45,410 nt of DNA. It comes from a bacterium (lineage in GTDB: Bacteria > Planctomycetota > Planctomycetia > Pirellulales > UBA1268). Shown piece by piece: positions 1 through 45,410 of this stretch. The position numbers and the translations under genes are program-made. The number at the start of each line of letters is the position of its first letter. Positions within the stretch are counted from its first letter, which is position 1. Location of the stretch: the NCBI GenBank assembly GCA_029978085.1, contig JAPOJV010000009.1, positions 1-45,410 of the forward strand. Reading direction: 5' to 3'. Below the pieces are notes generated by a model. That model saw only the letters and a list, made by a program, of their open reading frames with translations. It was not told the DNA's origin and did no database searches.

Positions 1-102
1 CATCGCGCCCGTGTCGAGGTAGCACCAGCCGAGCCGTGCGGCCAGCGCGCGGGCCGCCGAACTCTTCCCGGCACCGGCCGGCCCGTCGAGCGTGACGATC
101 AT
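1..102 (-). CDS. cmk: Cytidylate kinase, N-terminal 34 codons (cut by window edge)
   Basis: Read on the minus strand from an ATG at 102, the protein begins MIVTLDGPAGAGKSSAARAL and continues to ...YLDTGAM at the window edge. The P-loop GPAGAGKSS and the following YLDTGAMYR-type motif are the signature of bacterial CMP kinase, which phosphorylates CMP and dCMP to the diphosphates in cytoplasmic pyrimidine salvage. Only the first 34 residues of an expected 220 or so are present, so the CMP-binding and lid regions cannot be checked. The start overlaps the stop of the upstream gene in an ATGA arrangement (99-102), which implies translational coupling and co-transcription with the GH38-like gene. 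The P-loop and LDTG motif make the family call firm despite the truncation. Confidence 0.9.
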   Translation of the reverse strand, partial: MIVTLDGPAGAGKSSAARALAARLGWCYLDTGAM

Positions 103-2642
103 GTTCCGAATTCCAGCTCCATCTGCAGCAACTCGTAGCGCCGCAGTGAAGCTACGACGGCCCGGCCTTCGATCGCAACCTCGACGTCGTCGCGCGGCTC
201 GCCGCGGAGGTCCACGGCCGTCGCCCGCGCGACGGGCACCGCCCATTCGATCCGCACCGGCCCCGCTCGGCCGGCTGACTCGACGACACCGATCCGCATC
301 CGCGCCGACTCGGCAGCCCCCTCCAACGCCGCAGCCGCCACCAGCCGCACGCCAGCGGGCAGCACCACAGGCGCCGGCCCGAGCGGCACATCCGCCAGCA
401 GATCGACCGCCAGATCCCAGGGCCGTTCGACGCCAAGCCCGATGGCCAGCCGCCGCGTGATCGGCACGCCTGCCGCAGCCCCAGAGGCTGAAAGAATCGA
501 GTCGAGCACGTGCGGACTCGAGAGCATGTGCCAGGGGAGGCCGCCAGTGAGAATGGCCACGGCATCGCGGTCGTCGCTCGCCGCCGCCCGCAGGCCACCG
601 CCGCCGAGCAATTCGATGAAGTGCGGTGCCGTGAACCGCGACCGCTCCGTGACGATCGACTGGCCATGCAGACTGCGACGCACCTCGACCGCTTCGTTTT
701 CGTTCCAGGCGAACCGCGCACAGGCATGGGCGTCGTAGAAGCCGCCGGTGAACCCCGCGGCAGGCGTGACCTCGATGTCGAGCACGGCCAGCGGCAGCCC
801 CTCCACGAGCGACATGCCCTGCCGAAACCTGGCGACCTCGCGATCGCCGGCGGCAAGCAGCCGGCCGGTGGCCACGAGACCGTCGCGGCCACTCGCCGTG
901 CGGCCACGAACGATCGCGTCGGCCTGCATCCGCGTCGCGGCTTCGACGCCACGACGCAGGGCGAGCTGCTGCGACAGCCGATTCCCACGATCACAGGGCC
1001 GCCGCAGCGAAAGCATGCCCCCGGTGGTCGCATGCGCCTCGAGCCGCACGAGTCCGTTGTCGAGCACTCGCTCGAAGGTCTCACGCGGCGCGAGGCCGAA
1101 CCAGCCGCCAGCCTTCGCCCACCAGGTGCCGTGGGCTGATGCGGCCGGTTCTTCGGATGACCGGCTCGTCATGAGCGGTGCCGCCGCCAGAAGCGGCACG
1201 AGGGAGGCACGGGCGGCGACGACGGCCGCGGCCGACGCCCGCACCTCCGCGATCCCGCGGTCGATCGCCACGGCAGCACCGGTCGTCGGCGGACGCTCCG
1301 GCGCGAAGGCATCGGGCTCGAACGAGGCGGGCGTGCCCGAGCCGGCCGTGCGGGCAAAGAGGTCGGCGGGCGTGAGGAACGTGCCGAGCGCCGTGGTCCA
1401 CCGGCCGATCCGCCGCAGGAGCCCATGCCAGTGCCCCGCGGTGCCGGCGTGATGCGCGAACGTGATCACCGCCACGTGGTCGTGGTCCAGCGCGTCGCCG
1501 ATCCGCTCGGGCAGCTCGAGCACCGCGCGGGCCGTGCGGGCATCGAGCGGCGGCCGGGCCACCGCCTCCACGCTCGCGCCGCCGGTGCCCTCCCAGCGAA
1601 TCCGGCCGGTGCCGGGATCGGGCAGCGCCGAGCCGTCGAACAATCCCCAGATGGCAGAGTCGATGCCGAGTCCGGCGAGCAGCTGCGGCAGGAGCGCCGA
1701 CGAGCCGCCTGCATAGCGGGCGAACGTGGCCGGCGCGGCGGCCGTGACCTCGCGACACGTGGCGATCCCCGCGGCGAGCCAGGCGTGAAGTTCCTCCGGC
1801 AGTCGCGCGTCGAGCGGCCGATCGTCGGGCGCACCGCCGCAGAGCGACACCGTGCCCGCAGTCACCCGCTCTTCGAGCCGCTCGCGGACCGCCGCGTGAT
1901 CGCGGGCCAGCACGGCGAGCAGATCCGATGACGCCACGATGCCCAGCGGCACGTCGGCATCCAGTTCCGCGGCGAGCGGCCGGCCGAGCGTCGAGGCGGC
2001 GAGCAGCACGAGATCGAGCAGCCAGAAATCGACCGGGTAGTAGCGGGCCCGCCAGCTCTCCAGCCAGCCGAAGCATTCCTTGAGGCCAGCTCGTGCATCG
2101 TCATCGCGGCCGGCGACGGCGGCCTGGGCGGCGGCGACCACCGCCGCGGCGAAGCCCCCGGAGTCGAGGTCGGTGGCCGATCGCATCCGCCGGGCGAGCA
2201 GTTCCGACACCAGCACGCCAAGGCCGAGCGCGTGGAAGTCATCGGCCCAGGCGGCGGGCAGCTCGCCCGCGGGCCCAGCGGCCACACCCGCCGCCGACGC
2301 CACTGCCTCGAGCAGCGCCGCGCGGCCGGCGATCCCACGCACCCAGCGAGACTCGGGCTGCGCAGCCGCGTCGAACTGGGCAGCGAAACGGTCGTCGCAG
2401 AAGGCAGGCACAACGCCGAGCAGGGCCGCGTCGGCAGGCGGCGGCAGGTCGGCGCTCGCCCACACGGGCATTGACCCCGTGGCCGCGATCACTGCCGGAT
2501 GCCAGGCCGACGTCCAGGCCGTGAGCAGCTCGTCGGCCTCCTGCTCGTCGAGCCAGTAGGGAAAGTCGTCGAGCGTGTGACAGGGCAGGAAGACGGTGGG
2601 CCGCAGCAGGGTGGGGGATGTGACGCAGCGTTCGGCTTCCAT
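99..2642 (-). CDS. GH38 (alpha-mannosidase)-like protein, 847 aa
   Basis: A large cytoplasmic protein with no signal peptide. The N-terminal part (FLPCHTLDDFPYWLDEQEA) is followed around residues 280-430 by an order of motifs resembling the N-terminal domain of family 38 glycoside hydrolases: LGIVASSDLLAVL, then CGGAPDDRPL, then a stretch like 'QLPQIL..GI' (LLPQLLAGLGIDSAIWG), then RIRWEGTGGASVEAV. The C-terminal half looks like a beta-sandwich domain. I did not identify the catalytic Asp with certainty, so activity is uncertain. The ATG at 2642 is chosen because everything upstream of it in frame lies in the divergent intergenic region. The gene is transcribed away from the pilM-like operon and its stop overlaps the cmk start. 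Alternative: another deacetylase/GH57-type (beta/alpha) barrel. Confidence 0.5.
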   Translation of the reverse strand: MEAERCVTSPTLLRPTVFLPCHTLDDFPYWLDEQEADELLTAWTSAWHPAVIAATGSMPVWASADLPPPADAALLGVVPAFCDDRFAAQFDAAAQPESRWVRGIAGRAALLEAVASAAGVAAGPAGELPAAWADDFHALGLGVLVSELLARRMRSATDLDSGGFAAAVVAAAQAAVAGRDDDARAGLKECFGWLESWRARYYPVDFWLLDLVLLAASTLGRPLAAELDADVPLGIVASSDLLAVLARDHAAVRERLEERVTAGTVSLCGGAPDDRPLDARLPEELHAWLAAGIATCREVTAAAPATFARYAGGSSALLPQLLAGLGIDSAIWGLFDGSALPDPGTGRIRWEGTGGASVEAVARPPLDARTARAVLELPERIGDALDHDHVAVITFAHHAGTAGHWHGLLRRIGRWTTALGTFLTPADLFARTAGSGTPASFEPDAFAPERPPTTGAAVAIDRGIAEVRASAAAVVAARASLVPLLAAAPLMTSRSSEEPAASAHGTWWAKAGGWFGLAPRETFERVLDNGLVRLEAHATTGGMLSLRRPCDRGNRLSQQLALRRGVEAATRMQADAIVRGRTASGRDGLVATGRLLAAGDREVARFRQGMSLVEGLPLAVLDIEVTPAAGFTGGFYDAHACARFAWNENEAVEVRRSLHGQSIVTERSRFTAPHFIELLGGGGLRAAASDDRDAVAILTGGLPWHMLSSPHVLDSILSASGAAAGVPITRRLAIGLGVERPWDLAVDLLADVPLGPAPVVLPAGVRLVAAAALEGAAESARMRIGVVESAGRAGPVRIEWAVPVARATAVDLRGEPRDDVEVAIEGRAVVASLRRYELLQMELEFGT

Positions 2643-2694
2643 GCCGTGAGTGTAATTCACGACGGCGATGCCGCGGCCCAGCCCGTCGGCTCGT

Positions 2695-2724
2695 TTGACA
2701 CCCCTCAACCGCCGTTCGTAAATT
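2695..2724 (+). promoter_or_regulatory. Promoter of the pilM-like operon
   Basis: A perfect TTGACA at 2695-2700 is followed after 18 bases by TAAATT at 2719-2724. Transcription would begin near 2731, giving a leader of about 70 bases before the ATG at 2800. It is the best match to a sigma-70 -35 box in the window. Confidence 0.65.
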
Positions 2725-2799
2725 GCGTAGTGGAGGCGGGTTTCGCCCGCGCTCCCCTTCTCCCGCCGCAGTGCCGATCCTTCTGGAAGCCCACCCCGC

Positions 2800-4917
2800 A
2801 TGGCCCGCAGTCCGTTCACGTGGGGAATCGATATCGGCAAGTGCGGCCTCAAGGCGCTGCGCGGCCGGCTCGCGCCGGGCGACCCGCGGAGGTTCGTGGC
2901 CGAGGGCTTCGACTACATCGAATACCCGATGCTGCTCTCGCAGCCCGAGGCGGATGCGACGGAGCTGGTGCGGGCGGCCCTCGAGGAATTCACGAAGCGA
3001 AACGACCTCCGCGGCGACCGCGTGGCCCTCTCCGTTCCGGGGCAGCTGGGACTCTCGAAGTTCATCAAGCTGCCGCCGATCGAGGCCAAGAAGATTCCCG
3101 ACATCGTGAAGTACGAGGCCCGGCAGCAGATCCCCTTCCCGATGGACCAGGTGGTCTGGGACTGGCAGCGGCTGGCCGGCGGGATGGAAGAGGGGGGCTT
3201 CGTGCTCGACGCGGAGGTGGCCCTGTTCGCGATGAAGCGGGAGCAGGTCTACAAGGCGCTGGCTCCGCTCGACGCAGCCGGCGTGGCGATCGACGTGTTG
3301 CAGTTGACGCCGATCGCCCTGGCCAACATGGTGCTCTTCGATCAGCCGCCGCCGCCTCAAACCGACGAGCTGGGTCCGCCGCCGGCATCGACCGTCGTGG
3401 TGTCGATCGGCGTCGACACCACCGATATCGTGATCACCAACGGCCTGCGGATCTGGCAGCGAAGCATGCCGATCGGCGGCAGCTCGTTCACCAAGGCGCT
3501 CGTCAAGGATCTCAAGCTCACGTTCGCGAAGGCCGAGCACCTCAAGCGCAACGCCGTGCGGGCCGAAGACCCGAAGGCCGTGTTCAAGGCGATGCGGCCG
3601 GTGTTCAACGAGTTCACCGCCGAGCTGCAGCGGTCGCTCAACTACTTCACCGGCGCCGACCGCACCGCGACGATCGGCAAGGTGCTGCTCCTCGGCAACG
3701 CCGCGCGGCTCCGCGGCCTCTCCGATTTCGTGGCGCAGCAACTGAAGCTCGAGGTGCAGCGGCCGGAAAAGTTCGACGCGCTCGAAGGCGATGCCGTGCT
3801 CACGGCCCCGGCCTTCAAGGAAAACCGACTCGCGTTCGGCACCGCCTACGGCCTCGCCCTGCAGGCGGCCGGCGGCGGGCAGATGCACACGAACCTGATG
3901 CCGCGTGAGATCATCCGCGATCGCATCATCGAGGAGAAGCGGCCCTGGGCCGTGGGCGGGCTCGTGGGCCTGCTGGCCGCGGGACTCGTGAGCTTTACCG
4001 GCCTGTTCTTCGCCTGGAAGACCTACGCGGATCCGGGTTACGCCGGAGCCTTCGCTGCTGCCGAGGCGGCCCAGCGGCGGTCGCAGGCTGAATCGTCGGC
4101 CGTCGACGAGGCGAAGGCGAAGCGGCAGGCGGCGATCGATCAACAGGGCAGCCTCAAGAGGGTACACGAGCGCCGATTCCAGACGCTCGACATGCTGCGG
4201 GCCGTGGAGTCGCTCCTGCCGCAGGACGACGTGGGGGACGTGCCGGAGAATCCGGCCGACCGCCAGGAGATCCACGTCGAGAGCATCGACTGCCAATACT
4301 TCCCCAATCTGGCTGTGTGGTTTGCCGGTGTGAAGAAGCAGTGGCACGACACGCATCCTGTGTCGGCAGCCCCGCCGGCGGCTGCGGCAGTCCCGGCCGA
4401 CGGCGAGGCAGCCCCGGCCGAGCCTGGCGTTGAGCCGTCCGCCGACGCGCCCGCCGAAGGGCAGCCCGCCGCAGAAGGACAACCCGCTGCGGAAGGCCCC
4501 ACGGGTCCGGGCTGGGTGATCCAGATCATGGGGCATCACTACCACAACGAGGATCGGCACAAGCCCGACGAGGGGGAGCAGTTCGTGCGGTCGACGCTTG
4601 TGAAGAACCTCCTGGGCGAAGGCGACAAGGTGCTCGTGTCGGCCGGACCGATGGCCGGCCAGCGGGTGCCGGTGGCCGAGCTCGGCATCGGCTATCCGGT
4701 GATCGTCGAATCGTCGCCGATTCGCCCGGAACAAGTGCCGCGGATGCAGCCCACGGGTACGACGGCCGCTGCGACGGCCGGCCCGCCAGGACAGCAAGGC
4801 GTGCCGATGGTCGAACTCAGCCGCTACAACTTCACGCTTCAGTTCGCCTGGCAGCCGGTCGTGCCGGGCAAGACGCCCCCTCCGGCCCCCGCACCCGTGG
4901 CCCCGGTGGGCGAATGA
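2800..4917 (+). CDS. PilM-like type IV pilus assembly ATPase fused to a membrane-anchored C-terminal region, 705 aa
   Basis: Residues 1 to about 365 are an actin-fold ATPase of the PilM/FtsA group: the phosphate-binding start TWGIDIGKCGLKAL, then ALSVPGQ, the PilM-typical KYEARQQIPFPMDQVVWDW, and VVVSIGVDTTDIVI. PilM normally sits on the cytoplasmic face of the inner membrane and binds the PilN tail. Here the protein continues with one membrane segment (about residues 384-406, VGGLVGLLAAGLVSF), a charged coiled coil, an Ala/Pro/Glu-rich linker with repeats of AEGQPA, and a C-terminal domain. The usual PilM is about 350 residues, so this looks like a PilM-PilN-type fusion (inference). It heads a four-gene operon with a strong promoter at 2695. 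No pilin, PilB, PilC or PilQ lies in the window. Confidence 0.75.
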   Translation: MARSPFTWGIDIGKCGLKALRGRLAPGDPRRFVAEGFDYIEYPMLLSQPEADATELVRAALEEFTKRNDLRGDRVALSVPGQLGLSKFIKLPPIEAKKIPDIVKYEARQQIPFPMDQVVWDWQRLAGGMEEGGFVLDAEVALFAMKREQVYKALAPLDAAGVAIDVLQLTPIALANMVLFDQPPPPQTDELGPPPASTVVVSIGVDTTDIVITNGLRIWQRSMPIGGSSFTKALVKDLKLTFAKAEHLKRNAVRAEDPKAVFKAMRPVFNEFTAELQRSLNYFTGADRTATIGKVLLLGNAARLRGLSDFVAQQLKLEVQRPEKFDALEGDAVLTAPAFKENRLAFGTAYGLALQAAGGGQMHTNLMPREIIRDRIIEEKRPWAVGGLVGLLAAGLVSFTGLFFAWKTYADPGYAGAFAAAEAAQRRSQAESSAVDEAKAKRQAAIDQQGSLKRVHERRFQTLDMLRAVESLLPQDDVGDVPENPADRQEIHVESIDCQYFPNLAVWFAGVKKQWHDTHPVSAAPPAAAAVPADGEAAPAEPGVEPSADAPAEGQPAAEGQPAAEGPTGPGWVIQIMGHHYHNEDRHKPDEGEQFVRSTLVKNLLGEGDKVLVSAGPMAGQRVPVAELGIGYPVIVESSPIRPEQVPRMQPTGTTAAATAGPPGQQGVPMVELSRYNFTLQFAWQPVVPGKTPPPAPAPVAPVGE

Positions 4918-4954
4918 CCACGAGCCACCCCGCCACCGCACCCTGAGCATCGGC

Positions 4955-6301
4955 ATGGAAATCCCCGAGAATGTGCGGCAGACGCTCGGCGTCATCGCGA
5001 AATACCACTTCTGGATCCTGGCGACGCTGGTGCCCGCGATCGCCCTGACCGTGCTCTGGATCGGGAACTCCGCGCTGACCGTGCGGATCAAGCAACAGCG
5101 ACAGAAGATCCAGTCCACCCTGGGGCAGATCAGCAGCGTGACGAGCGTGTCCCCACACCCGAACGCTGAATGGGCCAAGGTGATCGACGGCGAAAGCACG
5201 AAAATCTCAGCCGAGACGCTCGCCGAATGGCAACAGCTCTGGGAGAGTCAAGCCGACCTGCGAACGTGGCCCGATGATCTCGGCGTGGACGACTTTCTGC
5301 CGGCCGCAGCGACCGTCGCCCCCGGCGGCAGACTCGAGCGGAAATATCTGCTGCGGTACCAGAAGTTCGTGCCTCGATTCGCCCGCAGCCTGCCGGTGCG
5401 GCTGGGCGTGAAGGACGAGATGGTGGAGGCGGCGACACCGGCCGGACGCCAACCTGACCGACCAGACGCGATGGCCGCGGCAGCCCTGATCGAGACCACG
5501 TGGAATGCCGCCGACCAGAAGAAGCTCTACGACTCGTTCGTCTGGGATGCGCCGCCGACCACGACGCAGGTGCTCGTGGCCCAGGAGGAGCTGTGGGTGT
5601 ATGGCGCACTCTGCGACGTGATCGGGCAGTTCAACGCGCGGAAGAAAGCCCAGGGGAGCCGTGAACTGCCGATCGCGATGATCGACGAACTGGCGGTGGG
5701 GTATCGGGCTGCCAAAGACGCCCTCGCCGCTGCGGAAGCCAAGCGGATCGTCATTCCCGCCGGGGCTCCCGAGGCGGCGGTGGGAGGCCCCGTCGATGCC
5801 GACGGCTTCGCGATCGCGCCGGCCCCGGGCGATGCGCCGCCTGACGATCCGATGGCGGCGGGCGGAACCGGCGAGGCGGTGGTGAACCCGCGGTTCGAGA
5901 GCGGCGCGAAGGCCGCGAGCGAGGATAGCTACCGCAACCTGATCTATGTGGACTTCGCCGGCAAGCCGCTGACGGCAGCCCAGCTCGGCACCGTGCCCGA
6001 TGCGCGGATGGTGCACCTCGTGCCCTTCGTGTTCAAGGGCGTGATCGATCAGCGGGAGCTCGACGGCCTGCTCGTCGCACTGGCGTCGGCGAATCTGCCG
6101 ATCGACGTGCGGGAGGTGCGGATCAACCCAGGAGCAGGCGGAGCTGCCGCCGGAAGCGCGAGTGCACCCCCGGCCGGCGCTGGTGCGGGGCGGCGGTACG
6201 ACGTGCGGGTGGAGTTGCGGGGCACGGTGGCCTTGGCCACGGCGCCGGATGAAGCTGCCTTGGGTTCCGCGCCGGCGGCCGCGATGGAGGAAGGCGCATG
6301 A
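4955..6301 (+). CDS. Single-pass membrane protein of the PilM operon, 448 aa (PilN/PilO-position)
   Basis: A short cytoplasmic N-terminus (MEIPENVRQTL) is followed by one membrane segment at about residues 18-40 (FWILATLVPAIALTVLWIG) and a coiled-coil-like stretch (VRIKQQRQKIQSTLGQI). The rest would be periplasmic. That topology and the position behind the PilM-like gene match PilN/PilO assembly-platform proteins, but I see no diagnostic family motif. A Pro/Ala/Gly-rich linker separates the central part from a C-terminal domain with an SVV/PilO-like alternation of beta and alpha (KPLTAAQLGTVPDARMVHLVPF). The gene starts 37 bases after the PilM-like stop, and its own stop overlaps the next start by four bases (ATGA, 6298-6301), so the two are translationally coupled. 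Confidence 0.6.
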   Translation: MEIPENVRQTLGVIAKYHFWILATLVPAIALTVLWIGNSALTVRIKQQRQKIQSTLGQISSVTSVSPHPNAEWAKVIDGESTKISAETLAEWQQLWESQADLRTWPDDLGVDDFLPAAATVAPGGRLERKYLLRYQKFVPRFARSLPVRLGVKDEMVEAATPAGRQPDRPDAMAAAALIETTWNAADQKKLYDSFVWDAPPTTTQVLVAQEELWVYGALCDVIGQFNARKKAQGSRELPIAMIDELAVGYRAAKDALAAAEAKRIVIPAGAPEAAVGGPVDADGFAIAPAPGDAPPDDPMAAGGTGEAVVNPRFESGAKAASEDSYRNLIYVDFAGKPLTAAQLGTVPDARMVHLVPFVFKGVIDQRELDGLLVALASANLPIDVREVRINPGAGGAAAGSASAPPAGAGAGRRYDVRVELRGTVALATAPDEAALGSAPAAAMEEGA

Positions 6302-8118
6302 AGCGGCCCTCGATCTCGTTCAACAAGGATGCCCTGCTCGACTTCCTGCTCCGGCACGGCGAGAAGTTCGTCGTGGCGGCCCTGGGCCTCGGCGCCCTCT
6401 GGCTGGCATGGGGTGGCATCAATGCCCTGCGGCTGGAATCGGTGCGGCCGAATCAGCTTCCCTCGGCCATTCAGGCCGGGGCTCGCCGGGCAGAGGAGCA
6501 TATCGGGAGCGTCGCCGAACTCCCCGCCGATCTGCTGCCGGCTCACCCCTCGCTGACGGCCGAGATCGACGGCTGGCGAACCGCGAAGCCGGAGGAGGCC
6601 CGTGGTCTCGCCCTACTCGACAAGCCGCTGTTCGAAGATCTCGCGCGGCGGCCGAAGCCGAACGCCTTGCCTGTGGAAGACCTGCGGGCTGTGGCCGGGA
6701 TCGCCGTGCTGGAGGTGAAGCAGGCCGGCGCCGCAGGCCCGGGCCAGCCTGGTGATGGGCGAGGCCCGCGGCCACCGCGTGGCGGCCGGCCGGAGCCGCC
6801 CGCCGCCGATCCCGTGCAGCAACCGCAGGAGCCACTCGGCCAGCCGGGCCGCGTGGTGCCCTATGTGATCGTGACGGGCCTGATCCCGATCGCCAAGCAG
6901 CAGGCGGAGTTCGACCAGAAGTTTGCCGAGGTCGGGTTCCGCGACGAGAAACTCGATACGGCCATCTGGACCGATTTCGAGGTCGAGCGTTCGACCGTCG
7001 AGGCGGGCAAGGAGGCGTGGCAGAAGCTCGATCAGGCTGCCGTGCTCAAACTGCGGATCGCCCAATGGGCGGCCGCGGATGCCAACCGCGTGCCGGTGGC
7101 GTTTCAGATTCCCGCCGACCGGGACGGCCGTGACGTGAAGATCACGCCGTTTGGCTTCTGCGGACCACTGCCCACGCGGATCGACGAGCCGTGGGGCCCC
7201 GAGCAGTTCCATCCACTCGTGCTCGACGCCGTGCGGAAGCAGGCAGCCGCCACGCAGCAGCAGGGGCGGCAGGGGCAGCCGGGATTGCCCGAGCAGCAGC
7301 TGCCACCGGGGCTCGTGGAAGGGGGCGCTGGGGCGTTCAATGCACCGGAACCACTCGCGCCGGAGGCCGTGCAGCAGCCCGGCGCGGAAGAGCCGCAGGG
7401 ACCTCCGCACCGGATGTTTCGTTTCATCGACACGTCGGTCGAGCCGGGCAAGAGCTACCGGTATCGCGTGCGGCTGAAGGTGCGGAATCCCAACTTCGGC
7501 CTTGACCCGCAGTACATCGCCGAACCGGCGCTGGCAGCCGATCAGCAACTGGTCTCACCGCCGAGCGACGCCACGACGCCCGTTCGCCTTCCTGATCCGG
7601 TCGTGATGCTCGCCAGCCGCCTCGCCGCCGACGACGTGAAGCGGCTCAAGCTCAAGCCCGGCATGTTCGAGCTCATGGTGATGGCGCCATCCCAGAAGAC
7701 GGGCAACTATTCGCTGCGGAGCGTCGTTACCGAGATCGGCGGCGTCGCGAATGTCGATGAATCGCTCAACAAGCCGAACGACATGCGATTCAAGGGCGAG
7801 AAGACCGTGACGAACCGGATCCTGCTCGACGTGATCGGGCAGCAGGCCGATCCGGCAGCGTTGGCACCGACGCGGGGCGGCCGGCAGCCCAAGCCGCAGA
7901 CTACGGGGCCCGCCGAGCCGCTGGAGATGATCTTCATGAAGCGGGACGGCAGCCTGGAGTTGGTGTCGGCCGCCGAGTCGGAGCCGCGGATCGTGCGGTA
8001 TCGTGACACGCTCTATCCTCCGGAAGCCGCAGCCGAGGGAGGCCCCGGATTCGCGCCGGGCGGATCGCCACTCGATGGCGCACCCTTCAATCCCTTCCAG
8101 ACGCAGCCGCCGAGGTAG
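6298..8118 (+). CDS. Single-pass membrane protein of the PilM operon with a Gly/Pro-rich linker, 606 aa
   Basis: A basic cytoplasmic N-terminus leads into one membrane segment (about residues 23-42, KFVVAALGLGALWLAWGG), then an extended periplasmic region. Around residues 140-180 there is a Gly/Arg/Pro/Gln-rich linker, and a second Gln/Gly-rich linker lies near 315-370. Between them is a folded domain (VVPYVIVTGLIPIAKQQAEF). After them comes a beta-rich domain (MFRFIDTSVEPGKSYRYRVRLKV) that resembles a fibronectin-III-like fold. I do not recognise a named family. The gene is coupled to its upstream neighbour by ATGA and lies 9 bases before the next gene. A structural role in a secretion or pilus platform is inferred from operon context only. 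Confidence 0.55.
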   Translation: MKRPSISFNKDALLDFLLRHGEKFVVAALGLGALWLAWGGINALRLESVRPNQLPSAIQAGARRAEEHIGSVAELPADLLPAHPSLTAEIDGWRTAKPEEARGLALLDKPLFEDLARRPKPNALPVEDLRAVAGIAVLEVKQAGAAGPGQPGDGRGPRPPRGGRPEPPAADPVQQPQEPLGQPGRVVPYVIVTGLIPIAKQQAEFDQKFAEVGFRDEKLDTAIWTDFEVERSTVEAGKEAWQKLDQAAVLKLRIAQWAAADANRVPVAFQIPADRDGRDVKITPFGFCGPLPTRIDEPWGPEQFHPLVLDAVRKQAAATQQQGRQGQPGLPEQQLPPGLVEGGAGAFNAPEPLAPEAVQQPGAEEPQGPPHRMFRFIDTSVEPGKSYRYRVRLKVRNPNFGLDPQYIAEPALAADQQLVSPPSDATTPVRLPDPVVMLASRLAADDVKRLKLKPGMFELMVMAPSQKTGNYSLRSVVTEIGGVANVDESLNKPNDMRFKGEKTVTNRILLDVIGQQADPAALAPTRGGRQPKPQTTGPAEPLEMIFMKRDGSLELVSAAESEPRIVRYRDTLYPPEAAAEGGPGFAPGGSPLDGAPFNPFQTQPPR

Positions 8119-8127
8119 CTCCGCATC

Positions 8128-9456
8128 ATGACGTCGCGCATCCTCATCGACTGCCTCTCATTCCGCGCCGCTGTGGTCTGGGGTGGACTGCTCATCGCGG
8201 TCTCCTGGGCGGCGAGCGACGCCCGGGCCCAGCCCGCCGCCGCATCGGCGATCGCGGACTGGAAGCAGTTCGAGACGTCGCAGCAACTCACCGACTACCG
8301 GCTCGCGCTTCGCGACGGCGGCTTCGACGACGCCGCGAAGGCCTTCCTGACGAACACCGCCCTGCCGCAGCTGGGGCTGCCGGCCAATCGGGCTGCGATC
8401 GAGCGGGTGCGGCGGCGGATGCGTGAGCTGCTCTGTGGCGATGCCGCCTCCGACCCCAAGGCGATGGACGCGGCCCTGCAGACGATCGTGGGCTTCATGT
8501 CGGCGGCCGCCCGCAACGACAAGGTCGAGCCGATCGTACGGATCAACGCGCTCCTCTTCGTGGGCGAAGTAAAGGGCAAGGACGGAAAGCCTTGGCCGGG
8601 TGCCGCGGCGCCGCTGGCGGCGGCCGTGAGCGATCCCAAACTGCCGACGGCGCTGCGGATCGTGGCCGCCCAAGGACTCGCCCGGCACGTGGAGGCGGCG
8701 GGGCCGGCCGCAGGGCCGACCGTCGGTCCGATGCTCGCGAAACTGCTGCCGTCGCTCACGCAAGTGACCGACCGGGCGGGAGCCGATTGGCTCGCTGCAC
8801 GGGCACTGACGATGGTTTCCGACCTCGGGTCAGCCGCGCCGCCGGAGGCCGCCGCGCCGGCGGTGGCGATCCTCGTAGACACTTCCCGACCGACCACACT
8901 GCGGGCCCGCGCGGCCGCGGCGGCGGCCGCGGCGGGAGCGAAGGCGGCGGGCATCGACTGGAACAAGGCCGTGGCGGCCTGCCGCGCGACGGCGATGCAG
9001 GCACTCGAAACCGAGAAGTCCCGAGGCGAGCGGGCCCGCGAACTGGGGCTCATTGCCACGGCGACCGGGCCGCAGCCTGGTCAGCCGGGTTTTGGTGGGC
9101 AGCCCGGATTCGGTGGCGAGCCGACCGCGCCATCCGCCGTTCCCGAACTGGCCTGCCGCCGCGTGGCCTGGGAACTGATGACGCTCGCCGAGGCGCTCAC
9201 GGGGGCCGACGGCAAGGGAGGCATCGCGGCGATCCGCGGCGCCGACCCGCAGGCCGCCGGTGGACTCGGCAGCACGCTCCGCGAAGCGGCCACGATGATC
9301 GATACGAATCCTGACGAGACGGCGATCCTCGATGCGCTGGCCATGCTCACCGGCGGTCCGGCGCCCGCAGCCCGTGAACCGGCCGCTGCCCCCGAAGGCG
9401 AGGCCCAGCCCGCCAGCAACGCCGCCGAGCCCGTCGTGAATCCGTTCGGGCAGTGA
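8128..9456 (+). CDS. Secreted alanine-rich helical-repeat protein closing the PilM operon, 442 aa
   Basis: The N-terminus has a signal peptide with a long n-region and hydrophobic core (VVWGGLLIAVSWAASDARAQP), with likely cleavage after ARA at about residue 34. The mature part is made of Ala-rich helices of roughly 35-45 residues that read like HEAT/ARM-type repeats (for example NALLFVGEVKGK and ALRIVAAQGLARHVEAAG). A short Gly/Gln/Pro/Phe repeat (QPGFGGQPGFGGEP) follows near residues 317-330. No enzymatic motif is visible. It is the last gene of the operon, 9 bases after its neighbour and followed by a perfect hairpin at 9475-9505. A periplasmic scaffold for the pilus-like complex is plausible but unproven. 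Confidence 0.55.
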   Translation: MTSRILIDCLSFRAAVVWGGLLIAVSWAASDARAQPAAASAIADWKQFETSQQLTDYRLALRDGGFDDAAKAFLTNTALPQLGLPANRAAIERVRRRMRELLCGDAASDPKAMDAALQTIVGFMSAAARNDKVEPIVRINALLFVGEVKGKDGKPWPGAAAPLAAAVSDPKLPTALRIVAAQGLARHVEAAGPAAGPTVGPMLAKLLPSLTQVTDRAGADWLAARALTMVSDLGSAAPPEAAAPAVAILVDTSRPTTLRARAAAAAAAAGAKAAGIDWNKAVAACRATAMQALETEKSRGERARELGLIATATGPQPGQPGFGGQPGFGGEPTAPSAVPELACRRVAWELMTLAEALTGADGKGGIAAIRGADPQAAGGLGSTLREAATMIDTNPDETAILDALAMLTGGPAPAAREPAAAPEGEAQPASNAAEPVVNPFGQ

Positions 9457-9474
9457 CGGAGCGAACGACAGCGA

Positions 9475-9505
9475 CGTGGTCCACACACTCCGTGTGTGGA
9501 CCACG
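9475..9505 (+). terminator. Perfect 14-bp hairpin with TCC triloop after the PilM operon (repeat family 2)
   Basis: The arm GTGGTCCACACAC (9476-9488) pairs exactly with GTGTGTGGACCAC (9492-9504) around a TCC loop, and one more C-G pair closes it. There is no T-run. It sits between convergent genes and shares its layout (GTrGTCC..TCC..) with the hairpins at 9594-9612 and 18161-18179. Confidence 0.6.
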
Positions 9506-9550
9506 GCAGGAAGGCCGAGCCGTCGGCTATTCGACACGACGTGCGCGAAC

Positions 9551-9577
9551 CCGCAGGTGCGTAGCCCGGACCTGCGG
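9551..9577. repeat. 8-bp inverted repeat carrying a GTAGCCCGG loop
   Basis: CCGCAGGT (9551-9558) and ACCTGCGG (9570-9577) enclose a loop containing GTAGCCCGG, which is the terminal motif of the family-1 repeats. The string CCGCAGGTGCGT recurs at 36221-36232 directly before cluster E, suggesting modular reuse of these pieces. Confidence 0.5.
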
Positions 9578-9593
9578 TGTTTCCACCCTTGTG

Positions 9594-9612
9594 CCACATG
9601 CGGAGCATGTGG
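9594..9612. repeat. 8-bp hairpin with GGA triloop (repeat family 2, opposite orientation)
   Basis: CCACATGC (9594-9601) and GCATGTGG (9605-9612) flank GGA. GGACTACGG follows directly, overlapping the last two bases of the arm (9611-9619). The ilvB stop codon (TAA, 9622-9624) lies just beyond it, so this could serve as the ilvB 3' hairpin when read from the minus strand. Confidence 0.55.
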
Positions 9613-9621
9613 ACTACGGGA

Positions 9622-11394
9622 TTACTTCTTGATCAGGTCCTTCACCGTCATGCCCGACGGGATCATCGGCAGCACGTGCTCCTGATAGGGCACCTGCACG
9701 TCGAGGATCGCCGGGCCGGGCGACTTGATCATCCGCTCGAGCGCCGGCACGAGGTCCTTCTTCTCGGAGATCGTCTCCGCCTGCCAGCCGAAACCCTTCG
9801 CGATCGCCACGAAGTCGGGATAGCGGTCGCACGGCGAGATGCCGTCGCCCTGACCACAGGCCTCGGGGTGATCGATCGGGCCGAGGTAGGTATGGGCCCG
9901 GTTGCCCTTGAAGAACCGGTCTTCCCACTGCACCACCATGCCGAGGTGCTGGTTGTTGAGCAGCAGCACCTTTACGGGGATGTTCTCCGTGCGACAGGTG
10001 GCGAACTCCTGGATGTTCATCAGGATGCTGCCGTCGCCGTCGATGTCGACCACGAGCGCGTTCGGACAGGCCACCTTCGCCCCCATCGCCGCCGGCAGGC
10101 CGAAGCCCATCGTGCCGAGGCCGCTGGAGGAGAGCCACGTCCGCGGGCGGCGGAACGTGTAGAACTGGGCGGCCCACATCTGATGCTGGCCGACGCCGAC
10201 CGCGATCACCGTATCCTGCTTCGCCGTGAGCTTCGAAAGCTCGTGAATCGCCTCCTGGGCGAGAATTCCCGGATAGCTCGTGTCGAAGGAGAACGGATCC
10301 TCCTTCTTCCACGCGGCGATCTCGGCATGCCACGGGGCGAGGTCGGCCGCAGGAGCCTCCACGATCGCGTTGAGCTGGCCGAGGGCCGTCTTCACGTCGG
10401 CCACGATCGGCACGTGCACGAGCTTGTTCTTGTTGATCTCGGACGGATCGATATCGATGTGGACGATGAAGCCGTGCTGGGCGAAGGCTTCGACCTTGCC
10501 CGTCACCCGGTCGTCGAACCGCACGCCCACCGCGATCAGGAGGTCGGCCTCGTCCACCGCGTAGTTGGCGTACACGCTGCCGTGCATGCCGAGCATGTCG
10601 AGCGAGAGCGGATCGTCGCCGGGGTAGGCACCGAGGCCCATGAGCGTCATCGTGACGGGGATGCCGGTCTTCTTCGCCAAGGCCCGCAGTTCCTCCGACG
10701 CGTCCGACGCGATCACGCCGCCGCCGGCGTAGATCACCGGCTTCTTTGCCCGCTTGATGGCGGCCGCCACCTGGGCGATCTGCTCGGCCGGGGCCGGCTT
10801 CCGCTGCTCCGGCTTGTAGCCCGGCAGGTTCATCGGCACGTCGTAGTCAGGCTGCAGCTGCGCGAGCTGGATGTTCTTGGGCAGGTCGACGAGCACCGGG
10901 CCGGGTCGGCCGGTGGTCGCGATATAGAAGGCCTCCTTCATCACGCGGGCGATGTCGTTGGCATCGGTCACGAGGTAGTGGTGCTTCGTGATCCCGCGGC
11001 ACACCTCCACCATCGGCGTTTCCTGGAACGCGTCTGTGCCGATCACGCTCGTGCCCACCTGGCCCGAGAGCACCACCATCGGGATGCTGTCGAGCTTGGC
11101 GTCGGCGATCGCGGTGACGAGGTTGAGCGCGCCCGGGCCGCTCGTGCCCATACAGACGCCGGGTCTGCCGGTCGTGCGGGCGTAGCCCTGAGCAGCGAAC
11201 GCGCCCCCCTGCTCGTGCCGCGGGAGGATCGTGCGGATTTGATCCTTGTAGCGGGTGAGTGACTGGTGAAGCGGCATGCTCGCCCCGCCCGGGTAGGCGA
11301 AGATCACGTCGACGCCGTGGCGGATGAGCGACTCGACGACCACGTCGGCTCCGGACACGAAGGCGGCGGCTTTCGGGCGGGAGGCGGTGGCCAT
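9622..11394 (-). CDS. ilvB: Acetolactate synthase, large subunit, 590 aa
   Basis: A ThDP- and FAD-dependent enzyme of the acetohydroxyacid synthase family. It condenses pyruvate with pyruvate or 2-oxobutyrate, the first common step of branched-chain amino acid synthesis. The N-terminal ThDP-binding domain has the catalytic Glu at position 61 in [16 protein letters not shown]. The FAD/central domain follows ([15 protein letters not shown]), and the C-terminal ThDP motif runs from GDGS near residue 450 to NN near 479. Length is normal for IlvB. The ATG at 11394 has an AGGAG about 8 bases upstream (minus strand). A possible -10 (TATGGT) lies near 11445. The small regulatory subunit ilvN is not adjacent, so it must lie elsewhere or be absent. 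Confidence 0.95.
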
Positions 11395-11486
11395 AGGGGG
11401 GCTCCTGGGCGGGGTGAAACGGGCGGCAAACGTCCCTCAACCATACACGATGAAAACGGCCACAAAAACCGGGCGGCCGCCGGCCC

Positions 11487-11619
11487 GTCACGCCGTGACA
11501 GTCCGTCCGGCGTGGTCCTGTCACGCCGTGACAGTTCGTCCGGCGTGGTCCTGTCACGCCGTGACAGTTCGTCCGGTCACGGCGTGACCGGGCTACTTTT
11601 CGGGAGTGACCGGGCTACC
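11487..11619 (+). repeat. Family-1 palindromic repeat, cluster A (2.7 tandem 33-mers plus terminal unit)
   Basis: The core TCACGCCGTGA occurs at 11488, 11521 and 11554, exactly 33 bases apart. A terminal TCACGGCGTGA follows at 11577, 23 bases later, and then CCGGGCTAC and a partial TGACCGGGCTACC at 11607. Copies two and three are flanked by CTG/CAG, so the palindrome extends beyond the core. The terminal copy is flanked by CCGG/CCGG. The cluster fills the gap between divergent ilvB and mfd. Confidence 0.9.
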
Positions 11620-11636
11620 TGGGCTGCGTGTATAAC
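11607..11636 (+). promoter_or_regulatory. Putative mfd promoter, leaderless configuration
   Basis: TATAAC at 11631-11636 lies only 7 bases before the GTG start at 11644, so a normal start site would fall at or next to the first codon. The best -35 candidate is TGACCG at 11607-11612, 18 bases upstream, and it belongs to the tail of repeat cluster A. Confidence 0.45.
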
Positions 11637-11643
11637 GATCCAC

Positions 11644-14600
11644 GTGGCCAAGAAAGCCCCACCGGACGGCGGGCGGCTGCAAGGCCTGCCCGCCACGCTC
11701 GCGACACACCGCGGGTTCGCCGACGTGGTCGCCAGCCTCCGCGCGGGGCATGGCGGGACGGTCGGCGGAACCTGGGGATCGGCGTCTGCGCTGACCGTGG
11801 CGGCGATCGCCGAGGCACTGCCGGCAGGCCGCAAGCCCGCAGCCCCCCTGGTGGTCGTGCTCCCGCATGCCGCCGAGGCGGATGCCTTCATCGACGACCT
11901 CGCGCTCTTTGCCCCCACGCCCGCCGTGCTGCTGCCCGCCCTCGAAAGCTTCGGCGAGGAGGAGGCCGACCCGGCCGAGCCCGAGCGGCTGGCGGTGGTG
12001 AAGCGGCTGGCGGTCGATACAGCCCAACGGCCGACGGTCATCGTCACGAGCATCCAGGCCCTGCTCGCACCGCTCCCCGACCCGCGGGACATCGCCGCCG
12101 GTACCCGCCGGCTCGCCGTCGACGGTCGAATCAACCCCGAGGAACTCGCCGACTGGCTCACGGCCCGCGGCTGGCAGCTCACCGACGCGATCGACACGCC
12201 CGGCACGTTCGCCCGCCGCGGCGGCATCATCGATCTCTTCGCGGCCGACTGGGAGCGGCCGGTGCGGATGGAGCTCTACGGCGACGAGATCGAGTCGCTC
12301 CGCACGTTCGATACCGTCTCGCAGCGGAGCGTGGCCACACTCGAGGCGATCGACCTCACGGCACTGGCCGCCACGGCGGGCTCGGGTCGCCGCGCCCACC
12401 TGGCGGAGCTGTTGCCTGCGGGATCGATCGTGGCCCTTGTCGAGCCGGGCGAGCTCGCCGAAGAGGCGAAGCGAATGCACGACCGGCTGGGCGACGCCGG
12501 CCTCTTCGAGCCGGAGGACGTGTTCGCACGGCTGCATCGCTTTCCGTCGGTGACGCTCTCCGCGATCGCGCCATCGAGCCTGGAGGCGACCGCCGCACTC
12601 GCCGTCGAGAGCGTGGAGCGGTTCACCGGGTCGCTCGACCGAGTGAAGGAGGAGCTCGAGACCGTCGGCAAGGATCAGGACGTGTGGGTGATTGCCCCGT
12701 CGGATGCGGAGGAGAAGCGGCTCCGCGAGCTCCTCGCCGACTCGGCGCCGGCCCGCACGAAACGACTCCACTTCGCCCGCGGCCATCTCTCGGGCGGCTT
12801 CCGGCTCGTGCCCGAGAAGCTCGTGCTCGTGTCGAGCGGCGAACTCTTCCGTCGCGAAGACGCGCCTGCCGCCCGCCCCGCCAAGCAGCGGCTCTCCCGC
12901 GCGATCGACACGTTTCTCGACCTCCACGAAGGCGACTACGTCGTGCACGTGGCCCACGGCATCGGCCGCTACAAGGGGCTCAAGCTCCTGGAGCAGCACG
13001 GCCGCACCGAGGAGTTCCTGGAGGTCGAGTTCGCGGAGAGCACGCGGATCTACGTGCCCGCGTCGTGCATCGAACTCGTGCAGAAGTACGTCGGCGGCAC
13101 GAAGCTCGCCCCCAAGCTCGCGAAGATCGGCGGCACGCTCTGGGAGCGGCAGAAGCAGGCCGTGCAGAAGGCGGTGGCCGACATGGCCGCCGACATGATC
13201 CGCCTCCAGGCCACGCGGGAGAGCCGACCCGGGATCGCGTTTCCGCCCGACACGACCTGGCAGCGGGAGTTCGAGGAGTCGTTTCCGTTCGACGAGACGC
13301 CCGACCAGCTGACGGCGATCGAGGCGATCCGCGACGACATGCAGAAGCCGCGGCCGATGGACCGGCTGCTCTGCGGCGACGTGGGCTTCGGCAAGACGGA
13401 ACTGGCGATGCGGGCTGCCTTCAAGGCCGTCGAGGCGGGGGCCCAGGTGGCCGTGCTCGTGCCGACCACCGTGCTCTGCGAGCAGCACCGCCGCACGTTC
13501 ACCGCGCGGTTCAAGGAGTTTCCGTTCGTGATCCGCTCGCTCTCACGGCTGGCGAGCACCGCCGAGGAGCGAGACACGCTCGAAGGCCTGGCCCGCAAGA
13601 AGGTCGACATCGTCATCGGCACCCACCGGCTCGCCCAGGCCGACATCCACTTCGCCAACCTCGGCCTCGTGGTCGTGGACGAGGAGCAGCGGTTCGGCGT
13701 GGACGTGAAGGAGCGGCTCAAGGCCCTGCGGTCGAGCGTGGACGTGCTCACGATGACGGCCACGCCGATCCCGCGCACGCTCCACATGTCGATGCTCGGC
13801 ATCCGCGACATCTCCAGCCTCACCACGCCCCCGGTCAATCGCATCCCCGTCGAGACGAAGGTGGCCCGCTGGGATCAGTCGCTCATCAAGAACGCGATCG
13901 AACGGGAGCTGGCCCGCGACGGGCAGGTGTTCTTCGTCCACAACCGGATCCATGACATCCACAAGGTGGCCCAGAAGATTCAGGCGATCGTGCCCGAGGC
14001 GACGATCGGCATCGCCCACGGCCGGCTCTCGGAGACGGAACTCGAGGAGGTGATGCTGTCGTTCGTGGCCGGCACCACCGACATCCTGCTGGCCACGACG
14101 ATCATCGAGAGTGGCCTCGACATCCCGCGGGCCAACACGATCTTCATCGACGAGGCCGACAATTACGGTCTGGCCGATCTGCACCAGCTCCGCGGCCGCG
14201 TGGGCCGATCGCACCACCGGGCCTGGTGCTACCTGCTCGTCGACGAGACGGCCCGCCTCACGAGCACGGCCGCCAAGCGGCTCCGCGCGATCCAGGAGTT
14301 TTCGAGCATGGGGGCGGGCTTCTCGCTCGCCATGCGCGACCTCGAGATCCGCGGTGCCGGCAATCTTTTGGGAACGCAGCAGAGCGGCCACATCGCGACG
14401 GTGGGCTACGAGCTGTATTGCCGGCTCCTCGAGCAGGCGGTCCGCGGCATGAAGAAGATGCCGCCGGCCGAGCCGCCCGCCGTGAACGTGGACCTCCCCG
14501 GCGAGGCCTGGCTGCCCCGTGACTACATCCCCGACTTCCGCGCGAAGATCGACGTCTACCGCCGGCTCTCGCGGGCCACGGCGGAGAGCCAGGTGGACGA

Positions 14601-14907
14601 TCTCGACCGCGAGCTCACCGATCGCTTCGGCCCGCTCCCCGACGAGGCGCGGCGGCTGCTCGACTTCACGAAGCTCAAGGCGCTGGCCACCGCCCACGGC
14701 ATCGACTCGATCACGCGGCATCCCGGCATGATCATGTTCGGCCACCACGACCGGGCCGCGATCGAGAAGCTCCGGCAGGCGGCGGCCAAGAAAGGCCGCG
14801 TGGTGCGGGTCGTGGATCAGAAGACCGCCGTCGTGCCGCTCCAGGCCGACACGCTCGCCGATCCGAACAAGGTCCTCGCCAGCATCCGGTCGCTGCTCAA
14901 AGGCTAA
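11644..14907 (+). CDS. mfd: Transcription-repair coupling factor Mfd, 1087 aa
   Basis: A DNA translocase that removes RNA polymerase stalled at lesions and recruits UvrA. The N-terminal UvrB-like module is present (ALESFGEEEADPAEPERL, GGIIDLFAADWERPVRMELYGDEIESLR). The RNA-polymerase-interacting domain follows (GDYVVHVAHGIGRYKGL, YVPASCIELVQKYVG). The superfamily 2 motor carries Walker A GDVGFGKTE near residue 578, DEEQRFGV near 678, TMTATPIPRTL and the LHQLRGRVGRS motif VI. A C-terminal TRCF domain completes the protein. GTG at 11644 is preferred because in-frame codons further upstream translate only repeat cluster A. The length, a little under the usual 1150, agrees with that start. No canonical Shine-Dalgarno precedes it, which fits the leaderless promoter. 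Confidence 0.95.
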   Translation: MAKKAPPDGGRLQGLPATLATHRGFADVVASLRAGHGGTVGGTWGSASALTVAAIAEALPAGRKPAAPLVVVLPHAAEADAFIDDLALFAPTPAVLLPALESFGEEEADPAEPERLAVVKRLAVDTAQRPTVIVTSIQALLAPLPDPRDIAAGTRRLAVDGRINPEELADWLTARGWQLTDAIDTPGTFARRGGIIDLFAADWERPVRMELYGDEIESLRTFDTVSQRSVATLEAIDLTALAATAGSGRRAHLAELLPAGSIVALVEPGELAEEAKRMHDRLGDAGLFEPEDVFARLHRFPSVTLSAIAPSSLEATAALAVESVERFTGSLDRVKEELETVGKDQDVWVIAPSDAEEKRLRELLADSAPARTKRLHFARGHLSGGFRLVPEKLVLVSSGELFRREDAPAARPAKQRLSRAIDTFLDLHEGDYVVHVAHGIGRYKGLKLLEQHGRTEEFLEVEFAESTRIYVPASCIELVQKYVGGTKLAPKLAKIGGTLWERQKQAVQKAVADMAADMIRLQATRESRPGIAFPPDTTWQREFEESFPFDETPDQLTAIEAIRDDMQKPRPMDRLLCGDVGFGKTELAMRAAFKAVEAGAQVAVLVPTTVLCEQHRRTFTARFKEFPFVIRSLSRLASTAEERDTLEGLARKKVDIVIGTHRLAQADIHFANLGLVVVDEEQRFGVDVKERLKALRSSVDVLTMTATPIPRTLHMSMLGIRDISSLTTPPVNRIPVETKVARWDQSLIKNAIERELARDGQVFFVHNRIHDIHKVAQKIQAIVPEATIGIAHGRLSETELEEVMLSFVAGTTDILLATTIIESGLDIPRANTIFIDEADNYGLADLHQLRGRVGRSHHRAWCYLLVDETARLTSTAAKRLRAIQEFSSMGAGFSLAMRDLEIRGAGNLLGTQQSGHIATVGYELYCRLLEQAVRGMKKMPPAEPPAVNVDLPGEAWLPRDYIPDFRAKIDVYRRLSRATAESQVDDLDRELTDRFGPLPDEARRLLDFTKLKALATAHGIDSITRHPGMIMFGHHDRAAIEKLRQAAAKKGRVVRVVDQKTAVVPLQADTLADPNKVLASIRSLLKG

Positions 14908-14909
14908 AA

Positions 14910-14976
14910 AAAAGGTGCCAGCCACCAAAACTGGGCAAGCTGGCATATTCTCCAGATTTGGTGGCTGGCACCTTTT
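14910..14976. repeat. Perfect 20-bp inverted repeat with 27-base loop after mfd (REP-like element or bidirectional terminator)
   Basis: The arm 14910-14929 (AAAAGGTGCCAGCCACCAAA) is the exact reverse complement of 14957-14976. The loop is AT-richer than its surroundings. An A-run opens the left arm and a T-run closes the right arm, so it would act as an intrinsic terminator in both directions. The perfect symmetry and distinct composition also fit a small mobile REP-type element. Confidence 0.8.
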
Positions 14977-15013
14977 CCACCCGCTGACGCTCGGCATTGC
15001 CCCGATTTTCGTC

Positions 15014-15043
15014 TTGCGACGGCGGCGGGGGGGCTCCTAGAGT
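15014..15043 (+). promoter_or_regulatory. Putative promoter of the PpiC-type gene
   Basis: TTGCGA (15014-15019) and TAGAGT (15038-15043) are separated by 18 bases, and the ATG is at 15068. The layout matches other promoters in this window. Confidence 0.5.
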
Positions 15044-15067
15044 CCCGCCCCCTTTGCGGCCGCACCG

Positions 15068-16510
15068 ATGCACGCCTCGCTTTCACGCCCGCGCCCGCTC
15101 CACGTACGGCACCTCGCCGCCGCGGTCGCCATTGGCTGCGCGTTTGCCGGCGGCCTGGGCAGTGCTTCCGCCCAGGAGGTCGATCCGCGGCAGGCCATCC
15201 GTCCCGGCCTCGCGCCCAACGTGCCTGAGGCCGTATCGCGGCCGGCCGATTGGCCGACGGCGACGAAGCCGGCCGATGCCGCCGCGGGGGCGGCTCCCGA
15301 CAAGAAGGGACCAGCAGCGACTGATCTCTTTCGCGACGCCGTCGACAAAGACAAGCACGTGCTCTCGAGCATCCGCACCACGCCCGGCGCACCGCTGAAG
15401 CTGCCGGCAGCCGCCACCGGCCCGGCGGGTCCCGTCGCCGACTCGGGCGTGATCCAGGCCGCCTTCGAACAGGCCGCATCGGCCACGGATCCGCCCCCCG
15501 CGCCGCAGGCCGTGTCACTCGAGACGGCGCTGGTGGTGGCCCGTGTCGGCCCCGAGGTGGTGCTCGAGAGCGATCTGCTCACGCCGAAAGCCCTCGACTG
15601 GCTGGCCACGGTGTCGCCCAACCTGAAGCCCGAACAGGTGCGGGAGCTGAAACTCCAGATCTGCAAGCAGGTGATCGACCAGCACATCGAGACGCTGCTC
15701 GTCTACGTCGATGCTTGCCGCGAGATTCCCGAGGACAAGCTGCCCGAGATCCGCAAGAACGTCGACAAGGCCTTCGACGAGCAGTTTCTGCCGAAGCTCA
15801 TGCAGGAGGCCAAGGCCGCCAATACGATCGAATACGAGCAGTCGCTCAGGGCCAAGGGACAGTCGCTCGAGCGGATGCGAAAGATGTTCTTCGAGCGGGG
15901 CATCGCCCAGGAGTGGATGCGAAAGAATGCCGGATCTGACGGCGAGATCCCGCATGCCGACATGATCGCCTGGTATCAGAATCATCTCGCCGACTACGAC
16001 TACCCTGCCAAGGCCCGGTTCGAGGCGCTCACGGTCAAGGACGGTCTCAAGCGGTCGCGGCAGCAGGCCTGGCAGATGCTCGCCGAGATGGGCAACGAGG
16101 TGCTCGCCGGCCGCCCTCTCGCCGACGTGGCCAAGGCCAAGTCGGAAGGCCCCACCGCCGCCAGCGGGGGCGAGTTCGACTGGACGACGAAGGGCAGCCT
16201 TTCGTCCCTGGTGCTCGACGAGGCCATCTTCTCGCTCCCGGTCGGCCAACTGAGCACGATCCTCGCCGACGAGAACGCCCTGCACATCGTCCGCGTCACG
16301 GAGCGAAAGGAAGCGGGCCGCGTGTCGTTCGTCGAGGCCCAGGTGGACATCCGCAACAAACTGCACGAGGAGCGTCGGCAGAAGCAGGTCGACGACTACC
16401 TGGCACGGCTCCGGGAACGGACCCCCGTGTGGACGATCTTCGACGGCGAGCCGGCGGACGCCGCCATGACCGCCGCTCGCCCGACTGCCGACGACACCAC
16501 CCGCCGCTAA
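15068..16510 (+). CDS. SurA/PpiC-type peptidyl-prolyl isomerase, exported, 480 aa
   Basis: The protein starts with a signal peptide (HLAAAVAIGCAFAGGLGSASAQ, probable cleavage near residue 35), so it works outside the cytoplasmic membrane. A Pro/Ala-rich segment to about residue 150 is followed by a SurA-like helical N-domain (ARVGPEVVLESDLL ... ICKQVIDQHIETLLVYVDA). A parvulin rotamase domain follows at about residues 310-420 (ARFEALTVKD, GGEFDWTTKGSLSSLVLDEAIFSLPVGQLS, ALHIVRVTERKEAG). Members catalyse proline isomerisation and chaperone outer-membrane or secreted proteins. It has its own promoter and follows the mfd terminator, so it is probably a monocistron. The long linker is not typical of Escherichia coli SurA. 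A general PpiC annotation is safest. Confidence 0.85.
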   Translation: MHASLSRPRPLHVRHLAAAVAIGCAFAGGLGSASAQEVDPRQAIRPGLAPNVPEAVSRPADWPTATKPADAAAGAAPDKKGPAATDLFRDAVDKDKHVLSSIRTTPGAPLKLPAAATGPAGPVADSGVIQAAFEQAASATDPPPAPQAVSLETALVVARVGPEVVLESDLLTPKALDWLATVSPNLKPEQVRELKLQICKQVIDQHIETLLVYVDACREIPEDKLPEIRKNVDKAFDEQFLPKLMQEAKAANTIEYEQSLRAKGQSLERMRKMFFERGIAQEWMRKNAGSDGEIPHADMIAWYQNHLADYDYPAKARFEALTVKDGLKRSRQQAWQMLAEMGNEVLAGRPLADVAKAKSEGPTAASGGEFDWTTKGSLSSLVLDEAIFSLPVGQLSTILADENALHIVRVTERKEAGRVSFVEAQVDIRNKLHEERRQKQVDDYLARLRERTPVWTIFDGEPADAAMTAARPTADDTTRR

Positions 16511-16548
16511 ACCAAGCTGGTAGGCGACGGCGCCACACAAAGCGGGTA

Positions 16549-16628
16549 GGCAAGGGGGTCGGTGCACGCTCGAGGAGCATTGGACCGAGTCTTCGAGGTC
16601 CCGCGACGCGACGTGCACCGCCCCCGAG
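16549..16628 (+). ncRNA. Candidate structured RNA or terminator between the PpiC-type gene and gltA
   Basis: An outer stem pairs GGGGG-TC-GGTGCACG (16554-16568) with CGTGCACC-G-CCCCC (16612-16625): 13 Watson-Crick pairs with a small internal bulge, extendable by GGC/GCC. The enclosed 43 bases hold two mutually exclusive stems, CTCGA/TCGAG and GGACC/GGTCC. No T-run follows. It lies upstream of the likely gltA promoter, so it would belong to the end of the preceding transcript or be a separate RNA. Nothing I recognise in Rfam terms. Confidence 0.4.
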
Positions 16629-16682
16629 CCGGCGACTCTTGCACGCGTGGTCGGTCTTGCGCCCCGGCACAAAGCGACCTCG

Positions 16683-16711
16683 TTGCCGGACGCCACGGCG
16701 CGGGCTAAGCT
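16683..16711 (+). promoter_or_regulatory. Putative gltA promoter
   Basis: TTGCCG (16683-16688) and TAAGCT (16706-16711) are 17 bases apart. Transcription would start near 16718, about 55 bases before the gltA ATG. Confidence 0.5.
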
Positions 16712-16772
16712 TCGGCATTCACATCGACGGGCTGTTCTGGCGCCTGTCCTGCCCGCGTTCGGAGACTGCACC

Positions 16773-18128
<1,356 letters not shown>

Positions 18129-18160
18129 ACGGCCCTGAGTCCTGTTGCTCCGCCCGTAGT

Positions 18161-18179
18161 CCGCATGCTCCGCATGCGG
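18161..18179. repeat. 8-bp hairpin with TCC triloop (repeat family 2)
   Basis: CCGCATGC (18161-18168) and GCATGCGG (18172-18179) flank TCC, with CGTAGT in front. Its reverse complement matches the 9594-9619 copy except for one base in each arm, and those two changes are complementary (A-T replaced by G-C). It lies 30 bases after gltA and may terminate it. Confidence 0.6.
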
Positions 18180-18243
18180 CCCCCGGTCTGACTACCGCAG
18201 GCCCGTTTATTCCTCCATGGGGCGACCTCCTGTGGCATGGGTC

Positions 18244-18376
18244 GGGGTTGCCCACGCCCCGTCGCCGGACGCTCGCTTCGGGCATCCCTGCCCTCCGCTC
18301 GCTCGATGGCGGCTACGCTCTCGGCATCCTGCCTCCGCTTGCCGCCAACGCCGGCTCCTGGGGCATGGGCAACCCC
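18244..18376. repeat. Composite intergenic element: 17-bp inverted repeat enclosing an imperfect tandem repeat
   Basis: GGGGTTGCCCACGCCCC (18244-18260) pairs at 16 of 17 positions with GGGGCATGGGCAACCCC (18360-18376). Between them an approximately 30-base unit built on TCGGGCATCCCTGCCC occurs twice with small deletions. The gltA-tadA gap (18129-18424) holds this, the 18161 hairpin and nothing else I can identify. Short open frames through it have no protein-like sequence. Confidence 0.55.
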
Positions 18377-18424
18377 TCCAGGCGTTTTGGTTCACACCCG
18401 GATTCCGCCCGCGCACTACGGAAC

Positions 18425-18937
18425 TCACCGTTTGCCGCGGAAAAACTCCGTGAGGATGCGGCCGCAGTCGTCGGCGAGCACGCGGCCGACGTGATCCACG
18501 CGGTGGTTGAGCCGCGTGTCCTCGAACAGCCGGTAGAGCGACTCGACCGCGCCGGCCTTCGGGTCCGCCGCGCCCCACACCACCCGTGGCACCCGGGCCT
18601 GGAGGATCGCCCCGGCACACATCGGGCAGGGCTCGAGCGTGACGTAGAGCGTGCAGTGCTCCAGCCGCCACGAGCCGAGCTGGGCCGCGGCCTGTGTGAG
18701 CGCGATCATCTCGGCGTGAGCCGTCGGGTCGGAGAGCTGCTCCCGCTGGTTGTGGGCGCTGGCGATGACGCGGCCGGACGCCACCACGATCGCCCCCACG
18801 GGCACCTCGTCTTCGGCCGCCGCCGCTCGGGCCTCCTCGAGCGCCAGTCGCATCCACCGCTCGTCGGGCCGCGCCCCGGGCAGGGCGGCAGCGGTGTCGT
18901 CGAACGGGAAAGCGTCGGGATCAAATGCGTCGTCCAT
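18425..18937 (-). CDS. tadA: tRNA-specific adenosine deaminase TadA, 170 aa
   Basis: Converts A34 to inosine in the anticodon of tRNA-Arg(ACG). The cytidine-deaminase zinc site is complete: His and Glu in [10 protein letters not shown] near residue 71, and the two cysteines in [11 protein letters not shown] near residue 102. The TadA-typical continuation is also present ([17 protein letters not shown], then LNHRV). The ATG at 18937 has a GAAGGTGA ribosome site about 6 bases upstream on the minus strand, which decides it over an in-frame GTG at 18967. An N-terminal extension of about 25 residues precedes the catalytic domain. The gene stands alone, divergent from the membrane protein at 19108. 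Confidence 0.92.
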
Positions 18938-19017
18938 GCAGGTCACCTTCGGGCGCGGGCGAGTCACTGTAGGCCGGGGCAGTCATCGCCGCCAAACGCG
19001 ACGCCGCGAGCGGCCGT

Positions 19018-19046
19018 TTGGGCAGGCTCCTGGCATCGGGTACGCT
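19018..19046 (+). promoter_or_regulatory. Putative promoter of the membrane protein at 19108
   Basis: TTGGGC (19018-19023), a 17-base spacer and TACGCT (19041-19046), followed by a leader of about 55 bases. Confidence 0.45.
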
Positions 19047-19107
19047 CTGGCGATACGGCCATCCGCCGCCGCTGCTTCGTCCCCTTCAGGAATCATCGGG
19101 AACCCAC

Positions 19108-19671
19108 ATGGATCCGACGCTGCTCCTTCTCCGCTGGGCCCATATCCTCGCCGCGATCGTCGCTGTCGGCGGCCTCGCCTTCGCCCGCTTCGGCCTTCTG
19201 CCCGCGATGTCGGAGCTCGATGCCGCGACCCGCGACCGGCTGCACGATGCGATCCGCCGCCGCTGGCTGCCATGGGTGATCGGGGCCATCTCGCTCCTGC
19301 TCGCCAGCGGCCTGGCCAACTTCCTGCTCTTCAATGCCCGCGTGAAGGCTGAGGGCTGGGCGGGAGGCATGTGGATGCGGCAGACGAGCTACCACGCCCT
19401 CTTCGGGGCGAAGTTTCTGCTGGCCCTGGTGATCTTTTACTTCGCCAGTGCTCTGGTGGGCCGCGGCCAGGGGACCCAGTGGATCCGCAACGCCCGGGCC
19501 ACCTGGCTCTCCGTCACGCTCGGACTCGCGTTGGCCGTGGTCATGATCTCCGGCTGGATGCGGCAGCTGCACACCGGGCCGAACGTGAGTTTCGACGGCG
19601 GCGTGCGGATGGAGAATGGCCTCGACGCGCGAGGCGACGAGGAGCCGCCGGCGGCCGACCGCGAGGAATAG
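19108..19671 (+). CDS. Small integral membrane protein with four helices, CopD-like, 187 aa
   Basis: Four hydrophobic segments are visible: LLLLRWAHILAAIVAVGGLAF, WVIGAISLLLASGLANFLLF, ALFGAKFLLALVIFYFASALV and WLSVTLGLALAVVMISGWM. A conserved-looking His in the first helix (RWAHIL) and another in the third (YHALFGAKF) recall the CopD/DUF2269-type four-helix proteins, some of which bind haem or copper. That is a resemblance, not a firm assignment. The C-terminal tail is short, acidic and soluble. The ATG at 19108 follows a promoter-like TTGGGC-17-TACGCT. A 56-residue coiled-coil gene follows after 41 bases and may be in the same transcript. Confidence 0.6.
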   Translation: MDPTLLLLRWAHILAAIVAVGGLAFARFGLLPAMSELDAATRDRLHDAIRRRWLPWVIGAISLLLASGLANFLLFNARVKAEGWAGGMWMRQTSYHALFGAKFLLALVIFYFASALVGRGQGTQWIRNARATWLSVTLGLALAVVMISGWMRQLHTGPNVSFDGGVRMENGLDARGDEEPPAADREE

Positions 19672-19712
19672 GATCGCTGCGAGACGTGTGAAACCCGCGA
19701 GAGAGCCCTGCC

Positions 19713-19883
19713 ATGGATAAGAAAGACAAGAAGCGGATGGAGGTCCTGCAGCAAAAGATCGCAAAGCTGCAGCAGCTCCTGGCCGGCGCGAAGAAGCAGC
19801 CCGACGACCCCGCCGAGGTGCCGCGGCTGGAGAAGGAACTGGCCGCCGCCCACACCGAACTCGCCGCCCTCAAGAAAGGCTGA
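19713..19883 (+). CDS. Small charged coiled-coil protein, 56 aa
   Basis: The frame reads MDKKDKKRMEVLQQKIAKLQ..., has 56 residues and ends in ...AALKKG. Leu/Ile/Val recur at heptad spacing in two helices (EVLQQKIAKLQQLLAG and VPRLEKELAAAHTELAALKK) joined by a KKQPDDPAE turn, so an antiparallel helical hairpin or coiled-coil dimer is likely. Codon use matches the neighbours (third-position G/C), and a GAGAG lies upstream of the ATG, both of which support it as a real gene. The function is unknown. It lies 41 bases after the membrane protein and converges with the M48 peptidase gene 9 bases later. Confidence 0.65.
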   Translation: MDKKDKKRMEVLQQKIAKLQQLLAGAKKQPDDPAEVPRLEKELAAAHTELAALKKG

Positions 19884-19892
19884 GTAGACGGC

Positions 19893-21002
19893 CTACTCGA
19901 GGCTGCTGAGAACGCGCCCCCAGTCGATGGCAAGTGGCTCGCGCGTCGCCGCGGGCAACGCAGCCGCACTGCGGCGCAACACCTCGATCCGCCGGGCCGT
20001 GTCGGGATGGGTGGAAAGAAACTCCGGCAGGTCGGCGGGTGTCCGCCGTTGCAGCCGCTCGAAAAAGGAGGCCATCGCCTCCGGCGGCAGGCCGGCGCGG
20101 TGCAGCAGCACGAGACCGTCACGATCGGCCTCGGCCTCCTGCTCGCGGCCGTAGGAGAGCTGGACGAGCTCGTCGGCACGGCCAGCCAGCCCCGCCAGGT
20201 CGCCGCCCCCCGTGGCGAGCGCGATCACCGCCACGCCACCGAGCCGCCGCACGAGCTGCTTGAGACCGTGGCGATGGAGCACGTGCTGGATCTCGTGGGC
20301 GAGCACGCCGGCCACCTCGTCGGCCGAGCCGGCCTCGGTGAGCAGGCCCGAGAACACCACGATCTGCCCGCCCGGCAACGCCAGCGCATTGACCCGTGGA
20401 TCGTCGACGACGTGCACCGTGAACGTGTAGCCCGGGTTGTCGGCCACCGCCGTCAGCCGAGCGACGATCCGTTGGACCGCCTCGTGGGCAGGGCCAGCGG
20501 TGATCCGCCGCTCGCCCGCCAGCATCCCCTCGGCGAGCAGCTCTCCGAGTTGCATCTCCGTGGCCAGAGGCATCGTCTCGGCCGCGATCTCCGGGGCGAT
20601 GCGGGTGCACGACCACCAGCCGGCGACGACCGCCACCGCCAGGCCGAGCAGGGCGAGCAAGATCGCCCGCCGCTGCCGCGCCGCATGGCTCCGCATACCG
20701 CTCGCAAATCCCTCGAGCACGCCTCGGCAGGGATCATCAACGCGGGCGGCCACCGCCGCGACGACCGCCGGATCGCGGATGACCACCGCTGTCACTCCGG
20801 CATCGAGCGGCTGCGAGCACGAGAGTGAAAGCCAGGCCCGCTCGTCACCGGTCACGTCGCAGGCCAGTGCGGCGTAGGGCCAGCGGACGGGCGGCTCACC
20901 CTCGGGGTGGATGACGAGCCAGCGCGGCTCGACGGCGACGCTGCATGGCCGGGAACCGGTGCCGGCGGCGACGAAACACGAGGCGGGTACCGTGTCGGCC
21001 AT
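19893..21002 (-). CDS. M48-family zinc metallopeptidase, membrane-anchored, 369 aa
   Basis: The protease domain carries HEIQH at residues 236-240, with the third zinc ligand in REQEAEADRDGL near 288, the standard M48 (HtpX/Oma1/BepA-like) arrangement. The preceding NALALPGGQIVVFSGLL and following STHPDTARRIEVLR are family-typical. One membrane segment at about 113-131 (AILLALLGLAVAVVAGW) separates it from an N-terminal soluble domain (VAVEPRWLVIHPEGEPPVRWPY), which resembles the beta domain seen in Oma1-type planctomycete proteins. The likely role is membrane-protein or envelope quality control. It starts 18 bases after the AIM24 gene on the same strand, so the two form an operon. The name Oma1 is not assigned because fold, not orthology, is what can be seen. 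Confidence 0.88.
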   Translation of the reverse strand: MADTVPASCFVAAGTGSRPCSVAVEPRWLVIHPEGEPPVRWPYAALACDVTGDERAWLSLSCSQPLDAGVTAVVIRDPAVVAAVAARVDDPCRGVLEGFASGMRSHAARQRRAILLALLGLAVAVVAGWWSCTRIAPEIAAETMPLATEMQLGELLAEGMLAGERRITAGPAHEAVQRIVARLTAVADNPGYTFTVHVVDDPRVNALALPGGQIVVFSGLLTEAGSADEVAGVLAHEIQHVLHRHGLKQLVRRLGGVAVIALATGGGDLAGLAGRADELVQLSYGREQEAEADRDGLVLLHRAGLPPEAMASFFERLQRRTPADLPEFLSTHPDTARRIEVLRRSAAALPAATREPLAIDWGRVLSSLE

Positions 21003-21020
21003 CGCGACGCAGCCCTCGGT

Positions 21021-21713
21021 TCAGCTGCCGCGGCTGGGAATGTAGCGGCTCAGCCAGCCGGCGAACGCCGCCGGGCTCCGCGTCTGCACGTAGATCGTAC
21101 CCGGCCCTTTGAAGCGGCAGACAAAGCCCTCGCCCGAGGTGAAGCTCGAGATCCAGCCCGCGGCGGCCTTCTTGATCTCGTAGCTCGTCGTCGATTCCCA
21201 GGCGACGAGGTGGTTGTTGTCGACGATGTATTCCTCGCCGGGAGCGAGGTCGAATCGCATCAGCGCACCGAACGTGTTGATGATCAGCGTTCCCGAACCT
21301 CCCACCCGCGTGACGAAGAAGCCCTCGCCACTGAAGAGTCCCTTGGTGAGGTTCTGCGTCTTCGTGGAGAGCTGCACGTCGTGTTCCGCGGCGAGGAACG
21401 AGCCCTTCTGCAGGAAGTATTCGGTGCCGGTGAGCTCGAGCACCTGAATGCCCCCCATCATCGCCGGGGCCAGGAGGGCCTCCCCTCCGCCACTGCCGGC
21501 CGTGAGGGTGAGGTAGAAGAACGTCTCGCCCCGGAGCAGGGAGCGGGAAAGCGCCCCCATCACCCCACCCTTGAGCGAACTCTCGATCGTGATCCCGGGC
21601 GTCATCGACATCATCGCGCCGGAGTCGGCAAAGATCGACACGCCGGCGGGCAGCGTCGCCTTCACGATCGGTGCATCCCCCTCGTCGATGATCTCGAACT
21701 GCACTCGGCTCAT
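21021..21713 (-). CDS. AIM24 / TIGR00266 family protein, 230 aa
   Basis: A beta-rich trimeric-fold protein family found widely in bacteria and in mitochondria (AIM24), where it affects membrane organisation. Its bacterial biochemical role is unsettled. Family features visible here are the start (FEIIDEGDAPIVKATLPAGVSIFADSGAMMSM), the central GETFFYLTLTAGSGGGEALLAP, and FKGPGTIYVQTRSPAAFAGWL at the C-terminus. The length is normal. The ATG at 21713 has a strong GGAGG ribosome site 5 bases upstream on the minus strand, which rejects longer starts. It leads an operon with the M48 peptidase. AIM24 and an Oma1-like peptidase are both linked to inner-membrane architecture in mitochondria, so the pairing is suggestive. 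Confidence 0.9.
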   Translation of the reverse strand: MSRVQFEIIDEGDAPIVKATLPAGVSIFADSGAMMSMTPGITIESSLKGGVMGALSRSLLRGETFFYLTLTAGSGGGEALLAPAMMGGIQVLELTGTEYFLQKGSFLAAEHDVQLSTKTQNLTKGLFSGEGFFVTRVGGSGTLIINTFGALMRFDLAPGEEYIVDNNHLVAWESTTSYEIKKAAAGWISSFTSGEGFVCRFKGPGTIYVQTRSPAAFAGWLSRYIPSRGS

Positions 21714-21873
21714 GGCTACCTCCGCACGACGGGACGCGAAACGGTTGACTGCTCGATGCACCCACTCTACCAGCGGGGGATGCCGCGGGGCCACGCCCGC
21801 AGACGCGCACGGCCGCACGCGATACGATCTGGACTTGGCCACGGTCGGCGAAACGGCCCGCCGCAGCGGCTAG

Positions 21874-21903
21874 GCGTCACACAGAACTGCGTCACACGGA
21901 ACT
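21874..21903 (+). repeat. 15-bp tandem repeat ahead of the kinase gene
   Basis: GCGTCACACAGAACT (21874-21888) is repeated at 21889-21903 with one change (A to G). It ends 10 bases before the GTG start of the kinase and could be a binding site or a simple duplication. Confidence 0.6.
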
Positions 21904-21913
21904 GGGAGCCACT

Positions 21914-22765
21914 GTGGGCGGATTCTTCGCGAAACTTTTCGGCTCGGATCGGGTTGATCTCTGGCGGCGGTTCGAACGGCTCCAGGAGAGCAACTCCGGC
22001 ACGATGTCGACCTTCTACAAGGTGCGCGACACGAAGACCGGGGCGGTCGCCGGGCTCAAGCTGATCGACCGCCGCAAGCAGGATCCCGTCGAGGCCCGCT
22101 ACAAGGGGCTCGAGAAGCCGTCGGAGGGCGAGATCGGCACCCGAATCACCGGACCCAATATCGTGCGGACGCTCGAGGCCGGCGTCTCCACGACCGGCGA
22201 CGCCTTCATCCTCCAGGAGTTCATCGAGGGCACGCTGCTCCATGCGGTCATCTCGGCGAAGAAACCGTTCACTGCAGCGCAACGCATCGATCTCGTGCGG
22301 CAGGCGGCCACGGCGATCGCCGCCGTGCATGCCGCGGGGTTCGTGCACCGGGACATCTGCCCGCGGAACTTCCTGCTCAGGCCCGATGGCCGGCTCGTGC
22401 TCTTCGACTTCGGCCTCACGGTGCCCGACAAGCCGGCCTTTCTCCAGCCGGGCAACCGCGTCGGCACACCGAACTACATGGCGCCCGAGGTGATCCGCCG
22501 CCGGCAGGCCGACCGCCGGCTCGACGTCTTCTCGTTCGGCGTGACCGCCTACGAGATCTGCACCCTGCAGCCGCCGTGGCCGCGGTCGTCGGCCGCACAG
22601 GCGGCGCTCGCCCACGAGTCTCCTCCGATCGACATCCGCACTCACTGGCCCGACATTCCGCCGGCGCTGGCCGACGCGATCATGGCCTGTCTCGCGGCAG
22701 ATCCGGCCCGGCGGCCGCCCACGCTGGACGCCTTCCTGAAACTGGTCGCGGGCGTGCAGGCCTGA
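21914..22765 (+). CDS. Protein kinase-like protein (Hanks type), 283 aa
   Basis: A single soluble kinase domain with no membrane segment. Lys49 in AGLKLID is the ATP-binding lysine. The catalytic loop reads HRDICPRN (145-152), DFG is at 165-167, and GTPNYMAPEV at 185-193 gives the activation-segment APE. The catalytic Asp, Asn, DFG and Lys are all kept, so activity is possible. The glycine-rich loop is degenerate (SNSGTMSTFYKV), and the lysine usual in the serine/threonine HRDLKPxN loop is replaced by Cys. Start GTG at 21914 precedes MGGFFAKLFGSD. There is no C-terminal sensor domain, unlike typical PASTA kinases. It is divergent from AIM24, and the TIGR04137 gene lies 114 bases downstream. 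Confidence 0.82.
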   Translation: MGGFFAKLFGSDRVDLWRRFERLQESNSGTMSTFYKVRDTKTGAVAGLKLIDRRKQDPVEARYKGLEKPSEGEIGTRITGPNIVRTLEAGVSTTGDAFILQEFIEGTLLHAVISAKKPFTAAQRIDLVRQAATAIAAVHAAGFVHRDICPRNFLLRPDGRLVLFDFGLTVPDKPAFLQPGNRVGTPNYMAPEVIRRRQADRRLDVFSFGVTAYEICTLQPPWPRSSAAQAALAHESPPIDIRTHWPDIPPALADAIMACLAADPARRPPTLDAFLKLVAGVQA

Positions 22766-22791
22766 AATGCCGCGGTCCGAGTCGGCCGCCC

Positions 22792-22820
22792 TTGATCAGG
22801 CCGGGAGCGGGTCGTACCTT
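22792..22820 (+). promoter_or_regulatory. Putative promoter of the TIGR04137-like gene
   Basis: TTGATC (22792-22797), exactly 17 bases, then TACCTT (22815-22820). The string TACCTTCC is shared with the promoter of the TPR gene at 24783. Confidence 0.55.
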
Positions 22821-22879
22821 CCAAGGCTCGCGTGGCCGCCCCGGCCGCCGTTTCTGGACAGCGACGAGGATTGACTCCG

Positions 22880-23119
22880 ATGACGATGGACAAGAGCCTG
22901 AAGGTCCGCAAGGGTGGCAGCAGCGCCCGTGGCGTGCTCACCCGTGCCGAGCGGATCGCCAAGATGAAGGAGCTGGAGCTCTGGAAGGAAGGCCGCAGCC
23001 CGATCGGCCTGCCGAAGGTCCGCGTCCAGAAGATGGCGATGAAGAAAAAGAAGAAGGCCAAGGACGAGGCCGCCGAGGGCGCTGCCGCCAAGCCGGCTGC
23101 CGGCGGAAAGAAGAAGTAG
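22880..23119 (+). CDS. Small basic protein, TIGR04137-like, 79 aa
   Basis: The sequence MTMDKSLKVRKGGSSARGVL continues with TRAERIAKMKELELWKEGRSPIGLPKV and a lysine-rich tail. The arrangement SLK...R.VLTRAERI..LK...W.EG....GLPKVR matches the small basic protein family TIGR04137, found across Planctomycetes, Verrucomicrobia and Chlamydiae and suspected of binding RNA or the ribosome. The Ala/Lys tail after KKKKKAKDEAAEG is extra. The ATG at 22880 is chosen because family members begin just before the DKSLK-like segment, and the promoter above predicts a start near 22827. A separate promoter suggests independent, probably strong expression. Its exact job is not known to me. Confidence 0.8.
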   Translation: MTMDKSLKVRKGGSSARGVLTRAERIAKMKELELWKEGRSPIGLPKVRVQKMAMKKKKKAKDEAAEGAAAKPAAGGKKK

Positions 23120-23123
23120 CCGT

Positions 23124-24551
23124 CTACCGGGTACACGCCTGGCGGGCGGCAGCCTGCCCGGACGCGATCACCTGCGGGATGCCCACGCCCATGTAGGCAG
23201 CCCCTGCGATGCCGAGCCCGGGGAGCGACGCCGTCCGCTCCATGATCCGGGCGACCCGCTCCACGTGCCCCACGTGATACTGCGGCATCGCGCCGTGCCA
23301 GCGGTCGATCTGCACCAGTCGCGGCGTGCCGCGGGCACCGAGCAGTTCCGCCACTTCGTCACGGGCAAGGGCCTCGAGCGCGGCGTCGTCGCATCGCACC
23401 ACATCGGGATCGAGCGCGCCCCCCGCGAACACCCGCATGAGCACGCAGCCTTCCGGCGCACGGCCGGGGTACTTCGAACTCGAAAAGCTCACCGCCAGGA
23501 TCCGCCGCCTGGCCCGCCGTGGGATCACCATGCCCGCGGCATCGAGCGGGTGCGCCACGTCGGCCCGCGCAAAACCGAGTGAGATCACCGCCGAGCCCGC
23601 GTACTCGATGCCCCGCAGGTCTGCGGCCAATTCCGACTCGACCGACGCGAGCAGCCGCGCGGCCACGGCCGCCGGCACCGCGAGCACGACCGCGTCGGCG
23701 TCGATCGCGGCATCACCATCGCTCGGATTGTCGAACGATGTCCGCCAGCCACCAGCCGGCAGCCGTTCGGTCCTGGCAGCCTTCGCGTCGACGAATCGCA
23801 CGCCCTGCTCCCGCAGCCGCGCGGCCAGCCGTTCGGGAAGCGTCTGCATGCCCGCCGCCAGCGTGAGGAACTGACCGTAGCGGGCGCCCACGGCCGACGG
23901 TGTGCTGCCGCTGCGGGTCCGCCGCCTCTCACCGACCCAGAGACTCCCGTGCTCCCGCTCCATGGCCAGAAATTCCCCGCAGGCGGCGGCCATGCTCAGC
24001 CGCGCCGGATCGGCCGTCCAGATGCCGGCCGCAAGCGGCTGCACGAGCCGCTCGAATGCCTCGCGGCCGAGCCGGCGCACGACGAACGATTCGAGCGACT
24101 CATCGGCCCGCGACGACCGCTGTGGCACGAACCGCTCTGCGAGCATCCGCAGCTTGCCCGCGGGCGAGAGCAGCGGAGTGGTGAGGATGGGTCCGATCCG
24201 CCCCGGCGCCAGCAGCCGGAAGCCCTGCGGGGCGGGCACGGGGCGGCCCTCGTGCCAGACGAGCGCCCGCCGCACGCGTGGATCGACGCCCACGAGCTGA
24301 TCCTGCAGGCCGAGCCGCTCGACGAGCTGCACGGCCTCGGGCCGGGCCGCCAGAAAGTTGTCGGCCGACCGCTCGATGAGCCAGCCATCTCGGCGGACCG
24401 TCGAGAGCACGCCGCCCACGCGGCCTGCTGCCTCAACCAGCGTGATCTCGGATGGCTGCGTGGCCGCGGTCGCCAGCGATACGAGCTCTTCCGCGGCAGC
24501 CAGCCCGGCCATGCCACCTCCGATCACGACGATGCGGCGAGGGAAGGGCAT
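23124..24551 (-). CDS. hemY: Protoporphyrinogen oxidase (oxygen-dependent HemY/PPOX type), 475 aa
   Basis: An FAD-dependent amine-oxidase-fold enzyme that oxidises protoporphyrinogen IX (or coproporphyrinogen III in the coproporphyrin-dependent branch) in haem synthesis. The N-terminal dinucleotide motif is RIVVIGGGMAGLAAAEEL, followed by VEAAGRVGGVLSTV, FLAARPEAVQLVERLGL, and VRRLGREAFERLVQPLAAGIW, which is characteristic of PPOX. The C-terminal FAD contact GLGIAGAAYMGVGIPQVI is intact. The start at 24551 (MPFPRR) is chosen because everything upstream translates repeat cluster B. No other hem gene is nearby. The stop lies five bases after the stop of the TIGR04137 gene, so the two converge. 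Confidence 0.9.
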   Translation of the reverse strand: MPFPRRIVVIGGGMAGLAAAEELVSLATAATQPSEITLVEAAGRVGGVLSTVRRDGWLIERSADNFLAARPEAVQLVERLGLQDQLVGVDPRVRRALVWHEGRPVPAPQGFRLLAPGRIGPILTTPLLSPAGKLRMLAERFVPQRSSRADESLESFVVRRLGREAFERLVQPLAAGIWTADPARLSMAAACGEFLAMEREHGSLWVGERRRTRSGSTPSAVGARYGQFLTLAAGMQTLPERLAARLREQGVRFVDAKAARTERLPAGGWRTSFDNPSDGDAAIDADAVVLAVPAAVAARLLASVESELAADLRGIEYAGSAVISLGFARADVAHPLDAAGMVIPRRARRRILAVSFSSSKYPGRAPEGCVLMRVFAGGALDPDVVRCDDAALEALARDEVAELLGARGTPRLVQIDRWHGAMPQYHVGHVERVARIMERTASLPGLGIAGAAYMGVGIPQVIASGQAAARQACTR

Positions 24552-24600
24552 GGGTGCGACGCGAGGTGGATTGTGACTCTTGTGGTGAAGTGTACCCACG

Positions 24601-24701
24601 TGTGGGCACGTCACGCCGTGACTTGCGTTCCGGTGTGGGCAAGTCACGCCGTGACTTGCGTTCCGGTCACGGCGTGACCGGGCTACCGTGACCGGGCTAC
24701 C
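24601..24701 (+). repeat. Family-1 palindromic repeat, cluster B
   Basis: Two 33-base units start at 24601 and 24634 (TGTGGGCAmGTCACGCC...). Cores TCACGCCGTGA lie at 24611 and 24644, and the terminal TCACGGCGTGA is at 24667 (23 bases on), followed by two GACCGGGCTACC tails. The second core is flanked by GCAAG/CTTGC, a perfect extension. The cluster lies between divergent hemY and the TPR gene. Confidence 0.9.
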
Positions 24702-24759
24702 CGTAGGCTCGTCAATCTGGGCAGGCTGGGGCGGCGAGCGGTGGGCCGCGAGGCTGGTC

Positions 24760-24788
24760 TGGACGCGGCGATGCCCGGCTCCTACCTT
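24760..24788 (+). promoter_or_regulatory. Putative promoter of the secreted TPR gene
   Basis: TGGACG (24760-24765), 17 bases, TACCTT (24783-24788), with a start site near 24795 and a leader of about 54 bases. Confidence 0.45.
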
Positions 24789-24848
24789 CCCCCCGCCTTG
24801 GGGCGAGACCGTGCAGCGGCCGCCCCGTTCCGTTCCAGGAGAAACATC

Positions 24849-27077
24849 GTGGCCATGCTGCGGTATGCGTCTTCATGCGTGAGATGCGTGGGCATCGCGA
24901 TTCCGTTGACTCTCGTCAGCCTTGCTGGCGTCATGCCGCAGAGTGCGGCCGCCGAGCCTGCTCCACCGCCGCGGCCGCTCATGCGGCTGCCGACCTGGAT
25001 CGAGACGCTCAACGAACCCGCGGCGCCGCAGCCTGCACTCACGACGCCGACGACCGTCCCCGACCTGATGCCGGTCGCAGGAACGGCCCCGGTCGCCGTG
25101 CCGCAGACACCGAAGCCGACCACGACGCCCGCCACCCCGACCGGCAACCCGCTCACCCGCTGGTTCTCCGAGAAGATGGCCGCGCTGCCGAAGCCGAAGT
25201 CACTGCTGCCGTCGACTCCCGCACCCGATGCCGACGCCACACCCGCGCCGCCCCGCGTGCCCGTGCCCCTTGGTGAGCAGCCTGTCGAATCCTCCGTCGT
25301 CGCGAAGCCGGCCGTGAAGGAGTCCGCCAAACCGGAACCGGCCAAGCCGACCGTGACGGCGCCCGTCGCCGCCACGCCCGACGAGATGCCCACGCTCTCG
25401 ATCGATCCTGCCAGCTTCAAGGGCGCGCTGCCCGGCAAGACGACCCGCGCCGAGGTCGAAGCCGGCTGGGGCGCCGGTGAGGCCTTCACTCGCGACGACG
25501 GCACCACGGGCATGGCCTGGAAGGTGGAGCCGTTCGAGCGGGTCGAGGTGATGTTCGAGAACGACGTCGTCTCGTCGATCCGCATCAAGCTCGTCGAGCC
25601 GGTCGCCGTGCCCGATCTGGCGAAGCAACTCGAGATCAGCGACCTGCGGACCGTGTCGATCCTCGACGAGCAGGGCGTGTCGATCGGCGAGGTCTATCCG
25701 GAGCGCGGCGTGATCCTGAGCGTGAAGCCGGGCAGCCCGGCCGCGACCGCGATCCTCATCGAGCCGCTCGATCCCGAATCGTTCGTGCTCCGCGCCGAAG
25801 GCGAGCTGGAAACATGCTCGGCCAATGCAGTGGCCGACCTGCTGTATGCGATTCAAATCGACCCACGGCACGTGCGGGCCCATCGACTCCTGCTCGCCGT
25901 GATGAGCGACCAGGGCAAGTGGACGCAGGCCCTGCAGCTGGCCGAGACGGCCGGCCGCCTCGACCCGGCCGACGTGTGGACGCAGCTCAAGCATGCGGGC
26001 GTGCTCCTGGCGCTCGACCGGCCCGCGGAGGCGAAGGCCGTGCTCGAGGCGGTGAAGAACAAGGACACGGGCTCGCCGCTCGTGGCGGCGCAGGTGCAGC
26101 GGCTCCTCGGCCGCACGGCGCTGGCGGGCGACAAGCCCGACCACCAGGCCGCCGTCGAGCACTTCGCCGAGACGATCCGCAAGGCATCGCCGCTGCTCGC
26201 GAAGCGGTCGCCCACCATGCAGGCCGCGGCCCGCGAGGTGCTGCTCGACGCCCATCTCGGCACCGCGCTGGCGATCGCCAAGGGCACCTGGCAGCAGAAG
26301 GGCCGCGTGATTCCCAAGTGGATCTCCCGCAGCGAGGTGCTGGTCGACGAATTCAAGGGTGGCGACCGCGAGAAGATGATCCTCGAGCTGCAGCTCTGCC
26401 GCGGGGCGCTCGCCGCGTCGGCCGGCTCCACCGAGGCAGTCGAGCCGCTGCCGTGGGTGAAGCGGCTGCTCGAGCTGCGAGAGCGGATGGACGACGCCAT
26501 CGGCGACCCGTGGCGGCGGCGACAGGTCGACTGGGAGGTGGGCCAGGGGCTCGGCGACGCGCTCGTCGCCGCCCAGAAGCGGGGCGATGCCACCGACATG
26601 CTCGACAACGCCACGCTCACGGCGGCCTACCTCGAACGCGGCGCCGAGCAGCGGGAGCTGACGGCGGTCGAGCGGCGAGCCTTCGGCGAGCTGCTCTTCC
26701 GCGTCGGCATCATGCACAGCCTGCAGCGGGGCGACCACGCCACGGCCGTGACCTGGTTCGACCGCGTGATCCCGCTCTGGGAGGAAGGCGACGCCGTCGC
26801 CAGCGATCCCGATCCGGGCAAGGTGGGCGAGTCGTACGTGAGCATGGCGATCTCGTATTGGCAGGTCGAGCGGCGAGAGGATGCGCTGGCCTTGAGCCGC
26901 CGGGGCGTCGATCTCATGGTGGCGGCTGTGGATCGCGACCAGCTCGACGAGCGGGCGTTGGCTGTGGCCTACGGCAACCTCTCGACGATGTATGCCGAAG
27001 AGGGAGACGATACCCAGGCACGGACCTACGCCGAAATGGCGAGCCGTGCGGAGGCTACGGGTACGGTCGTGAAGTAG
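24849..27077 (+). CDS. Secreted TPR-repeat protein, 742 aa
   Basis: The signal peptide is clear (IAIPLTLVSLAGVMPQSAAA, cleavage near residue 36). A Pro/Thr/Ala-rich region follows to about residue 190. Next comes a compact domain (PASFKGALPGKTTRAEVEAGWGAGEAF ... KVEPFERVEVMFENDVVSSIRI) that recurs in outer-membrane lipoprotein-type modules. The rest is helical, with tetratricopeptide-like pairs (ALQLAETAGRLDPADVWTQL, AAVEHFAETIRKASP, MASRAEATG at the end). The start is set at GTG 24849 because AGGAGA sits six bases upstream of it; the ATG at 24855 would place that site too far. The likely role is periplasmic scaffolding or protein interaction. I see no catalytic motif. Confidence 0.7.
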   Translation: MAMLRYASSCVRCVGIAIPLTLVSLAGVMPQSAAAEPAPPPRPLMRLPTWIETLNEPAAPQPALTTPTTVPDLMPVAGTAPVAVPQTPKPTTTPATPTGNPLTRWFSEKMAALPKPKSLLPSTPAPDADATPAPPRVPVPLGEQPVESSVVAKPAVKESAKPEPAKPTVTAPVAATPDEMPTLSIDPASFKGALPGKTTRAEVEAGWGAGEAFTRDDGTTGMAWKVEPFERVEVMFENDVVSSIRIKLVEPVAVPDLAKQLEISDLRTVSILDEQGVSIGEVYPERGVILSVKPGSPAATAILIEPLDPESFVLRAEGELETCSANAVADLLYAIQIDPRHVRAHRLLLAVMSDQGKWTQALQLAETAGRLDPADVWTQLKHAGVLLALDRPAEAKAVLEAVKNKDTGSPLVAAQVQRLLGRTALAGDKPDHQAAVEHFAETIRKASPLLAKRSPTMQAAAREVLLDAHLGTALAIAKGTWQQKGRVIPKWISRSEVLVDEFKGGDREKMILELQLCRGALAASAGSTEAVEPLPWVKRLLELRERMDDAIGDPWRRRQVDWEVGQGLGDALVAAQKRGDATDMLDNATLTAAYLERGAEQRELTAVERRAFGELLFRVGIMHSLQRGDHATAVTWFDRVIPLWEEGDAVASDPDPGKVGESYVSMAISYWQVERREDALALSRRGVDLMVAAVDRDQLDERALAVAYGNLSTMYAEEGDDTQARTYAEMASRAEATGTVVK

Positions 27078-27098
27078 GTCCGTTGCTCCACGACGAGC

Positions 27099-27845
27099 CT
27101 ACAGCAGGCTCTCGAGCAACAGCCGCATCTTGCGGAGCTCGGCGACCTGATCGACGCCCTCCAGCGGCGGCATGTGGGCGCACAGCGCCCGCTTGTAGCC
27201 CACCCGCTCCAGCTGCGACACGAGCCTGCCGTATTCGACGTTGCCCTGGCCGATCCGCACCTGGAAGGCGTCGGCCTTCGAGTCCCGCAGATGCACGTGG
27301 CAGACGTACTTGAGGATCGACTCCCACGAGGCGGGCTTCTTGTGGCCGTAGATGAAGTGACTCGGGTCGAGCGTGACGCCGAGGCCGGGCACGTTGCGGC
27401 ACAGCGAGGCGGTCGTCTCCGCATCCTGCGTCATCCGGCCCGCGGCCGTCTTCACACCCACGATGGATCCGAGCCCGGACGCAATCGCCACGAGCTTGCG
27501 GAGCCGCTCGATCTCTCCGTTGAACGGTGTGCCGAGCTCCGACGACTCCACCACCATCGTCACTACGCCGAGCGACTTGGCGAGCCGGCAGCAGGCGGTG
27601 AAGTGGTCGTACATCTCCGGCGTCTCGGGTGCCGCGAACGACACGGCCACCGGCCGCAGCCGCTGGAGGTCGCTGCAGGCGGCGATCGCCGCCTCTGGAT
27701 CGGCAGCCACGGCCGCGGGATCGAGATGCCCGCCATCGGGCCGCACATCGAGTTCCACCGCGGTGAACTCGAGCTCGGCCAGCCGCTCCATGGCGGTGGC
27801 GAGCGGCATGTCGGGAAGGCACTCGGTACTGACGCAAACGAACAC
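27099..27845 (-). CDS. Sugar phosphate isomerase/epimerase-like TIM barrel protein, 248 aa
   Basis: An AP-endonuclease-2/xylose-isomerase-like barrel. Candidate metal ligands are the Glu in TMVVESSELG, Asp and His in VTLDPSHFIYG and His in CHVHLRDSKADAF, spaced as in other family members such as IolE/IolI and hydroxypyruvate isomerase. The GQGNVEYGRLVSQL segment near the C-terminus is also typical. The substrate cannot be inferred. The start is GTG at 27845, with an AGGAG eight bases upstream on the minus strand; longer starts translate the leader region of sppA. It converges with the TPR gene and diverges from sppA. It is somewhat shorter than the usual 270-290 residues. Confidence 0.8.
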   Translation of the reverse strand: MFVCVSTECLPDMPLATAMERLAELEFTAVELDVRPDGGHLDPAAVAADPEAAIAACSDLQRLRPVAVSFAAPETPEMYDHFTACCRLAKSLGVVTMVVESSELGTPFNGEIERLRKLVAIASGLGSIVGVKTAAGRMTQDAETTASLCRNVPGLGVTLDPSHFIYGHKKPASWESILKYVCHVHLRDSKADAFQVRIGQGNVEYGRLVSQLERVGYKRALCAHMPPLEGVDQVAELRKMRLLLESLL

Positions 27846-27900
27846 GCAGGCGGCTCCTGAAACAGAGGGTCGACGTGATCCTAGCCGCCCACTCCAAAAT

Positions 27901-27930
27901 CTGCCACCACAGGCACGGCTGCCGTAGAAT
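27901..27930 (+). promoter_or_regulatory. Putative sppA promoter
   Basis: CTGCCA (27901-27906), 18 bases, TAGAAT (27925-27930; five of six bases match the consensus). A start near 27937 gives a leader of about 25 bases containing GAGGAGG. Confidence 0.5.
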
Positions 27931-27961
27931 GCGTTCGACACGCAACGAGGAGGCCATGCGC

Positions 27962-29008
27962 ATGACGCTCATCGACACCGACCCACGACAGCCCACCCGC
28001 GTGATTTTGGAACAGGGGGGCACGTGGGGCCGCTGGGGCACGCGGATCGCGTGGACGGTGGCGGGGTTCTCTCTCCTGGCGGCGCTCGGCAGCATCGGGG
28101 CCTTCTCCCAGTATTTCCAGCGGGACGGCAAGGTGGTGGAGAAGTACCACTCGCTGTCGAAGACGGCGTCGGCCAAGGTGGCGATCGTGAGCCTCACCGG
28201 CGCGATCATGGGGGGTGACGGCTTCACGCGGGCGCAGCTCGACCACGTGGCCGAGGACGAGAGCGTGAAGGCGATCGTGCTGCGGGTCGATTCCCCCGGC
28301 GGCACCGTGAGCGGCAGCGACGAACTCCACTACCGGCTCACGAAGCTGGCAAAGGACCGTGCGCTGCCGGTCGTCGTAAGCATGGGGGGCATCGCGGCCA
28401 GCGGCGGCTATTACGTGGCCATGGCCAATGGAGGCCGTGACGACGTGATCTTTGCCGAGCCGGCCACGCTCACGGGCTCGATCGGCGTGATCATCCCGCA
28501 CTTCGACGTCTCACGCCTGTTGAAGAAGTACGACGTCCGCGACGACTCGATCTCGAGTGGGCCGCTCAAGGAGATGCTCAGCGTCACGAAGGACCGCGAC
28601 CCGGCCCTCGCCGAGAAGGAGCGGAAGATCCTGCAGTCGCTCGTCGACGACATGTTCGCCCGCTTCAAGGAGATCGTGCAGGCGGGCCGGCCGAAGCTCG
28701 ATGCGGCCGCCGTGGACAAGGTGGCGACCGGGCAGATCTTCACGGCCCGACAGGCCAAGGATGCCGGGCTCGTCGACCGGATCGGGTTCCTGGAAGACGC
28801 CGTCACCCGGGCGGTCGAACTCGCCGGGCTCACCGAATCGACCGCCCGAGCGGTGAAGTACACGAAGCCCAAGGGGCTGCTCGACGAGGTACTCGGCGGC
28901 GACGCCGTGCCAGGCTCACGCGTGTCACTCGAGGCGTTCGCCGAACTGACGGCGCCGCGCGCCTGGTATCTCTGCAGCTGGTGGCCGGCGATCGTCGCGG
29001 CGAAGTAG
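27962..29008 (+). CDS. sppA: Signal peptide peptidase SppA, short (36K-type), 348 aa
   Basis: A membrane-bound serine/lysine protease of family S49 that degrades cleaved signal peptides. One N-terminal anchor (about residues 29-51, WTVAGFSLLAALGSIGAF) leaves the catalytic domain outside the cytoplasm. The nucleophile is Ser147 in GGIAASGGYYVA, and the general base is probably Lys203 in SGPLKEML. RVDSPGGTVSGSDEL and LTGSIGVI are the other family motifs. Start: GAGGAGG precedes two in-frame ATGs (27956, 27962). The second has the ideal 8-base spacing and is used here. It lacks the duplicated N-terminal domain of the Escherichia coli enzyme and so resembles the Bacillus and archaeal form. Confidence 0.92.
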   Translation: MTLIDTDPRQPTRVILEQGGTWGRWGTRIAWTVAGFSLLAALGSIGAFSQYFQRDGKVVEKYHSLSKTASAKVAIVSLTGAIMGGDGFTRAQLDHVAEDESVKAIVLRVDSPGGTVSGSDELHYRLTKLAKDRALPVVVSMGGIAASGGYYVAMANGGRDDVIFAEPATLTGSIGVIIPHFDVSRLLKKYDVRDDSISSGPLKEMLSVTKDRDPALAEKERKILQSLVDDMFARFKEIVQAGRPKLDAAAVDKVATGQIFTARQAKDAGLVDRIGFLEDAVTRAVELAGLTESTARAVKYTKPKGLLDEVLGGDAVPGSRVSLEAFAELTAPRAWYLCSWWPAIVAAK

Positions 29009-29010
29009 GC

Positions 29011-29050
29011 GCAGGCATGCGAACGACGGCGCAGGCGTGCGAACGACGGC
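29011..29050 (+). repeat. Tandem 20-mer between convergent genes
   Basis: Positions 29011-29030 (GCAGGCATGCGAACGACGGC) repeat at 29031-29050 with one change (A to G). The repeat occupies almost the whole 51-base gap between sppA and the ACS-ACAD gene. Confidence 0.75.
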
Positions 29051-29059
29051 GTGTGCCGG

Positions 29060-32000
29060 CTACCCTGCGCGGCCGAGGGCGGCGACGGCGGCGTGGTCGG
29101 CCGATGTGAGCCGACGGCCGGTGGCGCGGGCGAGGGCAAGGCGACACCAGACATCGGCCGCTGCAGCCGCGGCATCGGTGCCACGGGCGTCGGCGTGATG
29201 CGCCGTCGCCAGCACGCTCACGAGCTCGCGCACGTCCGCCGCCAGGCCGCCAATCTCCAGCTGGCGGTCGGCCAGACCGCGGCCATGGCGGCGGATCGCG
29301 CGGTCGATGCTCGCGGCGGCATTCGCGAGGCCGCGCCGTGCCTGGCGGGCATGTTCACGAAGCCGGCGGTCGAGCAGCCCCGCGTCGCCGCGCGAGCCCG
29401 CCGCGAACCGGGCGGCCCGCCAGGCCAGCCAGTCGCCTGCCCGAGCGAGCCGCGCTGCGTCGCGGGCCTGCTGGGCGAGCGGATGGTGCTTGGCGAGTCC
29501 CTTGAAGAGGGCCAGGCCGAGCAGGTCGCTCTCCCCTTCGTAGACCGTGACGGCGAAGTGATCGTGGAGCGAATCGCCGAGCGGATGGCCGACGAGAAAG
29601 GCGCGGCCGCCGTGCACGCCGAGCGCGTCGATCGCCGCCTCGCGGACACACGTGCTCGCCACCACCTTCGCCGTGATCGCCTCGAGCTCACCCGTCTGGC
29701 CGGCGTCGATCGCGGCCGCGGCCCAGCCGGCCAGCGCATCGCAGGCGACGATCGATGCGGCGATCCGCCCGAGTCGCCCCTGCACGAGCTCACGGGCGGC
29801 GATCGGCTGGCCCCAGGTGGTGCGCCGCAACGCGTGGTCACGCGCCTGCGCGAGGAGCAGTCGCAGCGTGCCGGCGGCCTGCGCCGCCAGCGTGATGCGG
29901 CCACGGTTGAGTCCGTGCCAGACGATCTGCATCCCGTCGCGGCCCGGCGGCGGGGCGAGCAGATCGGCCTCGTCCACCTCGAAGCCAGTGAACTCGAGCG
30001 CGGCGTTGGCCGCATGCTTGAGCGGATGGATCGCGTAGTGCCGCAGCCGGAAGCCGGGCGTGTCGTGGTCGGGCAGTCGCACGAGCACGACGGCCGGCTT
30101 GCCCTCGTGCATCGCGAGCAGCTTGACGAGCCGGCCATGCACCGCATTGGTGATGAACATCTTCGTGCCGGTGAGCAGGAGTCGCCCGTCGCGCCGCTCG
30201 AGCACCGACTGCACCGCACCGAGATCGCAGCCCACCTCCGGCTCCGTGCCGCCGAAGATCGAGAGCGGCCGCCCCGCGGCGAGACCGGGCAGATGGCGAG
30301 CCTGCTGCTCCGCCGAACCGAAGGCCGTAACGGCCGAGACGACGCCGATCGACGAGTGCACCGCGAGCATGCCCGCGGCGGTCGGGCAGTCGGCGGCGAC
30401 GCGGGTGATCCCGCGGGCCAGCTGGCCCAGCGTGGCTTCCACACCGCCATGCAGACGGGGCACGAACAGTCCCCACAGGCCCGCCTCCCCGAGCGCGGCC
30501 TCGGCGGCTGCGGTGAAGCGGCCGGTCGGCGCCGGCGGCGCATCGGCGAGCGGTGCGGCCGGCGCGGCGGCTGGCAGCGTTTCGTAGAGCCGACCTGCAG
30601 CCCGCAGTGCGGCGAGCTCGAGGGCGGTGCGATCGAGCACGGCCTCGACCGCATCCGGGAGCGGGTCCGCTGCTGACTCCGCCGCCTCGGCGAACCCACC
30701 GGCAGTGCCATGCCATGTCGCGGCCGTGAGCCACGAGTGCCGTGACGCCATCCCTATCTCCTCGATGGTTCCTCTGGCCCGCGGTCCGGCCGGCACGACG
30801 CCCACACCGCGGGGCTCCGCCCGCGCGGCCGCCCGGATCTGACTCTGAAAGTGGCTCGCGATCGCCCGCCTCTTGAGCTTGAACGACTCGGTCGTCTCGC
30901 CGTGGGCCGCATCGAACGCGCGGCCGACGAGTATCCCTCGCCGCACCTGCCAGGCCCGCGGAAGCGCCGCCTGCCGCTGGGCCAGCCGCCGGGCGATCCA
31001 GACGAGCAGCCGCGGATGCGCCAGCGCCTGTCGCCGGCTGAAGACCCGCAGGCCGAGCCGGCGGATCGCCGCGCGGATCACGTCGGGCTCCGGCACGACG
31101 AGGGCCACGGGCCAGGGCAGGCCGTCTCCCACGACGCACACCTGCGCCACGGCCTCGTCCTCGGCGAGCGTCCGCTCGATCTCGGCCGGCGGCAGCTTGA
31201 CGCCGGTCGAGAGCACGATCGTGTCGGAGAGCCGGCCCGTGATCCGCAGGTGGCCGGCCGCGTCGATCTCGGCCACGTCGCCGGTTTCGAGCCAGTCGGG
31301 ATCGACGTCCGCCCGCGTGTCACATGAGTCAGGCGGATGCATGAGCCCCACGGCGCGACTGGGCGTGCGGACGAGGAGCTGGCCGCGGGACTCGGGCCGC
31401 TCGTCGATCCGCACCTCCACGCCATCCAGCGGCGGCCCCACCGTGCCCGGCCGCGCGATCCGCGGATTCGACACGGCCACCACGGGCCCCGCCTCGGCGA
31501 GTCCGTAGCCCTGCACGAGCGGGACGCCACGCGCCGCGAAGAATTCCGCCGTGCGGTCGCGCAGCGGTGCGCCGCCGGAGATGCAGACCCGCACGCGGCC
31601 GCCGAGCGCGGTGGCGAGGTCGGCGATCCGCCCCGCTCGTGCCCCGCGCTCGAGCCGCTCGAAGAAGGCGGGCACGCCGAGGATCACGGCCGGCGGCAGG
31701 GCGGCGCAGGCGTCGAGCAGCCGCATGCGATCGCGGACCACGTTGAGGCAGCCGCCGCGGACGAGTGCCGTGTAGAGATCGCCCACGCGGGCGTAGGCAT
31801 GGCTCATCGGCAGCCACGACAGCCGCACGTCCTGCGGGTCGTGCAGAAACATCTCGCTCGATGCCCGGGCATTCACGGCCAAGGATCGCTGCGAATGCAG
31901 GACACCGTGGGGCAGGCCGGTGGTGCCTGACGAGAGCAGGATCGTGCAACAGGCGCCGGGGTCGCAGGCGGCGACGCGGTCGGCAAGCGCAGCGGCGAGG

Positions 32001-32482
32001 CGGACGGGGTCGGCGGCAAGCCCGCGCCAGGCGGTCGCGGCAAGCACGCCCGCGCCGAGATCGAGGAGCGGGAGTTCGCGTGACGAAGCCTGTGGTGGCC
32101 GGCCGCTGCAGACGAGGGCCTGCGGGGCGAGCCAGTCGAGGAGCCGCTGCTGCTCTCGACGTGGCAGGTCGTCGTGCACCGCCACGTGGATGACGCCCGC
32201 GAGCAGACAGGCGAGATCGACGACGATCCAGTCGGGCGTGTGCGGCCCCGCATGGGCCACGCGATCGCCACGGCGGACGCCCTGAGCCTCGAACCGCTCG
32301 GCAAGCGTGACGGCCGCGGCGGCGATCTCGCCCCACGTCCACGACTGCGTGGGCTCGAGGCCGTCGACGACGGCGGGCCGCTCGCGAGCGTCGGCCACCC
32401 GCGCGGCAAGGAGCGCGACGAGCGAATCGCAGGCGGCGGGGCGTTCGACGGTCGGCTCAGGCTGGGCGAGCACGGGCTGCAT
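29060..32482 (-). CDS. Acyl-CoA synthetase fused to acyl-CoA dehydrogenase, 1140 aa
   Basis: One open frame encodes two beta-oxidation enzymes. Residues about 20-560 are an AMP-forming acyl-CoA synthetase: P-loop-like TILLSSGTTGLPHG (about 180-195; His replaces the usual Lys), QGYGLAEAG (Ala replaces Thr), WLETGDVAEID, ITGRLSDTIV and the C-terminal lysine region ESFKLKRR. Residues about 620-1140 are an acyl-CoA dehydrogenase: FGGTEPEVGCDLGAVQS, LTGTKMFITNA, GRITLAAQAAGTLRLLLAQARDHALRRTTWGQPI, and the catalytic Glu in VYEGESDLLGLALFKG near 981. Together they would activate a free fatty acid and introduce the first double bond. An embedded ribosome site and ATG at 30751 could make the dehydrogenase separately. 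Fusion by frameshift, natural or from assembly, cannot be excluded. Confidence 0.85.
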   Translation of the reverse strand: MQPVLAQPEPTVERPAACDSLVALLAARVADARERPAVVDGLEPTQSWTWGEIAAAAVTLAERFEAQGVRRGDRVAHAGPHTPDWIVVDLACLLAGVIHVAVHDDLPRREQQRLLDWLAPQALVCSGRPPQASSRELPLLDLGAGVLAATAWRGLAADPVRLAAALADRVAACDPGACCTILLSSGTTGLPHGVLHSQRSLAVNARASSEMFLHDPQDVRLSWLPMSHAYARVGDLYTALVRGGCLNVVRDRMRLLDACAALPPAVILGVPAFFERLERGARAGRIADLATALGGRVRVCISGGAPLRDRTAEFFAARGVPLVQGYGLAEAGPVVAVSNPRIARPGTVGPPLDGVEVRIDERPESRGQLLVRTPSRAVGLMHPPDSCDTRADVDPDWLETGDVAEIDAAGHLRITGRLSDTIVLSTGVKLPPAEIERTLAEDEAVAQVCVVGDGLPWPVALVVPEPDVIRAAIRRLGLRVFSRRQALAHPRLLVWIARRLAQRQAALPRAWQVRRGILVGRAFDAAHGETTESFKLKRRAIASHFQSQIRAAARAEPRGVGVVPAGPRARGTIEEIGMASRHSWLTAATWHGTAGGFAEAAESAADPLPDAVEAVLDRTALELAALRAAGRLYETLPAAAPAAPLADAPPAPTGRFTAAAEAALGEAGLWGLFVPRLHGGVEATLGQLARGITRVAADCPTAAGMLAVHSSIGVVSAVTAFGSAEQQARHLPGLAAGRPLSIFGGTEPEVGCDLGAVQSVLERRDGRLLLTGTKMFITNAVHGRLVKLLAMHEGKPAVVLVRLPDHDTPGFRLRHYAIHPLKHAANAALEFTGFEVDEADLLAPPPGRDGMQIVWHGLNRGRITLAAQAAGTLRLLLAQARDHALRRTTWGQPIAARELVQGRLGRIAASIVACDALAGWAAAAIDAGQTGELEAITAKVVASTCVREAAIDALGVHGGRAFLVGHPLGDSLHDHFAVTVYEGESDLLGLALFKGLAKHHPLAQQARDAARLARAGDWLAWRAARFAAGSRGDAGLLDRRLREHARQARRGLANAAASIDRAIRRHGRGLADRQLEIGGLAADVRELVSVLATAHHADARGTDAAAAAADVWCRLALARATGRRLTSADHAAVAALGRAG
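30749..30762 (-). promoter_or_regulatory. Internal ribosome-binding site and start codon inside the ACS-ACAD gene
   Basis: On the minus strand GAGGAG-ATAGGG-ATG places a strong Shine-Dalgarno six bases before an in-frame ATG (30751-30749), exactly at the domain boundary. Initiation there gives a 563-residue dehydrogenase, a normal free-standing size. A TAG in another frame (30756-30754) directly precedes it, as expected if two genes were once separate. Confidence 0.6.
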
Positions 32483-32527
32483 GCGAGCATTTCAGCAGGA
32501 AATGCCGTTCGCTTGAAGTGGGCTCAC

Positions 32528-32622
32528 GTGGGTATGTCACGCCGTGACATATCCTTTCCGGTCACGGCGTGACCGGGCTACCGCGGGCAAGTCACGGCGT
32601 GACCGGGCTACCGCGGGCCTAC
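32528..32622 (+). repeat. Family-1 palindromic repeat, cluster C
   Basis: The core TCACGCCGTGA at 32537 is flanked by TATG/CATA, a pairing variant not seen in other clusters. Terminal-type TCACGGCGTGA copies follow at 32562 (25 bases) and 32592 (30 bases), each with CCGGGCTACC. The closing GGCCTACGG contains the pfk stop codon (TAG, read on the minus strand at 32621-32619). Confidence 0.88.
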
Positions 32623-33941
32623 GGGCCGAACGTGCGCGGCTGGCCCGTGGCCTCGAGCACCGCCAGCCACAGGTCGCCGTCCGGCGCCACCTCGTTGCGA
32701 TGGCTCACCGTGAGCGGCATCGGGATGTGGACGAACCGGCCATGCCAGCGGCCCACCACGCACTCCGTGCGGCCGGCCATCGCGGCATGCACCGCGTTCT
32801 GCGCGAGCCGCAGGCAGTAGACGCTGTCGTAGGCATTCGACGCCACGCTGCGGATGAGATAACTGGGGTCGATGTATTTCAGGTTCACTTCCGTGTTCGC
32901 GGCGGCGAAATGCTCCGCGATTCGCTGCCGCAGGAAGAGGCCGACGTCGTCGAGCCGCCGGTTGCCCGACGCATCCCGGGCATCGCCTCCCGTGCCGCAG
33001 AGATGCTGACCGGCCCCTTCGGCCACCACGATCACGGCGTGGCCCCGGGTGCGAACGCGGTCGAGCAGATGGGCGAGGAAGCCGCCCGGTCCATCGAGGG
33101 CGAACGGCACCTCGGGAATGAGCACGTAGTTGGCATCGGGCTCCGCCAGCGAAGCGTAGCAGGCGATGAAACCAGAATGGCGGCCCATCAGCCTCACGAG
33201 GCCCACGCCGTTGGGCGCCGCCTTGGCCTCGACGTGGGCCGCACGGATCGAGGCCGTGGCCTCGGCGAAGGCCGTCTGGAAGCCGAAGCTCTGGTCGATG
33301 TAGGGGATGTCGTTGTCGATCGTCTTGGGCACGCCGACGACCGCGATCTTCAGTCCCCGCTCCTCGATGATGCGGGCGATCTGCATCGCGCCGCGGAGCG
33401 TGCCGTCACCACCGATGACGAACAGCACGGAGATGTGCATCCGCTCCAGGCAGTCGACGATCTCGCCCGGATCCTGGGCGCCGCGCGAGGTGCCGAGGAT
33501 CGTGCCGCCGAGCTCGTCGATGTCGCTCACGACGTCCGGCGTGAACTCGACCACGTCGTGGCCATACTTCGGGATGAAGCCCTGGTAGCCGTTGCGGAAG
33601 CCGACGATCCGCTGCACCTCGTAATGAAACGAGAGCTCCATCACGATGCCGCGAATCACGTCGTTGATGCCGGGACAGAGGCCGCCGCAGGTGACGATGC
33701 CCACGCGGGTCTTCGCCGGCTCGAAGAAGATCTTCCGCCGCGGGCCGGCGGGCTCGAAGCCGGGCAGCTCATCGAGCGACACGCCTGCCTCGCGGATGAG
33801 CGTGGTGGTGTCGTGGAAGAGCACGCGGTCTTCCTCGGCGACGTAGTGGGCAGTCGTGCGGCGGGTCGCCACGTGCTCCTGGAGAGGCGACGCGATGCGG
33901 CATTCGCCCAGCGTCTTCACGGCCAGATCGGCGGCGTTCAT
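32619..33941 (-). CDS. pfkA: 6-phosphofructokinase, plant/trypanosome-type (probably ATP-dependent), 440 aa
   Basis: Phosphorylates fructose 6-phosphate in glycolysis. The phosphofructokinase core is clear: TCGGLCPGINDVIRG, GFRNGYQGF, GTILGTSRG, FVIGGDGTLRGA, GVPKTIDNDI, and VRLMGRHSGFIA. The residue after GGD is Gly (as in ATP users), while PKTIDND has the Lys typical of PPi enzymes. That combination marks the group-II 'X' clade found in plants and trypanosomatids, whose characterised members use ATP (established knowledge; phosphoryl donor here is inference). An N-terminal extension of about 75 residues precedes the core. The ATG at 33941 is used because upstream in-frame codons run into repeat cluster D. 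Its stop lies in cluster C. Confidence 0.88.
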   Translation of the reverse strand: MNAADLAVKTLGECRIASPLQEHVATRRTTAHYVAEEDRVLFHDTTTLIREAGVSLDELPGFEPAGPRRKIFFEPAKTRVGIVTCGGLCPGINDVIRGIVMELSFHYEVQRIVGFRNGYQGFIPKYGHDVVEFTPDVVSDIDELGGTILGTSRGAQDPGEIVDCLERMHISVLFVIGGDGTLRGAMQIARIIEERGLKIAVVGVPKTIDNDIPYIDQSFGFQTAFAEATASIRAAHVEAKAAPNGVGLVRLMGRHSGFIACYASLAEPDANYVLIPEVPFALDGPGGFLAHLLDRVRTRGHAVIVVAEGAGQHLCGTGGDARDASGNRRLDDVGLFLRQRIAEHFAAANTEVNLKYIDPSYLIRSVASNAYDSVYCLRLAQNAVHAAMAGRTECVVGRWHGRFVHIPMPLTVSHRNEVAPDGDLWLAVLEATGQPRTFGP

Positions 33942-34020
33942 GGGCGAGTGTCCGAGGCGGGCGGGGCGGACAGGCGAGGGCAGAAGTGTAGCACGGCGTG
34001 CAAGGAGGCCCGTCTCTCCG

Positions 34021-34112
34021 CGTGGGCGAGTCACGCCGTGACTCGCTTTCCGGTCACGGCGTGACCGGGCTACCGTGACCGGGCTACCGTGACCGGGCTA
34101 CCGTGGGCCTAC
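34021..34112 (+). repeat. Family-1 palindromic repeat, cluster D
   Basis: The core at 34031 is flanked by GCGAG/CTCGC (perfect pairing). The terminal core follows at 34054, 23 bases on, and then three tandem copies of TGACCGGGCTACCG ending in TGGGCCTAC. It lies between divergent pfk and the secreted gene at 34259. The whole gap (33942-34258) otherwise holds only leader sequence and a possible -10 (TAGACT, 34211). Confidence 0.88.
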
Positions 34113-34258
34113 TGCCACAAGTGGTGCGACGGCAAGTGGTTAGGGCCCCCGGCATGCGCAGCCGGCGTGCCGCTCGGCAGTTGGCATGGAGTCGCGGCCG
34201 TTCCCGCCGGTAGACTCCGCGGGCGTTTTCGGCCCTGCTGTCCTCGAGGCGACCCCTG

Positions 34259-36220
34259 ATGCATGCATGTTTCCGCAGTCTCGTTTCCTCCGCTCGCCTG
34301 ACCGGACGGGCCTCCATCCTGGCAGCGATCACGGTCGCGGCCGTCGCGGCACCAGTCGCCGCCCAGCTGCCGGCTGACCGGCTCGTGCAACTCGCCGACG
34401 ATGCGACGAACGCGGCCCAGACATTCCAGCCCCCCTCTGCCACCGCCCTCGATGCCGCCGCCGGCAATCTGCGTCAGGCACTCCAGCCGCTCGACACTCT
34501 CCTCGCCCGCAGCAAGAGCGGCGCCGACTGGCGGGAGTATCTCGACTGGCCCACGCTCCAGGCTCAGGCGGCTTCTGGCGCCGCCGCCGATCCCGCCGCG
34601 CTGCGGAAGCTCGTCGATCTGTTGAGCGCCACCGAGACCGGCCTCGACATGCCCGACTTCGTGCGGGTGCGGAAGGCGGCCAACCGCTACGCGGAGGCTG
34701 CCGATGCCGCCCGGGGCGCGGGTGCCGACCGGTTCGCCCAACGACTCCAGACGCTTTCGACCGCGCTTCGCAAGGCGGCCGAGACCGGCTCCGCCGACGA
34801 CCTCGCCACCGTGGCCCCGACGCTCGAGCGGCTCGCCATGGCCGAGCAGGCTCCGGGCCTCGTGCACTCCGTGCGGTCGAGCTTCAACCGGCCCAACATG
34901 CTGTTCGCCGTGCATGAGAACCTGTTCGCCGAGGCGGTGAACCGGCCGGTGGATCAGGTGGTGTCGATCAACGAGAACGTGCTCGGCACGCGCGTTCGCG
35001 GCACGGGCCACACCACGGGCATGGTCCGGCTCGACTTCGTGCCGGCCCACGACCGGGCCGTGTTCGATCTCGTGCTGGCCGCGCGGGCTTTCTCCACCAC
35101 CCGCGGCTCGCAGGGGCCCGTGACGGTGTGCACGCAGGGCACGACCGATCTGATGGCCCGCCGCAGGATCTTCCTCACGGAGCATTCCGTCTCGGCGTCC
35201 CCGGTCGAGGCCTCCGCCGACACGCACACCGACGTGACGGGGATCGGGGTCAACAAGAACTTCGGCAAGAAGCTGATCCGGCGGATCGCAACGAAGAAGA
35301 TCGCCGAGACGAAGCCGAAGGCGGAGGCGATCGCCGAGGGGCGGGCCCGCGACCGGCTGCGGCAGCAGTTCTCGGAGCAGACGGAGCCGGCGCTCGCCCA
35401 GTTCCGCGATCAGTTCCAGTCGCGGGTGCGCGGACCGCTCGAGGCCCGTGGCCTCTATCCCGAGATGCTGCACCTCAACACCACCGACTCCGAGCTGGTG
35501 GTGACGGCCCGCAAGTCCCTCGCCAACCAGCTCTCGGCCGCGAGTCTCCCGCCGACGCTCGGCTCGCACAACCTGCTGACGGCGCGGGTGCACGAGTCGG
35601 CCGTGAACAACGTGCTCGAGCAGAAGTTCAGCGGGCGGATTCTCCGCCAGGCCGACGTCGACGCGCTGGCGAAGGAGATGAAGGGGAGCATGCCCGAGTC
35701 GCTCGGCAGCGATCCCGACCAGCCGCCATGGGAGGTGACGTTCGCCAAGCAGCGGCCGATCAGCATCTCGACGGCCGATGGCCGCGTGAAGCTGATGGTT
35801 CGCGGCGACAAGTTCGTGTCGGGCGACCGCGAGTTCCCGGGCATGGACATCTGGGCCACCTACGCCATCGGCCACGCGCCGCAGGGGATCATGCTCGTCC
35901 GCGAGGGGGACGTGCAGATCTATCCACCCGGGTTCGTGCCCGGCGGCGGTGAGAAGCTCAGCCCGGCCGAGACGTCGCTGCGGCGGATTCTCCAGCGGCG
36001 GTTCGACAAGCTCTTCAAGTCGGAGATCGAGATCCCCGACCTGCCGCTTCAGGGTGAACTCGCCGCCGCCGGTCCGCTGCCGCTCAACGAGCTCGTGGCC
36101 CGTCGGGACGGCTGGATCGCCGCCGGCTGGCGAAAGAAGGACCCGGTCGTACACGAGACGATCATCGGCGAAACGGTGATCGGGGAGACGGTGGTTCGCG
36201 AGGCATCGTTCGTGCGGTAA
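34259..36220 (+). CDS. Large secreted protein of unknown function, 653 aa
   Basis: The signal peptide is ARLTGRASILAAITVAAVAAPVAAQ (cleavage near residue 35). The first third is helical with Ala-rich amphipathic segments. Around residues 215-330 there is a beta-rich part (MLFAVHENLFAEAVNRPVDQVVSINENVLGTRVRGTG, then MVRLDFVPAHDRAVFDLVLAARAFSTT). A basic helix-rich region (FGKKLIRRIATKKIAETKPKAEAIAEGRA) and a final beta domain follow (PWEVTFAKQRPISISTADGRVKLMVRGDKF). The C-terminus carries a short tandem repeat, IIGETVIGETVV. I do not recognise a family. There is no lipobox, PEP-CTERM or zinc motif. It is flanked by repeat clusters D and E and seems to be transcribed alone. Confidence 0.65.
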   Translation: MHACFRSLVSSARLTGRASILAAITVAAVAAPVAAQLPADRLVQLADDATNAAQTFQPPSATALDAAAGNLRQALQPLDTLLARSKSGADWREYLDWPTLQAQAASGAAADPAALRKLVDLLSATETGLDMPDFVRVRKAANRYAEAADAARGAGADRFAQRLQTLSTALRKAAETGSADDLATVAPTLERLAMAEQAPGLVHSVRSSFNRPNMLFAVHENLFAEAVNRPVDQVVSINENVLGTRVRGTGHTTGMVRLDFVPAHDRAVFDLVLAARAFSTTRGSQGPVTVCTQGTTDLMARRRIFLTEHSVSASPVEASADTHTDVTGIGVNKNFGKKLIRRIATKKIAETKPKAEAIAEGRARDRLRQQFSEQTEPALAQFRDQFQSRVRGPLEARGLYPEMLHLNTTDSELVVTARKSLANQLSAASLPPTLGSHNLLTARVHESAVNNVLEQKFSGRILRQADVDALAKEMKGSMPESLGSDPDQPPWEVTFAKQRPISISTADGRVKLMVRGDKFVSGDREFPGMDIWATYAIGHAPQGIMLVREGDVQIYPPGFVPGGGEKLSPAETSLRRILQRRFDKLFKSEIEIPDLPLQGELAAAGPLPLNELVARRDGWIAAGWRKKDPVVHETIIGETVIGETVVREASFVR

Positions 36221-36241
36221 CCGCAGGTGCGTTCCGTTCCG

Positions 36242-36311
36242 GCGTGGGCAAGTCACGCCGTGACTTGCATTCCGGTCACGGCGTGACCGGGCTACCGTCA
36301 CCGGCCTACGG
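36242..36311 (+). repeat. Family-1 palindromic repeat, cluster E
   Basis: The core at 36253 is flanked by GCAAG/CTTGC, with the terminal core at 36276 (23 bases). The closing GGCCTACGG holds the thiolase stop codon (TAG on the minus strand, 36308-36306). The leader CCGCAGGTGCGT (36221-36232) also occurs at 9551. Confidence 0.88.
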
Positions 36312-37493
36312 CCGCTCGACCAGGATCGCGATGCCTTGCCCGAGGCCGATGCACATCGTGGCCAGACCGTAACGACCGCCGGAGTCGCGGAGCGAGTGAA
36401 GGAGCGTCGTGGCCAGCCGGGCGCCGCTCGCGCCGAGCGGATGGCCGATCGCAATCGCTCCGCCACGAACATTGACCCGCGCGGGATCGAGGCCCAGTTC
36501 GTCGATGCAGTGGATCGCCTGGGCGGCGAAGGCCTCGCTCAGTTCGACGAAGTCGATGTCGGCGAGCGTGATGCCGAGTCGGGCCACTCTCGCCAGCAGC
36601 TTCCGCGTGGCCGCGATCGGACCCGTGCCCATCACGGCCGGCGGCACGCCCGTCACCGCCGTCGCCACGATGCGGGCCAACGGCTCGAGCCCCTGCCGGG
36701 CCGCCTCGGCCTCCGACATCAGAAGCACGGCCGCCGCGCCGTCGCTCACCGGTGCGCTCGTGGCCGCGGTCACCGTGCCGAGCTTCGGCAGGAACACCGG
36801 CTCGAGCGCAGCCATCGCCTCCAGGCTCGTGTCGCGACGGATCGACTGATCGGCCACCGCCTCGATCACACCGCCCGCCTCATCATGACCCAGCACCCGC
36901 ACGATCTCGTCGTCGAAGAGGCCGGCATCGGCCGCCCGCACGGCCTTCGCGTGGCTCTCCAGGGCAAACTCTTCCTGCCGCCGGCGCGAGATGCCGTGGG
37001 TCGCGGCGAGGTGCTCCGCCGTGAGTCCCATCGAGAGCATGCCGCGGCTGGTGCGGGCCAGCACGCGGGGATGAATGTCGACCGCCGACTCCATCGGCAG
37101 GTGCTGCATGTGCTCCACGCCGCCGGCCACCTGCACGTTCTCGGCGCCGGCCGCGATCGCGTGGGCGGCGCGGGCGATCGCCTCGAGTGACGAGCCGCAG
37201 AGGCGGTTGATCGTCGCACCGGCCGTCGCCAGTGGCAGGCCCGCCATCAGCGCCGCGCACCGCGCCACGTTGCCCCCGAGTTCGCCCCGCTGCTGCGTGG
37301 CGCCGAGGATCACGTCTTCGACCGTGGCCGGATCGACGCCGCTCCGCTCGACCACGCCCTGCACCACGGCGGTGGCGAGTTCGTCGCCGCGAACGTGTCG
37401 AAACAGACCGCGGTCGGCGTGCGACCGGCCGATCGCGGTGCGGCAGCAGGCGATGACGACCGGCGTGGTGGCGGGATCGCGAAGCGATGGCAT
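36306..37493 (-). CDS. fadA: Acetyl-CoA C-acyltransferase (beta-oxidation thiolase), 395 aa
   Basis: Cleaves 3-ketoacyl-CoA to acetyl-CoA and a shortened acyl-CoA. The nucleophile is Cys99 in INRLCGSSLEAI. The other catalytic residues are in GGAIAIGHPLGASG (His near 347) and TMCIGLGQGIAI (second Cys near 380). SDGAAAVLLMSE and the NEAF-like ELSEAFAAQ loop are intact, with Ser where NEAF has Asn. Length is normal. The ATG at 37493 lies 22 bases after the stop of the multifunctional gene, so the two form a fadB/J-fadA operon. Biosynthetic acetoacetyl-CoA thiolase is the main alternative, but the operon favours degradation. Confidence 0.9.
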   Translation of the reverse strand: MPSLRDPATTPVVIACCRTAIGRSHADRGLFRHVRGDELATAVVQGVVERSGVDPATVEDVILGATQQRGELGGNVARCAALMAGLPLATAGATINRLCGSSLEAIARAAHAIAAGAENVQVAGGVEHMQHLPMESAVDIHPRVLARTSRGMLSMGLTAEHLAATHGISRRRQEEFALESHAKAVRAADAGLFDDEIVRVLGHDEAGGVIEAVADQSIRRDTSLEAMAALEPVFLPKLGTVTAATSAPVSDGAAAVLLMSEAEAARQGLEPLARIVATAVTGVPPAVMGTGPIAATRKLLARVARLGITLADIDFVELSEAFAAQAIHCIDELGLDPARVNVRGGAIAIGHPLGASGARLATTLLHSLRDSGGRYGLATMCIGLGQGIAILVERP

Positions 37494-37515
37494 GCGGGAG
37501 AGTCTCGCGTGGGGG

Positions 37516-39684
37516 TCAGGCCGTGAACCGGCCACCGGTGCGGGCGAGCGCCATGAGCCGCTCCGTGGGAATCATGCGTGGACCGAGATCGGCCAGCGGC
37601 TCCAGCCGCCGCAGCACCTCTGAGGGACCGAGCGTGTCGGCCCAGGCGAGCAGGCCGCCGCGAAACGGCGGAAACCCGAGGGCATGGATCACGGCCAGGT
37701 CGATGTCGGCAGGATCCCGCACGATCCCTTCGTCGACCGCCCGCACCGCCTCCAGGAGCATCGGGAGGAGGAGGCGATCGGCGATGGTGCGATCGGTCGT
37801 TTCCCGCGGGGCCACGGCGTAGCGGTCGAGCACCCTGCGGCCCTCGGGATCGACGCCGATGATCCGGGCCTTCTGATCGGCGCCCGAGTAGCGATAGAAG
37901 CCCGAGCCCGTCTTGCGGCCCAGCCGCCCCGACTTCACCAGCGCGGGGATCAGCGGTGAGGCCTCGATTCGATCGCCGTAGGCGGCGCTGAGCACGAGGC
38001 CGGCGTAGAAGGCGGTGTCGAGGCCGATCATGTCGTAGAGCTCGATCGGCCCCATCGGCATGCCGAAGCCCCGGGCCACGCGATCGATCCGCGCGGGATC
38101 GATTCCCTCCCGCACGAGTTCCGTCGCCTCGTGGAGATAGGGCATCAGCACGCGGTTGACGAGGAAGCCGGGGCTGTCGCGGACCACGATCGGGCACTTG
38201 CCGAGCCGCTTCGCCAGCGCCACGGCCGTCGCTACCGTGGCATCGCTCGTGGCCGGCCCACGGACCACCTCCACGAGCGTCATGCGGCGGACGGGGTTGA
38301 AGAAGTGGATGCCGCAGAAGCGGGTCGGGTCGGTGACGGCCTCGGCCAGCCGCGTGATCGGGTTGGTCGAGGTGTTGGTGGCGATCACCGTGTCGGGCCC
38401 GACCGCCCGTTCGATGTCGGCGAGCACGGCGGTCTTGACGTCGGGCCGCTCCGTCACGCTCTCGATGACGAGATCGGCGCCGGCGATCGCCGCCAGCTGC
38501 GTGGCCGTGCGGAGCCCGCCGGCCAGCGCGAGCGCCCGCGCCGGGTCGGTGCGTTTCGTGGCCCGATCCCAGGCCGCCTCGTCGAGGATGCCCGGCACGC
38601 TCGCGGCGAGCGTCTGGGCGTTGACATCGACGAGCGTCACCGGCACGTCGGCCCGCAGATGGCTCGCCGCGATGCCGGCGCCCATGATGCCCGCCCCCAC
38701 GACCGCCGCGGTTTGCACCTCCGCCGGCGTCACGTCGCCCGCCACGCCGGAATCGTGGCGATTCCGCTCGCCGATCCGAAACACGCGCACGAGCTGCGCC
38801 GACACCGGCGTGGCCGCGAGCTTCGCGAAGGCCTGCGACTCGATTGCGCCGGCGGCAGCCGCATCGACGTCGCTGCCGGCCAGGATCGTCTGCAGGATGG
38901 CGGGGGGCGCGGGATAGTGGCCGCCGGTGCGGCCCAGGATCACCGCCGCGGTCGTCGCTTCCAGAAATGCCCGCTCCTGCGGGTCGAGCGCGACGGGCTC
39001 CACCTGCCGCCGGCGGCGGGCGGCGATGCCGCCAGTGGTGGTCTCCACATCGATCAGCTGACGGGCAGTTTCGAGAGCCTGTTCACTGGGCACACAGGCG
39101 TCGACGAGGCCGAGCCGTGCTGCGGCTTCCGCCGTGACGCTCTCCCCGGCCGCGGCGAGTTCGATGGCCGGCCCGGGGCCGATCAGTCGCGGCAGCCGCA
39201 CCGTGCCCCCCCAGCCCGGCAGCAGGCCGAGCTTCACCTCGGGAAATCCGAGGCTCGTGTGGGAAGCCGTCGTCGCCACTCGGAGGTCGCAGGCCAGCGC
39301 CAGTTCCAGGCCTCCCCCGAGACAGACGCCGTCGATCACCGCCACGCTCGGCCAGGGGGCCGCCGAGAGCCGGGCGAAGAGGCTCCGGCCGGCGTCGCAC
39401 AGCCGGGCGATTTCCGCCGCCGGCAGATCACGGAGGGCGTCGAGGCGGGAGACGTCGGCGCCGGCGAAAAACGACCCCTCGCGGCCCGACCGCAGCACGA
39501 GGCCCCGGGGGATCAGCCGCCCGGACGACCGTTCGAGGTCGTCGAGGGCTGCGGCCAGGTCGGCCAGAAATCGGGGCGTGATCACGTTGTGCCGGTGATC
39601 CGGCACGGTGAACGTGAACACGACGAGGCCGTCGGAATGCCGTTCGACCGCGAGCGTGGCGGGATCGCGGACGGATGCCGGCAT
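37516..39684 (-). CDS. fadJ: Multifunctional enoyl-CoA hydratase / 3-hydroxyacyl-CoA dehydrogenase (FadB/FadJ-like), 722 aa
   Basis: The N-terminal crotonase domain has the oxyanion region SFFAGADVSRL, then GVCLGGGLELALACDLRVA and FPEVKLGLLPGWGGTVRL, which supply the two catalytic glutamates. The C-terminal dehydrogenase has the NAD motif AAVVGAGIMGAGIA, ESVTERPDVK, TNTSTNPIT and the catalytic His in GIHFFNPVRRMTLVEVV. The second helical domain is also complete (SPGFLVNRVLMPYL, FGMPMGPIELYDMIGLD, GFYRY). It performs hydration and oxidation in beta-oxidation and probably complexes with the adjacent thiolase. The ATG at 39684 begins MPASVRDPATLAVERH. It diverges from the DUF6580-like gene. The FadB versus FadJ choice is not resolvable from sequence alone. 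Confidence 0.9.
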   Translation of the reverse strand: MPASVRDPATLAVERHSDGLVVFTFTVPDHRHNVITPRFLADLAAALDDLERSSGRLIPRGLVLRSGREGSFFAGADVSRLDALRDLPAAEIARLCDAGRSLFARLSAAPWPSVAVIDGVCLGGGLELALACDLRVATTASHTSLGFPEVKLGLLPGWGGTVRLPRLIGPGPAIELAAAGESVTAEAAARLGLVDACVPSEQALETARQLIDVETTTGGIAARRRRQVEPVALDPQERAFLEATTAAVILGRTGGHYPAPPAILQTILAGSDVDAAAAGAIESQAFAKLAATPVSAQLVRVFRIGERNRHDSGVAGDVTPAEVQTAAVVGAGIMGAGIAASHLRADVPVTLVDVNAQTLAASVPGILDEAAWDRATKRTDPARALALAGGLRTATQLAAIAGADLVIESVTERPDVKTAVLADIERAVGPDTVIATNTSTNPITRLAEAVTDPTRFCGIHFFNPVRRMTLVEVVRGPATSDATVATAVALAKRLGKCPIVVRDSPGFLVNRVLMPYLHEATELVREGIDPARIDRVARGFGMPMGPIELYDMIGLDTAFYAGLVLSAAYGDRIEASPLIPALVKSGRLGRKTGSGFYRYSGADQKARIIGVDPEGRRVLDRYAVAPRETTDRTIADRLLLPMLLEAVRAVDEGIVRDPADIDLAVIHALGFPPFRGGLLAWADTLGPSEVLRRLEPLADLGPRMIPTERLMALARTGGRFTA

Positions 39685-39709
39685 GGCGAGGAGCTTTCGA
39701 CGGTTTCGC

Positions 39710-39737
39710 TTGCTCTGAGCGGGAAAACGGCTAGTGT
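39710..39737 (+). promoter_or_regulatory. Putative promoter of the DUF6580-like gene, overlapping a divergent -10
   Basis: TTGCTC (39710-39715), 16 bases, TAGTGT (39732-39737). Read on the other strand, TACACT (39738-39733) could serve as the -10 of the fadJ-fadA operon, so the two promoters would overlap. Confidence 0.4.
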
Positions 39738-39827
39738 ATCGGCTGTCGCGGAGAGCCCCAGAGGGGGTCCGCACGTCCCTGCGCCCGGTGCCAGGGCAGC
39801 CCACGCGCACGGAGGACGACCCCGCCC

Positions 39828-40511
39828 ATGTCCCACCCCACCGCCCCGCACGCCCGCGTTCACGGTTCCGCTGCCGGCAGCGACGCGGTTCTCGGCTCGC
39901 TGCGGAGCACTCCCGCTGCACTGGCGATCGTCTGGCTGGCGCTCGTCGCCCTCGGCGTGGCCGGCCGGCTCTGTCAGCCCACCTGGCACGTGACGCCGAT
40001 GGCGGCCGTAGCGTTGGCAGCCGGCGCCGTGTTTCCCAATCCGCTGGTGGCCGCGACGGTGCCGCTCGCCTCGCTCGTGGTAAGCAACTTCGGCCTGGAT
40101 GCGTACGAGAGCCTGCCGATGGCGGCCGTCGTGTTTGCGGCGACCGCGTGGCCGGTGCTGCTCGGCGGCCTGCTGCGGCGGATGGCGACAGGAAGCCGGG
40201 CTGCGGCGGTGATGGCCCTGCTCGCCGGGGCGCTCGCCAGTTCGCTCGTGTTTTTCCTGGCCACGAACCTCGCCTTCTGGTGGTTCACGGCTGAGTATCC
40301 GCACACGACTGAAGGGTTGCTGGCCTGCTTCGCGGCAGCACTCCCCTTTTACCGTTGGATGCCGGTGGGCGATGTGGCCTGGACCGCGGCCACGTTTGCG
40401 GGACTGGCTGCTCTGGCTCGGGCGGTCGATGTGGTCGCGTCGCGGCGGCTCCAGCCGCTGCCCGCAGCCGCACAAACGACGCCGGCCAAGCCCGCCAGCG
40501 ACGTGGCTTGA
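39828..40511 (+). CDS. Integral membrane protein, DUF6580-like, 227 aa
   Basis: After a soluble N-terminus of about 25 residues, five to six hydrophobic helices follow: ALAIVWLALVALGVAGRL, MAAVALAAGAVFPNPLVAATVPLASLVVS, LPMAAVVFAATAWPVLLGGLL, AAVMALLAGALASSLVFFLATNLAFWWF and a final VAWTAATFAGLAALARAV. The pattern THVTPMAAVALAAGA, then LVVSNF, then FFLATNLAFWWF and YPHTTEGLLACFAAALPF fits the DUF6580 family of small integral membrane proteins, which resembles ECF-transporter S components. The assignment is from memory of the pattern. Function unknown. It ends at TGA 40509-40511, which overlaps the TTGACT of the tRNA promoter. Confidence 0.6.
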   Translation: MSHPTAPHARVHGSAAGSDAVLGSLRSTPAALAIVWLALVALGVAGRLCQPTWHVTPMAAVALAAGAVFPNPLVAATVPLASLVVSNFGLDAYESLPMAAVVFAATAWPVLLGGLLRRMATGSRAAAVMALLAGALASSLVFFLATNLAFWWFTAEYPHTTEGLLACFAAALPFYRWMPVGDVAWTAATFAGLAALARAVDVVASRRLQPLPAAAQTTPAKPASDVA

Positions 40512-40535
40512 CTGGAATTCGAACGATTCAAGAAT
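40508..40535 (+). promoter_or_regulatory. Putative promoter of tRNA-Leu
   Basis: TTGACT (40508-40513), 16 bases, AAGAAT (40530-40535). The -35 overlaps the stop codon of the preceding gene. A start near 40542 gives a 25-base leader before the tRNA. Confidence 0.5.
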
Positions 40536-40566
40536 GGGGCGGTGGCTTTCGGGCCACGCTCACGCC

Positions 40567-40650
40567 GCGGGAATGGCGGAATTGGCAGACGCGCCAGGTT
40601 GAGGGCCTGGTGGTAGTAATACCGTGCAGGTTCAAGTCCTGTTTCCCGCA
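40567..40650 (+). tRNA. tRNA-Leu (anticodon GAG)
   Basis: The acceptor stem GCGGGAA (40567-40573) pairs with TTCCCGC (40643-40649), with discriminator A at 40650. The anticodon arm is CCAGG-TTGAGGG-CCTGG, with anticodon GAG at 40601-40603. A long variable arm marks it as class II, and the TTCAAGT T-loop is standard. It has 84 bases and no encoded CCA. It reads CUC/CUU, abundant leucine codons in this window. Confidence 0.96.
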
Positions 40651-40658
40651 GTACATAC

Positions 40659-40687
40659 GCAAAAAGGGCATCCATGCCCCTTTTTGC
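40659..40687 (+). terminator. Intrinsic terminator after tRNA-Leu
   Basis: The hairpin GCAAAAAGGGCAT-CC-ATGCCCCTTTTTGC has one bulged C. The A-run and T-run on the two sides make it usable in both directions. Confidence 0.85.
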
Positions 40688-40708
40688 TTTTGGGTCAGTG
40701 GTTTGTTA

Positions 40709-40728
40709 GGGCATCCATGCCCCTTTTT
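40709..40728 (+). terminator. Second, duplicated terminator hairpin upstream of the S1 gene
   Basis: GGGCAT-CC-ATGCCC followed by CTTTTT. The 24 bases from 40709 duplicate those at 40666-40689 exactly, 43 bases apart. Only 35 bases separate the T-run from the S1 start codon. Confidence 0.75.
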
Positions 40729-40763
40729 GCTTGAAGCTCGGCTGGGGTTGAGACGAGGAGTCG

Positions 40764-42383
40764 ATGGAATCGCCTGAAAGTGTTCCGGCGGCTGCCGATG
40801 CAGCTGCCGAGTCGACTCCGGCCCGACGGATCGCGATCGGCACGCAGCGAGCCGGAGCGAAGCCGCCGTCGCTCGCCCCGAAGTATCAATACATCTCGCC
40901 GCCGGCCGCCAAGCCGCAGACAGCGGAACCCGCAGCCGCAGACGCGGCCCCTGAATCGGCCGTGTCGCAGCCGGCCGCAGCAGCCCCCGCGCCGACCGCC
41001 CCCGCCGGTGACAAGCCCGCCCCGCCGGCTGGTGGCCGCGACCGCGGCGGCCGAGGCCGGCGCCGCGATCGGGACGCGAAGCCGTCGTTCACCGACGTGC
41101 TCCCGCCGGCGAAGCGAGTGGCCGTGCCCAGCCTCCGCGGTGCCCTCGACGAGGATCTCGAAGCCGACTACGAGGCGGCCCTCGGCGGCCTGGAAGTGGA
41201 TGCGCTCCTCGCAACCGCCACGCCGGCCCGGGTCGATGCCCCGCTCGATCCCGGTACGCGAGTGACTGGCACCGTTCTCTCCGTCGGTGCCGACACAGCC
41301 TTCATCGACCTCGGCGGCAATCGCCAGGGCGCGCTCAAGCTCGCGCCGCTGCACGACCGCGGCCAGGATCTGCCCGAGGTGGGTGCGACGATCGAGGTGT
41401 CGATCGGCAGCCGCAACGAGGAAGACAATCTCTACGAAGTCGCCCCGGCGAATCACGCCGTGGCCATCGAAGACTGGTCGCAGATCCAGGCGGGGATGAT
41501 CGTCGAGGCCCGCGTGGTTGCGGCCAACAAGGGAGGCCTCGAGTGTGAGGTCGCCGGTCTCCGCGGCTTCATGCCTGCGAGCCTCGTGAGCACCTGGCGG
41601 GTCGAGAACCTCGAGGAGATGGTGGGGCAGACACTCGAATCGCTCGTGACCGACATCGTGCCGGCCGCCCGCCGGCTCGTGCTCTCGCGGCGGGCCGTGA
41701 TCGAAAAGCAGGCCGCCGACGCCCGGGCGACGATGCTCGAAACACTCGAGCCGGGCACCGAGCTCGAGGGCACGGTGCGGAGCGTTCGCGACTTCGGCGC
41801 GTTCGTCGATATCGGCAGTGGTGTCGAGGGGCTCGTGCACGTGAGCGAGCTGTCGTGGGAGCGGGTGGCCAACCCTGCCGACGTGCTGCAGCCGGGCCAG
41901 AAGGTCCGCGTGATCGTGAAGAAGATCGATCCCCAGACCGGCAAGATCGGCCTCTCGGCCCGCGACCTCATCGAGAGCCCGTGGAAGCGGGCGGCGGTGA
42001 AGTATCACGTCGGCGCCACCGTGAAGGGCGTCGTGAGCAAGCTCGCCCAGTTCGGCGCCTTCGTGAAGCTGGAGCCCGGCGTCGAGGGGCTCGTGCACAT
42101 CTCTGAACTCGCCACGCGGCACATCCGCAGCGTGGCCGACGTCGTCCGCGAAGGCCAAGAGGTCGAGTGCCGCGTGCTGGCGATCGATCCCGATGAGCAG
42201 CGGCTCTCACTCTCGGTCAAGGCCCTGGCCCCGAAGCCGGCGGCCCAATCGGATGTGGCCGACCGCGCGGAGCCTGAGGCCGAAGAGCCGGCTCCGCCGC
42301 CCGTGGTGAAGAAGCGAACGTCGCCGCTCAAGGGCGGCCTCAGCAGCGACTCCCAGGGCGCGAAGTTCGGCCTGAAGTGGTAG
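40764..42383 (+). CDS. rpsA: S1-domain RNA-binding protein (ribosomal protein S1-like), 539 aa
   Basis: Four S1 (OB-fold) domains lie at about residues 160-230, 240-312, 329-400 and 414-490. The last two are the most canonical (GTVRSVRDFGAFVDIG...GLVHVSELSWER and GVVSKLAQFGAFVKLEPGVEGLVHISELA). The first 150 residues are low-complexity Ala/Pro with an Arg/Gly patch (GGRDRGGRGRRRDRD) that may add RNA affinity. S1 recruits mRNA to the 30S subunit. Four domains rather than six and the long disordered N-terminus differ from the Escherichia coli protein, so another translation-associated S1 protein is possible. GAGGAG precedes the ATG by three bases. The TAG stop is the first triplet of repeat cluster F. 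Confidence 0.8.
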   Translation: MESPESVPAAADAAAESTPARRIAIGTQRAGAKPPSLAPKYQYISPPAAKPQTAEPAAADAAPESAVSQPAAAAPAPTAPAGDKPAPPAGGRDRGGRGRRRDRDAKPSFTDVLPPAKRVAVPSLRGALDEDLEADYEAALGGLEVDALLATATPARVDAPLDPGTRVTGTVLSVGADTAFIDLGGNRQGALKLAPLHDRGQDLPEVGATIEVSIGSRNEEDNLYEVAPANHAVAIEDWSQIQAGMIVEARVVAANKGGLECEVAGLRGFMPASLVSTWRVENLEEMVGQTLESLVTDIVPAARRLVLSRRAVIEKQAADARATMLETLEPGTELEGTVRSVRDFGAFVDIGSGVEGLVHVSELSWERVANPADVLQPGQKVRVIVKKIDPQTGKIGLSARDLIESPWKRAAVKYHVGATVKGVVSKLAQFGAFVKLEPGVEGLVHISELATRHIRSVADVVREGQEVECRVLAIDPDEQRLSLSVKALAPKPAAQSDVADRAEPEAEEPAPPPVVKKRTSPLKGGLSSDSQGAKFGLKW

Positions 42384-42511
42384 CCCGGTCACAGTAGCCC
42401 GGTCACGCCGTGACCGGAACACAAGTCACAGCGTGACTTGCCCACACCGGAACACAAGTCACAGCGTGACTTGCCCACACCGGAACACAAGTCACGGAGT
42501 GACGGGCCTAC
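42381..42511 (-). repeat. Family-1 palindromic repeat, cluster F (reverse orientation, 33-base period)
   Basis: Read on the minus strand, three units carry cores at 42502-42492, 42469-42459 and 42436-42426 (33 and 33 bases). The terminal TCACGGCGTGA is at 42413-42403 (23 bases) and two CGGGCTAC tails follow. The two inner cores are TCACGCTGTGA, keeping pairing as G-T. The tail's TAG on the plus strand is the stop codon of the S1 gene. It is the only cluster in this orientation. Confidence 0.9.
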
Positions 42512-42533
42512 ATGAAGCATGCGGACTACGGGG
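42511..42533. repeat. Decayed copy of repeat family 2
   Basis: GCATGCGGACTACGGGG (42517-42533) matches the right arm and tail of the family-2 hairpins, but the left arm is shortened to CATGAA, so no full stem forms. The serS stop codon (TAG on the minus strand, 42528-42526) lies inside GGACTACGG. Confidence 0.5.
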
Positions 42534-43812
42534 CGACCGGGGAAATCACCTTCTTGCCCATCCAGGGGACGAGGGCGTCGGGCACTTTCACGCTGCCGTC
42601 GGCCTGCTGGTGATTCTCCAGCACCGCGATGATCGCGCGGCTGATCGCGATGGCCGTGCCGTTGAGCGTGTGCACGAACTGGGTGCCCTTCTCGCCGGGC
42701 TTGCGGTAACGGATCGCGAGCCGGCGGGACTGGTAGTCGGTGCAGTTCGACGTGCTCGTCACCTCGCCCCACTCGCCGCGTTCGCCGCGGCCCGGCATCC
42801 AGGCCTCGAGGTCGAACTTGCGGTAGGCGGGACCGCCGAGGTCGCCCGAGGCGGTGTCGATCACGCGGTAGGGAATGCCGAGGCCGTCGAACAGCCGGCA
42901 TTCGAGGTCGAGCAGCAGGGCGTGCATCGCTTCGCTCTCCTCGGGCGTCGTGAAGGCGAACATTTCCACCTTCGTGAACTGATGCACGCGATAGAGCCCA
43001 CGCGTGGCCCGGCCGTGGGCGCCGGCCTCGGTGCGGAAGCAGTGGCTGATGCCGCAGAGTTTGAGGGGCAGCTCGTCGGCCTCGAAGATCCGCTCGTGGA
43101 AGGCGCCGCCGAGCGTGATCTCGGCCGTGGCCACGAGCGAGAGATCGCTGTCGGTGATCGAGTAGATCTGCGTCTCGGGGCCGCGGGGCATGAAGCCGGT
43201 GCCTTCGAGGATCACGTCCCGCGCGAGATCGGGCGTGGTCATCACCGTGAAGCCCTCGCGGAGCAGGAGCTCGATCGCATACCGCTGCAGGGCCAGCTCG
43301 AGAAGCACGGCGTCGTTCACGAGGAAGTAGAAGCCGTGGCCGGCCACCTTCGCCCCCGCCTCGAAGTCGAAGAGCTTGAGCTGCTCGCCGATCTCGACAT
43401 GGTCGCGGGGCTTGAAGTCGAACGTTGGGAGGGGCGTGGCCCCGCGGCGGATCTCGGCAGCGTCGGCCTCGCCGCCGACCGGCGCGGCCGGATGCGTGAG
43501 ATTCGGGATGGCCCGCAGGATCTCGTCGGCCTCACGGACGATCTCGCCCGCCTTCGCCTCGAGCGCCGCGACCTCCTCGCGAAGCCGGCGGCCCTCGGCC
43601 TTCATCGCCTCTCGCTCGGCCGCGTCGGCCGCCTTGCCGATCGACTTGCTCACCTGACCCGCCTGCTGGTTGAGCCGGTCGATGTCTGACTGGAACTGCC
43701 GCCGCAGCCGGTCGAGGTCGGCGAATCGGGCCACGTCGGCCGAGGAGCCGCGGCTTTTACAGTTGGCGGCGACGAGAGCGATGTTGTCGGCGACGAAGCG
43801 GCGGTCGAGCAC
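42526..43812 (-). CDS. serS: Seryl-tRNA synthetase, 428 aa
   Basis: Charges tRNA-Ser with serine. The N-terminal tRNA-binding coiled coil spans about residues 25-100 (RLRRQFQSDIDRLNQQAGQ ... EREAMKAEGRRLREEVAALEAK). The class II catalytic core follows, with motif 2 in CFRTEAGAHGRATRGLYRVHQFTKVEMF and motif 3 in GTAIAISRAIIAVLENHQQADGSVKVPDAL. TSTSNCTDYQSRRLAIRYR is the usual SerRS active-site segment. The start is GTG at 43812 (MLDRRFVADN), the family's standard N-terminus, with a weak GGAG upstream. The stop lies inside a family-2 repeat remnant. It is divergent from clpS over a 134-base gap with overlapping promoter signals. Confidence 0.96.
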   Translation of the reverse strand: MLDRRFVADNIALVAANCKSRGSSADVARFADLDRLRRQFQSDIDRLNQQAGQVSKSIGKAADAAEREAMKAEGRRLREEVAALEAKAGEIVREADEILRAIPNLTHPAAPVGGEADAAEIRRGATPLPTFDFKPRDHVEIGEQLKLFDFEAGAKVAGHGFYFLVNDAVLLELALQRYAIELLLREGFTVMTTPDLARDVILEGTGFMPRGPETQIYSITDSDLSLVATAEITLGGAFHERIFEADELPLKLCGISHCFRTEAGAHGRATRGLYRVHQFTKVEMFAFTTPEESEAMHALLLDLECRLFDGLGIPYRVIDTASGDLGGPAYRKFDLEAWMPGRGERGEWGEVTSTSNCTDYQSRRLAIRYRKPGEKGTQFVHTLNGTAIAISRAIIAVLENHQQADGSVKVPDALVPWMGKKVISPVAP

Positions 43813-43880
43813 GGGGACACTCCGGGGAAATCGGGGCTGGGGCGGCGGGATGGCTGCTGACGGCCGCGGAAACGGCGGAT

Positions 43881-43903
43881 CGACCGCCTATACTGGGCGG
43901 TCG
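43881..43903. promoter_or_regulatory. Dyad CGACCGCC/GGCGGTCG enclosing the clpS -10
   Basis: CGACCGCC (43881-43888) and GGCGGTCG (43896-43903) are exact inverted copies flanking TATACTG. TATACT (43889-43894) is the best -10 for clpS, and the complementary strand offers TATAGG for serS. No clear -35 is seen in either direction, which suggests an activator or an operator. Confidence 0.5.
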
Positions 43904-43946
43904 CGTGGGGCAATCATGCCCCCGAAACCGGGAGTCTGCCAGACCG

Positions 43947-44309
43947 ATGCCCGCTTCCGCCAGTGCCGTTGCCGAGCCCGACACCGCGAGCCCAGTGCCG
44001 GCTGCCGCCGCTCCTGAAAAGCAGGCGAAGCCGAAGCGGCAGCCACGGTATCACGTGGTGCTCTGGAACGACGACGACCACACCTACGACTACGTCGTGG
44101 CGATGCTGCGGAAACTGTTCGGGCATCCCGCCGAACGGGGCGTGACGCTCGCACGGCAGGTCGACAAGCAGGGGCGGGCGATCGTGCTCACCACGACGAA
44201 GGAGCACGCTGAACTGAAGCGGGACCAAATCCACGCCTTCGGTGCCGACCGGCTGCTCGCCCGCTCGAAGGGGTCGATGTCGGCCACGATCGAGCCGGAG
44301 CCGGCGTGA
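43947..44309 (+). CDS. clpS: ATP-dependent Clp protease adaptor ClpS, 120 aa
   Basis: ClpS delivers N-degron substrates to ClpAP. The fold is recognisable from YHVVLWNDDDHTYDYVVAMLRKLFGH, with the conserved NDD(x)T that contacts the N-terminal residue of substrates. GVTLARQVDKQGRAIVLTTTKEHAELKRDQI and a short tail follow. The N-terminal extension of about 40 residues is Ala/Pro/Lys-rich and disordered, as expected for the ClpA-engaging arm. The ATG at 43947 is taken as the start; an in-frame GTG at 43905 would fall close to the -10 region. No clpA or clpP is adjacent. A strong terminator follows at 44338. Confidence 0.92.
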   Translation: MPASASAVAEPDTASPVPAAAAPEKQAKPKRQPRYHVVLWNDDDHTYDYVVAMLRKLFGHPAERGVTLARQVDKQGRAIVLTTTKEHAELKRDQIHAFGADRLLARSKGSMSATIEPEPA

Positions 44310-44337
44310 GGGACTACGGCGAGTGACGACGGATGCA

Positions 44338-44372
44338 CCGCGGGTGTCCGTTTGCGGCAACACGCGGTTTTT
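44338..44372 (+). terminator. Intrinsic terminator after clpS
   Basis: CCGCG (44338-44342) and TGT (44345-44347) pair with ACA-CGCGG (44360-44367), with an inner CCG-TTTG-CGG stem, followed by TTTTT (44368-44372). The rest of the gap to 44667 has two weaker hairpins (CCCGTGAGC/GCTCGCGGG and CTTCGG/CCGAAG) but no gene I can support. Confidence 0.75.
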
Positions 44373-44667
44373 CCTCGTGAATCCGGCACGAGCGTCGCGC
44401 TGCTTGCCCGCACCGCTCGTCACGCGAAAAGGTTGGTCGTGCCGGGACGACGCCCGTGAGCAAACCGCTCGCGGGCACCATCACGGCGATCGACTCGGAC
44501 GACGAGTTGCTGGGCCCTTCGGCTCTTTCCGAAGCCCCGGCGCAGCGTAGGCCGACGTGGACGAGTGGCGTGAGCCGCTCCCTGCGAACGCCTGTTTCCC
44601 TGCGCCGAACTGCATGTCGGCGTGATCAGGTGCAGTGGACGCCGCACAGCCGATGCGGAGATTCGTC

Positions 44668-45410
44668 ATGCGACTTTCACGTTGGCATCGCCACAGCCTG
44701 GCCTTGGCCCTGATCGGATGTCTCGTCGGTGCATCGTCAGCCAAGGCCCTCAACTACAACTTCAACACAAGTGACGGCGGTTGGACCGCCTCGAATTACA
44801 ACACGCTTGCCACGACTTGGGTGTGGGACGGAAGCCCGACAGCAGGGTATTGGACCGTCGATGGCGAGTCGCGGACGCTCGGTGACGTCTCGGCCAATTA
44901 CCTCACCAGCCCGATTCTCTGCGTCACCAAGGACACCGTTACGATCGAGGTGCTGCACCTCTTCAATTTCGCCACGTTCACGGGGACGAGCGGCACGATC
45001 CCGACCGGGCTCGGTCAGTTGCAGTATCGAGTGATTTCATCAGGGAGCGGCTTTCAGGCAAGCCCGATTACGTACTCTGACATTGTTCCAACCTACTCGG
45101 TGACGGCTCCACCGCCGTTTCCGCTCGAAGTCGGGCTCGCCTGGGAGGGCACTTCGCCCGAGTTCGGGCCGTCTGCATGGAAGAATACCAAGGGCCAGAT
45201 ACCACTCCTCGAGGGAGACGTGTTCCAGGTGCGGTTCGTCAACACGCACCTCGGCCCCTACGACGTCAGCTACAACCCCACCCCTGCCTGGCAAATCGAC
45301 GAGGTTCGGTTCACAAACGTGACCGAGTGCGTGCCTGAGCCGGGCACGCTCGCGCTGCTCGGGATCGGTGGCGGATTGCTCGTGCTCGCGCGGCTACGAC
45401 GGACGCCGCG
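44668..45410 (+). CDS. PEP-CTERM exosortase-substrate protein, about 248 aa, runs to the window edge
   Basis: The N-terminal signal peptide is MRLSRWHRHSLALALIGCLV followed by GASSAKA (cleavage near residue 27). The mature part is a beta-sandwich-like secreted domain rich in Thr, Tyr and Trp (YNFNTSDGGWTASNYN, WVWDGSPTAGYWTVDG, GDVFQVRFVNTH, WQIDEVRFTNV). It ends with the sorting signal VPEPGTLALLGIGGGLLVLA plus RLRRTP from about residue 221: the PEP motif, a membrane segment and an Arg tail. Such proteins are cut and anchored by an exosortase, often together with extracellular polysaccharide. GGAG seven bases before the ATG at 44668 favours this start over an in-frame ATG at 44653. The stop codon is outside the window but must be very close. 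Base composition is less GC-rich than the neighbours. Confidence 0.88.
   Translation, partial: MRLSRWHRHSLALALIGCLVGASSAKALNYNFNTSDGGWTASNYNTLATTWVWDGSPTAGYWTVDGESRTLGDVSANYLTSPILCVTKDTVTIEVLHLFNFATFTGTSGTIPTGLGQLQYRVISSGSGFQASPITYSDIVPTYSVTAPPPFPLEVGLAWEGTSPEFGPSAWKNTKGQIPLLEGDVFQVRFVNTHLGPYDVSYNPTPAWQIDEVRFTNVTECVPEPGTLALLGIGGGLLVLARLRRTP

Follow-up and report, generated by a model that had tools for sequence, protein, structure and literature searches.

The window, a 45,410-nucleotide stretch of planctomycete DNA, carries on its minus strand a single open reading frame (positions 29060-32482) in which an acyl-CoA synthetase (ACS) is fused to an acyl-CoA dehydrogenase (ACAD). Judged by comparison with related genomes, the fusion is real, old and family-wide. 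It quite probably represents a two-enzyme beta-oxidation protein born from a single boundary loss in an ancestral planctomycete operon, in which the ACS would activate and the tethered ACAD would oxidise. The frame specifies 1140 amino acids with no internal stops and encodes, in order, the ACS, a variable linker and a VLCAD-type ACAD. Both ACS domains score above the Pfam cut-off: the AMP-binding N-domain (PF00501, 215.7 bits; residues 27-376, positions 31355-32404, minus strand) and the C-terminal lid domain (PF23562, AMP-binding_C_3, also matched by PF13193; residues 420-552, positions 30827-31225). The N, middle and C domains of the ACAD (PF02771, PF02770 and PF00441) occupy residues 654-988 (positions 29519-30523), with individual bounds at 654-737, 743-831 and 849-988, all over cut-off. 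They are followed by a C-terminal helical extension of the VLCAD/ACAD9 type (residues 996-1139, positions 29066-29497), identified by phmmer and by the helices of a structure model. The translation and the domain content thus bear out the original prediction that one frame spans both enzymes. The pattern of GC content by codon position reveals no frame break at the junction, with GC3 values of 0.92 for the C-domain of the ACS, 0.82 for the linker and 0.76-0.89 for the ACAD half.

A search for orthologues found the protein matched in all of the 60 nearest genomes. Within the family to which the window belongs (f1), nearly every member has both halves in a single frame: at 60 loci, distributed over 12 genera, one open frame crosses the junction, down to about 50% identity and even though the linkers differ greatly in length and sequence. 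Members of this family are planctomycete draft metagenome assemblies; most bear isolate names of a lake type, and two are labelled Kuenenia. A few further family loci are interrupted by contig ends. The same arrangement had no match outside the family when 296 genomes from the order and 392 from the phylum were compared. A species-wide scan using patterns from the window protein only returned planctomycete-type loci, two of which carry the Kuenenia label. In the open-access literature, we found no report of a FadD-FadE fusion.

This distribution refutes, for the fusion itself, the idea that the joined frame is an assembly or sequencing artefact or the product of a very recent indel removing a stop codon. 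The original prediction had raised the recent small indel as an alternative and had allowed for a missing or extra base in the reads; neither fits the distribution. The draft state of the family genomes lends the idea some colour, as do three relatives (G031, G063 and G089) with a frame change at or near the junction; these changes would fit an indel or an assembly error equally, and other members of the same genera are fused. Against it, the frame is unbroken in 60 genomes from 12 genera, through divergent linkers, and their ACADs form one clade. We consider the probability of an artefact or recent event to be negligible. Two other genomes of the family (G068 and G074) have only separate genes of the other type. 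Their copies group as sisters although the genomes come from separate genera; contaminant contigs or transfer may account for this, but the two may also be true unfused members.

Loci read from other families of the order show two distinct genes instead, an ACS gene and an ACAD gene that each end in a stop codon of their own. The usual gene order is fadJ-fadA-ACS-ACAD, with fadJ and fadA preceding the ACS gene in most cases. The spacer between the last two genes ranges from -4 to about 500 nt; at one locus (L125) the two genes overlap by an ATGA (-4), and another (L036) shows a similar overlap. Separate ACADs begin with an N-terminal segment of about 55 amino acids, SFAETALKLGGKS..., that is missing from the fused proteins. 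The old ACAD N-terminus was therefore lost with the fusion or before it. A quick tree separates the fused ACADs from the rest by a branch with full support (SH-aLRT 100). Such a single clade makes one old fusion of an operon pair, preceding the diversification of the family, the simplest interpretation of the sequence data. Apparent open frames of 1264-1329 amino acids in genus g40 hinted at another, independent fusion there. This was rejected, since the DNA shows stops between the genes and these open-frame lengths can run across in-frame stops. As for a possible intermediate, G055 of family f20 has a long branch in the tree and we are unsure of its position.

The synthetase half departs from the canonical adenylation site at two positions. 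The P-loop (A3) of the window protein reads SSGTTGLPHG, with His192 (positions 31907-31909, minus strand) in place of the canonical Lys, and the A5 motif reads GYGLAE, with Ala329 (positions 31496-31498) in place of Thr. The original prediction had singled out both substitutions, rightly so, as they turn out to be traits of the clade: the P-loop residue is His in 26, Arg in 20 and Lys in 11 of 57 fused relatives (46 of 57 with His or Arg), and the A5 residue is Ala in 56 of 58. Separate ACS proteins, compared at the same positions, have SGTTGxxKG with the P-loop Lys in 18 of 19 cases, and Thr (17/19) or Ser (2/19) at A5. The P-loop Lys is 97% conserved and its mutation hinders activity; the A5 Thr is 78% conserved and binds the alpha-phosphate of AMP, and its change to Ala in 4-chlorobenzoate-CoA ligase lowers kcat/Km 100-fold (PMC6122825). 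In view of these published losses, the ACS may be weak; the A5 change probably slows adenylation or alters the acyl pocket. The window protein is thus best described, from its residues, as ACS-like with an altered site, not as a canonical FadD.

Taken further, the same observations could mean that the ACS half no longer works as an ordinary ligase but acts as a scaffold or binding module, with another ligase supplying the CoA esters. Replacement of the P-loop Lys in 46 of 57 copies and of the A5 Thr in 56-57 of 58, together with the reported losses, would agree with this, as would the degenerate P-loop (TSGTIGTPIG) of the separate ACS of G055. However, other catalytic residues are essentially invariant: the Mg-binding Glu330 is kept in 58/58 fused copies, the ribose-binding Asp402 in 57/58, the hinge Arg417 in 58/58 and the A10 Lys535 (positions 30880-30878) in 59/60, the sole exception being a Gln in the nearest relative, L002 (equivalence of the four residues being assigned by motif order). 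Moreover, the ACS domains are about as well conserved as the ACAD N domain, and the window's genome yielded no second clear FadD, save for an ACS-like protein on contig C73. Loss of ligase function appears to us rather improbable; we favour an ACS domain under constraint yet chemically altered, which would make it a slowed or re-tuned ligase.

In the dehydrogenase half, the catalytic Glu982 (positions 29539-29537, minus strand) is kept in 60/60 sequences, in a motif that aligns with the YEG of solved ACADs. By phmmer, residues 663-1120 align with human VLCAD and residues 664-1081 with ACAD9. VLCAD hands its electrons to ETF, the customary partner of such enzymes, although ETF does not enter into how the sequence family is defined. 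A search for ETF (PF01012) in 72 family genomes, 34 of them with completeness of at least 90% and contamination of at most 5%, gave no match; of 23 further genomes from the order, 16 likewise have none. In two genomes, G037 and G056, an ETF match lies directly downstream of the ACAD gene.

An AlphaFold2 model built with 48 family sequences (mean pLDDT 83.5, pTM 0.80) shows two folded enzymes connected by a low-confidence linker, with C-terminal helices at residues 1011-1139. The best PDB matches identified by Foldseek are CoA ligases. Residues 567-580, which include Met578, have pLDDT values below 50 and are predicted to form a flexible tether. Confidence is also low around the catalytic glutamate (residues 962-974 and 977-983), which is why the model should not be used to judge how the two active sites lie relative to each other. 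The model shows a floppy linker and nothing that would prove a tunnel; channelling of acyl-CoA to the ACAD is plausible and may occur.

The linker (approximately residues 553-589, positions 30716-30826, minus strand), defined as variable and floppy from identity to relatives and pLDDT, evolves almost free of constraint: its median identity to relatives is 25%, as compared to 62-80% in the main catalytic domains. Within it lies a Shine-Dalgarno-like GAGGAG (positions 30763-30758), followed by the six-base spacer ATAGGG and an in-frame ATG (30751-30749) at the domain boundary. This ATG, Met578, is a candidate start for a free dehydrogenase of 563 amino acids. A TAG inside the spacer (30756-30754) belongs to another frame. 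The original prediction had described this arrangement correctly, except that its range (30762-30749) began one base off at the 5' end. Could the gene regularly make a free ACAD beside the fusion, by initiation at Met578, as a selected feature? Several observations point that way. Met578 is the only one of the nine internal in-frame ATGs of the frame to be backed by a Shine-Dalgarno-like motif. L002, the nearest relative (86% identical), retains AGGAG-6-ATG in a linker 74% identical in DNA. Along the alignment, ATGs with such a motif peak at residues 570-600 (11 of 60 sequences; the next-highest 30-residue interval has 7). In the interval 560-590, 13 were observed among all 60 sequences against 4.1 expected from codon shuffles. 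With the set thinned to 40 sequences less than 80% identical, 7 were observed in this interval where about 2.5-3 were expected (some 2.6 in the comparison at issue); 5 in 1000 shuffles were as high, or 2 in 1000 with the ATG places fixed.

On the other hand, the enrichment weakens with wider intervals (8 or 7 observed in the thinned set against 3-4.6 expected, with 12-59 in 1000 shuffles as high). The motif and ATG occur together at the junction in just 15 of 60 fused relatives; most relatives, including whole genera, are without the pair. Because the linker evolves almost freely, a leftover or chance motif-ATG pair comes cheap. Nor do we favour Met578 as a preserved ancestral ACAD start: with the N-terminal segment of the separate ACADs absent from the fused clade, it probably is not one. 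A selected dual-product gene is, on balance, unlikely. The internal start may yield some free ACAD in the window's species and its nearest relative, as a feature of that lineage and not as a family trait.

The genomic setting is that of a beta-oxidation pathway. Also on the minus strand are genes for a FadA thiolase (positions 36306-37535; PF00108/PF02803) and for a FadJ/FadB-type hydratase/3-hydroxyacyl-CoA dehydrogenase (positions 37516-39921; PF00378/PF02737/PF00725 and the NCBIfam FadB/FadJ models), both of the same pathway. At most loci of the fused family, no more than about 20 nt separate the end of fadA from the fusion start that follows it. The window's genome (97.7% complete) has one match to PF00441, the fused protein itself, which is thus the only ACAD found; most of the 72 family genomes likewise have a single match. 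This is not unique to fused genomes, as a single ACAD also occurs in several relatives whose genes are separate. The other PF00501 proteins of the genome include two acetate-CoA ligases, a FAAL, an Aas-like protein and the ACS-like protein on C73, whose C-terminal tail resembles a cyclic-nucleotide domain. Given the nature of these proteins, the fusion is the likeliest FadD of the pathway.

Altogether, the explanation we find quite probable, a beta-oxidation fusion born of one boundary loss, would run as follows. In an ancestral fadJ-fadA-ACS-ACAD operon, the boundary of the last two genes would have disappeared on a single occasion that predates the diversification of the family. The ACS half would then convert fatty acid, ATP and CoA to the activated acyl-CoA, the tethered VLCAD-type ACAD would introduce the first double bond, and FadJ and FadA would complete the cycle. 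Both halves would be active; the substrate would be a long-chain fatty acid, and the fusion would hold ACS and ACAD at 1:1 and close together. It is improbable, in our opinion, that the protein is a dedicated beta-oxidation entry enzyme combining a slow, altered adenylation site, direct hand-over of acyl-CoA to the tethered ACAD, a non-ETF acceptor and a lineage-specific internal start that tunes the ratio of fused to free ACAD. What the single-loss explanation offers is a view of an operon pair turned into a single protein, a single order showing separate genes, an ATGA overlap and the fusion side by side, and a link between the fusion and coordinated changes in the adenylation site. More interesting still are the changed residues of the synthetase and the lack of an ETF match; the latter raises the question of how an organism with a single ACAD, and with no ETF detected in its genome, oxidises fatty acids.

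The closest known counterparts of the fusion are the separate FadD-like ACS and VLCAD-type ACAD of the order's other families, which are the same enzymes in the same order with the same neighbours, at about 35-45% identity. They differ in being two genes with a spacer of varying length (-4 to ~500 nt), in the ~55-residue N-terminal segment of their ACAD and in having the canonical P-loop Lys and mostly Thr at A5, whereas the fusion is altered at both. Human VLCAD and ACAD9 resemble the ACAD half in being long and in carrying a helical C-terminal extension; unlike the fusion, they have no synthetase domain, and the partner of VLCAD is ETF, which was not found in the fused-family genomes. In FAAL-ACP didomains and multidomain PKS/NRPS proteins, an adenylating fatty-acid enzyme is likewise fused to the next component; these natural-product FAALs use an acyl carrier protein, whereas the window protein has no carrier domain by Pfam (PMC11837247 for the FAAL systems). 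Finally, FadB/FadJ, present in the same cluster, also places two successive beta-oxidation steps on one polypeptide: there the steps are 2 and 3, in the window protein activation and step 1.

In most relatives the thiolase gene fadA directly adjoins the gene for the fused acyl-CoA synthetase-acyl-CoA dehydrogenase (ACS-ACAD). This is not the case in the window, where the interval between fadA (36306-37535, minus strand) and the fusion (29060-32482, minus strand) holds two genes (32619-36220): one for a phosphofructokinase on the minus strand and one of 653 aa on the plus strand, for which no Pfam match was found. Clusters of a near-palindromic 13-mer, GTCACGSCGTGAC, mark all three borders of these genes (32536-32603, 34030-34065 and 36252-36287); the operon thus appears to have been interrupted by this segment in a lineage-specific way. 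Further clusters lie at 11487-11588, 24610-24678 and 42402-42503, several of the clusters being located at gene ends. Allowing up to one mismatch, the window contains 18 sites, against 0.14 expected. The 3.3-Mb genome has 550 exact copies of the 13-mer and none of its reversed control.

The A10 lysine of the ACS half is near-invariant (59 of 60 fused relatives). The exception, from genome G010, has Gln in its place (TESFQLKRR) in a protein 86% identical to that of the window. Adenylation may have been lost in this protein; alternatively, the change may reflect a miscalled base. A separate ACS in another family (locus L037) has a degenerate P-loop, TSGTIGTPIG, and the accompanying ACAD lacks the SFAETAL N-terminus. 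This locus could represent a halfway form, but its long branch makes that placing unsure. Separate ACS- and ACAD-type genes also occur in two genomes (G068 and G074), though both are assigned to the fused family. Their ACADs are sisters of each other, and the loci possibly lie on contaminant contigs or were acquired by transfer. Elsewhere in the window's genome, on contig C73, an ACS-like ORF runs on into a C-terminal part judged by eye to resemble a cyclic-nucleotide-binding domain.

A search of the window's whole genome for the electron acceptor ETF (PF01012) gave no match, nor did any of the 72 genomes of the family, 70 of which have an ACAD. Outside the family, 23 genomes of the order were searched as well, and 16 of them gave no PF01012 match. 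In genomes G037 and G056, an ETF match lies immediately downstream of a separate ACAD.
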